Source: Bacteroidota bacterium (lineage in GTDB: Bacteria > Bacteroidota > Bacteroidia > Flavobacteriales_D > Crocinitomicaceae). From it: DNA of 64,000 bases. The stretch's first letter is position 1, and the number at the start of each line of letters is the position of its first letter. Position numbers and translations under genes: made by a program. The DNA is taken from assembly GCA_006226425.1 (NCBI GenBank), contig SBGX01000032.1:1-64000 (forward strand). Reading direction: 5' to 3'. The notes under the pieces are model-generated. The model searched no databases, had not been told where the DNA came from, and was given only the letters and a program-made list of their open reading frames with translations. Positions 1 through 64,000 of this stretch are shown in pieces.

Positions 1-690
1 TGTGACGGAGATGGAGTAACAAACGGAACAGAAGGTACCGACGGTACTGACCCAACGGATCCATGTTCTATGAATCCATCCAGTGTAACGGTAACACAAT
101 CCGGAGCATGGCTAGCAGCCGACTGTGATGGTGATGGAGTGACGAATGGAACGGAAGGAACTGATGGTACGGACCCAACAGATCCATGTGACTACAATAC
201 AGCAAGCATGACCTTGGCTCAAACAGGAGATTGGTTGACAGCTGATTGTGATGGAGACGGAGTGACGAATGGAACGGAAGGCACCGATGGTACGGACCCA
301 ACGGATCCATGTTCGCATAATGTTTCTAGTATCACATTGACTCAAACAGGAGATTGGTTGACAGCCGACTGTGACGGAGATGGAGTAACAAACGGAACAG
401 AAGGAACGGATGGTACGGATCCAACGGATCCATGTTCTATGAATCCATCCAGTGTGACGGTAACACAATCCGGAGCATGGTTAGCAGCCGACTGTGATGG
501 CGATGGAGTTACAAATGGAACGGAAGGAACCGATGGTACGGACCCAACGGATCCATGTTCGCATAATGTTTCTAGTATCACGTTGACTCAAACAGGCGAT
601 TGGTTGGCAGCTGATTGTGATGGAGACGGAGTCACGAATGGAACAGAAGGCACCGATGGTACCGATCCAACGGACCCATGTTCTTTCAAC
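1..690 (+). repeat. Tandem 123-bp coding repeats
   Basis: Units begin at 1, 124, 247, 370, 493 and 616, an exact 123-base (41-codon) period. Bases are highly conserved across the calcium-loop half. The variable half follows the order A-B-C-A-C: residues starting SMNPSS, DYNTAS, SHNVSS, SMNPSS, SHNVSS. Units 1 and 4 are nearly identical, as are the second halves of units 3 and 5, which suggests duplication of multi-unit blocks. The array starts before the window, so copy number is unknown. Confidence 0.95.
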
Positions 691-1020
691 AAAGGAAGCA
701 TTACTCTGACTGTTACTTCAACCGTTGAGTGTGATGAAGTCGAAATTCCGGAAGTATTTACGCCGGATGGAGACGGAACCAATGATGTGTTCGAAATCAA
801 AGGAATTGAACATTTCCCAGGAAATCACCTGATCATCTTTAACCGATGGGGGAATGTGGTCTTTGAAACAGACGACTACCAGAATGACTGGAAAGGTGTT
901 TCAACAAGTAAGTACAACCTGAGTGGCGAAGAGTTGCCGTCTGGTACATACTATTACTTGTTTGACACCAAGACAGAATCGAAAGGAATAATTAAAGGTT
1001 ATGTGTACATTGAAAGATAA
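1..1020 (+). CDS. T9SS type B cargo: calcium-binding repeat adhesin, C-terminal part (5' end outside window)
   Basis: The frame is open from base 1, so this is the C-terminal 339 residues of a larger protein. Six 41-residue repeats each carry DCDGDGVTNG followed by D/T/G/P-rich sequence, resembling thrombospondin type 3 or DxDGDG calcium loops. Each repeat has two cysteines about 20 residues apart, which suggests a calcium- and disulfide-stiffened rod. The last ~90 residues (from IPEVFTPDGDGTNDVF to the end GYVYIER) match the gliding-motility-associated, type B T9SS sorting domain. Proteins of this kind are exported by the T9SS and held at the cell surface, often as adhesins. The next genes encode a PorP/SprF protein and an OmpA protein, which type B cargo usually needs as dedicated partners. 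Full length and the N-terminal domains cannot be seen. Confidence 0.9.
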   Translation, partial: CDGDGVTNGTEGTDGTDPTDPCSMNPSSVTVTQSGAWLAADCDGDGVTNGTEGTDGTDPTDPCDYNTASMTLAQTGDWLTADCDGDGVTNGTEGTDGTDPTDPCSHNVSSITLTQTGDWLTADCDGDGVTNGTEGTDGTDPTDPCSMNPSSVTVTQSGAWLAADCDGDGVTNGTEGTDGTDPTDPCSHNVSSITLTQTGDWLAADCDGDGVTNGTEGTDGTDPTDPCSFNKGSITLTVTSTVECDEVEIPEVFTPDGDGTNDVFEIKGIEHFPGNHLIIFNRWGNVVFETDDYQNDWKGVSTSKYNLSGEELPSGTYYYLFDTKTESKGIIKGYVYIER

Positions 1021-1030
1021 ACGAGGCATT

Positions 1031-1942
1031 ATGAGAAATTTCAGAAATAGTTTATTAGTCCTTGTGAGTTTGTTGGGTGGATTTTCATTCGCCCAACAAG
1101 ACCCTCATTTCACACAGTATTTTGACAATACATTGTTCGTGAATCCCGCTTATGCAGGAAGTAGAGATATGTTGAATGTGACCACGATTCACCGGGAACA
1201 GTGGGTTGGATTTACTGGACGTCCCAGGTCAACGACCATGAGTATTCATTCGCCGCTTAAATACAGATCGGTTGGACTTGGTTTAACGGCTGTAGCGGAT
1301 GAAGTGGGTCCGATTCGACAAACGATGTTTTACGGAGACTTTTCGTACTCGTTGAAGTTTAAAAGAGGCTCCAAACTCGTTTTTGGTTTGAAGGGAGGAT
1401 TGAACATGATCAGTATTGGAAAAGCCACGTTGGATGCGATAACAGATGGAGACCCCAAACTAAATCAAAGCATCAGGAATAAGGTAAATCCAAATTTTGG
1501 TGGAGGAGTTTACTATCATGCCGATCATTTCTTTGCTGGCATTAGTGTGCCAAGAGTTCTTGAGCAGAGCTATGATGTTACATCAACAAACCTTGAAAGA
1601 AGGCATTATTTCTTAGTGACAGGGGGAGTTTTTAAGGCAAATAGTGAGTGGAAATTGCGTCCGTCTGTCCAATTAAAATTCACTGAAGGAGCTCCACTAA
1701 GTGCGGATTTTTCAATAGCCGGAATCAGCAATGATAAATTATGGATTGGAGCTATGTACCGTTTAGATGCAGCGTTTGGAGTGTTCACACAATATCAGAT
1801 CACGAATCAGTTTAAAATAGGTTTTGCATCAGAATTTGGAACACAGGCCATTCGAAACTACAATTATGGTACTTTTGAGGCCTTGTTGTCATACGATTTT
1901 GTATTTAAGAAGGAAGGAATTAGATCACCAAGATATTTCTAG
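1031..1942 (+). CDS. Type IX secretion system membrane protein, PorP/SprF family
   Basis: 303 residues. A signal peptide (MRNFRNSLLVLVSLLGGFSFAQ) is followed at once by the family signature QDPHFTQYFDNTLFVNPAYAGS. The rest has the alternating aromatic/polar pattern of an outer-membrane beta-barrel and ends in FVFKKEGIRSPRYF. PorP/SprF proteins are outer-membrane parts of the T9SS or cargo-specific surface partners; SprF is needed for SprB secretion in Flavobacterium. I start at the ATG at 1031 because the upstream in-frame ATG at 1001 lies inside the preceding gene and would put charged residues before the signal peptide. It lies 10 bases after the type B cargo gene and 6 bases before the PorE-like gene, so the three are probably one operon. 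Confidence 0.9.
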   Translation: MRNFRNSLLVLVSLLGGFSFAQQDPHFTQYFDNTLFVNPAYAGSRDMLNVTTIHREQWVGFTGRPRSTTMSIHSPLKYRSVGLGLTAVADEVGPIRQTMFYGDFSYSLKFKRGSKLVFGLKGGLNMISIGKATLDAITDGDPKLNQSIRNKVNPNFGGGVYYHADHFFAGISVPRVLEQSYDVTSTNLERRHYFLVTGGVFKANSEWKLRPSVQLKFTEGAPLSADFSIAGISNDKLWIGAMYRLDAAFGVFTQYQITNQFKIGFASEFGTQAIRNYNYGTFEALLSYDFVFKKEGIRSPRYF

Positions 1943-1948
1943 ATATCG

Positions 1949-4285
1949 ATGAGAAGATATTTGTTTTTTGTTTGTCTGGTAGCACATACCTGCATATTGG
2001 CCCAATCGGGAAAATTAAAGAAGGCGGATGCCCATTTTAGTCGAATAGCCTACGCATCGGCTGCTGAAATCTATGAACAGTTGTTGGGAACACGTTCAGA
2101 GTCGTCCGCAATGGTTTCTAGGTTAGCATATTGCTATTATCAGATGGGGCAGGTGGAAGAAGCCGAAATTCACTACCGGAAGTTGGTTGAATTGACTGGT
2201 TCAACCTTTGATGATACCCTGGATTATTTCAATTTTGCACAGGTATTGAAACAAAACGGGAAGTATAGAGAATCGGATGTTTGGATGAAAAAGTATCACA
2301 AGTTGTCAAGTGAAGATTCGCGGGCAAGAGAATTTATTCAGAATGAGAATTACATCCAACAAATAGAACGATCGGGAAATAAGTTCACAGTGGATCATTT
2401 GAACTTCAACTCGAAGGAAGCAGATTTCGGAGGCTATCAAATTCAGAATCAGGTGTATTTTGTTTCCGGGAGGACCGATCATCCCCAAATCAAAAAGAAT
2501 TGGGCCTGGAACAATATGAATTTTCTGGACTTGTATACCATTGAGCGGGATACCGGGAACACTTATGGAAGTCCTAAAATTTTCACGAAGCGAGTAAATA
2601 CCAAGTTTCATGAAGGGCCAATTTGTTTCACTCCGGATGGGAAGAGGGTATTCTTCACAAGGAATAATATTGCGTCTGGACCGGAACGAAAAGACAAGAA
2701 GGGAATTCAAAACCTGAAACTTTACATTGCCGATGTCGTGCAGAACGATATCTGGTTGAACGAAAGAGAGTTCAAGTATAACTCGAAAGAATACTCCATT
2801 GGTCACCCAAGCGTTTCTGCTGATGGAAAGGAACTTTATTTTGTTTCAGATATGCCAGGAGGATACGGAGGGGCGGATATTTATCGGGTTCAAATACTCG
2901 AAAATGGTGAGTTTGGAAAACCGGAAAATTTGGGTGAGACGATCAATACGGAAGGACAGGATATGTTTCCCTGGATCAATCAGGAAGGCTTGTTGTTCTT
3001 TTCGTCAGACGGACACACCGGTTTGGGAGGTCTGGACATCTATGTTGGTTTACCAAATCGCTCTGGGACTTATACCCGAATCTTGAATGTTGGAAAACCA
3101 GTCAACTCAAGTAGAGATGATTTTGCATTCATCATGGACCAAAGTTCGGTGAAAGGGTACTTTTCTTCGAATCGTCCTGGTGGCGAAGGAAGCGATGATA
3201 TCTATGCCTATCGATTGGAAAGCCCGATTAGAAAAGGGTTGATTATTGACGGTGTGGTCAAGGATGCGGCCAATAAGAACGCAATTTATTTGGCAAAAGT
3301 TCTATTAAAGGATTCTCTGGGGAATATTCTGGCTGAAAAAACAAGTGATTCCGAAGGATATTTTGAATTCGAAATAGACCCGGACAACCAATATACGGTA
3401 GAGGTACAGAAAGAAAAGTTTTTCACGAACATGGTCAGTATAAGCACAAAAGAAGTGCCTGAAGATGGAGTGATTAAAACGAGTATCTTGTTGGATGAAG
3501 ATACGGGAATTAGCTTGTTTGGAACGATCGTAGATGCTGAAACACGACGACCAATTGAAAACGTGAAAGTAGGTATTGAGGACTTTGACATAGAGCAAAA
3601 CTCTAAGGATTACCTGACCGATCAATCGGGATTGTTCAATGGTCCGGTGAAGGGATATAAGGTCGGAGATGAATTAAATTACAAGATTACACTCGAAAAG
3701 GAAGGTTATTACAAAAAGATGGTCTTGTTTTCTTATCCGATTGAAAAATTGGAGCCGATCAACATCCAACAGTACCTAAATGTTTCGATGGATCGTATTG
3801 ATACTGAAAATCCAAAGGATTCCATGTATTATACCGAGGAAGGAAATCCGATTAAAGAAGGTGGCGATCTGGCCGAATTGATCGATATCAAACCCATTTA
3901 CTTTGATCTGAATAAATACAATATCAGATCAGATGCAGCGGTGGAATTGAACAAGATTGTAGAGATCATGAATAAGTATCCAGGAATGGTTGTTGAGTTG
4001 GGATCTCACACAGATTGTCGTGGAAGCAAAGCCTATAACGCACGACTTTCGGACCGACGAGCTAAGGCCTCAGCTAACTACATTAAAAAGCGAATTTCAA
4101 ATCCGGAAAGAATTTATGGAAAAGGATACGGAGAATCTAAATTGATTACGAATTGTCCGTGTGAAGGGTCTGTAAAATCTTCCTGTTCGGAAGAAGAGCA
4201 TCAAAAGAACAGACGTACGGAATTCCTGATTATTAAGTTGAATCAGAAAGTCAAAGTGCGTAATGCAGCGATTGATAAACGCTAA
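1949..4285 (+). CDS. PorE-like OmpA-family protein (TPR, PD40 propeller, carboxypeptidase-like, OmpA)
   Basis: 778 residues. Order of parts: signal peptide (1-19), TPR-like helices (about 20-115), PD40/WD40-like propeller blades (about 150-420, with repeated SxDGxxLYFxS and GGxDIY motifs), two carboxypeptidase-regulatory-like beta domains (about 428-600), and a C-terminal OmpA peptidoglycan-binding domain (about 640-765; PIYFDLNKYNIRSDAA, then HTDCRGSKAYN and LSDRRAKA). This is the architecture of Porphyromonas PorE, which links the T9SS outer-membrane machinery to peptidoglycan and is paired with PorP. Here it sits 6 bases after a PorP/SprF gene and downstream of a type B cargo, so it is probably the periplasmic anchor for that surface protein. 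Whether it serves the core T9SS or only this cargo is inference. Confidence 0.85.
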   Translation: MRRYLFFVCLVAHTCILAQSGKLKKADAHFSRIAYASAAEIYEQLLGTRSESSAMVSRLAYCYYQMGQVEEAEIHYRKLVELTGSTFDDTLDYFNFAQVLKQNGKYRESDVWMKKYHKLSSEDSRAREFIQNENYIQQIERSGNKFTVDHLNFNSKEADFGGYQIQNQVYFVSGRTDHPQIKKNWAWNNMNFLDLYTIERDTGNTYGSPKIFTKRVNTKFHEGPICFTPDGKRVFFTRNNIASGPERKDKKGIQNLKLYIADVVQNDIWLNEREFKYNSKEYSIGHPSVSADGKELYFVSDMPGGYGGADIYRVQILENGEFGKPENLGETINTEGQDMFPWINQEGLLFFSSDGHTGLGGLDIYVGLPNRSGTYTRILNVGKPVNSSRDDFAFIMDQSSVKGYFSSNRPGGEGSDDIYAYRLESPIRKGLIIDGVVKDAANKNAIYLAKVLLKDSLGNILAEKTSDSEGYFEFEIDPDNQYTVEVQKEKFFTNMVSISTKEVPEDGVIKTSILLDEDTGISLFGTIVDAETRRPIENVKVGIEDFDIEQNSKDYLTDQSGLFNGPVKGYKVGDELNYKITLEKEGYYKKMVLFSYPIEKLEPINIQQYLNVSMDRIDTENPKDSMYYTEEGNPIKEGGDLAELIDIKPIYFDLNKYNIRSDAAVELNKIVEIMNKYPGMVVELGSHTDCRGSKAYNARLSDRRAKASANYIKKRISNPERIYGKGYGESKLITNCPCEGSVKSSCSEEEHQKNRRTEFLIIKLNQKVKVRNAAIDKR

Positions 4286-4376
4286 TTTCGACTAGAGCAT
4301 ACTTTTAGAGCACCAATAAAGTGGCTTTGTTCCATTGGGGATGAAGTTTCCTGGATGAACCAAAAGGGAAGTATGT

Positions 4377-4384
4377 TACCTTTG
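4377..4384 (+). promoter_or_regulatory. Putative -7 element (TACCTTTG) of the DEAD-box helicase gene
   Basis: TACCTTTG matches the Bacteroidota -7 consensus TAnnTTTG, 20 bases before the helicase start. No TTG is found at the usual -33 distance, so support is partial. It lies in the 119-base gap after the PorE-like gene. Confidence 0.45.
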
Positions 4385-4404
4385 TCCTGATCTAAACGCA
4401 TGGG

Positions 4405-5625
4405 ATGAAATTCAAAGATTATCAAATCTCCACGAAACTGAAGCAGGAATTGGATCGATTAGCTCTGGTGAAACCAACGGATATCCAGTTCAAGTCGATC
4501 AGGCACATTTTAGAGGGGGAGGATGTATTTGCTGTGGCCTATACCGGAACAGGTAAAACGGCCGCCTTTGTCATTCCAATTCTGGAACTCATCCAGCGAC
4601 GAGGAAAAAAAGAAAAGGGAGTTCAGGCCATCGTATTGGTGCCAACGAGGGAACTAGCCTTGCAAATTAGTGGCGTGTTTGATGAAATTGGACGAGGACT
4701 TTGGGTTCGTACGGTATGCATTCATGGAGGAGTTGATCAGGAGGGGCAAAAAGAACTTTTGGACCAGGGAGCCCAGGTGGTTGTTACAACACCGGGGAGG
4801 ATGTTTGATTTGGTGGCCCAGGGTACCTTGAGTCTAAAGCAGGTAAAACATCTGGTGCTCGATGAAGCCGATTTGATGTTGGACATGGGCTTTCGGAAAG
4901 ACGTGGAGGATTTGGTCAAGAAATTACCTGCCAGAAGACAGAACCTCTTCTTTTCGGCGACCATCAACAAAAAAATCAAGTCCTTTGCTTATCAGATCGT
5001 ACGCGATGCAATTCGAATTCAACTCTCTCCTAAGAATCCGGTTGCCAAAACGATCGATCATGCCGTTGCATTTATTGAAATGGACGACAAACGTTTCTTC
5101 CTGGAAAACATATTGAAAGAGTATGAGGAAAGTCGTTTTTTGGTGTTTGTCCGTACAAAAGTGCGTGCTGAAAGGGTAGTAAAGGCTATGGAGCGTGTTC
5201 ATGTAGAGACCAGATTTCTGCATGGCGGCCTGGATCAAAAAGAAAGATTGGAAATTTTGGATGCCTTTCGGGAGAATCGAATTCGGGTACTGATCACAAC
5301 CGATGTGGCAGCGAGAGGGATTGATATTCCAAATGTGGAATATGTCATTAACTATGATTTACCTGAGTATCCCGAAAATTATGTCCACCGGGTAGGAAGG
5401 ACAGGACGAGGAAAACAACGGGGACAGGCATTATCATTTTGTGCCGAATCGGAACTAGAATTGCTGGAAGAAATAGAGGATTATACCGGTGAGGAAATCG
5501 TGCGTTATGAATTGGACAAGCAAAGCTATCGGGAAATTTTATTCGACTCGGAAGAGGATGGGGATGATTGGCAGAAATTATTGCGAGATGCCAACAAGGA
5601 GGATGGAACGGAAGAAAACTGGTAA
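4405..5625 (+). CDS. DEAD-box ATP-dependent RNA helicase
   Basis: 406 residues with the full set of motifs in order: Q motif (KPTDIQFKSI, Gln28), motif I AYTGTGKT (45-52), PTRELA (80-85), TPGR (129-132), motif II DEAD (153-156), motif III SAT (184-186), TTDVAARGID (motif V) and HRVGRTGRG (motif VI). The protein ends soon after the second RecA domain with a short acidic tail and no basic RNA-binding extension, so it is a compact RhlE/CsdA-like helicase. It probably remodels RNA in ribosome assembly or mRNA decay; the exact subfamily cannot be decided here. It is convergent with the MutS2-like gene, with only 3 bases between the stops. Confidence 0.95.
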   Translation: MKFKDYQISTKLKQELDRLALVKPTDIQFKSIRHILEGEDVFAVAYTGTGKTAAFVIPILELIQRRGKKEKGVQAIVLVPTRELALQISGVFDEIGRGLWVRTVCIHGGVDQEGQKELLDQGAQVVVTTPGRMFDLVAQGTLSLKQVKHLVLDEADLMLDMGFRKDVEDLVKKLPARRQNLFFSATINKKIKSFAYQIVRDAIRIQLSPKNPVAKTIDHAVAFIEMDDKRFFLENILKEYEESRFLVFVRTKVRAERVVKAMERVHVETRFLHGGLDQKERLEILDAFRENRIRVLITTDVAARGIDIPNVEYVINYDLPEYPENYVHRVGRTGRGKQRGQALSFCAESELELLEEIEDYTGEEIVRYELDKQSYREILFDSEEDGDDWQKLLRDANKEDGTEENW

Positions 5626-5628
5626 GTT

Positions 5629-7743
5629 TTAGGAGATAAACTGTAGCTGGTCAAGATCAACTTTCATACGGGCAAATCCAAAACGGACGGTCACTGTTTT
5701 TTCCGAGAGTTCTTCCACAATCCCTTTTTCTTTACCTGAAATTAGACGAACGGTAGAACCAACCTTAATTTTTTCCTGTTGCTGCTTGCTTTTCTGTTTT
5801 TGAGTAGTCGTTTGTTTCTTCTTGCTCGTTTCTTTTTTAGCACGGGCTTTTACCTGAATAGAAAGTTGTTTTTCCTTTTCTCGTTGTAGAAAGGCTCGCA
5901 GTTCTTTAAGAAGTTCCTGATTCTCCTTGAGTTTTCCTTTTTTCAGTTGAAATCGCTGAATGTAGGATTCCAGGATCTTACCGCTTTCAATAAATTTTTC
6001 TTCCTGAGCCGATTTGCGTTGGATACGTTCCGAATTCAACTGCAATTTCTTGCGTTGTGCCAGGAAGTATCGACGGGCTTCATCTGCTTCTTCCTGAGCT
6101 TCCCGATGCGCTTGATTCAGTTCTTCGAAGTAGTTTTTTTCCCGTTGAAGCTCGGTTAATATTTGATCCATCCGAACCCGACTGTGATCAATTTTTGTTT
6201 TGGCTTCTTCAATTAATTCGGGGTCAATGCCATTGGCTGCTGCAACTTCAAAAGTGAAAGAACTTCCGGGCTGTCCGGGACTGAATTTGAACAGGGGTTC
6301 CAGACTGTCTGAATCGAAAAGCATACAGCCGTTATAGGCGTTTTTAAGTCGGTCGGCCTTGAGCTTGATGTTGTTGTAGTGGGTGGTGATTACCCCGTAG
6401 GATTTTTTATTATATAATTCCTCGAAAAAGACTTCTGCGAGTGCTCCTCCTAATTCCGGATCCGATCCCGTCCCGAATTCATCCAATAAAAGAAGGGTCT
6501 TTCGGTTGGAGAGTTCGAGGAAGTGCTTCATTCTCCGAAGACGGTAGGAATAGGTGCTGAGTTCATTTTCGATGGACTGATGATCTCCAATATCGGTTAG
6601 CACGTGCTGGAAAAAGGACATCTTGCTATTGGCATCGCAAGGCACAAGGAGTCCCGATTGTAACATAATTTGAAGGAGTCCCACCGTCTTTAGGGTAATG
6701 CTCTTTCCTCCGGCATTAGGTCCCGAAATGACCAACATCCTTGCGAATTTGTGCAAAGTGATATTTTGAGCTTCGGTTTTTTTGCCACTATCCCGATTAC
6801 TCCTCCATAAGATCGGATGCCTGGCTTGAATGAGTTCTATTTCCTGATCCTCTGATAGGTGAGGCAGCTCACATTCCAGACGCATGGATAAATTAGCTTT
6901 GGCCTGAATGAAATCAAGTTCGCAGAGCACCTGCTGATATGCTATGATCAAATCAAGGTGCTCAGACAACTCCCTGGTCAGGAGCTTTAGGATACGATAA
7001 ATCTCTTTTTTTTCTTCATCGATCAAGCTGTCCATCTCGCGGTTGGCTTCCAGATTGATCTCGGGTTCAATGAAGGTGAGGCTCCCCGTTTTGGAAGAAC
7101 CCAGTACGGAGCCGGAAACTTGTCTCTTATAGGTGGAGAGGACGGTTAAAACGCGTTTCTCATTAATGAAAGTTTCTTTGGTTTCTGCCAGATAACCCAA
7201 CTTGTTGAGTTGCCGAACAACTTTGTCAAAATTCCGGTTAATCCGATGCCGAAGAACTTTTTGTCCATCTCGGATTTCTGATAGCTTTTCTGAAGCATCG
7301 TTTCGAATCTCTCCCTGATCGTCAAAAACTTTCTTAATCGCCAGGACGAGTACATCTGTATAGTAGCAATTTTGTACCAGTTCACTTAGCAAAGGATAAT
7401 CCCGATCCCTTTTTGAAAAAAAGGTCAGGAGGCGATTCGTTAATTCGGAGGCCTGAAGAATTTTCAGCACTCCTTCGCTATTCAAAACGGCATGTTTGAT
7501 TTGCAACAACTTAATTTCCGCCTGAATCTCATGAAAAAATAGTTGGGGAAAGGCTTCTCCTACTGTGAGGATATTGCAAAACTCTTTCAAACGATACAGA
7601 TCTGGGATCACTTTTGCGGCCTGTTCCTGAGGAGCTAGATTTTCCAAACGGGATTTGGCTGTTTCTCCTCTGGCAGCACCACTTAGCCAGCTTCTGATTT
7701 GCTCAAATTCAAGATCGCGTAGAGTCTGATCATCAAAGGCCAT
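5629..7743 (-). CDS. mutS2: MutS2-family DNA-binding ATPase lacking a Smr domain
   Basis: 704 residues. An N-terminal MutS core/lever region (about 1-300) leads to the MutS ATPase: Walker A GPNAGGKS (341-348), Walker B LLLLDE (417-422) and the conserved TTHY (453-456). A long charged coiled coil (about 515-640) and a K/Q-rich stretch follow, then a ~40-residue beta segment (VGSTVRLISGKEKGIVEEL). The usual C-terminal Smr nuclease domain of MutS2 is absent; the protein stops where it would begin. Family members act on branched DNA or rescue collided ribosomes; without Smr, any nicking activity would have to be supplied elsewhere. It follows the phosphatase gene by 5 bases and is probably co-transcribed with it. 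Confidence 0.88.
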   Translation of the reverse strand: MAFDDQTLRDLEFEQIRSWLSGAARGETAKSRLENLAPQEQAAKVIPDLYRLKEFCNILTVGEAFPQLFFHEIQAEIKLLQIKHAVLNSEGVLKILQASELTNRLLTFFSKRDRDYPLLSELVQNCYYTDVLVLAIKKVFDDQGEIRNDASEKLSEIRDGQKVLRHRINRNFDKVVRQLNKLGYLAETKETFINEKRVLTVLSTYKRQVSGSVLGSSKTGSLTFIEPEINLEANREMDSLIDEEKKEIYRILKLLTRELSEHLDLIIAYQQVLCELDFIQAKANLSMRLECELPHLSEDQEIELIQARHPILWRSNRDSGKKTEAQNITLHKFARMLVISGPNAGGKSITLKTVGLLQIMLQSGLLVPCDANSKMSFFQHVLTDIGDHQSIENELSTYSYRLRRMKHFLELSNRKTLLLLDEFGTGSDPELGGALAEVFFEELYNKKSYGVITTHYNNIKLKADRLKNAYNGCMLFDSDSLEPLFKFSPGQPGSSFTFEVAAANGIDPELIEEAKTKIDHSRVRMDQILTELQREKNYFEELNQAHREAQEEADEARRYFLAQRKKLQLNSERIQRKSAQEEKFIESGKILESYIQRFQLKKGKLKENQELLKELRAFLQREKEKQLSIQVKARAKKETSKKKQTTTQKQKSKQQQEKIKVGSTVRLISGKEKGIVEELSEKTVTVRFGFARMKVDLDQLQFIS

Positions 7744-7748
7744 AGCAA

Positions 7749-9593
7749 TCAGACTTTAACTCCCATGAGGCAAACGTCATCAATCTGCTCCTGGTTTCCT
7801 TTCCACTCTTCAAAGCGCTGTTGAACAATTTCAGACTGCTTCTCCATAGGGAGTTCATGGATTTCGATGAACATTTTTCTCATTTGAGAGATTTTAAACT
7901 TCTTTTCATTTGGACCTCCAAATTGATCTCCGTAACCATCTGAAAAAAGGTAAATCGTATCCCCCTTTTGAAGTTGGAAGGCGTGATTATTGAAGAGGGG
8001 CAATTGCCCGTTCCTGGTTTCTCCAATCCCAAACTTATCTGGTTTAAGGGTGATCACCTCTCCTTCACGTACAATGTAGGCAGCTCGATTCCCACCAGAA
8101 AATTCGAACATCAGGGTTTTTCGGTCAATGGCACCCATGGCAATATCCATTCCGTCTCGAATTGTTGAGAAGCGCGAACTTAGGATATTGAACAGACCAA
8201 TATTCAGGTAATTGAGGGCAGCGGCACAGGAATTCACCTGTTGGTCCGAGAGGCCCAATTGCAAGAACGTTTTTCCAATGATAGACAACAAAGCCCCTGG
8301 CACCCCATGTCCGGTACAATCTCCAACAGCAAATACAGTCACATTTTCACTTCCCGGATCACTGGGTTTACCAATAAAATAGAAATCCCCACTGACGATG
8401 TCCTTCGGGCTGTAATAAACAAATGACTCGGGCAAAATCTCGTTGAAATAATCCCTGGAAGGAAGAATGCTGTCCTGGATCAATTTGGCATAATTGATAC
8501 TGTCGAGAATGTTCTTGTTACTCTGCTCAATGATGTGTTTCTGAAGGGAAATCTCCTCTTTTTGTGAGCTCAATTCCCGGTTCGTCTTTCTTCGTACCAG
8601 GTTGATGTAAAACAGTAGGGAAACGACGAGGAGGGCAAAAATGACACCACCTATGAAAACATTTCGTACAATGCGTTCTCTTTCTGCTTCCAGTTCTCTT
8701 TTCTCCAGTTCTATCCGCTGGAACTCGAGCTCTTTGTTCAAAAGATTCACTTCCTTATTGTCCAGATTGTCTTCCAGTTCAAGGATGAGATCCTTGATGT
8801 CGTCCCCCAAACGGTTCTTTAGAATTTTGTTCATGACACCTGGGAAACCAGGATCTTTAAAAAAGGTCTCAATGGCATCCTGCCAGTCCGTATTTTGAGG
8901 ATAAATCAATCCGTGCCCAAGTCGTTCAATTTTGAACATAGACTGCCGCTTGACCTTGAAGCCCTGTTGAAAGGCGGTAATGTAATTCGGCAATTCCGAA
9001 TAACCAAATGAGTTTGGAGTATGCGATATCTTTTCAATGACTTCGATTCCTGTCTGAACATATTTAATCTTAAGACCCGGAATCAGGTATTGAATTCGTT
9101 GAACGTCTTCTTCAAAAGTGGTGTTTCTGACAACGTAAGCGGTTGCATTCCGAAAGTGCTTCACGAACTGATTGGTGTCTTCAACGATAGGAAGGTCTTC
9201 ACTGCAGACCATGACCTCCAGATCAGGCATATAGCTTGGTGAAAACTGGACTTCCTTCATACGTTGACGAGTAAAAGAAAAGGAGCAGGCCCCAAACTCA
9301 CCAGCCCTGCCGGTCATGATGTGCTGATAGAGATTTCCGAAGGAACTTGCCCGTTTAAATTCGATTTCTATGTCAACACCGTAGCGTCTTTCCAAAAAAT
9401 CAAACAAGTGAAGGATCAGATCGTACTCAATTCCTTCATACTTCCCCTTTTTTTTGATGATGAAATTCTCAGAGTCGTAATAATTGATCACCACTTTTCC
9501 TTTTCGTCGTTCTACAATACTGGACCAGGAATCCTGAGCCAGGAGTCCCTTGACAAAAAGCATAGTGAGTAGAAGGATGAGTAGCCGTTTCAT
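7749..9593 (-). CDS. Membrane sensor phosphatase: solute-binding domain + TM + SpoIIE (PP2C)
   Basis: 614 residues from the ATG at 9593 (MKRLLILLLTMLFVKGLLAQ is a good signal peptide; an in-frame ATG at 9605 is possible). Residues ~25-265 look like a family 3 extracellular solute-binding domain. A charged helix and one TM segment (VFIGGVIFALLVVSLLFYINLV, about 305-330) follow, then a coiled coil and a C-terminal SpoIIE/PP2C serine phosphatase domain (about 380-614) with metal-site motifs VFAVGDCTGHGVPGAL and FSDGYGDQFGG. The design suggests a periplasmic ligand controls a cytoplasmic phosphatase, probably within a partner-switching pathway; no anti-sigma kinase or antagonist gene is adjacent. 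It lies between the secreted DJ-1/ThuA gene (24 bases upstream) and mutS2 (5 bases downstream). Confidence 0.88.
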   Translation of the reverse strand: MKRLLILLLTMLFVKGLLAQDSWSSIVERRKGKVVINYYDSENFIIKKKGKYEGIEYDLILHLFDFLERRYGVDIEIEFKRASSFGNLYQHIMTGRAGEFGACSFSFTRQRMKEVQFSPSYMPDLEVMVCSEDLPIVEDTNQFVKHFRNATAYVVRNTTFEEDVQRIQYLIPGLKIKYVQTGIEVIEKISHTPNSFGYSELPNYITAFQQGFKVKRQSMFKIERLGHGLIYPQNTDWQDAIETFFKDPGFPGVMNKILKNRLGDDIKDLILELEDNLDNKEVNLLNKELEFQRIELEKRELEAERERIVRNVFIGGVIFALLVVSLLFYINLVRRKTNRELSSQKEEISLQKHIIEQSNKNILDSINYAKLIQDSILPSRDYFNEILPESFVYYSPKDIVSGDFYFIGKPSDPGSENVTVFAVGDCTGHGVPGALLSIIGKTFLQLGLSDQQVNSCAAALNYLNIGLFNILSSRFSTIRDGMDIAMGAIDRKTLMFEFSGGNRAAYIVREGEVITLKPDKFGIGETRNGQLPLFNNHAFQLQKGDTIYLFSDGYGDQFGGPNEKKFKISQMRKMFIEIHELPMEKQSEIVQQRFEEWKGNQEQIDDVCLMGVKV

Positions 9594-9617
9594 GATCATC
9601 CGCAAAACTATAAAACT

Positions 9618-11696
9618 TTATCTTTTGATAAGAACAGAAGCGAATATTTGTTGCCCCTTTCGATAGTGAATGAGATAACTTCCCCTCGAAATATTTGTGA
9701 GATTTATTTTTCCCTGACTAATTTCGGATTGGGACCAGCTTCCCAAAAGTCTTCCGTGAAGGTCGTAAAGATTGATTTGTTGAATTTGCTTCGCTGCATC
9801 AGCTGCTATAAATAAATCGTCCGAAACAGGTTGTGGATAGAATATGGAATGGCCTGAAACAGCATGTTTTGGGATATCGGCCGAAGAGATGTCCGGTTCG
9901 CCGGATGCTAACCATAAAGCTGCGTTTCTGACCATTTGCCCATATGAAGTGTTTGGATCATAATTTTCTTTTCGTTCACCGATTTGGAAGTAGGCCAGTC
10001 TACCTGTTTCCTGCTCATCGTCCAGGGCTGTTCGTTTGACAAAAGCCGTCGTATGCGCTTGTGACGCTGGACTTGCATTATTGGAACATATAGGAGTAAT
10101 ATCCCCACTTTGATACCCGAAACTTTGTCCCTGAATAAAAGCCATGTTGTGATAGATTTCATCATAGACGGAAAACGCTGGATACCTGCTTCCTGACCTG
10201 TTCGAGCCTTCCAACATTGGATTTTGATCCCAACTGGCAGGTGGTAATGTACTTGAGAATGGAACCTGATAACTTGACACAAAATGTCCATAGGAAGTGT
10301 TGAAAACATCATATTGATATAGATTCGCACTCCAACTATTCATTTCTGAACTGGTCCCAAAAAGAGATTCAATTAAAATGTCTTTTGACAGAGTTCCACT
10401 AATATCGTTGTACAAACCGTGATGAAGCGCTAAAATTCCGCCACCTTCTTCAACATAGTCAATCATAGCCCGTTGGATGGGTTCCGTAACTCCGGTTGAC
10501 CAGTGCTTGTAGAAAACTAGTCCATCAAAGGTGCTGAAATAACTGTGGATGCTTTGCTGATCATTGATATCGAAAGGGAGGCTTTCTCCAGTGATGTTTA
10601 ATTCGCTGACCGAAAACAAAAAAGGATCGTTCGGTGAATTCGCGGCTAACAAACTTTGAAGATTTGTATAGTCGGCAGGAAGGTTATCTCCTCCGCCGTA
10701 GTTGCAAGGGACATCATTTTGTTTGTTGGCCGCCGAACAATTGGATTCATCAAGGGCCCCGCCATGTAGAATAAGAAGTTTGTATTCCTGATTGATTGAC
10801 TGTTCCGTTGGATAGCTTTCCATGACATTGATTAGGCTTCGGGCAGCGTGTGCTACCGTTTGAGGATACCAATCCCGGGTGGTGATAATCCTGGATCGGG
10901 CGGCATCGGCAAATTCAAATTGCTCGTTTGCACCAGAGATCAGTACCGGATCGTTTTCGAGGTAGTTCACATCAAGTGATTGATAAGCCTGATCGGTAGC
11001 AGCCTCAGGATACCCTGCAGCATTTTGTCCTTTTAAGATACTTAATCCGAGCGCTTCTCCTCCGGGTCCAGTGGTATTAGGAATTCTCCAGAATACACTT
11101 AGGGAAGAACCGTGGCACTGACTGAGTACCGGTTTTCCAGATTGCAAGGCTTCTAGAGCAAGTTCATTGATCTTTTCAGCACATAGCTCAATGATGGCTG
11201 CTTCAACCAATCTGTCTCCACTTCCCTGACCCTGGTATGAACCATCTACCCGATAGGCAAGGGCTCCTGTACCACCTGCAATAGCAAAAGCATCGTACTG
11301 GCCCATGTCCTGAATATCGAGGATGCTTCCTCCGGAATATAGAAAGTTTGGGGTGGGATTGAGCTGTTCATTCCAGGGCAACCCAAAGTGAGATTGAAAT
11401 TGTTGTTGGAACTGGGCGTATGAACTACCCGAGAGCGAATTAGCTGTTTCTTCGATATCAGTTCCGATCGGGAGCATGTAGGTAGATACAGAGTCGGCAT
11501 CCGTGCTTCGAACATCTACTTGATAACCCGCAGCTCGAAGACCTTCATAAAAAACGATGTACTCACTGTAATAACAAGATTCGTGTGGGGCGAATAACAG
11601 CACTTTTTTCGTTTGGGCAAAAGTTTGCGTTAGGATGAACTGAACGAAAATAGACGAAACAAGGATTTTGGAAGAGAAAGATAAAAGTGGTGTCAT
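9618..11696 (-). CDS. Secreted DJ-1/PfpI-like and ThuA-like double-domain protein with T9SS type A sorting domain
   Basis: 692 residues with a signal peptide (1-28). Residues ~30-290 resemble the DJ-1/PfpI class I amidotransferase-like fold, with VLLFAPHE at the first strand and a nucleophile-elbow motif SQCHGSS (Cys194, His195). Residues ~308-590 resemble ThuA/trehalose-utilisation domains, a related flavodoxin-like fold: LLILHGGALDES, FDGLVFYKHWS, GGGILALHHGL. The last ~75 residues (FYPQPVSDDLFIA to SVLIKR) are a type A T9SS sorting domain, so the protein is probably surface-exposed or released. The substrate is unknown; ThuA domains are linked to sugar metabolism, but that is not shown here. 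It is the first gene of the reverse-strand cluster. Confidence 0.75.
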   Translation of the reverse strand: MTPLLSFSSKILVSSIFVQFILTQTFAQTKKVLLFAPHESCYYSEYIVFYEGLRAAGYQVDVRSTDADSVSTYMLPIGTDIEETANSLSGSSYAQFQQQFQSHFGLPWNEQLNPTPNFLYSGGSILDIQDMGQYDAFAIAGGTGALAYRVDGSYQGQGSGDRLVEAAIIELCAEKINELALEALQSGKPVLSQCHGSSLSVFWRIPNTTGPGGEALGLSILKGQNAAGYPEAATDQAYQSLDVNYLENDPVLISGANEQFEFADAARSRIITTRDWYPQTVAHAARSLINVMESYPTEQSINQEYKLLILHGGALDESNCSAANKQNDVPCNYGGGDNLPADYTNLQSLLAANSPNDPFLFSVSELNITGESLPFDINDQQSIHSYFSTFDGLVFYKHWSTGVTEPIQRAMIDYVEEGGGILALHHGLYNDISGTLSKDILIESLFGTSSEMNSWSANLYQYDVFNTSYGHFVSSYQVPFSSTLPPASWDQNPMLEGSNRSGSRYPAFSVYDEIYHNMAFIQGQSFGYQSGDITPICSNNASPASQAHTTAFVKRTALDDEQETGRLAYFQIGERKENYDPNTSYGQMVRNAALWLASGEPDISSADIPKHAVSGHSIFYPQPVSDDLFIAADAAKQIQQINLYDLHGRLLGSWSQSEISQGKINLTNISRGSYLIHYRKGQQIFASVLIKR

Positions 11697-11763
11697 AGGT
11701 TAAATATGTGGGTGTTCGGGACCTTTAATATAAGGAATTCGTCTGATAACGATTAGAAATATC

Positions 11764-11771
11764 TACATTTG
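11764..11771 (+). promoter_or_regulatory. Putative -7 element (TACATTTG) for exonuclease III gene
   Basis: TACATTTG fits TAnnTTTG and ends 13 bases before the ATG at 11785. This predicts a very short leader of about 8 bases. No TTG at -33 was found. Confidence 0.45.
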
Positions 11772-11784
11772 TTTCAAAAAAATC

Positions 11785-12543
11785 ATGCAGATTATATCCT
11801 TTAACGTGAATGGAATTCGTGCTATTGCCAAGAAAAATTTTATGGGGGACGTTCGTCAAATGAATCCCGATATTTTGTGCTTACAAGAGACAAAGGCAAC
11901 CGCAGAACAGGTGAAGGAAACCCTCCATGAATTGGAAGATTATCACATTTTTGCGCATGAAGCGGAAAAAAAAGGATATTCTGGAACGGCTATTCTCAGC
12001 AAGGAAAAACCTATTTCGGTCCAAAAAGGGATTGGAATTGACGTCCATGATCAGGAAGGTCGGGTGATTTGTGCTGAATATCAGGATTTTTTCCTGGTAA
12101 CGGTCTACGTACCAAATTCAGGGGGAGAATTATTGAGATTGGAATATAGACAGGAATGGGATAAAGCGTTTTTGAATTACCTGAAAGAACTGGAAAAGAA
12201 AAAACCGGTTGTAACCTGTGGCGATTTCAATGTGGCGCACAGGGAGATTGATTTGAAGAATCCAAAATCCAACTATAATAAAAACGCTGGATACATGCAG
12301 GAAGAAATTGACGGAATGGATGCTTATGTAGCTTCCGGCTTTCGGGACACTTTTCGAGAAAAGAATCCCGAGGAAATCAAGTATTCCTGGTGGAGCTACC
12401 GGGCTGGAGCCAGACAGCGGAATGTAGGCTGGAGAATCGACTATTTTCTATGTTCAGAACCCTTTCTTCCGAGGGTAAAATCGGCATTTATCTTGAACGA
12501 GATCATGGGCTCTGATCACTGCCCGGTAGGGATCGAAATCTAA
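11785..12543 (+). CDS. xth: Exodeoxyribonuclease III (AP endonuclease)
   Basis: 252 residues, normal family length. Catalytic motifs of the EEP (exonuclease-endonuclease-phosphatase) fold are present: SFNVNGIRA (Asn7), LQETKA (Glu35), CGDFNVAH (Asp147, Asn149) and the C-terminal GSDHCPVG (Asp244, His245). The enzyme cleaves DNA at abasic sites and removes 3' nucleotides in base excision repair in the cytoplasm. It stands alone, transcribed away from the DJ-1/ThuA gene, with its own likely promoter. Confidence 0.95.
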   Translation: MQIISFNVNGIRAIAKKNFMGDVRQMNPDILCLQETKATAEQVKETLHELEDYHIFAHEAEKKGYSGTAILSKEKPISVQKGIGIDVHDQEGRVICAEYQDFFLVTVYVPNSGGELLRLEYRQEWDKAFLNYLKELEKKKPVVTCGDFNVAHREIDLKNPKSNYNKNAGYMQEEIDGMDAYVASGFRDTFREKNPEEIKYSWWSYRAGARQRNVGWRIDYFLCSEPFLPRVKSAFILNEIMGSDHCPVGIEI

Positions 12544-12587
12544 AGATCGGAAACAACACAACTTTTTGTCATGTCTCTTCGTTAGAG

Positions 12588-12595
12588 AAAGGAGG
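12588..12595 (+). promoter_or_regulatory. Unusually strong Shine-Dalgarno site (AAAGGAGG)
   Basis: AAAGGAGG lies 4 bases before the ATG at 12600 and fixes that start. Strong Shine-Dalgarno sequences are uncommon in Bacteroidota, and most other genes in this window have only A-rich leaders. Confidence 0.7.
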
Positions 12596-12599
12596 ACTT

Positions 12600-14876
12600 A
12601 TGATCAGATCGGTATTTTTGGGGTTGACAATTTGCAGCTGTGCTTTGCTTGGTAGAACGCAGTTTTTGTTTGATTATTCCCCTGAAATTCCTGTTCTGAA
12701 AGGAACTGACACATTACATTTGGCCTGGTCGGGTGGCTTGAACTATGCGCAACTATCCCAAATAGATTTTGACTTCGACGGAGATATGGACCTTTTCGTC
12801 TTTGACAGGAGTCAAAACAATGTACGCCTATTTGAAGCGGTTCAATCGGGGGGAACGTATCGATACAAAGCATTTCCACATGCTCGAACCCTTTTTCCAC
12901 CGGAGGTCAGTTCCCGAGTGGCTTTGCTCGATTATGATGGGGATGGGAGGAATGACCTGTTCACGCATTCGAATAGTGGAATCATGGTATTTCGCAACGT
13001 GGGAAGTGCCCAGCAGGGGCTTCAATGGGAGTTGGTAAATCCCCTGATTTATTCCACCAACAATGAAGGAGATCCCGGACATTTGTTTGTCAGTGCCAGC
13101 GACATTCCGGCCTATGTTGATGTGGAAGGAGACGGAGACATAGATGTATTGACCTATCACATTGGAGGAGCGCACGTTGAGTATCATCAGAATCAGAGTA
13201 TGGATTTGTATGGCCACGCCGATTCGCTCATTTTTGAACTGCGCAATGAGTGCTGGGGAAAGTTTACCGAAGATGCCTCAAGTGCAGCGATTCTGTTGAA
13301 TGATCCGTCCGCACCCTGTACCAATAGTGTCATCGAGAATCCTGAATTTGTGCTGGAAACGGGAGGGGGGAAAGAAAAGACCTCAGAGAAGCTTAAGAAA
13401 GACCGGCATGCTGGATCAACCTTGTTAGCCCTCGATATAGACCATTCCGGGGTGCTCGATTTATTGATCGGAGACGTGAGCATTAATTCACTGATTCTTC
13501 TGAAGAATGGAGGTGCTCAACCGAATACGAATAGTGCGATGGTTAGCATGGAGAATAATTTTCCTTCCGGAGATCAGCCGATTTCTGTGGCGACATTTCC
13601 GGCGGCATATTACCTAGATGTGGATTTTGATGGGAAACGGGATTTAATTGCGGCGGCGAATGCGAAGAATGCAAGTAATAACCGGGAAAGTATTTCCTTT
13701 TATCGCAACATGGGAACAGATGAATTACCAGATTTTAAGTTTCAAACATCCGCTTTTTTGCAGGAGGAAATGATTGATGTTGGTAGTGGGGCTGTTCCGG
13801 TTTTGATCGATTTAAATGGAGATGGACTTGAGGATTTACTGGTAGCAAATCTCTATGTGACAGATGACCAGGGGGAACGCTCGGGGGCCTGGCAATATTA
13901 TGTGGCTCAGGAAATAAATGGAAAGAGAGTTTATGTTTGGGTCAGTGATGATTATGCCGGATTGTCCCAAAAAGGCTTTGGCCTAAGATTTATTCCAGGA
14001 TTTTCTGATTTGGATGGAGATGGTGATGAGGATATGGTTATAGGTCTGGAGAACGGAAGTATTTCTTACGTGAGAAATATAGCCGTGAGTGGAGTAGCTC
14101 CATTGTGGGAAATGCCCAAACATTATATGACTGATGTGAAAGAGGACACCATTGATGTTGGTTCATTTGCGCATCCACAACTTTTCGATTTGAATCGCGA
14201 TGGTTTGGCTGACTTGATTGTCGGTTCCAAATCAGGAGAACTTCGGTATTATGAAAATGTAGGAACTTTGGATAGTGCTCGTTTCGAGTTGAAAAATGAA
14301 CTTTTGGGAGGAATCGATCTGTCGCCTGGAAACAATGACGGATACAGCGCCCCCCATTTTTTCAGGTATGAGGATACTACCAGACTACTTTTGGGAGGAT
14401 TTCACGGTCAATTGAATTACTACACAGAAATAGATGGAAACCTTTCGACTGGAAAAAGCTTTGATTTAGTTTCAGCAGAATTCCGTCAGATCAATGTGGA
14501 GGCTTTTAGCTCCGCTTTTGTGGCGGATTTGGACGACGATGGCCTATTGAATTTATTGGTTGGAGGCGATTTGGGAGGTGTCTTATTGTTTGAGCATAAT
14601 GAGAATAGCACACTTTCTCTGGAAATCAGGGAAAAGGAAAGAGCACATTTTTGTTATCCGAATCCGACAAATGGCTTGCTGTCCTTTCGACAGGATTTCG
14701 AGCAGGCTCGTTATGAGTTACAACTATTCAATGCCCTGGGAAGTTCTTTAGAACTCCGGGAAACTTTGAAGGGCATCGATTTGACTCACCTACCTGAAGG
14801 TTTGTATTTTATTCGGATCACGGATCGACAAACGGGGCAAAGTCATACGGACCGAGTATTCCGAAAATCAGAGTAA
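12600..14876 (+). CDS. Secreted FG-GAP/VCBS repeat protein with T9SS type A sorting domain
   Basis: 758 residues. A short signal peptide (about 1-21, ending LGRTQ) is followed by about eight FG-GAP/VCBS-type calcium motifs spread through residues 50-680: DFDFDGDMDLF, DYDGDGRNDLF, DVEGDGDIDVL, DVDFDGKRDLI, DLNGDGLEDLL, DLDGDGDEDMV, DLNRDGLADLI, DLDDDGLLNLL. These suggest an extracellular beta-propeller stabilised by calcium. The last ~75 residues (HFCYPNPTNGLLSF to DRVFRKSE) are a type A T9SS sorting domain. The function is probably surface binding; no enzyme motif is visible. It is convergent with the SGNH gene, with 3 bases between stops. Confidence 0.87.
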   Translation: MIRSVFLGLTICSCALLGRTQFLFDYSPEIPVLKGTDTLHLAWSGGLNYAQLSQIDFDFDGDMDLFVFDRSQNNVRLFEAVQSGGTYRYKAFPHARTLFPPEVSSRVALLDYDGDGRNDLFTHSNSGIMVFRNVGSAQQGLQWELVNPLIYSTNNEGDPGHLFVSASDIPAYVDVEGDGDIDVLTYHIGGAHVEYHQNQSMDLYGHADSLIFELRNECWGKFTEDASSAAILLNDPSAPCTNSVIENPEFVLETGGGKEKTSEKLKKDRHAGSTLLALDIDHSGVLDLLIGDVSINSLILLKNGGAQPNTNSAMVSMENNFPSGDQPISVATFPAAYYLDVDFDGKRDLIAAANAKNASNNRESISFYRNMGTDELPDFKFQTSAFLQEEMIDVGSGAVPVLIDLNGDGLEDLLVANLYVTDDQGERSGAWQYYVAQEINGKRVYVWVSDDYAGLSQKGFGLRFIPGFSDLDGDGDEDMVIGLENGSISYVRNIAVSGVAPLWEMPKHYMTDVKEDTIDVGSFAHPQLFDLNRDGLADLIVGSKSGELRYYENVGTLDSARFELKNELLGGIDLSPGNNDGYSAPHFFRYEDTTRLLLGGFHGQLNYYTEIDGNLSTGKSFDLVSAEFRQINVEAFSSAFVADLDDDGLLNLLVGGDLGGVLLFEHNENSTLSLEIREKERAHFCYPNPTNGLLSFRQDFEQARYELQLFNALGSSLELRETLKGIDLTHLPEGLYFIRITDRQTGQSHTDRVFRKSE

Positions 14877-14879
14877 TTG

Positions 14880-15872
14880 CTATTGAACTTTGATGCTACG
14901 TTGAAGAGAAATGCTCTTACAAGAATTGCTGAGTGTTAACTGAACCTCATAACTACCTTCCTTTTCATAGGTGTGGGAGGGACTTTTTTCAGTGGATAAG
15001 TGTCCGTCACCAAATTGCCATTCACATACGACATAGTTGGAAGAGCGGTTAAAAGTTTGAAGTAGTTTGTTTTGGAGAACGAGGTCAAAGGCGATTTCCA
15101 TTTCGTCCTGATGAGGAACGAATCTCCATTTGTTGAGTTGATTCAGGACGATTTGAGAAGCATTCATTTCAATTACCTGGCGGGTAAAAGCATCCAGGGG
15201 AGATTTGGCGGAATTATCGATCGGGCTTTCTCCGAAAATACTAGCGAAAAAGGTACAGGCCGAGACATAAGATCCTTCTGGGCTGGGATGATGATTGTCC
15301 GGATCGTAGAGATTGATACCACTGTACTGATCCCGAATACTTTTCCAGACGGCCCCTACCGGACTCACTCGTGCGTTTAGCAAATCCGCAAATCGTAAAT
15401 ACTGATTGTGAATTCTCAATTGCATCGAATCATAGGTGGCAATTGGGTTCCAACGATGGTTTCCATATTTATAACCCCAGGTCATGTAGAGAACGATCTG
15501 GGTGCAGGAGCTATTTGCCCGAATACTGTCCACCAACTTTTGGGCATAGGGAAAGGTCTTTCGATCTACTTTCGAATCGGGTTGAGCTAACTCATTGCTA
15601 TGTCCCTGGATGACGACAAAATCCCATTTTCGGGATTTGATTTTGTCAAAAGTTTCCTGTTGGGAAGCGTGGTATTCAAAATTCTTTCCACCTTCCACCA
15701 CGGTATCAACAAAAATGCTTTTTCCCTTCGATTGCGCAATGGCTTGAAAAGTGAAAGGCATATCGTTCATGAAGGTAAAACTATTCCCGATGAAAAGGAC
15801 AGAAGTTTCTGCTTGAGCACTCATAGATAAGGTCTTCATGGCTAGCAAACACAACAAAAGGTATCGCTGCAT
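14880..15872 (-). CDS. Secreted SGNH/GDSL-type (DUF4886-like) hydrolase with C-terminal PKD domain
   Basis: 330 residues. A signal peptide (1-21) is followed by the SGNH block I variant VLFIGNSFT (nucleophile Ser31; GNS instead of GDS), VVIQGHSNE (about 87-95) and the C-terminal acid/base pair in YDPDNHHPSPEGSY (Asp192, His195). Residues ~270-330 form a PKD domain (CEWQFGDGHLS, SPSHTYEKEGSYEV). SGNH enzymes are usually esterases or deacetylases on carbohydrates or lipids. PKD domains often assist binding to polymers or lie next to sorting domains, but no T9SS tail is visible here, so the protein is probably periplasmic or secreted by another route. Confidence 0.78.
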   Translation of the reverse strand: MQRYLLLCLLAMKTLSMSAQAETSVLFIGNSFTFMNDMPFTFQAIAQSKGKSIFVDTVVEGGKNFEYHASQQETFDKIKSRKWDFVVIQGHSNELAQPDSKVDRKTFPYAQKLVDSIRANSSCTQIVLYMTWGYKYGNHRWNPIATYDSMQLRIHNQYLRFADLLNARVSPVGAVWKSIRDQYSGINLYDPDNHHPSPEGSYVSACTFFASIFGESPIDNSAKSPLDAFTRQVIEMNASQIVLNQLNKWRFVPHQDEMEIAFDLVLQNKLLQTFNRSSNYVVCEWQFGDGHLSTEKSPSHTYEKEGSYEVQLTLSNSCKSISLQRSIKVQ

Positions 15873-15973
15873 AAAAAATTAGCTTTAAGACAAAGTTAAT
15901 GAAGTTTAGTTATTAGAGTAGTATTGGTGCGGTACCGCGAACAAAATATTCCCGCTTGAAAAGCTTTTTTGTG

Positions 15974-15981
15974 TACCTTTG
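15974..15981 (+). promoter_or_regulatory. Putative -7 element (TACCTTTG) for the RRM gene
   Basis: TACCTTTG lies 27 bases before the ATG at 16009. A TTG at 15956-15958 is only 15 bases upstream, shorter than the usual spacing of about 19-20, so only the -7 part is well supported. Confidence 0.5.
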
Positions 15982-16008
15982 TCCTTTACGGACATTCAAA
16001 GTAGGTAG

Positions 16009-16341
16009 ATGACCAATATTTTTATAGCCAATTTGGATTGGGGAATTACTTCCGCAGATTTATCATCCACATTTTCGTCCTTTGGAAAGGTCTCTTATGC
16101 CCATGTGGTATTTGATCGTCATACCAAGAAATCAAAGGGATATGGGTATGTGGAAATGGATAGCGCAGAAGAAGCGATTGCAGCGATTCAGGCATTGAAC
16201 GGTTTGGAAGTAAATGGTCGGAAACTGGATGTTAAGATTGCTTCTCCCAAGGGAAGCAGGCCTGTTACTCAAAAGAAACCATTTCAGAAGAAACCCAGAA
16301 ATTTTGGGAATCGGGAAAGTTTTCGAAAAGATCAGGATTAA
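16009..16341 (+). CDS. RNA-binding protein with one RNA recognition motif (RRM)
   Basis: 110 residues. A single RRM covers residues 3-80: RNP2 IFIANL (4-9) and RNP1 KGYGYVEM (43-50), with aromatic residues at the positions that stack on RNA. The tail (about 84-110) is basic and rich in K/R/P/F. Small single-RRM proteins of this type are common in Bacteroidota and are thought to act as RNA chaperones or translation regulators; a specific target is not visible. It is followed 52 bases later by the hydratase-family gene. Confidence 0.92.
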   Translation: MTNIFIANLDWGITSADLSSTFSSFGKVSYAHVVFDRHTKKSKGYGYVEMDSAEEAIAAIQALNGLEVNGRKLDVKIASPKGSRPVTQKKPFQKKPRNFGNRESFRKDQD

Positions 16342-16393
16342 AAAGCGAAAAGGGGAATTGGTTCCCTGAAATTTAAAAACAGATTCAAAAGAT

Positions 16394-17173
16394 ATGATCA
16401 CGGCAGACGCAGTAAATCAGGGCTATGTAAATTGTGAAATGAACGAAGAAGGGATTGCAAGTGTTGAATTTGGACACCCGTTGAGTAATTCATTACCGGG
16501 AAAAGTGTTGGCCAAACTGGCAGAAACGATCCGGGATTTAGGTAAGAATGATGATGTCAAAGTGATTATTCTGAAGTCTGGAGGTGATCGCGCATTTTGT
16601 GCCGGAGCCAGCTTTGATGAATTGATTTCGATTAAAGATTTGGAGACAGGTAAGAAATTTTTCTCTGGCTTTGCCAATGTGATCAATGCCTGCAGAACCT
16701 GTCCGAAGTTCATCATAGGAAGAGTGCAGGGAAAAGCTGTTGGTGGAGGAGTTGGTATGGCTGCTTCGGTGGACTATTGTTTCGCTACGCAATATGCAGA
16801 TGTCAAGCTCTCGGAATTAGCAGTTGGGATCGGACCTTTTGTGGTCGGACCTGCTGTAGAGCGTAAAATAGGACTTTCCGCGATGAGTGAATTGGCGATC
16901 AATGCAACTGATTGGAGATCGGCTGCCTGGGCAAAAGATAAGGGCCTGTATTCGGATTTGTTTGATGATGCCATTGAAATGGATGAACACATTCAAAAGT
17001 TGGCAGGTACCCTGGCGAAGTCGAACCCTGAGGCCATGCGCATGCTGAAAAATGTGTTTTGGGAAGGAACGGAACATTGGGATCAATTGTTGGCCGATCG
17101 CGCGGCAATGAGTGGGCAATTGGTGCTGTCTGAATTCACTGTGAATGCGATCAACCGCTTTAAAAAGAAATAA
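16394..17173 (+). CDS. Enoyl-CoA hydratase/isomerase (crotonase) family protein
   Basis: 259 residues with the crotonase fold markers: oxyanion-hole segment GDRAFCAGASF (64-74) and VQGKAVGGGVGMA (111-123). Of the two catalytic glutamates of classical hydratases, the first position (within GGGxE) is Gly121, while the second is retained as Glu141 (LSELAVGI). This pattern suggests an isomerase, a hydrolase or a methylglutaconyl-type activity rather than a standard two-glutamate hydratase. The substrate is unknown. It has no fatty-acid or amino-acid degradation neighbours, and precedes the ribosomal protein promoter by about 80 bases. Confidence 0.88.
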   Translation: MITADAVNQGYVNCEMNEEGIASVEFGHPLSNSLPGKVLAKLAETIRDLGKNDDVKVIILKSGGDRAFCAGASFDELISIKDLETGKKFFSGFANVINACRTCPKFIIGRVQGKAVGGGVGMAASVDYCFATQYADVKLSELAVGIGPFVVGPAVERKIGLSAMSELAINATDWRSAAWAKDKGLYSDLFDDAIEMDEHIQKLAGTLAKSNPEAMRMLKNVFWEGTEHWDQLLADRAAMSGQLVLSEFTVNAINRFKKK

Positions 17174-17254
17174 AGAGCGGGAATTATTCCAGAGCTGTAT
17201 CAATTTTGGGATTTCCATGCGAAATTGGAAGAACCGGAAAAAATCAAAAAAGAC

Positions 17255-17285
17255 TTGTTAATAAGAACTTAAGTTCGTAACTTTG
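17255..17285 (+). promoter_or_regulatory. Promoter of the rplM-rpsI operon (TTG-N20-TAACTTTG)
   Basis: TTG at 17255-17257, a 20-base spacer and TAACTTTG at 17278-17285 fit the Bacteroidota sigma consensus well. Transcription should start near 17290, giving a leader of about 42 bases. The leader begins with a small hairpin, CCCC (17289-17292) with GGGG (17299-17302), at the predicted 5' end. Confidence 0.75.
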
Positions 17286-17331
17286 CACCCCCATTTTAGG
17301 GGATATTGTCTTATTTTAAATAAATAATAAC

Positions 17332-17787
17332 GTGGATACATTAAGTTACAAAACCGTCTCCGCCAATAAGGAAACTTCTGGAAAGAAGTGGTTAGTGGTG
17401 GATGCTGAAGGCCAGACTGTAGGTCGTTTAGCAAGCAAGGTGGCGAAACTGATTCGGGGAAAACACAAGCCGAATTACACGCCGCATGCAGACTGCGGAG
17501 ATAATGTGATCATTATCAATGCAGAAAAAGTATCTTTTTCAGGTACAAAACTGGAAGACAAAGAGTATGTTCATTACACGGGTTACCCAGGTGGACAGCG
17601 TTCTTTGACAGCCCAGGAAATGTTAAAAAAGCACCCTCAACGATTGATTGAGAAAGCTGTAAAAGGAATGTTGCCTACAAACAAGTTAGGAAGACATCTT
17701 TACCGCAATTTGCGCGTATATGTTGGTCCTGAACATGATCAGCAGGCACAAAAGCCAGAAGTAATTAACCTTAATTCAATCAAGTAA
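17332..17787 (+). CDS. rplM: 50S ribosomal protein L13
   Basis: 151 residues, full length. MDTLSYKTVSANKET is the typical Bacteroidota start, followed by L13 hallmarks GRLASKVAKLIRGKHKP, DCGDNVIIINAEK and YTGYPGGQRS. The start codon is GTG: no ATG lies between the upstream in-frame stop at 17317 and this site. L13 binds 23S rRNA early in 50S assembly. rpsI follows 2 bases after the stop, so the pair is translationally close, as in most bacteria. Confidence 0.98.
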   Translation: MDTLSYKTVSANKETSGKKWLVVDAEGQTVGRLASKVAKLIRGKHKPNYTPHADCGDNVIIINAEKVSFSGTKLEDKEYVHYTGYPGGQRSLTAQEMLKKHPQRLIEKAVKGMLPTNKLGRHLYRNLRVYVGPEHDQQAQKPEVINLNSIK

Positions 17788-17789
17788 AG

Positions 17790-18176
17790 ATGGGTATTAT
17801 AGTAACAATTGGTAGAAGAAAGACATCCGTTGCCCGTGTGTATATGAAAGAAGGGAAGGGGAACGTGACCGTAAATAAAAAAGACTACAAGGATTTTTTC
17901 CCGGTACCAATGCTTCAGTCCAAAATTCAACAGGCATTTAACCTGACTGATACAGCAGGAAAATATGATGTAACTGTGAATGTTGTTGGAGGTGGTATCA
18001 ATGGACAGGCAGAAGCAATTCGATTGGGAATTTCCCGCGCATTGGTTGAAGTGTCCGAAGATTACAAGCCGATGTTGAAAGCAGAAGGACTGGTAACACG
18101 TGATCCAAGAATGGTTGAACGTAAAAAACCAGGACAGCCTAAGGCTCGTAAGAAATTCCAGTTCTCTAAACGTTAA
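17790..18176 (+). CDS. rpsI: 30S ribosomal protein S9
   Basis: 128 residues. GRRKTSVARVYMKEGKGNVTVNKK at the N-terminus and the C-terminal basic tail ending KARKKFQFSKR are diagnostic; the tail reaches the P-site tRNA in the 30S head. It starts 2 bases after rplM. The 106 bases before rpsB hold no clear promoter or terminator, so read-through into rpsB-tsf is likely. Confidence 0.98.
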   Translation: MGIIVTIGRRKTSVARVYMKEGKGNVTVNKKDYKDFFPVPMLQSKIQQAFNLTDTAGKYDVTVNVVGGGINGQAEAIRLGISRALVEVSEDYKPMLKAEGLVTRDPRMVERKKPGQPKARKKFQFSKR

Positions 18177-18282
18177 TATACAATTAGCGACTGGTATATG
18201 TTTAGTATCCAAGCAACAGCTAATCACAAGATATACTGTATGCTGAATTACTAAGGAAGGTAAACAATTTAAAAAGAAAAAA

Positions 18283-19104
18283 ATGTCAAAAACAACGTTT
18301 CAAGAATTATTAGACGCAGGTGTTCATTTCGGACACCAAAAAAGAAAGTGGAATCCAGCCATGGCGCCATACATCTTTGGTGAGAAAAAAGGGATTCACG
18401 TTATTGACCTTAATAAGACAATAGCTCACCTGGATCAGGCCTGTGCAGCACTTTCGCAAATCGCAAAATCAGGAAAGAAAATCCTCTTCGTAGCAACGAA
18501 GAAACAGGCAAAAGATATTTTGTCTGAGCGCATGGACTCTTTGAACATGCCGTACGTAACGGAAAGATGGACTGGAGGAATGTTAACGAACTTCCAGACA
18601 ACACGTAAATCAATCCGTAAAATGGTTTCCATCGATAAGATGAAAACAGATGGTACATGGGAAACACTTTCCAAAAGAGAGCGATTGTTCAAAACGCGTC
18701 AAAGAGAAAAACTTGAAAAGAACTTTGGTTCAATTGCAGACATGACTCGTCAGCCAGCAGCCATCTTTTTGGTTGATATTTTGAAAGAAAGCATCGCATT
18801 GAATGAAGCAAGAAGGTTGAATATTCCGGTTTTCGCGATCGTTGATACGAATACAAACCCGAAACCAGTTGACTTCCCAATTCCAGCGAATGATGATGCA
18901 ACAAAATCAATTGCAATTATCTTGGATCGTGTGACCGATGCGGTTCGTCAGGGATTGGAAGAGCGTAAAGTAAATAAAGTAGCTGCTGACAAAGAAGTTG
19001 CTGACAAAAAGGAGGAGGTAGTAGCTGAAGAAGCGAAAGTTGAAGCTCCGGTTGAGGCTCCAGCAACTGAAGAGGCAAACACGGAAGAAAAAACGAACGA
19101 TTAA
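18283..19104 (+). CDS. rpsB: 30S ribosomal protein S2
   Basis: 273 residues. It contains the S2 core: LLDAGVHFGHQKRKWNPAM, ATKKQAKDI, WTGGMLTNF and PVFAIVDTNTNP. The last ~45 residues form a low-complexity, Glu/Ala/Lys-rich tail not needed for the core fold, an extension common in Bacteroidota S2. S2 is added late to the 30S back near protein S1. It is followed 25 bases later by tsf, the standard order. Confidence 0.98.
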   Translation: MSKTTFQELLDAGVHFGHQKRKWNPAMAPYIFGEKKGIHVIDLNKTIAHLDQACAALSQIAKSGKKILFVATKKQAKDILSERMDSLNMPYVTERWTGGMLTNFQTTRKSIRKMVSIDKMKTDGTWETLSKRERLFKTRQREKLEKNFGSIADMTRQPAAIFLVDILKESIALNEARRLNIPVFAIVDTNTNPKPVDFPIPANDDATKSIAIILDRVTDAVRQGLEERKVNKVAADKEVADKKEEVVAEEAKVEAPVEAPATEEANTEEKTND

Positions 19105-19129
19105 TTAACACAATTAAAAGAAAGACATC

Positions 19130-19960
19130 ATGGCTATTACAGCTTCAGAAGTAAATAAACTACGTCAGCAGACTGGCGCAGGAATGATGGATTGTAAAAA
19201 CGCGTTGGTTGAGGCTAACGGAGATTTTGAAACAGCTATTGATATCCTGAGAAAAAAGGGACAGAAAGTAGCTGCAAAGCGAGGAGATAACGAGGCGAAA
19301 GAAGGAGTTATTTTTGCAGAAACAAATGCCAATGGAAGTACAGGAGTTATTTTGACCCTGAACTGTGAAACGGACTTTGTTGCAAAAAACGATAAATTCA
19401 GAGATTTCGTTCAGTCCCTGGTAAATGTGGCGATGGATAAGTTGCCTGCCACTGCCGAAGAGTTGATGAATCTTCCATACGATGAGAAATTGTCTGTAGG
19501 AGAAAAAATCACAGAACAAATCGGAGTGATTGGAGAAAAACTTGACTTGTCCGCATATGCAAAGGTTGATGGAGCCAAAGTGGCTGCATACAATCACCCA
19601 GGAAACCAGTTGGCTTCTTTGGTTGCTTTAAACACAGGTTCTGATGCAGCTGCAGAGGCAGGTGTACAGGTGGCTATGCAGGTAGCAGCTATGAATCCAT
19701 TAGCATTGAACAAAGATGGTGTGGATCAGAACACGATCGATCGTGAATTGGAAGTTGGAAAAGAACTGGCTATTCAGGAAGGGAAACCTGCTGATATGGC
19801 AGAGAAAATTGCGATGGGTCGTCTGAACAAGTTCTTTAAAGAGAATACTTTGTTGAGCCAGCCTTTCGTGCGTGACAACAAATTGACTGTTGAGCAGTTT
19901 TTGGATAGCGCTGAAAAGGGCTTGACAGTAACTGAGTTCAAACGTTTTTCATTGGGATAA
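19130..19960 (+). CDS. tsf: Translation elongation factor Ts
   Basis: 276 residues. The N-terminal UBA-like domain holds LRQQTGAGMMDCKNALVEANGD and the nucleotide-exchange core holds CETDFVAKNDKF, the TDFV motif that contacts EF-Tu. It recycles EF-Tu-GDP to the GTP form. It is the last gene of the ribosomal cluster and is followed by a strong intrinsic terminator. Confidence 0.98.
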   Translation: MAITASEVNKLRQQTGAGMMDCKNALVEANGDFETAIDILRKKGQKVAAKRGDNEAKEGVIFAETNANGSTGVILTLNCETDFVAKNDKFRDFVQSLVNVAMDKLPATAEELMNLPYDEKLSVGEKITEQIGVIGEKLDLSAYAKVDGAKVAAYNHPGNQLASLVALNTGSDAAAEAGVQVAMQVAAMNPLALNKDGVDQNTIDRELEVGKELAIQEGKPADMAEKIAMGRLNKFFKENTLLSQPFVRDNKLTVEQFLDSAEKGLTVTEFKRFSLG

Positions 19961-19982
19961 GAAAATTCAAGTGAATAATATG

Positions 19983-20011
19983 AAAGGGGAAGTGAAAGCT
20001 TCCCCTTTTTT
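19983..20011 (+). terminator. Intrinsic terminator after tsf
   Basis: AAAGGGGAAG (19983-19992) pairs fully with CTTCCCCTTT (19999-20008) around a 6-base loop, followed by a T run. It ends the rplM-rpsI-rpsB-tsf transcript. Confidence 0.92.
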
Positions 20012-20076
20012 AGTGCATATGCCTTATTGTTGTCGTACCTGATTCTTGCTTCATTTGTCTTATTAAATGAAGTAAT

Positions 20077-21048
20077 ATGAAAAAGCATGTGTTCGTTGCC
20101 GCTTTGATGTTTGGAACATACTTTGTGGCTCAGGCTCAGGATGGAGGAAAAGTCCTGATTAATACGGAGTATGATGAGCCGTATCGAAATAAATGGAATG
20201 TGGCTGCCTTTGCTGGTCTGGAGATTCAGGCAAAAAGTTCTGGAGGACTATATTACGGTGCATCGGCAAGATATACATTGGCAAAAGTAGCGACCTTCTA
20301 TGCGAATTTAGGTTTAGATATGACTTCCGCGTCAAAGTCAGGAGGGATTTTGAAATTTGACGAAGAACTGATGGGGAAATTGCCTTCTTTCAAGACAATT
20401 GAGTTGAGAGGAACATTCCACTTTAAAGATCAGGAAGGTCAAAAGACCCAGAAAGTGAGTCTCGGTTCGGATGGGCGTTATGAGTACTCGACCAATTATA
20501 CGACGAAATCAAGAGTAGTTCGAGGGATTACAGCTTCTTTGAACTTCAATAGCCGGGCGTATGTACAGAATGTTGACAGCACGTTAATTCTGGATGTACG
20601 TGATCAAAATGGAGGAAACCCTGGGTACATTCAGGGCTTGGCCACCGGACAGAACAACATGTTCATCGGTTTAGGTTTTCACATGGCAGAATACACCTTC
20701 TATAAAGGACAATTTACCGGAGGAGCTCACGGAACGACTAAAACCAGACGTTTGAAGCGAATGGTCAACACCAACTTTGAATTGCTATTTGCTCCTGCTA
20801 TCGCAGTTGGTGATGAGGCGTATTTGAAGGACGGAGGCCAATTGTTTACATATAATGTTGAGAATGTAGAGAAAAAGAATTTGGGCTTTCGGATCACAGC
20901 TGATGTGCTCAATGGAAAGCCAGGATTTTATGCCCGCGTAGAAATGGGGACTAAACCAGGAATAAAGGCACCTTTGAAGACGGACTCTAAGATCGGGAAG
21001 TATCTGACGAACGGATACTTTGCGATGAGTTTTGGTTTTGGTTTTTAG
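20077..21048 (+). CDS. Outer-membrane protein of unknown function
   Basis: 323 residues. It has a clear signal peptide (MKKHVFVAALMFGTYFVAQAQ). The mature part is rich in alternating aromatic and polar residues, for example LYYGASARYTLA, TFYANLGLDM and RGITASLNFNSRAY. It ends in FAMSFGFGF, a terminal-aromatic beta-barrel-like C-terminus typical of outer-membrane proteins. I do not recognise the family. It is a single gene between the tsf terminator and a convergent methyltransferase-like gene (30-base gap). Confidence 0.7.
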   Translation: MKKHVFVAALMFGTYFVAQAQDGGKVLINTEYDEPYRNKWNVAAFAGLEIQAKSSGGLYYGASARYTLAKVATFYANLGLDMTSASKSGGILKFDEELMGKLPSFKTIELRGTFHFKDQEGQKTQKVSLGSDGRYEYSTNYTTKSRVVRGITASLNFNSRAYVQNVDSTLILDVRDQNGGNPGYIQGLATGQNNMFIGLGFHMAEYTFYKGQFTGGAHGTTKTRRLKRMVNTNFELLFAPAIAVGDEAYLKDGGQLFTYNVENVEKKNLGFRITADVLNGKPGFYARVEMGTKPGIKAPLKTDSKIGKYLTNGYFAMSFGFGF

Positions 21049-21078
21049 TGATAAGTTTGCGTAAGCGTAAGGTGCTTT

Positions 21079-21939
21079 TTATTCCGAAACGAAGGGGAAG
21101 TCTCGGATTTCGTCGAATGCTTTTTCATCTACCTGGCATGCAGGGTGGTCAAACAAAGCTTCAACCGGGATTTCTTCTACTTCGTTTTGCAACAAATCCT
21201 TTCTTAAGAAAATAAGATTGAATCCTCGTTGGTTGGCACCCACTAAACGATATCCTTTTTGTTGAGCCAGCTTATTCATGGCAACAACGGAAGCACCGTG
21301 ATATAAGGGGTGTTTCCCTGGGAAAACATAATTCGGATCATAGGGCGCAATCAAATCGTTTAGTCCAAATCCAATTTGCGTCTCAATGATGACCACTTGT
21401 GGGCTAATAACATTGATTGCCTTCCACACCCAGTAATCATTTCCATCTAGATCAATCGAAAGTAGACCAATTTCATCTTTCAGTCCTCCTTTAGAGATCA
21501 ATTCATTGATGTTTTCACTGGTGATTCGGTCATGGATAAAGGTGGGAGGAATGAAATGAGGGTGCGGGCGCTTTTTGAAAAAGGCACGACCGCGTTCAAT
21601 GGCACGCGCATTCCCGTCGATAAAGAGACCCTTCCAGCCAAAGTGAAAGTAAAGGTTGGCTGAATTGCTGTTGACACCGTCATCCGAACCAAATTCCACA
21701 AAAGTAGGATGTGTCATACCGAGTAGCGAGAAGAGAAATAATAGTTTTCCATCTTCTTCAAACTGAGAAAAGACCCTGAATCCGGTATCTTGCAGATTCG
21801 GAAGGACTCCCTTTTTTTGCTGTTCCTGATAATACAATACGAGCTTCCGCTGTTCGATTTGTACAGCCGGACTAAAACGTTCCTTTATATATAGGTATAG
21901 GAAGCGCTTTTTAAGATGGTGTTTGATCCATTTTTTCAT
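21079..21939 (-). CDS. FkbM-like SAM-dependent methyltransferase
   Basis: 286 residues, no signal peptide; the N-terminus is strongly basic. A Rossmann-like SAM site is suggested by TFVEFGSDDGVNSNSANLYF (motif I, about 104-123), WKGLFIDGNARAIERGR (second strand acidic residue, about 128-144) and LLSIDLDGNDYWVWKAI (about 183-199), the pattern of FkbM-type methyltransferases. These often modify sugars or lipids in surface glycans, but no glycan gene is adjacent, so the substrate is open. It is convergent with the outer-membrane protein gene. Confidence 0.65.
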   Translation of the reverse strand: MKKWIKHHLKKRFLYLYIKERFSPAVQIEQRKLVLYYQEQQKKGVLPNLQDTGFRVFSQFEEDGKLLFLFSLLGMTHPTFVEFGSDDGVNSNSANLYFHFGWKGLFIDGNARAIERGRAFFKKRPHPHFIPPTFIHDRITSENINELISKGGLKDEIGLLSIDLDGNDYWVWKAINVISPQVVIIETQIGFGLNDLIAPYDPNYVFPGKHPLYHGASVVAMNKLAQQKGYRLVGANQRGFNLIFLRKDLLQNEVEEIPVEALFDHPACQVDEKAFDEIRDFPFVSE

Positions 21940-22056
21940 CCAGGGGTAAAGCTACAAAATAAAGTTTTATGGGAAATTTGGGCCTCGTAAATTTAGACCT
22001 GTATAAAAATTTAAAAAAAGGTTTAAAATGAATGATGCGAATCTAAATTGCTCTCC

Positions 22057-22064
22057 TAACTTTG
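22057..22064 (+). promoter_or_regulatory. Possible -7 element (TAACTTTG) upstream of TonB receptor operon
   Basis: TAACTTTG fits the -7 consensus but lies about 120 bases before the start and lacks a spaced TTG. A second weaker candidate, TATATTTA, is at 22132-22139. The 243-base intergenic region is AT-rich and holds no gene. Confidence 0.35.
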
Positions 22065-22182
22065 TTAATTAAAGTTAAACTCGTTTTTTTAAAAAAAATT
22101 AACAGAGTGCCGATTTTGTGATAGAATTATCTATATTTACGGGCTTTGTTATATAAAATAAAGTATAATTTAAACTGTACTT

Positions 22183-25100
22183 ATGTTGCGAAAACTCAAT
22201 TTAGTTATTGTAAGCGTCTTGATGACAGTTTCTTATGCTGTGGCCCAAGGTGGTTTGGGAACGGTAAAAGGATCTGTGATCGACGAGAGCTCTAAGGAAC
22301 CAATTTATGGTTGTAAAGTGTTACTTAAGCAAAACGGAAACGTTAAAGGAGGTGCGAACACCGATTTTGACGGAAAGTTTCAGGTAAACTCGATTGCTCC
22401 AGGTTCCTATGATGTGGAAATCCGAAATGAAGGAGAAGGTTATCAGGCCAGTTTGACTACAGGTGTGATTGTTTCTGCGAACAAGATTACGTTCCTGGAT
22501 AATATGACCCTCGGAAAAGCAGAATCGGTGAAGGAAATTGAGGAGGTAAAGGTAGTTGCCTACCGAGTTCCTTTGATTGATAAGGATGGAGGTGCTTCCG
22601 GTGCAACTGTGACAAGGGAAGATATTGCCCGATTGCCTGTTCGTTCTGCAGCTGGAGTTGCAGCCACAGTAGGTGGGGTAAATGCTCAGGAAGGTGGAGG
22701 TATCAGCGTGCGTGGTGCACGTGAAGATGGTACCTATTTCTATATTGATGGAATTAAAGTACGTGGATCATCCAGTCTTCCGAAGTCTGCGATTGAAGAG
22801 GTTTCCGTAATTACTGGGGGGCTTCCTGCAAGCTACGGGGATGCCACCGGGGGGATTATCTCGATTACAACTCGTGGTCCTTCAGCGAAATATTTTGGTA
22901 GTGCGGAATTAGTAACTTCAGGGTTCTACCTGAAAGGAAAAGATGAGAACGGCTACGACGGAAAAGTTTTCGGTTTGGATAAGTACGGATACAACCTTTT
23001 TGAAGGAATGCTTTCCGGTCCACTTTGGATGCAGAAAGATTCTACAGGTCGTAAAACTAAACCAAGATTGGGATTCTTGATCTCAGCGAACATTACGGAT
23101 CAATTGGATGGCCGTCCTTTGGCAGGTGGTGATTACCGAGTGAAGAAAGATGTGCGTGAAGCATTGTTGGAAACACCATTGGTTCGAGTAGGAGATATTC
23201 CATTTAGTTCTTCCAACTTCTTGAGATTAGATGATTTTGAGAAAGTAGATTGGAGAATGAACGCACGATCTACAAATGTTTCGGCTTCAGGTAAAATTGA
23301 TGTGAACACGGGGCCAAACATGAACTTGACATTCGGTGGTTCGATGAACTATAACTTTGGAAAAAGCTATAGCCGTTCAGGAGCCCTGTTGAACTTTACA
23401 AACTTTGGTGATTATCAAAACCTGGACTGGAGGGTTTATGGTCGATTGACGCAACGTTTTACAAATCGTCAGGAAGAAGGATCCAGCTCCAAGATTAAGA
23501 GTGCTTACTACTCGGTGATGGTGGATTTCTCCAGATCGGTACGTAAGTTCTTTGATGACAAACACCAGTACAGTCTCTTTAACTATGGTCACGTTGGAAA
23601 GTATGATATTCAAATGGAACGTCGTTACTCCCGTCGTGATGTGAACGGAAACCTTTACTTTGAGCAGGAAGCGATTCCAGAGCCAGTATTGGTGACCTTT
23701 ACGCCATCTGAAACAAACCCTGAATTGGCTGCTATCACAAGTCAGTATTACCGAATTTTCGAAAATGATCCAATCGGACATTACGAAGATTTATTCCAGA
23801 TTCAGTTGGGGAATGCCTTGAGAAACGGAGACGTTCCAAGTAGTGTTTACTCATTGTGGTCAAATATCGGGACGCCTTATAACTCATTTGGGAAAGCAGA
23901 AAACGATCAGTTCCGTGTAACAGGTTCCGGATCGGTGAACATTGGGGATCACTCACTTTCACTTGGTTTCGAATTTGAAAAAAGAACGGATAGAGGTTGG
24001 ACTAGCGGAGACAATGGACCAATTGGATTGTGGACATTGGCTCGTCAGTTGGCGAACAAGCACCTGGCTGAGTTAGATCGAAACAAAGTGATTACTTTCA
24101 ATAAAGGAACGCATACGTATTTCGCTTACGAAGTATTGAATGCTGGTGATGCTTATCAAAATGGTAATGGGAAGTACGGTGGATTCAATGATGACCAGTC
24201 CTTCTTCGATTACAACTTGAGAACACAGGTTTATGGAGATCCAACGAATTCAGAGTTTTTGAATATCGATGCCCTTGATCCGAACATCATGAAGTTCGAT
24301 ATGTTTGCTCCGGACGAACTGTTTAACAGTGGTAGTTCTTACGTTTCTTACTGGGGGTATGACCATACTGGTAAGAAAGTAAAAGGAAATACAGATATTG
24401 ACAACTACTTTACAGATGTTGATGAGAATGGAAACTACGTTCGTAAGATCGGAGCTTTCCAACCAATTTATGTAGCAGGTTATTTGATGGATAAGTTTGC
24501 ATTCCGTGACATCGTATTTAACGTCGGTGTTCGTGTGGATATCTTTGATGCAAACCAACCAGTGTTGAAGGATAAGTATTTGCTTTATGAAGCAAACTCT
24601 GTACGTGAGGCGAATAGCTTGAAATCAACTGATCCAAGCAAATATTCCTGGGTGAACATTCCAGGTTCGATGGGAGAAGATTACGTGGTATATGTAAACG
24701 ACGTAAACAATCCAACAGCGATCAACGGATTTAGAGACGGAGATACCTGGTTTGATGCAAATGGTGCCGTTGTAGAAGATGCTCGTGATTTGCGTGGAGC
24801 TGGAGGTATCGCACCGTGGTTGTTGAACCCAAGTAATCAAACAGTGAACTCAAGTGCATTTGAGGATTACAAGCCACAGATCAATGTGATGCCAAGGATC
24901 GCATTCTCATTCCCAATTTCGGATGAGGCATCTTTCTTCGCTCACTACGATATCTTGACAAAACGACCAACTACAGCATTGCGTTTTGATCCTTATCAGT
25001 ACCACTACTTCAAGGAAAGAACAACGACTTTGAGTAATCCAAACCTGAAACCAGAAACAACAATCGATTACGAATTAGGTTTCCAGCAGGTATTGTCAAA

Positions 25101-25941
25101 AACATCTTCGTTGAAAATTTCAGCTTTCTATCGTGAGCAAAGAAATAACGCACAGTTGATCAACGTCTTTGAAGCATACCCACAATCGTATGTGACTTAT
25201 GGAAACAGAGACTTCGGTACAGTGAAAGGTTTGACTGTTTCTTATGACTTGAGAAGAACTGGAAACTACCGAATGACAGCGGCTTATACCTTACAGTTTG
25301 CTGACGGTACAGGTTCAAACGCAAACTCTGCGGCTAACCTGATCAGTGCAAACCAACCAAACCTGAGAACAATTTTCCCATACGACTACGATCAGCGTCA
25401 CGCATTTGCAATTACAGCTGATTACCGTTACGGAGATGGAAAAGACTACAACGGTCCTGAAATCAAAGGGAAGAAGATTTTGGCAAATACTGGTTTGAAC
25501 ATCGTATCAAACATTTATTCAGGATCTCCTTATTCAGCGCAAAACGCGATTACGAACGACGGATCTTTCTCACCACTTTCAGCTGGTTTGACAGGAACAA
25601 CAAACGGATCTCGTTTGCCATGGCAGTACCGATTGGATCTTCAGTTGGATAGAACTTTCAACCTGGAGTTCGGAAAAGAAGGAGAGAAGAAAAAAGCAGC
25701 GTTCCTGAATGTATACGTACGTGTAACGAACCTGTTTAACCAGTTCAATGTACTTGGAGTATATCGTGCAACTGGTAACCCGGATGATGATGGTTATCTG
25801 GCAGCAGCTGAATTCCAGCAAGCAATCCAGAACCAACAGGATGAGCAATCATTCCGTGATTACTACCTGATGAAAATTCAGAATCCATTCAATATTAGTG
25901 TACCAAGAACAATAAGATTAGGTATAAAATTTGATTTCTAA
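22183..25941 (+). CDS. TonB-dependent outer-membrane receptor with carboxypeptidase-like N-domain
   Basis: 1252 residues. Signal peptide (1-21), a CarboxypepD-regulatory-like/CNA-B-type domain (about 25-110: GTVKGSVIDESSKEPIYGCKV), a TonB-box-like stretch (EEVKVVAYRVPL), a plug domain (about 135-225: ISVRGAREDGTYFYIDGIKVRG, GGLPASYGDATGGIISITTRG) and a long beta-barrel ending SVPRTIRLGIKFDF. It imports, or helps export, a substrate in a TonB-energised way. Codon use is strongly biased toward CGT, AAC, GGA and CCA, like the ribosomal genes, which suggests high expression. It is followed 19 bases later by a giant secreted protein and then a PorV-like gene. The ligand is unknown; no SusD partner is present, so it is not a typical glycan SusCD pair. 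Confidence 0.92.
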   Translation: MLRKLNLVIVSVLMTVSYAVAQGGLGTVKGSVIDESSKEPIYGCKVLLKQNGNVKGGANTDFDGKFQVNSIAPGSYDVEIRNEGEGYQASLTTGVIVSANKITFLDNMTLGKAESVKEIEEVKVVAYRVPLIDKDGGASGATVTREDIARLPVRSAAGVAATVGGVNAQEGGGISVRGAREDGTYFYIDGIKVRGSSSLPKSAIEEVSVITGGLPASYGDATGGIISITTRGPSAKYFGSAELVTSGFYLKGKDENGYDGKVFGLDKYGYNLFEGMLSGPLWMQKDSTGRKTKPRLGFLISANITDQLDGRPLAGGDYRVKKDVREALLETPLVRVGDIPFSSSNFLRLDDFEKVDWRMNARSTNVSASGKIDVNTGPNMNLTFGGSMNYNFGKSYSRSGALLNFTNFGDYQNLDWRVYGRLTQRFTNRQEEGSSSKIKSAYYSVMVDFSRSVRKFFDDKHQYSLFNYGHVGKYDIQMERRYSRRDVNGNLYFEQEAIPEPVLVTFTPSETNPELAAITSQYYRIFENDPIGHYEDLFQIQLGNALRNGDVPSSVYSLWSNIGTPYNSFGKAENDQFRVTGSGSVNIGDHSLSLGFEFEKRTDRGWTSGDNGPIGLWTLARQLANKHLAELDRNKVITFNKGTHTYFAYEVLNAGDAYQNGNGKYGGFNDDQSFFDYNLRTQVYGDPTNSEFLNIDALDPNIMKFDMFAPDELFNSGSSYVSYWGYDHTGKKVKGNTDIDNYFTDVDENGNYVRKIGAFQPIYVAGYLMDKFAFRDIVFNVGVRVDIFDANQPVLKDKYLLYEANSVREANSLKSTDPSKYSWVNIPGSMGEDYVVYVNDVNNPTAINGFRDGDTWFDANGAVVEDARDLRGAGGIAPWLLNPSNQTVNSSAFEDYKPQINVMPRIAFSFPISDEASFFAHYDILTKRPTTALRFDPYQYHYFKERTTTLSNPNLKPETTIDYELGFQQVLSKTSSLKISAFYREQRNNAQLINVFEAYPQSYVTYGNRDFGTVKGLTVSYDLRRTGNYRMTAAYTLQFADGTGSNANSAANLISANQPNLRTIFPYDYDQRHAFAITADYRYGDGKDYNGPEIKGKKILANTGLNIVSNIYSGSPYSAQNAITNDGSFSPLSAGLTGTTNGSRLPWQYRLDLQLDRTFNLEFGKEGEKKKAAFLNVYVRVTNLFNQFNVLGVYRATGNPDDDGYLAAAEFQQAIQNQQDEQSFRDYYLMKIQNPFNISVPRTIRLGIKFDF

Positions 25942-25960
25942 TTCTTAATAATTGAAAGAA

Positions 25961-28900
25961 ATGAAAAAGTTGAAGAACATTGCGTTAATAGCCATTGGCC
26001 TGGCGGTAACCAATCTGAGTTATGGATACAACCATGACCAGAAAAAGGGAACTAAAAAGGGTGGCTCAGCGACTTACAACAAAGCGAACTGTGCACCGGC
26101 TTCGTCTAAATTAATCATCGAATTTAACGATGTAAAGGCGTTGATGGAACCAGGGGGATTGTTGTTCTTGGATCGTGCGAACGGAGCAGCTTATGAGGTT
26201 CCAAAAGGAGGAGGAGTTATGGCAATTTACGCCGGGTCACTTTGGATGGGTGGAACGGATGTAAACGGTCAGTTGAAATTAGCTGCACAGCGTTTCCGTG
26301 ATAGTGGGGTTGATTTCTGGACTGGTCCATTGACTGTTACCCAGGGATCTGGAAACTATGATCCACTTTCGCCGGTTGGAGACAATGCTCGAAGAGATTA
26401 CGGAGAAGCTACAATTATTCCTGAACAGTGTTTGGCGTATGACAAATTCTTTTCAATCTCGAAAGCAGAGGTAGTTCAATTTGCTGCCTGGTACGAATAT
26501 AATTTGAATCCGATTGGAGATCCGGTAGAAGCTCCTTCTAACGAGTCGATGAACCGAATTAATAACTGGCCTGCTCATGGGGATGTCAGTTTGGGACAGG
26601 ATTTTTATTTGGCACCGTTCTATGATAACAATCAGGATGGAGTTTATGATCCGCTTGAAGGAGACCACCCATGGTACGATGATATTCTTGGTCGTGATGA
26701 TGTAGAATGTGGAGTTGACCGACGAATTACATTGTTTGGTGATGAGACTCACTGGTGGGTATTTAATGATAAAGGGAACATTCACGGGGAAACTGGTGGA
26801 GATCCAATCGGGATGGAAATCCGTGCACAGGCTTTTGCTTTTGCAACGGATGATGAAATCAACCGAATGACATTCTACAACTACGAGTTGATTAACCGTG
26901 GTACCCAGACTTTGCAGGATACTTACTTCTCTAAGTACGTGGATTCTGATTTGGGGAACTATAATGATGACTACGTTGGTTGTGACGTAACCAGAGGATT
27001 AGGATACTGTTTTAACGGAGACCTGTTGGATGAGCAAAACACATCCAGCCAGGGATATGGGGCAAATCCACCGGCAATCGGGGTTGACTTCTTTGAAGGA
27101 CCTTATCAGGATGCTGATGGAGTTGATAACATCGGACCGGTTGATTCCTTGGATGAAAATGGAAACTTTGCTGGATTGATCATTCCTTCTGTTGCGGAAG
27201 CGATTGCAGATAAAGGAATTGTATATCGTGGAATCGGGTTGGGATACGGTGATAACATCATCGATAACGAGCGATTCGGAATGCGTTCTTTCATGTACTA
27301 TACGGCTGGAGCAGGTGCCGGTCAAAGTGACCCACGTACAGCAGCACAGCATTATAACTACATGCAGGGTAACTGGTCAAATGGTACACAAACAGTGTAT
27401 GGAGGTACTGGTTTCCCAGGTTCAACAGGATCAACTACGATTCAGGCAGATTATATGTTCCCGGATGATTCAGATACATTGAACTGGGGAACAAAAGGAG
27501 AAGCTCCAGGTTTCCCTTGGTCTGAGGTAACAGATGGAAACGAACCGGGTGACCGTCGTTTTGTACAGTCTGCTGGTCCATTTACATTGAAGCCAGGAGC
27601 GGTGAACAACATTACAGTTGGGATCGTTTATGGTAGAAGTACAGACGGAGATGCCTTTGCTTCCGTACGTGCATTGAAACGTGCAGATACAAAAGCTCAG
27701 GCTTTGTTTGATAACTGTTTCCGAATTTTTGATCCGCCCCAGGCGCCAAAATTGACGATTCAAGAAGTTGAGAATGCATTGATCTTGATGTTGGACAACC
27801 CTCCTTCTACTTCAAATAATGGGAATGAGGAGTATAAGCAAGAAGACAAAATCAACATTCCTGTAGATATTATTGATCGTACATACATTTTTGAAGGATA
27901 TCAGATTTATCAGTTAGCTGGTGAAGACAACTCTGCAGCTGATATTGGTGATCCAACAAAAGCAAGATTGGTAGCACAGTGTGATATCAAGAATAATATT
28001 TCAAGAATCGTAAACTTCGAATTTGATGAAGGACTAGGATTCTCTATCCCGGTGGAAAAAGTGGACGGTTCAAATGAAGGAATCAAGCACAGCTTCAAAA
28101 TCACAGAAGATCAGTTCGCTCAAGGTGAACGTACACTGGTGAATCACAAACGTTACTACTATACGGCAATTGCATACGCATACAACCAGTATAAAGAGTA
28201 CGATCCAAATGACCCAGAGAAGTTGGATGGTCAGAAAAGACCTTATGTATCATCTCGTTTGGGCTATGATGGAGCAGCGATTCAGGTAATGGAAGGAATT
28301 CCACATGATCCAACTTTTGAAAAAGGAGGAACAATCATTCCATTGGATTATGGAAGTTCACCAGAAATCACTCGTTTGGATGGTCGTGGAAACGGAAATC
28401 GTTCCGTGGAATTAACTCAGGCATCCATTGATTACATTATCGCCAATGGTTACCAGACAAACCCAACTTATAAGAAGGGGGCTGGACCGCTGAACGTGAA
28501 AGTAATCGATCCTTTGAATACGGCTTCTGGATATTTTGAATGTAGATTCAGAGATTATGTGAACAATGGTTCGGATGAATCGAGAAACTATCAGGGAACG
28601 GATACAGCTAGTTGGGTAGTATATCGTTATGATAAAAAAGGAGGAAGTATTATTGATTCAGTTGCTTCCGACAGAACGATTGAAGTGGCAAACGAACAGT
28701 TGATTCCTGAGTGGGGAATTTCGATCGAAATTTATCAGGATCAGTACTATATGGCATCCGGTTCCGGAGCGGAGTACCAGCGATATACACCACCAATTGA
28801 GGCGGTGGTTGAATACGAAGATTCTACACGTCAATGGTTGAGTTTTGTCGAGGATGACGGGGCTTTCTTCCCAACGAACTGGATTCGAAGTGGAGATTAT

Positions 28901-30115
28901 GAACCACAAGCAGGAGAAGATAATCCGGACTTGGGGGTTCAGAACCCAACCTGTTATGCAGATGAATTGGGAGAGGATGTGAACAACTCATACTCCAGTC
29001 TGCTTGGTGGAGGGATCGCACCGTATAGATTAGTTGGTTATCAGTGTGATTATATGCCGATTGCTTACCCAGCTAATTACACCAGCTTCGCAAACTCAAG
29101 AAACCGAAATGGTATTTCCAGAGCACCAAGTGTGGACATTGTGATTACGAATGATAAGAGCAAATGGACACGATGTGCGGTAGTAGAATTGGGCCGTGAT
29201 GAAAACCTGAATGTAGGTGGAGTTGCAGCAGGTAATCTAAGAGGAAGTTTAAGTGTCGATAAAGAAGGAAATCCTGATGGTTCCGGAACAAACGGAATGG
29301 GATGGTTCCCAGGATATGCTATCGATGTGGAAACGGGAATGCGTTTGCATATGGCCTTTGGAGAGAATTCATTCCTTGGTGGAGAGAATGGTTCGGATAT
29401 GATCTGGAACCCGACTTCAAACCTGGTGAACTCTACAGGAGGTCCGTTGCTGGGAGGTCTTCAGCCGGTCTATGTATTTGGATACCGAGTGAACGATGAG
29501 ACGGATGCATCTAGAGAGTGTCCATATTATGACGGGGTAAACACCTGGGTCATTGACAAGTTCCAGACAGCCAGTTCTTCGAGTTTCTCAGATATCTTTA
29601 TGAACCTCGTTTGGGTAGTAAACCCAATGTTGGCTCAGGGACAAGAGTTGATGTCCAATGATCTACGCATTAAGGTTCGCGTGAACAAAGAGTACAACGA
29701 CTTCGTAGCAACTAATGCGAACGGTGGTCGCCCAATGTATGGTTGGACGATGGATGGTTTGAGCACACAAACGAGTGTTGCGAGCGCTGTACAGGAAAAA
29801 TTGGATAAGATCAGCATTGTTCCAAACCCTTACTACGCATATTCTGAATATGAGCGCAATCGTTTGGACACACGTGTGAAGTTGACAAACCTTCCACAAC
29901 AATGTACGATCAAGATTTACAATGTTTCTGGTAAATTGATTCGAACGTACAAAAAGGATAATGATTTGACATACCTGGATTGGGATATGAAGAACTCAAA
30001 AGGAATTCCGATTTCCAGTGGGGTATATATGATCCATGTGGATATTCCGGATGTCGGTGAAACAGTCATCAAGTTCTTTGGTGGAGTTAGACAAATTGAC
30101 CTGGAGAATATTTAA
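25961..30115 (+). CDS. Giant secreted protein with FlgD-like/T9SS-type C-terminus
   Basis: 1384 residues from the ATG at 25961; a TTG-initiated extension to 25952 is less likely. Signal peptide (MKKLKNIALIAIGLAVTNLSYG). Most of the length has no recognisable enzyme motif; there are calcium-type acidic stretches (DNNQDGVYDPLEGD at about 228-241). The last ~95 residues (ISIVPNPYYAYSEYE, IKIYNVSGKLIRTYKK, DWDMKNSKGIPISSGVY) form a FlgD-Ig-like/T9SS type A-like sorting domain. It shares highly biased codons with the receptor upstream, and its stop overlaps the ATG of the upstream-most PorV-like start by one base (TAATG at 30113-30117). It is probably an abundant cell-surface or secreted protein. 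Confidence 0.85.
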   Translation: MKKLKNIALIAIGLAVTNLSYGYNHDQKKGTKKGGSATYNKANCAPASSKLIIEFNDVKALMEPGGLLFLDRANGAAYEVPKGGGVMAIYAGSLWMGGTDVNGQLKLAAQRFRDSGVDFWTGPLTVTQGSGNYDPLSPVGDNARRDYGEATIIPEQCLAYDKFFSISKAEVVQFAAWYEYNLNPIGDPVEAPSNESMNRINNWPAHGDVSLGQDFYLAPFYDNNQDGVYDPLEGDHPWYDDILGRDDVECGVDRRITLFGDETHWWVFNDKGNIHGETGGDPIGMEIRAQAFAFATDDEINRMTFYNYELINRGTQTLQDTYFSKYVDSDLGNYNDDYVGCDVTRGLGYCFNGDLLDEQNTSSQGYGANPPAIGVDFFEGPYQDADGVDNIGPVDSLDENGNFAGLIIPSVAEAIADKGIVYRGIGLGYGDNIIDNERFGMRSFMYYTAGAGAGQSDPRTAAQHYNYMQGNWSNGTQTVYGGTGFPGSTGSTTIQADYMFPDDSDTLNWGTKGEAPGFPWSEVTDGNEPGDRRFVQSAGPFTLKPGAVNNITVGIVYGRSTDGDAFASVRALKRADTKAQALFDNCFRIFDPPQAPKLTIQEVENALILMLDNPPSTSNNGNEEYKQEDKINIPVDIIDRTYIFEGYQIYQLAGEDNSAADIGDPTKARLVAQCDIKNNISRIVNFEFDEGLGFSIPVEKVDGSNEGIKHSFKITEDQFAQGERTLVNHKRYYYTAIAYAYNQYKEYDPNDPEKLDGQKRPYVSSRLGYDGAAIQVMEGIPHDPTFEKGGTIIPLDYGSSPEITRLDGRGNGNRSVELTQASIDYIIANGYQTNPTYKKGAGPLNVKVIDPLNTASGYFECRFRDYVNNGSDESRNYQGTDTASWVVYRYDKKGGSIIDSVASDRTIEVANEQLIPEWGISIEIYQDQYYMASGSGAEYQRYTPPIEAVVEYEDSTRQWLSFVEDDGAFFPTNWIRSGDYEPQAGEDNPDLGVQNPTCYADELGEDVNNSYSSLLGGGIAPYRLVGYQCDYMPIAYPANYTSFANSRNRNGISRAPSVDIVITNDKSKWTRCAVVELGRDENLNVGGVAAGNLRGSLSVDKEGNPDGSGTNGMGWFPGYAIDVETGMRLHMAFGENSFLGGENGSDMIWNPTSNLVNSTGGPLLGGLQPVYVFGYRVNDETDASRECPYYDGVNTWVIDKFQTASSSSFSDIFMNLVWVVNPMLAQGQELMSNDLRIKVRVNKEYNDFVATNANGGRPMYGWTMDGLSTQTSVASAVQEKLDKISIVPNPYYAYSEYERNRLDTRVKLTNLPQQCTIKIYNVSGKLIRTYKKDNDLTYLDWDMKNSKGIPISSGVYMIHVDIPDVGETVIKFFGGVRQIDLENI

Positions 30116-30141
30116 TGTCAACATTTAAAGCAAGAAAGAAG

Positions 30142-31197
30142 ATGAACAAGATAATGAAACATTCAGCTTTTGTAGGGGCATTACTGATCGGAGGTTTTGT
30201 AATGGCCGGAAATGAGGATCGAGTAGGTTCTGCCGGGGCATCTCAGTTGATGGTAAATCCATGGGCCAGAAGTGCTGGTTCTGCAGATGCTGGTTTTGCA
30301 AGTACCAACGGACTGGAAGCAAGTTATATGAATATTGCAGGTCTCGCATACAATGACAAGACTCAGATCAAAATGAACATGACCAACTGGTTGGGAAGTG
30401 CCGGAATTAAGTTTTATTCGGCAGGTATTGCTCAAAGAGTTTCCGAGAGTGGTGTATTGGCACTTAGTGTACAATCCATGAATTTCGGAGATGTCATGAT
30501 CACAACAGTTGACAACCCGGAAGGGGGAATCGGGGTGTTTACTCCGAGAATCAATGTCTTCAACGTTGGTTATGCGAAGAAATTCTCGAAGTCTATTTCA
30601 GGGGGAATCAACTTCAAAGTGATTTCTGAGAGTATCTCAAATATGAAATCAACAGGAGTTGCAGTAGATGCAGGTATTCGCTACGTAACCGGAGAGCAGG
30701 ATCAAATTAAGTTTGGGATCGCACTGAAAAACATCGGACCTACGATGAAGTATCGTGGAGACGGGTTGAGTAATCAGGTGACTTATGTTTCTACTGGGAA
30801 CCTGGCTACTTTGGAGCAACGCTCACAAACATTTGAGTTGCCATCTTTGTTGAACATCGGTGCTTCTTATGACTTCATTTTCTCAGAGACGAGCAAGTTG
30901 ACTGCTATGTTTGGTTTCACGGCAAACTCCTTTTCTCAGGACCAATATCGTTTGGGGCTTGATTACGGAATGGCCAAAGAAAAGGCAGCATTCAACCTGA
31001 GACTGGGTTATGTTTACGAGAAGAACATTTTCAGTATCGAGAACAGAACGAATGCACTATCCGGTCCAACAGCAGGTTTTTCTGTTGACGTGTTGGCAGG
31101 AAAGAGCAAGAGTCCGCTGGGAATTGAATACGCAACAAGAATGACCGGTCCTTTCGGTTTGATCCACACCTTCGGAATCACGATTGGAGTAAAATAA
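30142..31197 (+). CDS. PorV/PorQ-family outer-membrane protein
   Basis: 351 residues from the ATG at 30142, preceded by a purine-rich AGAAAGAAG; the in-frame ATG at 30115, overlapping the previous stop, would give 360 residues. A signal peptide is followed by the family signature GASQLMVNPWARSAGSADAGFAST and a FadL-like beta-barrel ending IHTFGITIGVK. PorV shuttles T9SS cargo from the translocon to the attachment complex. A dedicated homologue beside a T9SS-type cargo suggests a cargo-specific role, which is inference. Confidence 0.82.
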   Translation: MNKIMKHSAFVGALLIGGFVMAGNEDRVGSAGASQLMVNPWARSAGSADAGFASTNGLEASYMNIAGLAYNDKTQIKMNMTNWLGSAGIKFYSAGIAQRVSESGVLALSVQSMNFGDVMITTVDNPEGGIGVFTPRINVFNVGYAKKFSKSISGGINFKVISESISNMKSTGVAVDAGIRYVTGEQDQIKFGIALKNIGPTMKYRGDGLSNQVTYVSTGNLATLEQRSQTFELPSLLNIGASYDFIFSETSKLTAMFGFTANSFSQDQYRLGLDYGMAKEKAAFNLRLGYVYEKNIFSIENRTNALSGPTAGFSVDVLAGKSKSPLGIEYATRMTGPFGLIHTFGITIGVK

Positions 31198-31214
31198 AAA
31201 AATTCATATCTTTG
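31184..31214 (+). promoter_or_regulatory. Promoter of greA (TTG-N20-TATCTTTG)
   Basis: TTG at 31184-31186, a 20-base spacer and TATCTTTG at 31207-31214 match the Bacteroidota consensus. The -33 part lies in the last codons of the PorV-like gene. Transcription should start near 31218-31221, at the foot of the hairpin described next. Confidence 0.7.
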
Positions 31215-31217
31215 TGT

Positions 31218-31253
31218 AACAAGGGAGTCAAGCAATTGGCTCTCTTGTTTTTT
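31218..31253 (+). terminator. Terminator-like hairpin in the greA leader
   Basis: AACAAGGGAGTC (31218-31229) pairs with 31238-31249 (12 pairs, two of them G-T or T-G), an 8-base loop lies between, and six T follow. It can end the TonB/PorV operon, but it also lies at the predicted 5' end of greA mRNA, so it may act as an attenuator. Confidence 0.8.
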
Positions 31254-31270
31254 GTTTAATAAACTTGATT

Positions 31271-31744
31271 ATGTCGAACGTAACATATTATACGGAAGAA
31301 GGTTTGAAGAAGCTTAAGGATGAGCTTCATGAGATGAAGACTGTTCAAAGACCGGCTATTTCGGATCAGATTGCGGAGGCTCGTGATAAAGGTGATTTAT
31401 CTGAGAACGCAGAGTACGATGCAGCCAAAGAGGCTCAGGGACTATTGGAGATGAAAATTTCCAAGATGGAAGAGCTAATAGCCAATGCCCGGATTATTGA
31501 TGAATCTGAGATTGATAGTTCAAAGGCCTATATTTTGTCGAAGGTAAAAATCAAGAATGTGGCGAACGCCATGCAAATGGAGTACACGCTGGTTGCCGAG
31601 AATGAAGCGGACCTGAAAGCCAAGAAAATTTCGGTGGATTCCCCGATTGGGAAAGGTTTACTGGGAAAATCGGTAGGTGAAGTTGCCGAGGTGCAAACAC
31701 CGAATGGAATCGTTAAGTTTGAAATTGTCGAAATAAGCCGTTAA
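31271..31744 (+). CDS. greA: Transcription elongation factor GreA
   Basis: 157 residues, standard length. An N-terminal coiled coil (about 1-75) carries the acidic tip GDLSENAEYD (Asp42, Glu45) that enters the RNA polymerase secondary channel and stimulates transcript cleavage in stalled complexes. The C-terminal FKBP-like domain includes DSPIGKGLLGKSVGEVAEV. I use the ATG at 31271 (MSNVTYYTEEG) rather than 31265, since family members begin this way. The stop overlaps the HIT gene start (TAATG), so the two are translationally coupled. Confidence 0.97.
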   Translation: MSNVTYYTEEGLKKLKDELHEMKTVQRPAISDQIAEARDKGDLSENAEYDAAKEAQGLLEMKISKMEELIANARIIDESEIDSSKAYILSKVKIKNVANAMQMEYTLVAENEADLKAKKISVDSPIGKGLLGKSVGEVAEVQTPNGIVKFEIVEISR

Positions 31745-32133
31745 TGGACACTATTTTTGCCAGGATCATAAAAGGGGAGCTTCCTTGCTATAAAGTGGCT
31801 GAGAACGATCATTTTTTAGCTTTTCTGGACATTTTTCCACTCCAGAGAGGACATGTATTGGTGATTCCTAAACAAAGCGTGGATTATTTCTTTGACATCG
31901 AAGATGATATACTTTCGGAAATGACCGTATTCGCAAAACAGGTATCGCAAAAAATCAAGAAAACTTTTCAGTGTGAGCGTGTAGGGGTAGCAGTTATTGG
32001 TTTTGAAGTTCCTCATGCCCACATACACCTGATTCCATGTAATAGTACGGAAGATATGGACTTTACCCGTCCAAAACTTTCACTTTCACAAGTAGAGCTG
32101 GCAGATATTGCTGAGCGTTTGGCTAAAGCCTAA
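31744..32133 (+). CDS. HIT-family nucleotide hydrolase
   Basis: 129 residues. The histidine triad HAHIHLIP (His91, His93, His95) and the N-terminal IFARIIKGELPCYKV identify the HINT/HIT branch, which hydrolyses phosphoramidates and adenylated nucleotides in the cytoplasm. It overlaps greA by one base; the greA-HIT pair is probably one transcript. It is tail-to-tail with the next gene, with a 4-base overlap. Confidence 0.94.
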   Translation: MDTIFARIIKGELPCYKVAENDHFLAFLDIFPLQRGHVLVIPKQSVDYFFDIEDDILSEMTVFAKQVSQKIKKTFQCERVGVAVIGFEVPHAHIHLIPCNSTEDMDFTRPKLSLSQVELADIAERLAKA

Positions 32134-33554
32134 TCCCCTTCTTCAAGAGAAGATTTTCTCATAAACCAGGATCGAATCAGTCGAATATACCCTCCTCGTT
32201 TCTGAACGTAAATAATAATTTGTGTTTGCAGGTACATCAGTATAAACATGCAAACGATACAGACAAGCGTAAAAGGAACGTCAAAACGGGTTTTATATCC
32301 AATGATTGGTTTGACGATTTGGTAAATCACGATCAGGTGACCAACATATAACCAAAGGGTGTTCCGGCTCATTTGCTTCATGAACTTTGGGAGGTCGTTG
32401 ATCAGGAGACTCAAAAAAGCCATGACCGCTCCAACACTTAGTACGACCCCAAAACGATGATAAATTAAATTGGGGCTATCATGCCAGAAATAGCTTTTTC
32501 CGTAATAGTAAATTTCAAATCGATCTCCTAGCTCCGAAAGGAAAAGAAAGCCCAAACCAAGGAGTGCAAGTTTGAATCCGATGACCTTCTTGAAATTTTT
32601 GTGTTTTACTTCGTAGGACAGCCAGATTCCCATCAGAGCTCCACCGAATACGTATGCCAACCACGGAACAAGTGGAAACATCGATTTTGTTCCGAAATCA
32701 TTCAGGTAAGGGGAGAGAAATATAGGCAGTTCGGTGACCAGGTCAACATTGTGTAGTAATGGGTAGGCACAAATAACGGTAAGGAGCAACAAAAAAATGA
32801 TCAATGCCATTACCCAGCGATGTTTTCTGAAAATGAGATAAATGATCAGGATGGTCAAAAGGCCCAGGGCAATGATATGCAGTACATCTACTCGCAAGGC
32901 ACGCTGCATTTCACTGAGGGTAAGGAGGTTTGAAATAATTAGGTAAGGAATGGAGATCAAAATCCCATAGAATACGGAACTCATCAGACGCGTCTGAAAT
33001 TCTTGTTTTTTCAGGTAGTCCGTATTTAGAATGAGTTCCCGGTAGCGTGGATTAGTCAGGAAACTCTTTTTAAAGATCTTGCGAAGCAATCGCTGTCTTT
33101 TGCTTTCCTTTTCCTCTCTTAATTTCTTGTAGAGATAGAGCGCAAGAGAGATCACAAAAATGGTGGAGAGTGTTTCCCCAATCCCTACCTCAAGGAATTG
33201 TCGGACACCATCTTCTGTAAAAATCTTCCAGATCACGTAAATCGGAAAGTTCAGAAGATATCCCCAAAACAATAAAGTGATCACACGCTGAATCCCGGTT
33301 TTGATCCTCGGATTGGTGCCGTTGGGCAATTCCTGCGAAATCATCAGGAAAGTAAAAACAGAACCCGAAACCATCATGAAAAAGGGAGCAGTGTATCCCC
33401 GAAGGCTTCTCCAGACCTTGATCCCTTCACTATGTCCGTCCCGGATTGCGAGATCCAAAAAATCATAGGTCGTATGCCCCTGGATCATCATAAACAATGC
33501 CAGTACCCTCATCAGATCAAGAAAGAGTATGCGTTGGGGTTTTTGCATGTCCAA
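32130..33554 (-). CDS. Polytopic membrane protein, DUF1624/HGSNAT-like acyltransferase
   Basis: 474 residues with about 10-11 hydrophobic segments. The N-terminus RILFLDLMRVLALFMMIQGHT and the next helix RGYTAPFFMMVSGSVFTF match the DUF1624/heparan-alpha-glucosaminide N-acetyltransferase-like family, where the conserved histidine in the first helix (Q-G-H) is likely catalytic. Such proteins transfer acyl groups across the inner membrane to sugars. A soluble charged loop (about 145-200) breaks the membrane region. ATG at 33548 is an alternative start. It follows the second PorE-like gene by 23 bases and may belong to the same transcript. Confidence 0.72.
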   Translation of the reverse strand: MDMQKPQRILFLDLMRVLALFMMIQGHTTYDFLDLAIRDGHSEGIKVWRSLRGYTAPFFMMVSGSVFTFLMISQELPNGTNPRIKTGIQRVITLLFWGYLLNFPIYVIWKIFTEDGVRQFLEVGIGETLSTIFVISLALYLYKKLREEKESKRQRLLRKIFKKSFLTNPRYRELILNTDYLKKQEFQTRLMSSVFYGILISIPYLIISNLLTLSEMQRALRVDVLHIIALGLLTILIIYLIFRKHRWVMALIIFLLLLTVICAYPLLHNVDLVTELPIFLSPYLNDFGTKSMFPLVPWLAYVFGGALMGIWLSYEVKHKNFKKVIGFKLALLGLGFLFLSELGDRFEIYYYGKSYFWHDSPNLIYHRFGVVLSVGAVMAFLSLLINDLPKFMKQMSRNTLWLYVGHLIVIYQIVKPIIGYKTRFDVPFTLVCIVCMFILMYLQTQIIIYVQKRGGYIRLIRSWFMRKSSLEEGD

Positions 33555-33577
33555 AAATATAAATTAATTCACAGAAC

Positions 33578-35875
33578 TTACTCTGCGACAACTTGTCCTG
33601 TAAGCACCAAACGCAAGGGGTCCTTAGCGCCTTTAACGTGTACATAGATGGATTTGACTACCTTTCCTTCGTATCCTTTTGGATCGAAGGTCATGCTTAC
33701 TTTTGTTTTCTCTCCAGGCTGAAGAACTTTTTTCTCCAATTCAGCTGTGCTACAATGACATGGAACTTCAACGTGATCTATTTCAAGGACCTTTTTCGAA
33801 GAGTTTTCGATCTCGAAGGTTCTCGTATACTTTTGGTCCGGACGGATCGTTCCCAGATCAATCAACTGTTTGGGGGTGATTAGATAATTGTTGGAATCCG
33901 CTTTCATAAAGGAGACGCTTTGCACTTCGATTTTTCGTTCTAGCGAGGCAGAACGCGAATAGATGGAGTTTTTCAAATCCTGGGGATTGTCGCTGGTGAG
34001 TTTGGCCGCTTTGTATTCTCCAAAGGGAACTTGCTGAATGGTGAGTCGCGCACCGTTGGGGGCCCTGTTCTCCAGATATGGTCTAAATTCTCCCTTTCCA
34101 TATTGCGAAAGGTAGTTGACCAGTGAGGCAATTCGGCGTTTGGTGAGATTTACATTATAATCTGTTTTGGCGAGAGGGCTGGCAAATCCCTTGACGGTTA
34201 GTATGAGTGAGCGACCTTTTTCCAGTTCTTTGAGAACGAGTTTCTGAAAGATTTCCAGGTCTTTGACTCCTTGTTGTACATATTCAATGAAAAAGCTTTC
34301 GATGTCTTCCTCGGCATCTGTTTTTTTATCTCCACTCAACCCCCTGGAATATTCGTGCTTGTATTTCGGGATCATGCCTACATAATCTTTGTAGCTATTT
34401 ATATAGTTGACTTTTGTCGTCGTATCTCTGGAACGTGGATTGGGAATGTCGTTATGGAAATAGAGCGTTACTGGCAATTTCCGGTTCATTTCTTCCAGAC
34501 TTTTATAGGGAGATGGTGGATCGCTATTTTCTGCATTGTCAACTAACAGGCTGTCTCCTCCTGTTTTTTCATGAATTTGCTTTAATTCTTCATCTGGAAG
34601 CTGAAAGGCGAATACGTCAGAACAGCAGGTTGGATTATTGGTGTACTGAACTCCGATTCGGTTGGTACTCAGGTAGGCACTGTCTCCATGTCTGAAATAG
34701 TAAAGATCGTTTGCCGAACTATTGATAGGCAATCCTGCATTGACAGGGTCTTTGAATTGACCATCTGAAAATTCGGAATAATAGATGTCATAGCCCCCGA
34801 ATCCATAAAACCAGGAGGAGGAGAAATAGAGTCGTTGAAGCTCCGAATCATAAAAAGGGCTGAGTTCCTGGTCAATTGTGTTGACGGTTCGAACGGCAAT
34901 CGGTTTGGCGTATTGATTTCCGTCCTTTATGTGTGAATAGTAAATATCCAGTCCACCGGAACCATCTAGCCTTTCTGAGGAGAAAAATAAAGTTTCCTTT
35001 CCCTGAAAAAGAGAAATAGAAGGCATGGTGTTCGAAGCATCTTCGTCATTGATGATTTCACCTAACGTGTCAATCGAAGTCAATTCATTGTTTTTGTACA
35101 GAGCGACCAGTATTTTACAGGACATTTCTCCTTCATCCTGACGGCAACTGCTAAAATAAAAACGCTTGCCATCCAGTGAAAAACTGCCATTTCCAAGGTG
35201 TTGCTTAGGAGCGTTTAGAAGAACCTGCGCCTTTTCTTTTTCCATCGGAACTCGATAGAGTGCATTTCGGTAGTGACTGGCGTAAACTTCATCATTCTTC
35301 TGATTACTTGAATCTGCTTTTAGCGATGAGAAGAACAATTGCTTATTCCGGATGCTGTGTCCAAATTCGGAATCTTCCGTATTGACGAATGCGCCGAGGG
35401 CATTCAGTTTTATATCCAGGCTATCGAGCATTGCTTTTTTAGCCCAAAGGCATGACGCAATTTCCTGACGGGATTTCAGATAATAGTATCCTCTCTTTTC
35501 AGAAACGAATTTTTTCTTGGCTTCTTTGAAGCTCTTAATAGCCTCTGGATACTTTCCGTTGTTCTTTTGCATTTGTCCCAGATAAAAATAGGCCTCCGGG
35601 AAGTCCCGGGATTGTTTATTCTGAGTCATTTGCTCGTAAACTTCTTCCGCTTTCCGATACTCCCGGTACATTCGGAGACTTTCGGCATAATTCCACCTGA
35701 CTTTCGGGTCACTATCATCGACACTCAAGGCCTTTTCATAATAGAAAATTGCAGAGATGTAATCTCCGTTCTTTTTTTGGGAATCTGCAAACTCAACGAA
35801 ATCATTGTAAAAATTCTGAGCCAGCAAATTTCCTGTCATCCAGGTAAAAAGCACTATCAAATATATTCGGGACAT
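33578..35875 (-). CDS. PorE-like OmpA-family protein with C-terminal DUF1573-like domain
   Basis: 765 residues. Signal peptide (1-19), TPR helices (about 20-150; YISAIFYYEKALSVDDSDP), PD40 propeller (about 170-440; GNGSFSLDGKRFYFSSC, GSGGLDIYYS, GFGGYDIYYS), an OmpA-like segment (about 530-655; SLILTVKGFASPLAKTDYN, LTKRRIASLVNYL) and a C-terminal domain (about 665-765) resembling DUF1573 (LGTIRPDQKYTRTFEIENSS, VEVPCHCSTAE, LQPGEKTKVSMTFDP). The OmpA part is weaker than in the 1949-4285 protein, and the DUF1573 tail is unusual for this group. It overlaps the upstream PorP/SprF gene by 19 bases. Confidence 0.78.
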   Translation of the reverse strand: MSRIYLIVLFTWMTGNLLAQNFYNDFVEFADSQKKNGDYISAIFYYEKALSVDDSDPKVRWNYAESLRMYREYRKAEEVYEQMTQNKQSRDFPEAYFYLGQMQKNNGKYPEAIKSFKEAKKKFVSEKRGYYYLKSRQEIASCLWAKKAMLDSLDIKLNALGAFVNTEDSEFGHSIRNKQLFFSSLKADSSNQKNDEVYASHYRNALYRVPMEKEKAQVLLNAPKQHLGNGSFSLDGKRFYFSSCRQDEGEMSCKILVALYKNNELTSIDTLGEIINDEDASNTMPSISLFQGKETLFFSSERLDGSGGLDIYYSHIKDGNQYAKPIAVRTVNTIDQELSPFYDSELQRLYFSSSWFYGFGGYDIYYSEFSDGQFKDPVNAGLPINSSANDLYYFRHGDSAYLSTNRIGVQYTNNPTCCSDVFAFQLPDEELKQIHEKTGGDSLLVDNAENSDPPSPYKSLEEMNRKLPVTLYFHNDIPNPRSRDTTTKVNYINSYKDYVGMIPKYKHEYSRGLSGDKKTDAEEDIESFFIEYVQQGVKDLEIFQKLVLKELEKGRSLILTVKGFASPLAKTDYNVNLTKRRIASLVNYLSQYGKGEFRPYLENRAPNGARLTIQQVPFGEYKAAKLTSDNPQDLKNSIYSRSASLERKIEVQSVSFMKADSNNYLITPKQLIDLGTIRPDQKYTRTFEIENSSKKVLEIDHVEVPCHCSTAELEKKVLQPGEKTKVSMTFDPKGYEGKVVKSIYVHVKGAKDPLRLVLTGQVVAE

Positions 35876-36852
35876 ATCCGATGCAGATGTTTGTTTGGTT
35901 TGAACTTGATGATGATGTATCTCAGACTGATTTCTAGTCCACCTCGTCCGCTGCTCGCAGGCTTGAGGGAGGAAATGTTGACATCGTAACTGACCCCGGC
36001 ATACCAGTTTTGGTAATCCAGACCGGCGGTAAAGAAGAAAGAATCCTTGCTTCGGAACATGAGTCCTGCATTCACTGCCCGGTAGTGATTGGGATTTGGA
36101 TCCAGATGATATTTCAGATTGGCTCCCGCTAAAATTTCCCGATAAGTTCCCTGCATTTGAAGCATGGCAGTGGGGTTCAGGTCAAGATCTTTGTAGATAT
36201 TAATTCGACTTTGAAAAAACAGATTAAAGCGCACATCCCTTCGAACGACCGTACCATAAAAGCCCTGATTCGGTTGATTCAAATTAAACACGGAAAAGCC
36301 AAAGTTAAACTGGTGTCGCTTGTCCATGTAATATTGATAAATGAAACCTGCTCCGATGGAGAGATTCGTTTTTTTGTCCGTGTTGAGCGCTTCTGTATTT
36401 GGAATACTCGGGTCGAAAATGAATCCGTTGTATTGTTCGTCGAAGTAAAACTGATTGAACTGAAATTGGCGGTGATTGAGTGCCAAATGTGCCCCCAGCT
36501 GAATGCGATGCACAGAATCCTGAGTTAGTAATCTTCGATAGGATGGATTGACCTGAAGTTCGATCGTTCTGAAAATACCGTCTCCTGCCTGGTCGTGGAA
36601 TAAGCATACTCCAAGTCCATAATCGGGGTTTTTCATACGGGTATCGTAAGACATGGAAAAAGTTTGAAAGGGCTTCGTAACACTCCGCCACTGATCTCTG
36701 AAATTCAGATGAAAACGATGGTCACCCCGGAAATTCCCACTATGTGCCGGATTCAAAAAAACCGGATTTTCATTGAATTGGGTCCAGTGGATATCCTGTG
36801 AAACAGCGTAGTTACAACACAGTAAAAGGAATATGAAATATAAATTTCGCAT
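35857..36852 (-). CDS. Second PorP/SprF-family T9SS membrane protein
   Basis: 331 residues. The signal peptide and signature IHWTQFNENPVFLNPAHSGNFRGDHR, plus FRDQWRSVTKPFQTFSMSYD, match PorP/SprF; a beta-barrel pattern follows. It overlaps the following PorE-like gene by 19 bases, so the two are coupled. No type B cargo gene is next to this pair, unlike the pair at 1031-4285, so it may serve cargo encoded elsewhere or the core machinery. Confidence 0.88.
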   Translation of the reverse strand: MRNLYFIFLLLCCNYAVSQDIHWTQFNENPVFLNPAHSGNFRGDHRFHLNFRDQWRSVTKPFQTFSMSYDTRMKNPDYGLGVCLFHDQAGDGIFRTIELQVNPSYRRLLTQDSVHRIQLGAHLALNHRQFQFNQFYFDEQYNGFIFDPSIPNTEALNTDKKTNLSIGAGFIYQYYMDKRHQFNFGFSVFNLNQPNQGFYGTVVRRDVRFNLFFQSRINIYKDLDLNPTAMLQMQGTYREILAGANLKYHLDPNPNHYRAVNAGLMFRSKDSFFFTAGLDYQNWYAGVSYDVNISSLKPASSGRGGLEISLRYIIIKFKPNKHLHRICPEYI

Positions 36853-36931
36853 TGTCTAGCCAGTCACGTGAAGATACGTAAATTTTGGTGATCTCCCAGA
36901 AATAACGGGAATTGCTATACTGGAGGAGATA

Positions 36932-38281
36932 TTACTCTCCCTTGGAATAACTCAAGCCCAACTGTCCACACAGCTTGTAAATTTCCAGGTAGGTGTCCAA
37001 TCGATTGAACAGATTCTCATAGTGTTGAGTAAGTGTACTATAGTAACTATTCTGAATATTCAGCAACTCCACGGAATTTATGCTTCCGAGTTCAAATCGT
37101 TGTTCTCCCATGTCGAGTAGTTGTTCGGCATAGCTCATGTTTTGTTCTGAGATACTGAGAAGTCTGGTTCTGGCAGCATAGAGATCGATCAGTGAGGAAA
37201 GGTTCGTTGTCAGTCCTTTTTTCATTTGCTCCGTGGATAGTTCGGCAATCTCTTTCTGAATGCGGGCAGTTTCCACGGCACGTTTGTTTTTCCAATTGTT
37301 GAACAGGGTATAACGTAAATTGATGTTTCCATAGTAGGACAAAGCCTGCGTGGAAAACTTGACATCCGGATTTTTGAGATCTCGGAGCCAACTATAAGAG
37401 GGGGTAATCCCCGTTTGAAAACTCAGGGTAGGGTAGAGAAAGGATTTTTGAAGTTCAACAGCACTTTGTTGAAGTTCCAGAGCAAGGTATTGATTCTTCA
37501 GGTTTTGATTTGAAGCGAACAACTGATCCCTTGAGGAGTTGAATTCAATGAGCGGAAGATCTACCTGAAGTGAATCCGTTAGCGTGAAACGTGCTACATT
37601 ATTTAGCTCTTCTTCTGGAAGATTCAGGAGCAAATTCAGATTGCGCAGGGAATTATTATATGAAATTTCCTGAATGAGCACATTTGTACTATCCGTCAGG
37701 TATTGATTTTTGTACTGGAGTACCTCCAGGGAATTGCTTGAGCTGTACTTTTCACGTAGTTCATAGTAGCGGACTCTTTTCCGGGAATAATCAGCGAGTT
37801 TTTGATAAAGCTTCAGGCGACTTTTCTGAAGCACTGCCGTGTAATACGCTTTTAAAACATCATGAGCCGTGTTTTCGATCACGACCAGCGCGTTTCCTTC
37901 GCTTTGTTGCTCCAGTTGTTCGAGTCGTTGTTTGTTCACGCGAACTGCAAAACCAGAGAAAAGATTCCAGTTGGCACTCAGGGAAGGATTCATTCCCTGC
38001 ATAAGAATCACCCCGGGAGTAAACGTAAAAGGGTTCTTACTATTGTCCTGCACCGTGTTGTTAAATCCCGCATTGAGACTAACCGTTGGAAAGAGTCCGG
38101 CCTCCGACCAACGATTATTTCGGGAGGCAATTTCCTGTCTTTTTTGAGCGATTAGGACGTCGTAGTTGTTTTCCAGGGCCTTGAACACGGCTTGCTGAGC
38201 ACTTAGCTCTTCCTGGCCCATTGACCAGGGAGCTTGCTGAAGGAATAGGAAAACGAAGAGGTAATTAATCCAGTTTTTCAT
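36932..38281 (-). CDS. TolC-family outer-membrane efflux protein
   Basis: 449 residues. Signal peptide (1-22; cleavage near WSMGQ), two TolC-type helical repeats with ALENNYDVLIAQKRQEIASRNN and GLFPTVSLNAGF near the start and LLDMGEQRFELGSINSVELL in the second half. It forms the outer-membrane duct of the RND pump encoded just upstream; its start overlaps the pump gene by 17 bases. It is last in the adaptor-pump-channel operon. Confidence 0.93.
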   Translation of the reverse strand: MKNWINYLFVFLFLQQAPWSMGQEELSAQQAVFKALENNYDVLIAQKRQEIASRNNRWSEAGLFPTVSLNAGFNNTVQDNSKNPFTFTPGVILMQGMNPSLSANWNLFSGFAVRVNKQRLEQLEQQSEGNALVVIENTAHDVLKAYYTAVLQKSRLKLYQKLADYSRKRVRYYELREKYSSSNSLEVLQYKNQYLTDSTNVLIQEISYNNSLRNLNLLLNLPEEELNNVARFTLTDSLQVDLPLIEFNSSRDQLFASNQNLKNQYLALELQQSAVELQKSFLYPTLSFQTGITPSYSWLRDLKNPDVKFSTQALSYYGNINLRYTLFNNWKNKRAVETARIQKEIAELSTEQMKKGLTTNLSSLIDLYAARTRLLSISEQNMSYAEQLLDMGEQRFELGSINSVELLNIQNSYYSTLTQHYENLFNRLDTYLEIYKLCGQLGLSYSKGE

Positions 38282-41200
38282 CCTTGAGTGCTTTTAATTT
38301 GAGTGCTGGTTCTACGTCATGTGTTTCCACTTTTTCTCCGGTCCAAAGCCAGCGGAAAAATCTTCTGACTCCATTCCAGAATAAAATGGCTCCGGGAAAA
38401 AAGAACAGAATAAAGACGGTTCCGAAGAGAATTCCGAAGGCGATCGACGAGGCCATAGGGATCAGGAACTGCGCCTGCATACTTGTTTCCGTGATAATGG
38501 GGAAAAGTCCCGCAACAGTAGTTAAAGAGGTCAAAATGATTGGTCTGAACCTGGATGTTCCGGCCTGGAATGCCGCTTCCCTAATTTCCAATCCCTCCTT
38601 TAGAAGTTGATTGTAGCGATCCAGGAATACAATGGCATCATTGATAAGGACCCCGATCAAAGCAATCATCCCGAATACAGAAAGAATGGAAACAGGTATC
38701 CCAATCAAACCGTGTCCAAGGATGGCTCCCGCCAGTCCTGCCGGAATCACGAGCATGATCAGGAAGGATTGCCACACGCTGCTAAAATGCAGTGCCAAAA
38801 TCATAAACATAAGTAAGAGTACAAACAGGGTCACGTACATCATGGAGTTTCCGGTCTTCTGACTGCGTTCGAATTGTCCGAGCCTTTTTAGTTGGATATC
38901 CGGAAAAAGTTGATTGATTTTCGGGACAATTTGTTCGGAAATACGACGATTGAGTAGGGCTACAGAATCAGGGTACTCGCATTCGGCATCCACCTTGATC
39001 ATTCGGACTCCATCTCTTCGTTTAAGACTTTCCGGAGCTCTTTGAAAGTGAAATTCGGCAATTTCGGAAAGTGGAATTTGCAGACCACTCATCGTTTTAA
39101 TCCGCATGCCGGTCAGATCTGTGAGGGCATTTCGATCTTCTGGTGCATAGCGAACCCAGATTTTAACTTCTTCCGTCCCGATAATGAGGCGTTGCGCTTC
39201 TTGTCCAAAGAAGCCTTGCCTGATTTGATTGATGACATCTCCCTTCTGAAGACCATAAATTTCAGCTTGTGGAAGGAGGTCAATTTCAACATCCATTCTA
39301 CCTGGTGGCATGTTGTCTTTGATGTTCATGACTCCATTCAACTGTTCTAATTCCGAACGGAAGAAATTCTTGGCTTCGTGTAATTTTACTTCATCTTTGG
39401 AGCTTAATCCCATTTCAATATCCTTTCCGAAACGGTTCATTCCACCGACGTAAAATTCGTTTGCAAGTTTGACTTCGGCTGTCTTTTTCAGGCGTCGATT
39501 GACCCTGTTTTTCAAGGTGTCGACAGGTGTTTTCTTTCCTTCCGCATGGTAAAAGACCGAAAGCATTCCCGCATGATTCCCCGCCTGCCCAATATTTTGA
39601 GTAAATCCAATATTACTCGTGTAATAAGTCATTAAGGATTCATGATTCTCTTTTTTGATGCGTTCATTTTCCTCGACCAGTACTTGTTGGGCCAATTCAA
39701 TGAATTTTCGGGTTTTTTCCTTAGAATCCCCTGGTTTATAGGCAACTTCCACATTGAAAAATTCTGGTGGAATATTAGGGAAGAAGGTAAAGCCAATGAC
39801 TCCGGCACCAAGTAAAATAAAAGTGAGGAAAGTGAAGAACATTGGAAAGAAAAAGGATAGTCTGAACCACTTGATTCGCCTTCCGATAAGCATTTCCAGT
39901 GCTGTTCGATACCAAACGTCGCGAATATACTTAATCCCACGGTCGGCGATAGATCTGATTTTTTTCTCAATTGGCGCTCCGGTAAATCCGGTAATGGCAA
40001 CCACAAAACCGAGAATAAAGAGCAGGATGGGGAAGAGCGCCCGGCCAAAACTGATATCTGAATCAGGGAACAGGTAAATGGCAAGATAAATAATCAGGGC
40101 ACCACCAAGTAACAAGCCAAATCCCTGCAAATAATTGAAACGACTCTTTTTGTTTTGCTCCAGGGCCGATCCATGTGCCAGGTGCGTTGGAAGAATGAAA
40201 AAAGCTTCTACCAGCGAAAAAGCCAGACACGAAATCACGACAAAAGCCATCTCATACATCATTTCAAGCCCCTCTACGAAGAAGAGAACAGAAAAGGCCA
40301 CTATCGTCGTTAGAATCGAGGAAAAAACAGATCCAAGAACCTCCATGGTTCCATCTAAGGCCGCCTTTTGGGGAGATTTTCCTCGTTCGTAATGCGTGTA
40401 TATATTTTCGGCGATGACAATTCCATCATCAACGAGAATCCCGACCACCAGGATCATTCCAAAAAGAGAGATCATATTGATCGTGATCCCAAATGCATTT
40501 CCGATAACAAAGAGTCCCATGAACGAAAAGGGGATTCCGAAGGCAACCCAGGCCGAAAGTCGAAGGTTGAGGAAGAGACCCAAAAATACCAAAACGAGGA
40601 TCAAACCAGTGATTCCATTGGAAGTCAGCAGATCAATCCGTTCGTTGAGCATGCTGTTGAATTCGAAGAAGATGTCAAATTGATAATCAGGATTAGACGC
40701 ATTGAACTTTTTTTGGTAGTCTTTGACTGCCTTGGTGATTACTGCGATATCCTGTTCAACCGTCTTTTCGATTTGGAAGGAAACGGCTGGTTTAGCATTG
40801 AATTTGGCTTCCTGAGAAGCTTCCGAAAAGGTCAGTTTTACATTGGCAAGATCACGGACTCGAATGAGTTCGCCATTGCTATTCGTTCTCACCACAATGT
40901 TTCCGATTTTCTCTGGTCGGGTGTTTTTGTCGTTGGAACGGATACTCATTTCCTGAATCCCTCCCCGAATGATCCCGGCGGTGATATCGTTGTTCTTACT
41001 GAATATGGCGTTGGAAATCTCCGTCATGCTAATTCCGAAGCGGAGGAGATCTTTCTCACGAATCTCAACGACAATTTCCTTTTCAGGAAAACCGTTCTTT
41101 TTGATTTGGGAAATAGTCTTGGTGTTCAGCAAATCCTGTTCCACCTGCAATGCCAGATTGGTCAGGTCCGTAATTTTTGCCTCTTGTTTTTTCGCTGAAA

Positions 41201-41636
41201 TCCCGACAAAGGCCACAGTACTACCACCCATTCCTCCCGATTTCAGTCGGGTAATGACCGGTTTTTCAGCTCCCGGGGGAAATGAGTTAATAGCGTTGAC
41301 CGCATTTTCAACATCGCTGCGGAGTTCCTCCATGTCTGCATCCTGATAGGCCTGAACCGTGATACTGGAAAAATTCTCGTTCGAGGTGGAGTTGATTGTT
41401 TCAATATCCCCTAACGAGCGGAGTGCCTGTTCAATTTTGATCGTGACCCCATTTTCCATTTCCGTTGGAGAGGCCCCTGGATAAAAGACTGTGATGAGTA
41501 TCCGATTCGGATCCAATTCCGGAAAAAAGGAACGTTTCATCGTAAAGATGGAGAATACCCCAAAAAGGATAATGGTTAGCGTTAACGCATTACTCCAAAT
41601 CGGACGACCTATGAAAAAATGGATCAATCTTCTCAT
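38265..41636 (-). CDS. RND-family efflux pump, inner-membrane subunit
   Basis: 1123 residues, about 12 TM helices in the two-halves RND layout with large periplasmic loops. Proton-relay motif LVDDGIVIAENIYTHYERG (the Asp-Asp pair of TM4) and the C-terminal-half GTSRFRPIILTSLTTVAGLFPI are diagnostic. N-terminal RPIWSNALTLTIILFGVFS is typical. Extra charged sequence is present around the middle TM region and at the C-terminal tail. It expels drugs, detergents or hydrophobic compounds; lacking metal-type histidine clusters, it is closer to the HAE-type pumps, but the substrate is not known. Confidence 0.94.
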   Translation of the reverse strand: MRRLIHFFIGRPIWSNALTLTIILFGVFSIFTMKRSFFPELDPNRILITVFYPGASPTEMENGVTIKIEQALRSLGDIETINSTSNENFSSITVQAYQDADMEELRSDVENAVNAINSFPPGAEKPVITRLKSGGMGGSTVAFVGISAKKQEAKITDLTNLALQVEQDLLNTKTISQIKKNGFPEKEIVVEIREKDLLRFGISMTEISNAIFSKNNDITAGIIRGGIQEMSIRSNDKNTRPEKIGNIVVRTNSNGELIRVRDLANVKLTFSEASQEAKFNAKPAVSFQIEKTVEQDIAVITKAVKDYQKKFNASNPDYQFDIFFEFNSMLNERIDLLTSNGITGLILVLVFLGLFLNLRLSAWVAFGIPFSFMGLFVIGNAFGITINMISLFGMILVVGILVDDGIVIAENIYTHYERGKSPQKAALDGTMEVLGSVFSSILTTIVAFSVLFFVEGLEMMYEMAFVVISCLAFSLVEAFFILPTHLAHGSALEQNKKSRFNYLQGFGLLLGGALIIYLAIYLFPDSDISFGRALFPILLFILGFVVAITGFTGAPIEKKIRSIADRGIKYIRDVWYRTALEMLIGRRIKWFRLSFFFPMFFTFLTFILLGAGVIGFTFFPNIPPEFFNVEVAYKPGDSKEKTRKFIELAQQVLVEENERIKKENHESLMTYYTSNIGFTQNIGQAGNHAGMLSVFYHAEGKKTPVDTLKNRVNRRLKKTAEVKLANEFYVGGMNRFGKDIEMGLSSKDEVKLHEAKNFFRSELEQLNGVMNIKDNMPPGRMDVEIDLLPQAEIYGLQKGDVINQIRQGFFGQEAQRLIIGTEEVKIWVRYAPEDRNALTDLTGMRIKTMSGLQIPLSEIAEFHFQRAPESLKRRDGVRMIKVDAECEYPDSVALLNRRISEQIVPKINQLFPDIQLKRLGQFERSQKTGNSMMYVTLFVLLLMFMILALHFSSVWQSFLIMLVIPAGLAGAILGHGLIGIPVSILSVFGMIALIGVLINDAIVFLDRYNQLLKEGLEIREAAFQAGTSRFRPIILTSLTTVAGLFPIITETSMQAQFLIPMASSIAFGILFGTVFILFFFPGAILFWNGVRRFFRWLWTGEKVETHDVEPALKLKALKDEKLD

Positions 41637-41640
41637 GGGG

Positions 41641-42765
41641 CTATCTTTTTATTCCAATCGCTTTCTGATTCGACTTCAACTCTTGAAACTCAAGCACCAC
41701 CTGATCATGATCGGCCAGTCCCCCTACCCGGATGGAGTCGGGAACATTTTCCAGCACCTGGATGCGTGTCAGAACGAGTGAGCTGTCTTTTTTCAACACT
41801 TGAACTTTTCCTTGTTGGACGGCTGTAATAGGGAGTGTCATACTTTTCATCTGACCCTTTTGGGAAATCACGGCGTCCAAAAATTGTCCGTTATACAGTT
41901 TTTTATCCTTGTAGGGTCGGATGTTATAATACACATCGATGGACTGTGTTTGCTGGTTGATAACATCAGATACACGGAGAATATTTCCTTCCGCAATGGC
42001 TTCTCCATTGGCCTGATAGAAAATCGCTTTATTTTCCTGCTGGAAGGTTTTGAGATGCTCCATTCCAATAGGAACCTTGACTTCAAAATCACCAGTTTTA
42101 ACTAATCGCGCTACACGAACTCCGGGGCCTGCCAAAGATCCTGGTTCGGTATAAATGTCGGTAATGGTTCCCGAGAAAGGGGCCAGGTAAAGATACTTTT
42201 CCATGCGGGCCTCCATTCCTCTGATGTTGTAGTACTCAGAGATGATCCCTCGTGAGGTAAAGAACATTTTTTCTTTATTGCTTCGAAATGCAGGGAAATC
42301 GGGAAGCAATTCATTGACGCGAATGGAGTTCATGAAGTTTTTCCATTTGCTCGTTTCGCTGTTAAAATCAATTTCTACATCGGGCATCACACTAATTAGG
42401 AGGTTTAGCAACTGAGTTTTTCGCGCACTAAGATTATAAAAGGCTTCTTCATTGTTGACCTGATAAAGAAGTTCACCCTTATTGACGTGCATGCCTGGGC
42501 GGAGTTTTTTGCGACCATATTCCAGTTTTCCCTGGACCTCAAAGCTAATATCGATGGAGACGGTTGGATTCACCTGACCGTATGCCTTTAATTGAAAGGA
42601 CCGTTCGATGTTTCGCACTGTTTGATAAGAGACGTAAACAACTTCTGATTTACTTTTCTTTTGAGATTTTTCGTGCTTTTTGGAAGAAGCAAGTCGAAAG
42701 AAGATGAGGGCGCTGATGAGCAGAAAGATTCCGAAGATAACCAGCTGACGAATTTTCATAGCCAT
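41641..42765 (-). CDS. RND efflux periplasmic adaptor (membrane fusion protein)
   Basis: 374 residues. One N-terminal membrane segment (LVIFGIFLLISALIFFRLAS), then barrel-sandwich and lipoyl-like halves (GQVNPTVSIDISFEVQGKLEY, LRPGMHVNKGELLYQVNNEE and APFSGTITDIYTEPGSLAGPGV), then beta-barrel. It links pump and outer-membrane channel. ATG at 42759 is an alternative start. It is the first gene of the operon; an inverted repeat overlaps the likely promoter just upstream. Confidence 0.92.
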   Translation of the reverse strand: MAMKIRQLVIFGIFLLISALIFFRLASSKKHEKSQKKSKSEVVYVSYQTVRNIERSFQLKAYGQVNPTVSIDISFEVQGKLEYGRKKLRPGMHVNKGELLYQVNNEEAFYNLSARKTQLLNLLISVMPDVEIDFNSETSKWKNFMNSIRVNELLPDFPAFRSNKEKMFFTSRGIISEYYNIRGMEARMEKYLYLAPFSGTITDIYTEPGSLAGPGVRVARLVKTGDFEVKVPIGMEHLKTFQQENKAIFYQANGEAIAEGNILRVSDVINQQTQSIDVYYNIRPYKDKKLYNGQFLDAVISQKGQMKSMTLPITAVQQGKVQVLKKDSSLVLTRIQVLENVPDSIRVGGLADHDQVVLEFQELKSNQKAIGIKR

Positions 42766-42770
42766 GTATT

Positions 42771-42787
42771 TACCTTTAACAAAGGTA
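42771..42787 (-). promoter_or_regulatory. Perfect inverted repeat overlapping -7 element of the efflux operon
   Basis: TACCTTT-AAC-AAAGGTA is a perfect 7-3-7 inverted repeat. On the minus strand, bases 42787-42780 read TACCTTTG, a good -7 element about 15 bases before the adaptor start. A regulator bound here would block transcription. No regulator gene is adjacent. Confidence 0.5.
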
Positions 42788-42949
42788 GCATTATTCCCAT
42801 CAACGTTAGAGCCTTTCCAGGAGATTTGGTTGGAAACAGAATATTCGTTGTCAGAAGGCTTGAAAAAGGGCTGAACGGTTTGTATTAGCTGTTAATAACT
42901 TAGTTGATAATGTCCTTGGACGCTGCCTCAAACGGGCTTTTTGAGTACG

Positions 42950-42957
42950 TATCTTTG
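42950..42957 (+). promoter_or_regulatory. Putative -7 element (TATCTTTG) for the 42986 gene
   Basis: TATCTTTG fits the -7 consensus and ends 28 bases before the ATG at 42986. It argues against the TTG at 42941 as a start, since that codon would lie upstream of the promoter core. Confidence 0.55.
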
Positions 42958-42985
42958 TAGATACAAACGATTAAAAGCTAAAACG

Positions 42986-43522
42986 ATGTTGGGATCTTTA
43001 ATCAAGCGTAGGTTGAGTGACAACCAGGTAGCAAACATTTTTGTAAATGCGTTGTTCGAGGTGGTTGATAAGGGATTTGGAGAAGTCGCTTCATTGATCA
43101 ATGAAGATCCGGCTTTTGTTACATCACCTGGAATAAAGGATGATCAGGACGAGGAATTCACGATGATTGTCATCGTTAGCAACCTATCGTTTTTGGAAAG
43201 CACATTTGATCCGGAGCAGGCCCAGGCCGTGGAGCAATTGATTATTTCCAAGCTGTCCAGCATTTATAATGTATCCGAAGAAGAGTTTGCACAAATGGTA
43301 AGGTCTTATCAGGGATTTATGGCACGAAAGAATCATCCTTCCAAGAATATGATCTATGCCATGTCCAAGGCTATCTATCACAAGTACGAACTCAATGATT
43401 TTCAGGATGAATATTTTCGAAGAATGCAATCTCCGAACCCACTTTTCCTGAAGCGGATGGATGAGGTAATGGCGAATTTCATCTGGGATTGGGACGCTTT
43501 CTTTAAGAGATACAAGCTCTAA
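42986..43522 (+). CDS. Conserved-looking hypothetical protein
   Basis: 178 residues, soluble, acidic and mostly helical by composition, with no signal peptide or TM segment. I recognise no domain. Notable parts are FVNALFEVVDKGFGEVASLIN (about 19-39), a middle acidic stretch GIKDDQDEEFTMIVIVSN, and an aromatic C-terminus MANFIWDWDAFFKRYKL. Start chosen at the ATG at 42986 because a TAnnTTTG element lies just upstream. It is divergent from the efflux operon and overlaps rsmG tail-to-tail by 4 bases. Confidence 0.75.
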   Translation: MLGSLIKRRLSDNQVANIFVNALFEVVDKGFGEVASLINEDPAFVTSPGIKDDQDEEFTMIVIVSNLSFLESTFDPEQAQAVEQLIISKLSSIYNVSEEEFAQMVRSYQGFMARKNHPSKNMIYAMSKAIYHKYELNDFQDEYFRRMQSPNPLFLKRMDEVMANFIWDWDAFFKRYKL

Positions 43523-44151
43523 TTTTTAACGTGCACCACCTTCTTGGTTTCGAAGAAATCTTCCTGGAAGAAATCTGAGAGCTCGTAATAACGACAAGCT
43601 TTTTTAACCGGTTTCATTTCTTCTGTCAGGTCTCCTCCCTTGAGGTAAAGAATGCCATTCGGAAGTTCGTGGCGGGATTCGTGAAGAAATTTCCCTTTGG
43701 TCCATTGTAAAAAGTCCGGCATGGCCGTTACGGCGCGGCTAACAATAAAGTCGTATTTCCCCTGGGTTTGTTCCCCACGTTGATGCGTGCTTTCCACGTT
43801 TTGAAGTCCTATGGCATCAGCTACTTCGCGAACTACCTTGATTTTCTTTCCGATGGAATCAACTAAATGAAAGTGGGTTTCAGGGAATAGGATAGCTAAT
43901 GGGATTCCAGGGAAACCGCCTCCAGTCCCAATGTCCAGCACTGAAGCTTCCGGAAGGAAATTCATGACTTTGGCAATTCCCAGGGAGTGCAAGACATGTC
44001 TGAGATAGAACTGGTCAAAGTCTTTTCTGCTGATGACATTGATCCGAGCATTCCAATATTCGTATTGCTCTTTGAGTTGTTCAAATTGCTTCCGTTGTTC
44101 CTCGTTTAAATCAGGGAAATTACTGAAAACCAAATCGACTGTTGCCTGCAT
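43519..44151 (-). CDS. rsmG: 16S rRNA (guanine527-N7)-methyltransferase RsmG (GidB)
   Basis: 210 residues, normal length. NVISRKDFDQFYLRHVLHSLGI and the SAM-binding motif VLDIGTGGGFPGIPLAILFP are diagnostic; FIVSRAVTAMPDFLQW follows in the expected place. It methylates G527 of 16S rRNA near the decoding centre. A TAAATTTG element lies only 4 bases before the start, so the mRNA may be leaderless or nearly so. Confidence 0.96.
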   Translation of the reverse strand: MQATVDLVFSNFPDLNEEQRKQFEQLKEQYEYWNARINVISRKDFDQFYLRHVLHSLGIAKVMNFLPEASVLDIGTGGGFPGIPLAILFPETHFHLVDSIGKKIKVVREVADAIGLQNVESTHQRGEQTQGKYDFIVSRAVTAMPDFLQWTKGKFLHESRHELPNGILYLKGGDLTEEMKPVKKACRYYELSDFFQEDFFETKKVVHVKN

Positions 44152-44155
44152 GTGG

Positions 44156-44163
44156 CAAATTTA
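44156..44163 (-). promoter_or_regulatory. Possible -7 element (TAAATTTG) directly before rsmG
   Basis: On the minus strand TAAATTTG ends 4 bases before the rsmG ATG. If functional, transcription would begin at or next to the start codon. Confidence 0.35.
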
Positions 44164-44174
44164 AGGGCAATTAC

Positions 44175-45935
44175 TTAATCGCCGTAAATTTCGTTTACCA
44201 AATGCTCATATTTTTTCAGAATGACCTTGCGTTTGAGCTTGAGTGTCGGAGTGAGTTCATCTGTTTCAATGGTAAACTCATGAGGGAGCAGTTTAAATTT
44301 CTTGATCTTTTCCCAGTTTCCGTATAGTTCATTGAAGGAATCTACTTCTTTCTGCATTCGCTGAAGCACTTTTTCCTCATTGATTAGCTGCTCATTGCTT
44401 AGTTCTTCCAACTGATGTCCCTTGCGCTTGGACCATTCTTTGACAAATTCGAAGTTCGGAATGATTAGGGCGGCAGGGAATTTTTGGTTTTCTCCAATGA
44501 CCATGATTTGCTCAATGAAACGTGATTCTTTGAACTTGTTCTCCATGGCCTGGGGAATAATGAATTTTCCTCCGGAAGTTTTAAAGATTTCTTTCTTGCG
44601 ATCTGTGATTTTTAGGAATTTGTCTTCTACCATCTCACCGATATCACCGGTATGAAACCAACCTTTCGGGTCGATCGCTTCATCTGTTTTGTCTGGCTTT
44701 TTGTAATACCCCATCATGACGTTTGGCCCTTTAACAAGAATCTCTCCGTCTTTGGCAATCTTGACCTTTACATTGTTTAAAAGAGGTCCAACCGTCCCGA
44801 TCCGAATCCCTTTTTTAAAGCAATTTACAGAAACAACCGGAGAAGTTTCTGTGAGTCCGTAACCTTCCAAAACGGGAATCCCTGCTGCCAGGAAAATTCG
44901 GGCAAGTCTTGGTTGTAAAGCGGCGCTTCCAGAGGCAACCGCTTTCGCTTCTCCTCCCAGAGCCTCTTGCCATTTTGAGAAAACCAACTTCCGTGCAATG
45001 GATAATTTAAACTTGTAGAACATGGATTTTCCGACTACATCATATTTCTCCGCGACGGATACTGCCCAAAAGAAGATATTGCGCTTGAAGCCTTTGAGTT
45101 CGCTTCCCTTGGCCATGATCTTGTCGTAAACTTTTTCAAGAAGCCTTGGAACCGCAGTAAACACATGCGGTTTCACTTCCCGGATGTTGTCTCCGATCGT
45201 ATCCATGGATTCTGCAAAGTAAATATCACATCCCAGGTACATGTAGAGGTAGTGTAACATCCGCTCATAGATGTGACAAACCGGAAGAAAGGTGAGTACT
45301 CTGGAGTGCTCGTCTGCCGGAATTCTTTCAACACATGCCAGAACGTTGGAGATGATGTTGTTATGGGAAAGCATAACGCCTTTGGGATCACCTGTCGTTC
45401 CTGAAGTGTAGATGATAGAAGCAAGAGCTTCATTGCGAACATTGGCTTTCAGTTCTTCGATCGTTCTCGCTTGCACTTCTTTGGCCAAAGATTCAATGTC
45501 TGTATAATGTCTGATTCCAGGTTCACTGTCGAAACAATAAAGATGCTTCAGCTTCTTGCATTGATCACCAATTCCCTCAATTTTATGATATAATTCTTTA
45601 TCTCCGACAAAGCAATATTCAATCTCGGCATCATTGAAAATATAAATGTAGTCCTTTGTTGAAATATTGGGGTAAATCGGGACAACTACCGCACCTACCT
45701 GAAGCGTGGCCAGATCAATGAGGTTCCATTCGACCCGATTCGAGGAAATAATAGCTACATTGTCTCCTGGCTTCACTCCAAGTCCTACCAGGGCCCTGGA
45801 ATAGAGATTGACACGATCCAAAAAGTTTTTGGTAGAAACCCCCTGCCAGGTTCCATCAATTTTGGTACAGAACATATTCTCTTTGGGATAATGTTCTAAT
45901 TGATGGTACGGAATATCGAATAGACATTTGATCAT
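44175..45935 (-). CDS. Long-chain acyl-CoA synthetase (AMP-forming)
   Basis: 586 residues. Adenylation motif IIYTSGTTGDPKG (174-186), GYGLTETSP, and GWFHTGDIGEM with ITDRKKEIFKTSGGKFI are those of FadD-like long-chain fatty acyl-CoA ligases; the C-terminal LKLKRKVILKKYEHLV is typical of the bacterial/eukaryotic long-chain group. It activates fatty acids to acyl-CoA at the inner face of the membrane for degradation or lipid synthesis. It ends 23 bases before rsmG on the same strand, and is preceded by a 415-base gap. Confidence 0.94.
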   Translation of the reverse strand: MIKCLFDIPYHQLEHYPKENMFCTKIDGTWQGVSTKNFLDRVNLYSRALVGLGVKPGDNVAIISSNRVEWNLIDLATLQVGAVVVPIYPNISTKDYIYIFNDAEIEYCFVGDKELYHKIEGIGDQCKKLKHLYCFDSEPGIRHYTDIESLAKEVQARTIEELKANVRNEALASIIYTSGTTGDPKGVMLSHNNIISNVLACVERIPADEHSRVLTFLPVCHIYERMLHYLYMYLGCDIYFAESMDTIGDNIREVKPHVFTAVPRLLEKVYDKIMAKGSELKGFKRNIFFWAVSVAEKYDVVGKSMFYKFKLSIARKLVFSKWQEALGGEAKAVASGSAALQPRLARIFLAAGIPVLEGYGLTETSPVVSVNCFKKGIRIGTVGPLLNNVKVKIAKDGEILVKGPNVMMGYYKKPDKTDEAIDPKGWFHTGDIGEMVEDKFLKITDRKKEIFKTSGGKFIIPQAMENKFKESRFIEQIMVIGENQKFPAALIIPNFEFVKEWSKRKGHQLEELSNEQLINEEKVLQRMQKEVDSFNELYGNWEKIKKFKLLPHEFTIETDELTPTLKLKRKVILKKYEHLVNEIYGD

Positions 45936-46350
45936 AAGTATCGGTATCGAAATTAGTTTGTACTTCTAAATATACGGATATTGGAAAAAAGAGCTAAGCA
46001 AAGTAGGTTTAAAGGGGTTTAATTTCGATAAAACACCATTTTACTTCGACGAATAGTAAAATCGTGTTTTTTCGGGAAGTCTGAGAATTTTATTTTTTGT
46101 GAATTATATTCGGTGAAACAGGTAGTTTATTCATTTAGAGTTCATGAATATTCATTCTGGGGGTGTTTTTGGTAACCTTTGCCCAAAAAAAGAGTTTATA
46201 TAGTTGAAGATGAAGGCCCAGATTACCCTTTAGTCTTGCAGCTTGGGACTCTGGTTTTTGGTCTTCGAAAGATTGAAAAAAAATACTAAATGTCGTAGTT
46301 TATTCTGGTTTTAAACGACAATGGTATGTTTTGATTTGTATGTAAAAGGT
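45936..46350 (+). other. Non-coding gap, 415 bases; possible plus-strand small RNA
   Basis: No credible gene on either strand. It must hold the promoter of the acyl-CoA synthetase (minus strand; TAATTTCG-like sequence just upstream of the start). On the plus strand a transcript could run from about 46180 toward the perfect hairpin at 46344-46375; near 46173-46181 is an imperfect -7-like sequence with one extra base. Around 46217-46255, CCAGA and TCTGG enclose AGTC/GACT, a weak nested stem. No tRNA or known riboswitch was recognised. Confidence 0.3.
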
Positions 46351-46375
46351 TTATTCTGCGGAATAAACCTTTTTT
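46344..46375 (+). terminator. Perfect 13-bp hairpin terminator containing a stop codon
   Basis: AAAAGGTTTATTC (46344-46356) pairs fully with GAATAAACCTTTT (46361-46373) around a 4-base loop. Six T follow on the plus strand, only four on the minus. The TAA stop of the minus-strand amidohydrolase gene is inside the stem. It can serve that gene, but it is better formed for plus-strand transcription. Confidence 0.8.
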
Positions 46376-47994
46376 CCTTTAATGTAGGTCTGATAAGCAA
46401 AGTTGTTTCGGAACTTCGTCTGAGTAGCGATCGGTTTTTCGAGGATGACAAAACTGGCGTCTTTTCCTTTTTCGATGGAACCTTTCTGATGTTCTTGAAA
46501 ACTGGCACAGGCAGACCAAATGGTGAGCCCTTTCATGCAGTCATCCAAGCTTAATTTTTCCTGAACCAAAAAGCCTTTGGCATGCTCTTCACCGACATTT
46601 GTACGTTGAACCGCGGCGTGGATATTCTGAAAAGGATCAAAGGATTCGACCGGGAAATCTGTACCGAGCGCAATCATCCCACAATTCTTCAGGATACTTT
46701 GATAGGCATAGGCACCCACCATGCGTTGTTCTCCTAAGCGATCTTTGGCCCAACGTTGATCACTCACCGCATGACAGGGTTGAACGGAAGGAAAAACTCC
46801 TACCTTTCCCATCGAAATAATGTCTTCAGGACTCAGGACCTGTGCATGCTCAATTCGCCACCGATGATCGGGTTTTTGTTGGTGAATTTTGGAGATCAGA
46901 TCGATCAGGATTTTATTGGTGGAGTCTCCGATGGCATGTGTGTTCATTTGATAGCCGTGCTCCAGCGCAAAATCAGCGACTTCTTTCATTCGTTGGATCG
47001 AGGTAGTTAGGAAGCCGTGCGTGTGGGGAGCATCACTATACGGGCTTTTCAGGCAGGCACCGCGTGACCCTAAAGAACCGTCCCCGACGACTTTAAAACT
47101 TCGAATCAGGAGGCCCTTGTGTTTGTAGATGCCATTCTTCCGGACAAAATTGAAGTTTTCTTCCGTCGGGTAAAGCATGGCGTAAATTTGGAGGTCAAAA
47201 TTGCCCCAATCGTATAGCGACTTGAACAATTCAATGTCTGGATAATGAATTCCAGCCTCATGTACCTCTGTGATGCCAAGCTGGAAAAGTTCTTCCTGAA
47301 TTTCTAGCAAGGCGTCCTGTTTTTCCCTGGTCGAATATTCAGGGATCAATTTGGACACTTCCTCAATGGCGTTGTCGAGCAGAATTCCGGTCATTTGTCC
47401 TTCTTTGCTCTGTACTTCGCCTCCTTCAATCTTGCTATCAGGATTCAATCCGGCCTTTTTTAATAAAAAGTCGTTGGCAAGAGCGGCATGTCCATCTACC
47501 CGGAACAGAAGTACTGGAATATCTGGATAAAGTTCGTTTAACAACTTATTGTCGGGAAAGTTATTGTTTGCCCACAATGACTGATCCCAACCTCTGCCCA
47601 TGATGAATTTTCGCTTTTTCCCGATGGCGTATTGTTTTACTTTTTCCAGTACAGCTTCAAAAGAAGTACTTCCGACCAGATTGAGGTTCAATTTCTGCTG
47701 AAGCAGACTAAGTAAATGTCCGTGCGAATCAGTCAAACCCGGATAAATCGCTTTTCCGGCCGCATCAATGACTTCCTCGCTGCTATATTTGTTCAAAATT
47801 TGCCTTTCAGGACCAATTTCAACAATGATTCCGTCGCGAATTGCCATGGCCTCTTCGACATGCATTTCTTCATCCAGGCAATAAATTTTTGCATTGTGGA
47901 TCACGAGGTCCACTTCTTTCCCTTTGTAGCAGGATTGCAGTCCAAAGAATACCAGTACTCCGAACAGACAGTTGATCAATTGACTTTTTTCCAA
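46351..47994 (-). CDS. Amidohydrolase (YtcJ-like) lipoprotein
   Basis: 547 residues from a TTG start at 47994, chosen because the sequence then begins MEKSQLINCLFGVLVFFGLQSC, a lipoprotein signal with lipobox LQSC; longer ATG starts (to 48093) lie inside the upstream gene and lack a signal. Amidohydrolase family 3 features follow: LVIHNAKIYCLDEEMHVEEAMA, GLTDSHGHL (metal-binding His pair), MNTHAIGD, WRIEHAQVL and LGTDFPVESFDP. It probably hydrolyses an amide or cyclic bond in the periplasm, tethered to a membrane; the substrate is unknown. It overlaps the upstream membrane-protein gene by 19 bases. Confidence 0.85.
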   Translation of the reverse strand: MEKSQLINCLFGVLVFFGLQSCYKGKEVDLVIHNAKIYCLDEEMHVEEAMAIRDGIIVEIGPERQILNKYSSEEVIDAAGKAIYPGLTDSHGHLLSLLQQKLNLNLVGSTSFEAVLEKVKQYAIGKKRKFIMGRGWDQSLWANNNFPDNKLLNELYPDIPVLLFRVDGHAALANDFLLKKAGLNPDSKIEGGEVQSKEGQMTGILLDNAIEEVSKLIPEYSTREKQDALLEIQEELFQLGITEVHEAGIHYPDIELFKSLYDWGNFDLQIYAMLYPTEENFNFVRKNGIYKHKGLLIRSFKVVGDGSLGSRGACLKSPYSDAPHTHGFLTTSIQRMKEVADFALEHGYQMNTHAIGDSTNKILIDLISKIHQQKPDHRWRIEHAQVLSPEDIISMGKVGVFPSVQPCHAVSDQRWAKDRLGEQRMVGAYAYQSILKNCGMIALGTDFPVESFDPFQNIHAAVQRTNVGEEHAKGFLVQEKLSLDDCMKGLTIWSACASFQEHQKGSIEKGKDASFVILEKPIATQTKFRNNFAYQTYIKGKKVYSAE

Positions 47995-49466
47995 AATGTA
48001 TTCGGTTTTATGAGAATGAATCCGATTAGTAACAATACGAAATAGGCAGGCATCCGATAGCGGACAATGGCCCCCAGAACGGGAGTGGTCCAACCAATGA
48101 TCAGGCTTAACGAACCAACAAACATCAGACAGGAAAGAATGAAGCGTTTTTCATGTTCCATGAGATGTCTTCTTTTGAAGAAAGCGAGAATCAGAAAGGC
48201 AAAGAGTAAAATACTTTCCGCGCTGGCAAAATACTTTAAATTCTTTCCGGGATCTGTGAAATAAGGGCGTAATAAAGCGTTGTTTAATGCCTGTGGGATA
48301 TTCCAGATGAGTTGCCTGAAAGAATCCCCGATCATATTGGTGCGAATATAGCTGTCGCTTCCCGGAATTCGGTTTTTGATTTGCCACTGTCTCCCATCGT
48401 CTTCGAGGAGATACCTGACCTCCTGGTCTTTATATCCAACTCTGAATTTGTAGGCAGTAGTTTGTTTCCGTACGTAAAAATAATCGCCTGAAATTTCCAG
48501 ATTTGGATAGGTTTCCGGGGAAAAGTAGTACAGGATGGAATCTTGTTCATTCTTGGCATATACTCCCCCGCGACCAATATTTTCAAAATCAAACTGGACC
48601 CTGGAGACAAATTGCACCACTTTTCTTCGGGCATCTGAAAAAATGAAAACGGAGGAAAAAATTCCGGCAACAAACAAAATCGCAGCCAGGAAAGAACGGT
48701 CTTTGAGAAAGTAGGCCGCAAAATGAAAATAGGCAATGGCCAAACTAACGCAGAGTAGGATGTAGGGTTTGAATCCGATCAAAATGACACAGGCAATAAA
48801 GAGATAAAGAGCCACCTTCCATTTCCGGATTTGTTTGTCCAAAAAGCAACGAAGGAGTAAGCCAATCCCAAAGATGACGAGTGGTTCTTTCAGAACACTA
48901 CTTCCCCAAAAAAGGGCACTTGGAAGTAAAATAACAGCGAAGAAAAGAGTTCTGTTAGAGACAAGTGTCAATCTGCGAATGGCCAGGTAAATGTTTCGCA
49001 GTCCAACTAGGGAAATGAAGTTAAAAATGATGAAGTGGACGTAAATATTGTTGAAGGAGAAAAACTCGATCAGACTATGGATTTTAACCAGGTTTTTGGC
49101 ATCATTGATCAACATGAGGTTCCCGCGAGACCAGTGAATAGATTCATTTAAATACTGCTGAACAATTTCAGACTGTTCCCCGATGTTGAAAAACAATTTG
49201 AAGTAGGCTGTTGGACTTTTATAGAACAAATCGTTCAATAATTTCCCTTCATACAGGAAGTTGGAGGCATCATAGTTCAAATCCCCCATGTGGGTTCCAT
49301 AAATCTTCGAGTAGATAAAGATGTAGATGGCTCCGGCCATTACCTTGATCAAAAAAGCAACAGATAAGTCCCAATCTCCCAGACCAATGGTCTTGAAAAC
49401 CCTGAAATACTTCAACGAAAGAAATATCAGTAGTGTCCAGAAGAGGGCATACAATGCTTCGATCAT
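47976..49466 (-). CDS. Polytopic membrane protein of unknown function
   Basis: 496 residues with about 10-11 hydrophobic segments and one large non-membrane loop (about 275-375, containing NIGRGGVYAKNEQ and YFSPETYPNLEIS). The layout, with the first long loop after TM2 (HMGDLNYDASNFLYEGKLLND), resembles membrane glycosyltransferase or O-antigen-polymerase-like proteins, but no family motif is clear. It shares its transcript with the amidohydrolase lipoprotein. I do not assign a function. Confidence 0.7.
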   Translation of the reverse strand: MIEALYALFWTLLIFLSLKYFRVFKTIGLGDWDLSVAFLIKVMAGAIYIFIYSKIYGTHMGDLNYDASNFLYEGKLLNDLFYKSPTAYFKLFFNIGEQSEIVQQYLNESIHWSRGNLMLINDAKNLVKIHSLIEFFSFNNIYVHFIIFNFISLVGLRNIYLAIRRLTLVSNRTLFFAVILLPSALFWGSSVLKEPLVIFGIGLLLRCFLDKQIRKWKVALYLFIACVILIGFKPYILLCVSLAIAYFHFAAYFLKDRSFLAAILFVAGIFSSVFIFSDARRKVVQFVSRVQFDFENIGRGGVYAKNEQDSILYYFSPETYPNLEISGDYFYVRKQTTAYKFRVGYKDQEVRYLLEDDGRQWQIKNRIPGSDSYIRTNMIGDSFRQLIWNIPQALNNALLRPYFTDPGKNLKYFASAESILLFAFLILAFFKRRHLMEHEKRFILSCLMFVGSLSLIIGWTTPVLGAIVRYRMPAYFVLLLIGFILIKPNTFWKKVN

Positions 49467-49585
49467 AAGCAGGAATATCTATACAAATTTAGGGATATTC
49501 GAAGGAAAGTCTGTTTTGTGGTCAGGAAGTAATTAACAATCCACACTTATTATTCAAAAAATGACTTCGGAGCCGAGAGAATCCA

Positions 49586-49593
49586 TATTTTTG
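49586..49593 (+). promoter_or_regulatory. Putative -7 element (TATTTTTG) for purL
   Basis: TATTTTTG fits the -7 consensus and ends 12 bases before the ATG at 49606. It lies inside the longer possible reading frame starting at 49561, which therefore is unlikely to be the real start. Confidence 0.5.
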
Positions 49594-49605
49594 CAGAAAT
49601 CTGAA

Positions 49606-51852
49606 ATGAATAGCATGGAAAGCGCATTGCAGCGGGAAGCAACTCTCGAACAAGCTCAGGAACTGGGATTACTGGCTGAAGAATTTGAGGCAATCAAAGA
49701 AGTTTTGGGTAGAACGCCCAATTTTACGGAAACCAGTGTGTATTCCGTTATGTGGTCGGAACACTGTTCCTACAAAAATTCCATCTTCTGGTTGAAACAA
49801 TTGCCAAAAGAAGGACCTCATTTGTTGGTGAAAGCCGGGGAGGAAAATGCCGGGCTTGTTGATATTGGTGATGGATTAGGTTGTGTCTTTAAGATTGAGT
49901 CTCACAATCACCCAAGTGCTCTGGAACCTTATCAGGGAGCAGCAACAGGTGTCGGTGGAATTAACCGGGACATTTTCACCATGGGAGCCCGCCCGGTCGC
50001 ACAATTAAATTCACTGCGTTTCGGAGATATTGGTGAAGATCGAACCAAATGGTTGACCAAAGGAGTTGTTAAAGGGATCGGTGATTACGGAAATGCATTC
50101 GGAATTCCGATTGTTGGAGGAGAAGTTTGTTTCAATAAATCGTATAATCAGAATCCGTTGGTGAATGCCTTTTCGGCTGGGATCATGGATACCGGGAACC
50201 TGATTTCCGCCAAGGCTCAGGGACCAGGGAACCCAGTATATATCGTAGGTTCTGCCACTGGAAAAGATGGAATTGCCGGAGCGGCTTTTGCTTCCAAAGA
50301 TATTACGGAAGCCTCTGCTGATGACCTTCCATCGGTTCAGGTAGGAGATCCTTTTCAGGAAAAGCTTTTGCTGGAAGCAACCATGGAACTTTCGCAAACC
50401 GATGCCATTGTCGGAATGCAGGATATGGGAGCTGCCGGAATCACTTGTTCGACTTGTGAAATGAGTGCGGCGGGAGGTGTTGGAATGGAGATTCATCTGG
50501 ATCGTGTACCAACGCGTCAGGAAAACATGCTGCCTTATGAAATCTTGCTTTCCGAGTCACAGGAACGAATGCTTGTGGTAGTTAAGAAGGGCCGTGAACA
50601 AGTGGTGAAAGACATTTTTGAGAAATGGGATTTGCACGCGGAGGAAATTGGTGAAGTGACCGATACAGGGCGCGTACGTTATTATATGCACGGAGAATTG
50701 GTTGGTGATGTACCTGCTCATTCCCTGGTGTTGGGTGGTGGAGCACCTCAGTATCAAAGAGAGTATACAGAACCAGCTTATTTCCAGGAGTACAAAAAGT
50801 TCTCGATTGATCAGATTGAGCAACCGGAGGATCTTCGGGAAGTAGCTTTGTTTTTGTTGCAACATCCGAATATTGCATCAAAAAAATGGGTTTATGAACA
50901 ATACGACTCCATGGTTGGAGTTCGAAATATGACTACGAATCGTCCTGCCGATGCAGGAATTGTGAACATTAAGGGCACAGAGAAAGCGCTGGCAATGACT
51001 GTTGATTGTAACTCTCGTTACGTACATGCCGACCCAGAAACTGGTACGGCGATTGCCGTTTCGGAAGCAGCCAGAAATATCGTTTGTTCTGGAGGGCAGC
51101 CAAGCGCAATTACAAATTGTTTAAATTTTGGGAATCCATATAATCCGGAATCCTATTGGCAGTTTGTAGGTGCGATCAAGGGGATGTCGAAAGCCTGTGA
51201 ACGTTTTAAAACACCGGTAACCGGAGGAAACGTTTCTTTCTATAACCAATCGGTTATCCAAGGAAAAGAAGTGCCCGTGTTCCCAACACCAACGATCGGA
51301 ATGATTGGAGTGGTTGAGGACAAAAGAAAGATCATGACGCTGGACTTCAAACAAAAAGGTGATTTGATCTTTATTTTGGGGGATAATGTGGAAGACATTG
51401 CTTCATCAGAATACCTGGCCTCTTATCATGGCGTGGAAGCATCACCAGCTCCGCACTTTGATTTAGAAAAAGAGTACCAGTTACAGGAAACAATGAAGGG
51501 CCTGATTGATAAACAGCTGATCAATGCAGCACATGATTGTGCGGATGGAGGATTGTTCATTACTCTGGCGGAAATGTCCTTTCCTAATGGACTGGGCTTT
51601 GACATTGTGACAGATTCTGAAGTTCGGGAAGATGCCTTTTTGTTTGGAGAAGCGCAAAGCCGCGTCGTGGTGACAGTGAATGAAGATCAGGAGCAGGACT
51701 TTATCGAGTATATGATGCAGAGTGAAGTTACAAGTACATTATTGGGGCATGTAACCAAAGGAAAATTCATGATCGACGAAGAGCACTATGGTTTCTGTGA
51801 GGAAGCGAAGGATATCTACGACAGTGCCCTTGGAATCTATTTGGACAAGTAA
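49606..51852 (+). CDS. purL: Phosphoribosylformylglycinamidine synthase subunit PurL (small type)
   Basis: 748 residues from 49606 (49615 also possible; 49561 would add 15 residues). The small PurL of the PurLQS system: [38 protein letters not shown] (ATP/Mg site), [20 protein letters not shown] in the first AIR-synthase half, and GGNVSFYNQ and [10 protein letters not shown] in the second. It converts FGAR to FGAM with glutamine-derived ammonia in purine synthesis; PurQ and PurS must be encoded elsewhere. The TonB receptor gene follows 17 bases downstream. Confidence 0.95.
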
Positions 51853-51869
51853 ATAATATTTTTGTCCCA

Positions 51870-54239
51870 ATGAAAAAACTCTACTTGCTTGCCGGTTTTT
51901 TGTGCTTTTGGGGACTGTTTTTATCCCAGGAAAATACACAAACAATCAAGGGACAGGTCATTGATGAAGAATCAAAAGGCCCGATCCCGGGAGTGATGGT
52001 TGCTATCATCGGTACAGAACCTCCGATACGGACCCGAACTGATTTTGACGGATATTTTCGACTGGAAAATTTGGCTCCGGGCAGGTATGATATTTTGGTC
52101 AGGTATTCGGGATACAAAGAACGGGTCATCCCGAATGTTCAGGTGACCTCCGGGAAAGAAGTTTACCTGGAGTTGGAGATGAAAGAACTGATCAATGAGG
52201 TCAAAGAAGTGGTTGTTTCAGGGACCAAAAAGAATCAGACGATTAATGAATTGGCTACACTCAGTGCCAGGTCCTTCAGTACGGAAGAAGTGAACCGTTA
52301 TGCGGGAGGACGCTCGGATCCTTCCAGATTGGCCGCGAATTTTGCCGGGGTAAGTACACCAGATGACTCCAGGAATGATTTGGTCATTCGGGGAAACTCG
52401 CCGATAGGGGTACTTTGGAGAATAGAAGGACTCAATATTCCGAATCCAAATCACTTTTCAACGATTGGTACCACCGGGGGACCAGTGAGTGGCTTGAATA
52501 CGAACGTGTTGAACAATTCAGACTTTTTCACATCGGCCTTTCCGGCGGAGTATGGAAATGCGAATGCAGGGGTCTTTGATCTGCGCTTCAGAAAGGGGAA
52601 CTCGGACAAACGGGAACATACGATTCAATTCGGAATGCTGACAGGAATTGAAGCCATGACGGAAGGACCGATCAAGAAGGGGAATGGATCTTCTTACCTC
52701 GTGGCCTATCGTTATTCCTTCACAGGAGTTGCCCAGGCGATTGGTTTGAATATTGGAACAACAGCCACTCCTTTTTACCAGGATTTATCCTTTAAAATTA
52801 ACAGTGGGAAAACCAAACTCGGAAAGTTTACGCTTTTTGGTCTGGCCGGAACCAGTCAAATCGACTTTAAAAGCGAGGAAGTAGATACAACGGATTTATT
52901 TGCTGCACCGAATCGGGACTCTTATTTTACGAGTCAGTTGGGCTTAATCGGTCTGAATCACTTTGCCCGCGTAAACAGCAAATCGTATTTTAAGACGGTC
53001 ATTGGAGCTACTTATGCCGGTTCAAACTATGATGAGGATACGGTCAATACAACGTTGAAATCGGTCTATCGCGTCATTGAAAATACAACAGCGCAGTTAC
53101 GTTATATTGCGAACACATCCTATAATATAAAGGTCAACCCCAAAGTATTTTTGAAATTCGGCTTGATCGATGAAATCATCAATCTCAATCTATTTTATCG
53201 CAACCGAACATCATCACCGGATTGGATTCAAATTTGGGATTTTAACGATATGACCTCGCTCTGGCAGTCATACGCTCACATGAAGTATAGCTTTTCGGAT
53301 CGCTGGACAATGAATATCGGGGTTCATGCCCAGTACCTGACTTTGAATTCTTCTACTTCCGTGGAGCCGCGTTTCGGAATGAAATACCGACTGAATGAAA
53401 AGAATCATCTGAGTTTAGGATATGGGATGCACAGTCAAATGCAACCAACGGATATCTACTTCTACCGAACCCAGTTAATGGACGGAAGTTATGAGCAATC
53501 CAACCTGGATTTGGATTTTACAAGAAGTCAGCACTTCGTATTGGCCTATGATCTGTATCCCTTTAAAGACTGGCGGGTGAAGTTAGAAAGCTATTATCAG
53601 ATGATTAGTCAGGTACCGATCAATAGTACGCCAAGCAGCTATTCCATATTGAATGCCGGTGCCAGTTTTACACCAAATGAACAAGGCTATTTGGTCAACG
53701 AGGGAACCGGGACCAATTATGGATTTGAGCTGACCCTAGAGAAGTTTTTCAGCAAAGGATATTATGGTCTGTTGACAGGGTCGGTGTACCAGTCTACCTA
53801 TAAAGGAAGTGATGGACTGGAACATCCTACGGCATTTGATGGACGATTTGTTTACAATGTACTGGTAGGGAAGGAGTTTAAGATCGGAAAGACGAAACAA
53901 AACAGGTTCTCTATGGACTTAAAGTTTACGCATGCCGGAGGAAGACCATATACCCCAATTGATTTGGAAGCATCAAAATTGGCGAATAGACAAATCTTCA
54001 AGGATGACAAATATGCGTACTCGGAAAGATATGACGATTTCCTGCGACTTGATTTTAAAGTAGGGGTGACCATGAATAGTACGAAAAGAAAACTTTCACA
54101 CTCCTTATTTTTCGATATTCAGAATGTGACGAATAGAAAGAATGTTTTTGCTGATCGCTACAACCCGAATACGAATAGCATTAACACCGCTTATCAAATT
54201 GGTTTCTTTCCGAATTTTGTTTACAAGATTCAGTTTTAG
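51870..54239 (+). CDS. TonB-dependent receptor with carboxypeptidase-like N-domain
   Basis: 789 residues. Signal peptide (MKKLYLLAGFLCFWGLFLSQ), CarboxypepD-regulatory-like domain (about 24-105; IKGQVIDEESKGPIPGVMV), plug (about 135-240; DDSRNDLVIRGNSPIGVLWRIEGLNIPNPNHF, SAFPAEYGNANAGVFDLRFR) and barrel to FPNFVYKIQF. It imports an unknown substrate across the outer membrane. A TATTTTTG element at 51857-51864 lies directly before the ATG, so a separate, nearly leaderless transcript is possible. It is followed 61 bases later by a large type B T9SS cargo. Confidence 0.9.
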   Translation: MKKLYLLAGFLCFWGLFLSQENTQTIKGQVIDEESKGPIPGVMVAIIGTEPPIRTRTDFDGYFRLENLAPGRYDILVRYSGYKERVIPNVQVTSGKEVYLELEMKELINEVKEVVVSGTKKNQTINELATLSARSFSTEEVNRYAGGRSDPSRLAANFAGVSTPDDSRNDLVIRGNSPIGVLWRIEGLNIPNPNHFSTIGTTGGPVSGLNTNVLNNSDFFTSAFPAEYGNANAGVFDLRFRKGNSDKREHTIQFGMLTGIEAMTEGPIKKGNGSSYLVAYRYSFTGVAQAIGLNIGTTATPFYQDLSFKINSGKTKLGKFTLFGLAGTSQIDFKSEEVDTTDLFAAPNRDSYFTSQLGLIGLNHFARVNSKSYFKTVIGATYAGSNYDEDTVNTTLKSVYRVIENTTAQLRYIANTSYNIKVNPKVFLKFGLIDEIINLNLFYRNRTSSPDWIQIWDFNDMTSLWQSYAHMKYSFSDRWTMNIGVHAQYLTLNSSTSVEPRFGMKYRLNEKNHLSLGYGMHSQMQPTDIYFYRTQLMDGSYEQSNLDLDFTRSQHFVLAYDLYPFKDWRVKLESYYQMISQVPINSTPSSYSILNAGASFTPNEQGYLVNEGTGTNYGFELTLEKFFSKGYYGLLTGSVYQSTYKGSDGLEHPTAFDGRFVYNVLVGKEFKIGKTKQNRFSMDLKFTHAGGRPYTPIDLEASKLANRQIFKDDKYAYSERYDDFLRLDFKVGVTMNSTKRKLSHSLFFDIQNVTNRKNVFADRYNPNTNSINTAYQIGFFPNFVYKIQF

Positions 54240-54300
54240 ATCGACTTATTCATAAATAACTTGAAAATTGGTATCTTGCTATAGGGTTTCACCTTGGTAA

Positions 54301-57300
54301 ATGCAGATTAAATCAATTATATTCTCGGGAGTTGTGTTGGTTCTGTCCTTTTTGGGATACGGGCAGGAGGATCATTGGATGGTTTCGGCAGTTGGAGAAA
54401 CAGTGAGTGAGATACTTGATGTTAAAACGGACGATCAGGGATATACCTATGCCTGTGGATATTTTAGCGGTGAATTGCAGCTTCAAGGTCAGGAAATTTC
54501 CTCCAATGGACCTTTTGGAGATGTGCTATTATTGAAAATTGACCCGAAAGGAAAGTATGAATGGGTTAAGACGCTGGGAGGAACAGGCAATGATCGAGCG
54601 ATTCAAATAGAGTTAGATAAGGATGGAAATTTAATTGTGGTTGGTACCTATCAGACAGCCGTAGATTTTGAGGGAAACATATTGAATTCAGTGGGTGACT
54701 CAAGAGATTTGTTTATTCTGGAAATGGATTCGCAGGGGAAAGTACTTTGGGCGAGATCCGAAGGGGGAGTAGGAGATGATGATGTTAGTGGTCTGGCGAT
54801 TGACCAGGAAGGAAACATTTTGTTAACCGGTAGATATAGGGGAAAAACACTTTTTGGAGGACAGGAATATACAAGTGCAGTAAATCCTGAAACAGGGGAG
54901 GATAGCTACGATATGTATTTAATGAAGTTAAACCCTGCTGGTCAGGTGTTATGGTCGAGGACGGGGGGAGGAGAATATCGAGATAGGGGCTTATCTGTTG
55001 CTGTGAATAAATTGAATCAGGTGTTCGTTTCGGGAGAGATGTCGGATACAATTGTGTTTTTTGGAGGAACGATAAACAACGCGCAAAAAAATATTGGCTT
55101 TTTAAGCAAAGTTACGCCAACAGGAAGTTTGATGTGGATGAAGCGATTTGTTGGGGCACAGGTTTTATGTAGTGATATTGTTTGTACGGAGGATAATGAG
55201 GTTGTTATGACAGGGGACTTTAAAGGTACCCTCACGATTTGGGACGGAAGTAACTACGTTAGTACACCAGATAATAGTTATGACAATAAAATTTTTACTT
55301 GTAAAATAGGTGCGGATGGGGCCCTCAAGTGGTTCGACTCAAAGGGTTCTCAATCAGAGCTAAAAGGAAAGAGTATTGCTGTTGATGCACAAGAAGGAAT
55401 ATATGTGACAGGAACCTTCAAATGTAATTTTGATGAGTTTCGGGCGATGACATCCACTGCTTTTTGGCAAAGTGCAGGCTTTTGGGATATTTATACCTGT
55501 CATTATTCTTCTAACGGTCAGCTAGAATGGTATTGGCAGTCCGGGGGGTCGGGAAACGAGATAAGTTACGGAATCACTGTGAATAATAATGGGAGACCTA
55601 TTTTAGGGGCATCGGTCGACGAGGAGTTCGTTTTCGCATTTAAAAAAGGAGAATTTTCTCAGACGTCTAATTATCCAGATGAAGTTTATGGTTTCGTGAG
55701 TGCACAATCAACGGTAGCGGATTATGGTGGGAGTGGTTTGGGAGGGGTCACCAGAATGATGGTGGCCAATATGATTTCAGAAAGATCTACAGATTATACC
55801 ATTTATCAGTATCCCAGGAGCTATAAGGATTCTGTTCGTCCCTTTTTCACGCCAAACGTGGATACCGCCCGTTTATGCCCGGATCAGTATGTGAATTGGT
55901 ACTCTGGGACCATGACAGACGGAGGGCCGCAATATGATCTGAAATATTATTATAATGGACAAACCGGAGAGTTCCCAATACAGTATAAAACGGGAACTTA
56001 TGTCGTGGAGTACGAACGTAAGGATCGCTGTTTCTCAAGTGGAGATACCATCTATGTCATTAGGTATCCAAGGCCGCCATTACCGTTATTGAGTGATAAT
56101 ATTGGGGTGAATATAAAGGAACCGAAATACAAAGATGTTGAAGTGTGTTACGATACGTTGCAATTTTGGTTCCAGGATATATGTGTTGGCTGTACATTAG
56201 GGGTGAAATCAACATCGATTGATCAAATTGGAGTATTAGAAAATGACACTTTGACGGAGAGTGTAAATTCGATTATTCATGTAAATGTTGCTGATTCGAT
56301 TGGTTGCATGAATAGTAGTTATTTTGCTTATAAACGAGTGAGTAGTATAAAACCATACCTGATTTTTGCTGATCCAGATTTGAATGATAGCATACAGCTT
56401 TGTGACAAAGGCTTGGTGATCGCCCTCGTGGCAGATTCAATTAGTAACCCTACGGGAGAATGGTATTCCCATGTAGAAAATGTACTTTCGAGTTCTGTGA
56501 AAGTGTTTTATCAGAACCAGGAGGTTCCGGCAAGTACAGATGGCTATGATCTTGAGTTTTCAGTTGAACAGGATGGGTGGTATTATGTCAATGAGTACCT
56601 GACGGTTGGTTCCAGCCAATGTCCACAGAGTTATGTGATTGTAGACTCTATCTTTTGCGAAATTAAGAGGCCACCTGAGCTAGAAATTTCTCCTGGAGGA
56701 GAACTTTGCCCTGGAGATTCCATGTACATTGTCACGACCGTTGTCGCAGACACATTTGTCTGGTATGGGCCTAGTATCAGCTGGGTGAGTGAAAATCGAG
56801 ATAGTATTTTAGTCAATGGACCAGGTAGTTATTCAATTGTCGCAAGTTATAATTTTGAAGAGATTTCCTGTACAGCCATGGGGGTCAGAAATGTCACAGT
56901 GAAGACGACTCCAAAGGTGCTGATGGATCCGGAAGACGGTTTAATCTGCCCGGGAGATTCAGTAAAGCTGTATTTAGATCGCATAGGAAACTCTTATCTT
57001 TGGTTGGACTTGTCGGGTGATAGTATATCAAAAAATGAGATCACTTATGTTCAGGATCAAGGCTTTTATGCTTGTTTATTTGAAGACGAAGATGGATGTT
57101 TATTATTAACAAGTCAGGTCGAGGTAAAAAAGTACGCAACCCCGTTTTTGGAGTTGACACCAAAGGATTTTATATGTCGGGGTGAGACAGCAGAGATTTC
57201 AGTCATTTTTGTTGGTGATGCGGGCATTCAATGGCATGCCCCAATTGAATCACAAGAAAGCAAAATAGAAGTCGATAAGGCAGGATGGTATGCGGCTACG

Positions 57301-59007
57301 GTGCAGCAATGTGGTTTCTCGGTGACAGATAGTGTTGAACTGATTGATGGATCATTTGAAGTTGAATTACTTGTTAATCAAGAAAATCCATTGTGCTATG
57401 GTGATTCAATCCGTATCGAAGCCGATGTTTCTGCTGAATTTTATGAATGGAACGTCATCGGAGAGTTAAATAAGGTTTTTTATGCAAAGGAACCCGGTGC
57501 GTATTTCGTGAAGTGTTGGAATAGCTACGGTTGTCTTGAAATTTCCGATACAGTTTATATTGAAGCGCATGATCAGTCATGGCCACCAGAAATAGGATCA
57601 GTCACAATTTGCCCTGGAGAGTATGCTACGTTAATACATGATGGAACTCGCAATGTTGAATGGTATTATTCGGATTCAGATTTGGGATTTTTCTCCACGC
57701 AGGATACGATCATTCTTGGACCGATCAATAAAGACAGTAGTGTTTACGCATCCTATAGTTATGATCAGTGCCCCAGGTATTATACTCAAGTTTTGATTGA
57801 TGTTTTGGAGCCGATTGAAGAACCATCAATTATAGGAGATTCTTTAATTTGTACAAATCTTCCATATTTGACGCTGGAGACTGAAGAAGGTAAAGACCGT
57901 AAGTATCGATGGGTCTTGTCTGGAGACACCATTGGTGATCAAAGAATTTTGCAGTATGGACCTCTAGGTGGGTTGAATGACTCAGTTTTTTCGGTGTTTG
58001 TATGGGACAAATGCTCTAGCAATCAGGCTTCCATTGTTTTGAATCTTCGAAGTGAAGACCAAATAGAAATAGCGAATTACATTGACACATTGTGTTTGGG
58101 AGAGAGTTTTAGGAATTACATTACGATAAACGAAAATTTGGATCACTTTTGGTACGACGGAAACCAACTATGGGTGGCAGATTCCTTAATTATTCCCTTT
58201 GATGAGGTAAATGAGATCGTCCAAGTATATAATATTAATGAGTATGGTTGCATCTCGGATACCCTGACGGTGACGATCAAAAAAGCTGATTCAATAAGTT
58301 TAGTTCCTTTTATCGAAGGACTTGGTTGTGAGCAGAATGAAATAAAACTTCAAGTAGAAAATGAACTTAACCCATTAGTATGGACGAAACCTGATAACTC
58401 TCAAAGCGAAGGTGCCGAATTGGTCATTTTTCCATTGCATAAATCTGATGAAGGGATGTATCAGGTAAGTTTCGTCGATACGTTGAATTGTGTCCATAAC
58501 GACAGTCTTTATCTCGAGGTTTATTTGAACCCGAACTTTGAACTGGGAAATGACACCATTGTGTGTGCTAATGATTTGTATTCCCTGACACTACCTTTTG
58601 ACATTGAAACAGATTGGGTGTTCTGGTGGAATCAGGGAGATTCTGCGCAGTATATAGTACCCGATGGTCAGGGCATAATAACGTTAAGTGCCTTGAATGA
58701 ATTTGGATGTATTTTCTCGGATAGCATTCGGGTTGAACTGGTGGACTGTCAGGGAGAGGCGGCAAATGTTGTAACTCCGAATGGAGACGGCATTAATGAG
58801 CACATAACTGTTTTTAATGCCGAGTATATGTCCAATAATCACATTAGGGTTTATAATAGATGGGGCAACTTAATGTTCGAACAGTCGAATTATCAAAACA
58901 ATTTTAGTCCAAGAGAATGGTCTGATGGAGTTTATTTTTACGAATTTCATTCTGGTCAGGATGGGCGCAGGAAGGTTGGATATTTTCATTTAATTAAAAG
59001 TAAATGA
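54301..59007 (+). CDS. Giant T9SS type B cargo with SBBP-like propeller and Ig-like repeats
   Basis: 1568 residues. Signal peptide (about 1-21), then an SBBP-type beta-propeller-like region (about 25-470; repeated DxxGNxxVxGxYxG and LYLMKLNxxGxVLWSRTGG patterns), then a long array of Ig-like/PKD-like modules with recurring LCPGDS or ICPGD sequences (about 520-1470), and a C-terminal type B sorting domain (about 1480-1568; VVTPNGDGINEHITVFN, VYNRWGNLMFEQSNYQNNF, WSDGVYFYEFHSG). It is probably a large surface adhesin. Codons are more AT-rich than in the neighbours (many ATA, TTA, AGT), unlike the biased operon at 22183-31197. No PorP/SprF gene is adjacent. Its stop overlaps aroK by 4 bases. Confidence 0.88.
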   Translation: MQIKSIIFSGVVLVLSFLGYGQEDHWMVSAVGETVSEILDVKTDDQGYTYACGYFSGELQLQGQEISSNGPFGDVLLLKIDPKGKYEWVKTLGGTGNDRAIQIELDKDGNLIVVGTYQTAVDFEGNILNSVGDSRDLFILEMDSQGKVLWARSEGGVGDDDVSGLAIDQEGNILLTGRYRGKTLFGGQEYTSAVNPETGEDSYDMYLMKLNPAGQVLWSRTGGGEYRDRGLSVAVNKLNQVFVSGEMSDTIVFFGGTINNAQKNIGFLSKVTPTGSLMWMKRFVGAQVLCSDIVCTEDNEVVMTGDFKGTLTIWDGSNYVSTPDNSYDNKIFTCKIGADGALKWFDSKGSQSELKGKSIAVDAQEGIYVTGTFKCNFDEFRAMTSTAFWQSAGFWDIYTCHYSSNGQLEWYWQSGGSGNEISYGITVNNNGRPILGASVDEEFVFAFKKGEFSQTSNYPDEVYGFVSAQSTVADYGGSGLGGVTRMMVANMISERSTDYTIYQYPRSYKDSVRPFFTPNVDTARLCPDQYVNWYSGTMTDGGPQYDLKYYYNGQTGEFPIQYKTGTYVVEYERKDRCFSSGDTIYVIRYPRPPLPLLSDNIGVNIKEPKYKDVEVCYDTLQFWFQDICVGCTLGVKSTSIDQIGVLENDTLTESVNSIIHVNVADSIGCMNSSYFAYKRVSSIKPYLIFADPDLNDSIQLCDKGLVIALVADSISNPTGEWYSHVENVLSSSVKVFYQNQEVPASTDGYDLEFSVEQDGWYYVNEYLTVGSSQCPQSYVIVDSIFCEIKRPPELEISPGGELCPGDSMYIVTTVVADTFVWYGPSISWVSENRDSILVNGPGSYSIVASYNFEEISCTAMGVRNVTVKTTPKVLMDPEDGLICPGDSVKLYLDRIGNSYLWLDLSGDSISKNEITYVQDQGFYACLFEDEDGCLLLTSQVEVKKYATPFLELTPKDFICRGETAEISVIFVGDAGIQWHAPIESQESKIEVDKAGWYAATVQQCGFSVTDSVELIDGSFEVELLVNQENPLCYGDSIRIEADVSAEFYEWNVIGELNKVFYAKEPGAYFVKCWNSYGCLEISDTVYIEAHDQSWPPEIGSVTICPGEYATLIHDGTRNVEWYYSDSDLGFFSTQDTIILGPINKDSSVYASYSYDQCPRYYTQVLIDVLEPIEEPSIIGDSLICTNLPYLTLETEEGKDRKYRWVLSGDTIGDQRILQYGPLGGLNDSVFSVFVWDKCSSNQASIVLNLRSEDQIEIANYIDTLCLGESFRNYITINENLDHFWYDGNQLWVADSLIIPFDEVNEIVQVYNINEYGCISDTLTVTIKKADSISLVPFIEGLGCEQNEIKLQVENELNPLVWTKPDNSQSEGAELVIFPLHKSDEGMYQVSFVDTLNCVHNDSLYLEVYLNPNFELGNDTIVCANDLYSLTLPFDIETDWVFWWNQGDSAQYIVPDGQGIITLSALNEFGCIFSDSIRVELVDCQGEAANVVTPNGDGINEHITVFNAEYMSNNHIRVYNRWGNLMFEQSNYQNNFSPREWSDGVYFYEFHSGQDGRRKVGYFHLIKSK

Positions 59008-59528
59008 TTCGTGAAAACATCATCCTCATCGGTTTTATGGGAAGTGGAAAGTCCTCACTGGGGAAAAAACTGGCCCGTAAACTCGGATATGAATTTTTAG
59101 ATACCGATACGAGGATTGAAGAACGAGAAGGAATGTCGGTGGCTGAAATCTTTCAGGAAAAAGGAGAGGAGTACTTTCGAAGATGCGAAAGGGAACTACT
59201 TGATCGTCTGGAAGCTGGTAAAGGCTTGCTGATAGCTTGTGGAGGAGGCTTCCCCTGTCAGGAAGGGATGATGGAAGGACTTAAACAACTGGGTTTAACA
59301 GTTTATCTTAGCTTGAGCGCCAAAGAATTGAGTAAGCGACTAAAGGAATCCAAACAAGCCCGTCCCCTGATTGTAAACATGCAGGGGGAAGTTCTCGAAG
59401 AATATATTTCACATAAGCTGGAAGATCGCCGAAAGTATTATGAGCAGGCTGATTTGAGCCTGTTTGGGAGAGATCAGCGCATCAAGGAGGCGAGTAGGAT
59501 CATTCGATCACATTTGTTAGAAAACTGA
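59004..59528 (+). CDS. aroK: Shikimate kinase
   Basis: 174 residues, full length. Walker A GFMGSGKSS (10-18), shikimate-binding DTDTRIEE (33-40), FRRCE (57-61) and ACGGGFPC (78-85), and the lid-arginine segment QARPLIV. It phosphorylates shikimate in aromatic amino acid synthesis. It starts 4 bases inside the previous gene (ATGA overlap), an odd coupling of a core metabolic gene to a giant surface protein; the same arrangement can arise by chance packing. A terminator begins within its last codons. Confidence 0.96.
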   Translation: MIRENIILIGFMGSGKSSLGKKLARKLGYEFLDTDTRIEEREGMSVAEIFQEKGEEYFRRCERELLDRLEAGKGLLIACGGGFPCQEGMMEGLKQLGLTVYLSLSAKELSKRLKESKQARPLIVNMQGEVLEEYISHKLEDRRKYYEQADLSLFGRDQRIKEASRIIRSHLLEN

Positions 59529-59546
59529 TTTATATCAGTTTTTTTT
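59521..59546 (+). terminator. Intrinsic terminator after aroK
   Basis: AAAACTGAT (59521-59529) pairs with ATCAGTTTT (59534-59542) around TTAT, with T's to 59546. The aroK stop codon TGA (59526-59528) lies within the stem. Confidence 0.88.
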
Positions 59547-59612
59547 GTTGTACAGATCATTTTTTAAGCGCCTCATTTCCAGGATATTTGCTTTAAATAA
59601 AGTCCAGGAATT

Positions 59613-59900
59613 ATGAGTACAACAGTAAACAATGTAGAAACTAATATGAATAAGGAAGCGGAATTTAATCGCTTCGGTCTGATTTCGGTTATTATCTTGA
59701 TTATAGGATGTCTGGGAGGTGTTGCAGTAGGACTTGGAGCCATTAATTATACCGCCACATTGATCATGGTAATTGTACCAACCATGGCAACATTGAGCAT
59801 GTTGCTTGCGGTGGCTCCCATGAAGTGGATTATTTCATTGGGAACAGTTACGGCAATCATAGACGTTTTACTAATCGTATACTTCGGATTCTTTACCTAG
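59613..59900 (+). CDS. Small membrane protein of unknown function
   Basis: 95 residues with three hydrophobic segments (about 23-45, 47-66 and 70-94): LISVIILIIGCLGGVAVGLGA, TLIMVIVPTMATLSMLLAVA and WIISLGTVTAIIDVLLIVYF. The N-terminal 20 residues are polar and probably cytoplasmic. I recognise no family. It has its own terminator 22 bases after the stop and stands between the aroK terminator and the convergent nitroreductase gene. Confidence 0.75.
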   Translation: MSTTVNNVETNMNKEAEFNRFGLISVIILIIGCLGGVAVGLGAINYTATLIMVIVPTMATLSMLLAVAPMKWIISLGTVTAIIDVLLIVYFGFFT

Positions 59901-59921
59901 TGGCTCAAAGGTAAGGTAGCG

Positions 59922-59948
59922 GGGGAAGTCTTTGACTTCCCCTTTTTT
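59922..59948 (+). terminator. Intrinsic terminator after the small membrane protein gene
   Basis: GGGGAAGTC (59922-59930) pairs with GACTTCCCC (59934-59942) around TTT, followed by six T. It touches the stop codon of the convergent nitroreductase gene. Confidence 0.9.
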
Positions 59949-60612
59949 ATTTGATAAAAGTAATGAGCTCCTGACTGGTGCGACGTACCTTTTTTTGATA
60001 CTGGTTGTAATCGTCTTCCGAACGATACCCCAGAGCACAGGCAACAACACTTTTTAGTCCCTTCTGATGAAGTCCAAGAATTTCGTCAAAGGCTTCTTTT
60101 TCGAAGCCCTCAATAGGTGTTGAATCAACTTTTAACTGGGCAGCGGCATGTAATAAGTGCCCCAAAACGATGTATAACTGTTTGGAAGCCCAAACGGAAC
60201 GCTCTTCGGGACTCTGCTCCGAAAGTTTTTTCTTCATGAAACTGCCATAACCACTCAGTTGCTGTGGGGATTGCTCTCGAATCTTAGCTACCTGTCCCAA
60301 ATAGCTTTCAATCAATTCGTCATTGATGTCTGATTTAACGCAGAAGAGAATGAGATGAGAAGCATCCGTAATTTGATTTTGCTGGAAGGCTTTTTCTTTT
60401 AGTTGTGCACGGATTTCTGTGTTCTCAATAACCAGAAACTGATAGGGCTGTAATCCGTAAGAAGATGGACTGAGCCGAATGGTATCCAGTAAGATTTGAA
60501 GGTCCTCAGAACTAATTTTCCTGGTGGGATCATATTTTTTGGTGGCGTAGCGCCATTTCATGTCCTCCAGGACGGGGTGTGCTTCTGTTTCCATGTTGTT
60601 TTTATGCTTCAT
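59947..60612 (-). CDS. Nitroreductase-family NAD(P)H oxidoreductase
   Basis: 221 residues. FMN-binding start RYATKKYDPTRKIS, LSPSSYGLQPYQFLVI and the C-terminal ALGYRSEDDYNQ match the NfsB/nitroreductase group. It reduces nitro-compounds or quinones with flavin in the cytoplasm. Its ATG overlaps the stop of the pirin gene by 4 bases, so the pair is translationally coupled. The pair probably shares the promoter and operators upstream of pirin. Confidence 0.92.
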   Translation of the reverse strand: MKHKNNMETEAHPVLEDMKWRYATKKYDPTRKISSEDLQILLDTIRLSPSSYGLQPYQFLVIENTEIRAQLKEKAFQQNQITDASHLILFCVKSDINDELIESYLGQVAKIREQSPQQLSGYGSFMKKKLSEQSPEERSVWASKQLYIVLGHLLHAAAQLKVDSTPIEGFEKEAFDEILGLHQKGLKSVVACALGYRSEDDYNQYQKKVRRTSQELITFIK

Positions 60613-61322
60613 ATATGCATGGGAATGTCCATGATCAAAATGTAAGTGTCCTCGCTAAAACGAAGGTCAAATTGAGTAGTATCTTCAATGCTTAGAGCAT
60701 CTCGCTCATTCAATTCCTGATCTCCAATCATTGCTTTTCCGTGCAACAAAAATAGATATTGTCCGTTTTCCGGATGCTTTCCGGAATAGGAAATTTGTTT
60801 TCCCCGATTAAATTTTCCGAGGTAAAACCAGGCTCGTTGATGAATCCAAAGCCCCGAATCATCTTGATTTGGGGAAACTACCTGAAAGAGTTGATTCTCC
60901 ATTTTTCCAAGTGGAATAGTCAGTTGATCGTAACGAGGTTCTACCTGTCGTTGGTTGGGGAAGACCCAAATTTGCAAAATTTTACAGACCTCCTCTTTAC
61001 TGGCGTTGAATTCACTGTGCCAAATACCACTTCCCGCACTCATTACCTGAACGTCGCCCGATTGAATCGTGGAACCATTTCCCATGCTGTCTTCGTGGGC
61101 CAGGGCACCTTCCAAAGGAATGGTGATGATTTCCATATTATCATGTGGGTGCATTCCAAATCCTTTTCCTGGTGCAATTGTATCGTCGTTCAACACCCGT
61201 AAACTTCCAAAGTGCATGCGCTCTGGATTATAATATGAGGCAAAGCTAAAACTATGTCTGGCCGACAACCATCCGTGATCGGCTTTCCCTCGGGAATCAG
61301 ACGGATAATATGTTGTTTTCAT
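60609..61322 (-). CDS. Pirin-family protein
   Basis: 237 residues from the ATG at 61322 (MKTTYYPSDSRGKADHGWL); an in-frame ATG at 61355 lies upstream of the likely promoter. Bicupin fold with metal ligands in FGMHPHDNMEIIT (His-His-Glu) and SAGSGIWHSEFN (His). Bacterial pirins often act as quercetinases or redox-linked regulators. The pair with a nitroreductase suggests response to quinones or other electrophiles, which is inference. Confidence 0.92.
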   Translation of the reverse strand: MKTTYYPSDSRGKADHGWLSARHSFSFASYYNPERMHFGSLRVLNDDTIAPGKGFGMHPHDNMEIITIPLEGALAHEDSMGNGSTIQSGDVQVMSAGSGIWHSEFNASKEEVCKILQIWVFPNQRQVEPRYDQLTIPLGKMENQLFQVVSPNQDDSGLWIHQRAWFYLGKFNRGKQISYSGKHPENGQYLFLLHGKAMIGDQELNERDALSIEDTTQFDLRFSEDTYILIMDIPMHI

Positions 61323-61330
61323 ATCTGAAT

Positions 61331-61377
61331 TTACTTGGTTAAAACAAATATACAAATAAAAATATTACCCAGGTAAT
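61331..61377 (-). promoter_or_regulatory. Promoter with two operator-like palindromes upstream of pirin-nitroreductase
   Basis: The minus strand carries TATATTTG (61352-61345), a -7 element 23 bases before the pirin start. ATTACC-CA-GGTAAT (61364-61377) would cover -33. A related sequence, TTACTTGGTTAA (61331-61342), would cover the transcription start; it shares 8 of 12 bases with TTACCCAGGTAA. The two are 34 bases apart, about three helical turns. Confidence 0.55.
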
Positions 61378-61400
61378 TATTTGTTCAAAAAAAACGAAAC

Positions 61401-62312
61401 CTACCCTTTCACCAGTTCCATGAATACATCCTGCATACTAGGTAGCAGCTCTTCTGCAGCCTCAATTTCAATTTGTCCGATGAGGGTCTTCAATAAATCC
61501 TGAAAATTGTGATTTCCCCGCATCTTAATAAGAGCCTCAAAGCGATCCTCTCCCAGTACGCTCTTATCCACGAGCTCAAATCCGGTCCAAAGTGCATTGA
61601 CGAGTGAAATCATGTTTCCCTTGAAACGAATGCGATACAAACCTGTTTTACGTTCGCTCTTCAATTCACTGACACTACTTTCAACGATTTTTTTGGAGTT
61701 GTTGATCAGGGCGACGCGGTCACAAATTTCTTCCACACTTTTCATGTTGTGGGTGGACAACAAGATCGTTTTTCCTCTGGCCTTCATCTTGATCAATTCC
61801 TTTTGGATGAGGTCCACATTCACCGGGTCAAATCCACTAAAGGGTTCGTCCAAAATCAATAATTCTGGATCATGCAGGATGGCACATACGAACTGAACTT
61901 TCTGTGCCATTCCTTTCGACAATTCTTCGATGCGTTTGTCTTTCCAGTCATCAATCTCAAATTTTTTGGAGAGCAGATCGAATTGCTGTCGGACTTCTCG
62001 TTTACTCATACCTCGCAGGAGTCCCAGGAAGTAGGCGTGTTCCTTGACCGTCATACTTTTGTAGAGACCTCGTTCTTCAGGAAGGTATCCAATTTGACTG
62101 AGGTCTTGTTCCTTCATGAAAGCTTTTTTAAAGCGAATACTTCCATGATCTGGTTCGACAATTTGATTGATGATTCGGATGAGGGTTGTTTTCCCGGCTC
62201 CATTGGGCCCAAGCAAACCAAAGATCTCTCCCTCATGGAGTTTCAGAGAAACGTTATGAACGGCTGTCTTTCGGTAAAAAGACTTGGAGATATTTTGGAG
62301 TTCCAAGAGCAT
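61401..62312 (-). CDS. ABC transporter ATP-binding protein (NatA/YhaQ-like)
   Basis: 303 residues. Walker A GPNGAGKTT (35-43), signature LSKGM, Walker B LLILDEPFSGFDP and H-loop STHNM are complete; YLPEERGLYKSM replaces a classic Q-loop neighbourhood as in NatA/YhaQ-type exporters. A C-terminal DUF4162-like domain (about 215-303) follows. The permease is not next to it in the window: the following gene on this strand is pirin. It is preceded by the epimerase gene with 19 bases between. Confidence 0.92.
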   Translation of the reverse strand: MLLELQNISKSFYRKTAVHNVSLKLHEGEIFGLLGPNGAGKTTLIRIINQIVEPDHGSIRFKKAFMKEQDLSQIGYLPEERGLYKSMTVKEHAYFLGLLRGMSKREVRQQFDLLSKKFEIDDWKDKRIEELSKGMAQKVQFVCAILHDPELLILDEPFSGFDPVNVDLIQKELIKMKARGKTILLSTHNMKSVEEICDRVALINNSKKIVESSVSELKSERKTGLYRIRFKGNMISLVNALWTGFELVDKSVLGEDRFEALIKMRGNHNFQDLLKTLIGQIEIEAAEELLPSMQDVFMELVKG

Positions 62313-62331
62313 GGCTTAAAAATATAAAATA

Positions 62332-63207
62332 TTAGTTCACCAGATGAATCTGGTGTTCACAAGAAAAACTTTTTCCTGCTTCCAAGTGAAGAATTCCCTC
62401 TTTTTCTTCCAGTTTTCCTTCGTGGCTTTGATGATCGGCAAGGCCAAACCAGGGTTCCAGGCAAATGAATGGGGCACCGGGCTTTTTCCAGATAGCAAAG
62501 TAGGGAAATTCCGGGAAGTCAAAACGCAAGCTGTTTGAGCCGTCCTTTCTTTCTAGGAAAACCTGCTCCGAATTGAGCTTCTTGAAAACAAGTGCGTCCT
62601 TCTCGAAAAGCTCCTCGTTCAATTCCAGAATTCCTTCTGGAATGTCCATTTCTTCAGTCTCCCCGGAATAAAGTCCGGACGATTGGTCAAGCAGGTGCCG
62701 CTTTAGATGAAGGTCCTTCGGAAAACGAATTTGATAATCCGAGAATACCTCTTCGGCACTGATTGGACACAGAAACGCCGGATGAGCCCCAATGGAAAAT
62801 AAAATGGGTCGTTCGTCTTTGTTTTCGACGGCGTATTTGACTCGAATACCTTGTTCTTCCAGTAAATATTCAATAAAAAGTTCGAAACGGAAGGGATAGA
62901 GTTCCTTGCTTACTTCGTCCCAGGAAAGGGAAAAACGGACGTAATTTTCTCCTTGTTCACAGAGATTGAATTCACGATCTCTTGCAAATCCATGTTGTCC
63001 CATTTCGAACATGTTTGCACCAACAGTATACTGGTTGTTTTTTAGTTTTCCGACGATTGGAAACAACACGGGAGCAGATCGATTCCAGAAGGGAGTATTC
63101 CCTTGATAGAGTATTTGCTTTTGCTTGCTCTTGTCAAAAATTTCTTTAAGTTCGGCCCCGAGTGTTTTGATTTGAACTCTCAGTCCATCATTTTCCAGTA
63201 CGATCAT
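62332..63207 (-). CDS. Aldose 1-epimerase family protein (LacX-like)
   Basis: 291 residues of galactose-mutarotase-like beta-sandwich. Motifs: LGAELKEIFDKS, PFWNRSAPVLFPIVG, GQHGFARDREF (conserved His), FSIGAHPAF (second His) and ICLEPWFGLAD (Glu-Pro-Trp). It interconverts sugar anomers in the cytoplasm; the sugar is not known. Its start lies 1 base after the recG stop, so recG, this gene and the ABC ATPase are probably co-transcribed. Confidence 0.88.
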   Translation of the reverse strand: MIVLENDGLRVQIKTLGAELKEIFDKSKQKQILYQGNTPFWNRSAPVLFPIVGKLKNNQYTVGANMFEMGQHGFARDREFNLCEQGENYVRFSLSWDEVSKELYPFRFELFIEYLLEEQGIRVKYAVENKDERPILFSIGAHPAFLCPISAEEVFSDYQIRFPKDLHLKRHLLDQSSGLYSGETEEMDIPEGILELNEELFEKDALVFKKLNSEQVFLERKDGSNSLRFDFPEFPYFAIWKKPGAPFICLEPWFGLADHQSHEGKLEEKEGILHLEAGKSFSCEHQIHLVN

Positions 63208-63208
63208 A

Positions 63209-64000
63209 TTATGATATTTTGCTCCAATTCGGTTTACCTTTTAATTGTTGAGCCAGGTGCTCGCGAAGGAAGAGGTTTTTTTCTTGTATCAGTTCAGGAT
63301 CATCTTCCAGAATGAGCCGGGCTTTTTGTCTGGCCAATGCCACTAACGGGCCGTCGGTCGCTAAATTGGCGATTTTCAGATCGAGGTCTCCACTTTGCTG
63401 AGTTCCCATCAGGTCTCCTGGACCTCTTAGTTCCAAATCTACTTCGGCGATCTCAAAACCATCTTGAGTTTTGACCATGGTCTCCAGCCTCTTTTTACTT
63501 TCTTTGGAGAGTTTGTTGCCCGTCATTAGCATGCAATAGGATTGCTCGGCACCTCGTCCAACCCGCCCTCTCAACTGATGGAGCTGGGAAAGTCCGAATC
63601 TTTCGGCACTTTCAATGACCATGACAGAAGCGTTTGGGACATTGACTCCAACTTCAATGACAGTTGTGGCGACCATGATGTGGGTTTGTCCCTCCACAAA
63701 ACGCTTCATTTCAAATTCCTTGACTTCAGATTTCATTTGTCCGTGGACAATACTGACCTGATATTCCGGGAGGGGAAAGCTTCGGGAAATAGCCTCAAAA
63801 CCTTCTTGCAAATTATTATAATCGAGTGTTTCAGATTCGGCGATGAGCGGATAAACGACATATACCTGCCTTCCTTTGGCAATTTCTCGTTTCATGAATC
63901 CGAAAACACTGAGACGGTCTTTTTCAAAGAAATGTTTGGTCGTGATAGGTTTTCTTCCCGGGGGAAGTTCATCAATGACCGAAATATCCAGGTCGCCGTA
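63209..64000 (-). CDS. recG: ATP-dependent DNA helicase RecG, C-terminal part (5' end outside window)
   Basis: Open from the window end (64000) to the stop at 63209: the C-terminal 263 residues. It begins within YGDLDISVIDELPPGRKPIT and contains IMVATTVIEVGVNVPNAS (motif V), LHQLRGRVGRG (motif VI) and the RecG C-terminal segment LRGPGDLMGTQQSG. RecG remodels stalled replication forks and Holliday junctions. The N-terminal wedge domain and Walker motifs lie outside the window. It precedes the epimerase gene on the same transcript. Confidence 0.96.
   Translation of the reverse strand, partial: YGDLDISVIDELPPGRKPITTKHFFEKDRLSVFGFMKREIAKGRQVYVVYPLIAESETLDYNNLQEGFEAISRSFPLPEYQVSIVHGQMKSEVKEFEMKRFVEGQTHIMVATTVIEVGVNVPNASVMVIESAERFGLSQLHQLRGRVGRGAEQSYCMLMTGNKLSKESKKRLETMVKTQDGFEIAEVDLELRGPGDLMGTQQSGDLDLKIANLATDGPLVALARQKARLILEDDPELIQEKNLFLREHLAQQLKGKPNWSKIS

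Follow-up and report, generated by a model that had tools for sequence, protein, structure and literature searches.

It is known that T9SS cargo proteins with a type A signal use the general barrel PorV, while those with a type B signal use a cognate PorP/SprF barrel, which is often encoded next to them (PMC12618676; PMC9143113). PorZ is retained with PorQ, and it has been proposed that this is perhaps because the cognate barrel shields the signal (PMC10202324). In this study we analysed a stretch of DNA of 64,000 nucleotides, here called the window, whose nearest named relatives are Fluviicola and other Crocinitomicaceae. It carries three adjacent genes, referred to as the trio, for a TonB-dependent receptor, a giant T9SS protein and a PorV-family barrel. 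Type B/SprF pairs have the same order, with the substrate followed by the barrel (PMC12618676). The features of the locus are as follows.

22183..25941, + strand: TonB-dependent receptor gene, 1252 aa (ORF call)
22534..22563, + strand: TonB-box-like segment EIEEVKVVAY, receptor residues 118-127, an EVKVVAY-type motif before PLIDKD
25961..30115, + strand: giant T9SS surface protein gene, 1384 aa (ATG 25961, TAA 30115)
26708..27760, + strand: most conserved core of the giant (approximate, ~residues 250-600)
29813..30112, + strand: T9SS type A-like C-terminal domain (CTD), nearest to that of PorZ, then the conserved extra tail VIKFFGGVRQIDLENI
30115..31197, + strand: PorV-family (FadL-type) barrel gene, likely true start 30142
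31218..31249, + strand: intrinsic terminator between the trio and greA, 14-pair stem and T-run

Layout and codon usage of the locus

The receptor, giant and barrel genes are a single unit closed by a strong terminator, whose hairpin has a folding z-score of -5.3. The short gaps noticed in an earlier, sequence-only reading of this DNA are both present, with the ORFs at the positions listed: 19 bases separate the receptor from the giant, and the giant-barrel junction is a TAATG overlap. Because the predicted signal peptide of the barrel starts at Met10 (30142) and because gaps of mostly ~20 nt are usual at both trio junctions in the loci of relatives, the barrel probably starts at 30142, not at 30115. 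Sigma-70 promoter matches showed no excess over shuffled sequence. That reading had also pointed out the lack of SusD, and our domain search agrees, finding no SusD domain in the trio or in two upstream genes. Between tsf and the trio (20077-21939) lie two genes without any Pfam family match, which encode a predicted outer-membrane protein of 323 aa and a second protein of 286 aa. In many loci of relatives (L044, L059, L236 and others) the receptor is preceded by two further genes, one for a small basic protein of ~97 aa and the other divergent and lipoprotein-like, with a product ending in ..YDGxxLRIYN; the examples of both that were searched gave no Pfam matches.

The claim that codon use is as biased as in ribosomal genes holds nearly for two of the three genes. 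With rpsI, rpsB and tsf as the reference, three genes only, which themselves score 0.71-0.73, codon adaptation is 0.673 for the giant and 0.671 for the receptor, just under the ribosomal genes and higher than in all other genes of the window, while the barrel, at 0.600, is high yet less extreme. This reference is small, but the reference-free ENC in 36 loci of relatives gives the same picture: the trio has a mean ENC of 41-42 versus 48.9 in neighbours, and the giant lies below every unlabelled neighbour of >200 aa in 26 of these loci.

Distribution of the trio and its link to the T9SS

The giant is found in all 49 good genomes of close relatives, in 148 of the 150 genomes of the order, in 208 of 247 genomes of the class (at least four of these matches are weak) and in 88/148 genomes of the sample of the phylum Bacteroidota, where many distant matches span the core or the CTD alone. 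The sequence-only reading had made conservation of the gene neighbourhood its check, and the result is in its favour: the genes stand contiguously as TonB-giant-PorV in 28 of the 40 loci from the order and in 31 of the 38 from class and phylum, fractions that describe giants and not genomes because the loci were fetched for holding a giant. Where the full order is lacking, the locus mostly holds a solo giant paralogue or lies at the end of a contig. The trio order persists into other classes, and in class loci greA and HIT usually come after the trio.

Several variants of the locus were also observed. A solo giant paralogue of 65% identity with the same tail lies in the source genome at G000:C4:16620-20630 (L002, L053), with no receptor or barrel adjoining, and solo copies recur among relatives, several of them beside a peptidase-like gene. 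Three loci (L043, L069, L089) have one barrel between two giants, in the order TonB-giant-PorV-giant-greA. In four loci of other classes (L211, L213, L215, L225) a GWxTD-domain protein (PF20094) adjoins the trio, usually directly 3', and some of these encode 5' of the trio a protein of ~250-300 aa with a lipoprotein-like start; our search for literature on the function of trio-adjoining GWxTD proteins found no usable paper.

The giant tracks the T9SS channel SprA in both the phylum and the class samples. In the phylum sample it occurs only together with the translocon: all 88 giant-positive genomes have SprA, and none of the 31 SprA-negative genomes, mostly from one family, has a giant (p=1e-15, a value that overstates the case because genomes are not independent). 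In the class sample the counts of giant against SprA are 203, 1, 36 and 7 (p=2e-5), with one exception to this rule. One family of the class sample, f63, has no convincing giant. Its SprA matches that of F. johnsoniae over the full length (3334 bits), from which we infer that f63 is Flavobacteriaceae, the family of F. johnsoniae. Other T9SS genes were seen in the window. At 33578-36852 (- strand) a PorP/SprF barrel lies beside a TPR protein that is PorE/CHU_0125-like and contains a DUF1573 domain, and no obvious type B cargo adjoins the barrel. At 54301-59007 (+ strand) a gene for a protein of 1568 aa bearing a T9SS type B signal overlaps a downstream shikimate kinase, not a PorP/SprF barrel.

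The giant, the barrel and the receptor

The giant bears a signal peptide, and its family matches are confined to the C-terminus. AlphaFold models of its two halves reach pLDDT values of 86 and 90. Homologues from other classes align best to the conserved core, and this N-terminal part has a weak likeness to the beta-supersandwich N-domains found in GH94/GH116 enzymes (Foldseek E=8e-5, TM only 0.16-0.25). One guess from this weak fold match is that the giant may handle a glycan ligand. A PDB sequence search with the giant alone gave no match, and neither did one with its profile. The viral fold library returned chiefly fibronectin-type and phage tail matches, which are uninformative, and the calcium-type loops of the giant amount to a single DxNxDG motif.

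The PorZ model NF052228 matches the tail of the giant with E=2e-11, though only its last 118 residues, scoring 43 bits against the 260 bits of full-length PorZ. The general CTD model TIGR04183 (Por_Secre_tail) gives E=9e-5 and 22.3 bits, slightly under its cut-off of 23 bits. By Foldseek the predicted CTD resembles PorZ (5m11, E=1.5e-6) and the RemZ CTD (8gl8_D, TMt 0.70), as well as the NucA CTD, the RgpB CTD and PorU; the RemZ and NucA CTDs are those bound in the translocon. With a signal peptide, an Ig-like CTD and a near-invariant lysine, K1371, close to its end, the giant has the characters of a T9SS type A protein. Beyond the usual CTD end there is a further tail (..K-W/F-FG..R..DL..F), which is conserved within the class and is absent or swapped for other extensions in other classes. 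Another type A cargo of the same window ends without it.

The barrel passes the PorV/PorQ family model NF033709 (E=1e-41, 143.5 bits versus a threshold of 90). It stays under the equivalog cut-offs of PorV (NF033710, 68 vs 250 bits), PorQ (NF033711, 76 vs 220 bits) and BamG (24 vs 250 bits). In a tree of 60 PorV-family sequences from 16 genomes, PorQ, PorV and PorV2 separate from a fourth clade of trio barrels (support 100), which takes in barrels from two other-class genomes. By sequence, therefore, the barrel is a member of a fourth PorV-family clade apart from PorV, PorQ and PorV2. The trio barrels overall do not form one clade, because the tree includes five other-class trios and two of them (G349, G404) have barrels that fall outside. 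We considered whether the barrel is simply PorV, and dropped this since the source genome also encodes its own canonical PorV, PorQ and a PorV2-like protein. Thus, the sequence-only reading of a PorV homologue beside T9SS-type cargo stands as to the cargo, which carries a PorZ-like type A signal, and needs amendment as to the barrel, which is not PorV. Four other-class genomes (G322, G350, G390, G404) have 16-17 PorV-family barrels each versus 2-10 in the sampled class genomes, and several of these barrels adjoin T9SS giants; cargo-barrel pairs have thus expanded broadly in these genomes.

An accessory role of the trio in outer-membrane biogenesis, similar to that of BamG/BamH as an extension of the Bacteroidota BAM, would agree with its FadL-type barrel, its weak BamG match and its wide distribution beside housekeeping genes. 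However, the BamG match lies far under the cut-off and reflects shared FadL ancestry, for which reason we rejected BAM membership of the barrel; in addition, the available text on the published BAM structures lists neither a TonB receptor nor a T9SS protein among the subunits, and the giant is missing in f63, the presumed family of F. johnsoniae. We regard such an accessory role as very improbable.

Partial distance correlations among receptor, giant and barrel are 0.66-0.80 when the greA distance is removed, and 0.16-0.35 for HIT, controls that are noisy because greA and HIT are short. Judged from these distances, the barrel evolves in step with the receptor and the giant. These results bear on an alternative explanation, that the giant is ordinary cargo, the barrel merely its shuttle, and the receptor co-transcribed for a separate uptake task. 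The type A CTD fold is what such cargo would have, the strong codon bias fits a structural protein, there is a very weak match to an S-layer protein (7ptp, TM 0.11), and the solo paralogues are giants with no receptor alongside. Yet the three genes co-vary and remain together across classes, the best signal match is to PorZ, a retained protein, and a separate barrel clade would be needless if PorV dealt with the giant. We therefore think this explanation unlikely, although it deserves more weight than the other alternatives.

The receptor has a signal peptide, a CarboxypepD_reg domain (PF13620, E=6e-11), the TonB-box-like segment, a plug (PF07715, E=1e-9) and a large barrel, and so shows the plug, barrel and TonB box of TonB-dependent receptors. 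A similar TonB-box-like segment occurs in most trio receptors; 17 of 18 have the plug domain, seven match a barrel model, and the receptor family is conserved as far as other classes. A PDB sequence search with the receptor alone gave no match. A TonB-dependent receptor can also be tied to export: the receptor Oar is needed for PopC secretion (PMC6434023). By analogy, the trio receptor could use TonB energy for release or assembly of the giant, which would make it a dedicated secretion route. Its layout of CarboxypepD_reg and plug, together with a match to the OMP_b-brl_4 model in one trio receptor, would suit this idea, but the window's own receptor has no Pfam match to OMP_b-brl_4, and the giant already bears a T9SS signal and tracks SprA. 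Such an export role is, in our opinion, improbable.

Proposed mechanism and comparison with known systems

We see about an even chance that the products of the trio work together as a single machine of the outer membrane, in which the giant is exported by the T9SS, anchored by its own barrel and acts as the surface partner of the receptor. In this proposal, Sec and then the T9SS would export the giant by means of its type A-like CTD, and at the SprA translocon the PorV-family barrel of the trio, in place of the general PorV, would pick up the giant. The CTD would remain uncleaved, as proposed for PorZ with PorQ, and the barrel would therefore anchor the giant on the cell surface, where it probably holds it. 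A dedicated shuttle and anchor is the simplest reading of a type A-like signal with a barrel encoded directly downstream. Since giant and TonB receptor are encoded together, the anchored giant presumably serves the receptor; it would sit over or beside it, as SusD does for SusC, and pass a ligand to the TonB-driven channel. By analogy, the trio probably serves uptake, import being favoured because TonB receptors normally import. Thus, we infer the dedicated giant-barrel pairing, the retention, the receptor contact and the direction of transport. Three observations speak against one machine: solo giants without adjoining receptor or barrel carry the same tail, some other-class trio giants lack it, and two trio barrels lie outside the clade. 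Likewise, all F. johnsoniae type A CTDs tested use PorV (PMC12618676), which counts against a dedicated barrel. The idea of a dedicated system in the sequence-only reading is thus borne out as far as a conserved, codon-biased, non-SusCD set of TonB, T9SS and PorV-family genes is concerned, as seen in trio order and co-variation.

A broader claim, which we hold more tentatively and at somewhat less than an even chance, is that the trio represents an ancient and distinct TonB machine with a T9SS-delivered giant partner and a dedicated barrel, a lipoprotein-free counterpart of SusCD that is near-universal in the order and common in the phylum outside the model families. The sequence-only reading saw in the trio a candidate for an undescribed system, and our literature search on PorV/PorQ and TonB operons likewise found no description of the trio (bioRxiv and most subscription journals lay outside its scope). 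The apparent absence of the trio from the best-studied family may explain this. If the proposal is true, T9SS export and TonB-driven transport join in one complex, a link of which we found no report; the PorV family gains a fourth functional branch; and use of the general PorV no longer holds as a rule for type A signals. That the trio is near-universal in the sampled order and frequent in the class, yet apparently absent from the presumed F. johnsoniae family, suggests that the phylum has a core surface function which was missed as the model organism lacks the trio.

The trio shares features with four described systems. PorZ-PorQ is alike in that a type A CTD surface protein, nearest to the giant CTD by sequence and fold, is reportedly retained and held by its own PorV-family barrel. 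Unlike PorZ, the giant is about twice as long and otherwise without PorZ similarity, a TonB receptor is co-encoded, and the barrel is not PorQ. SprB-SprF and PG1035-PorP, type B proteins with PorP/SprF barrels, likewise have a dedicated barrel directly 3' of the cargo, with non-covalent anchoring proposed, whereas in the trio the signal is type A-like, the barrel belongs to the PorV and not the PorP family, and a TonB receptor is added. SusCD and RagAB also combine a TonB-dependent barrel with a co-encoded surface protein, but in the trio there is no SusD, a T9SS protein replaces the lipoprotein, and a PorV-family barrel is the third component. In Oar-PopC of Myxococcus xanthus a TonB-dependent barrel is tied to a secreted protein; in contrast to the trio, we know of no PorV-family barrel or T9SS signal there. 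The trio is thus built from known parts. It would work somewhat in the manner of SusCD, PorZ-PorQ and SprB-SprF, yet by sequence comparison it falls outside SusCD, PorZ, PorV, PorQ and BamG, and we therefore treat it as a new variant.
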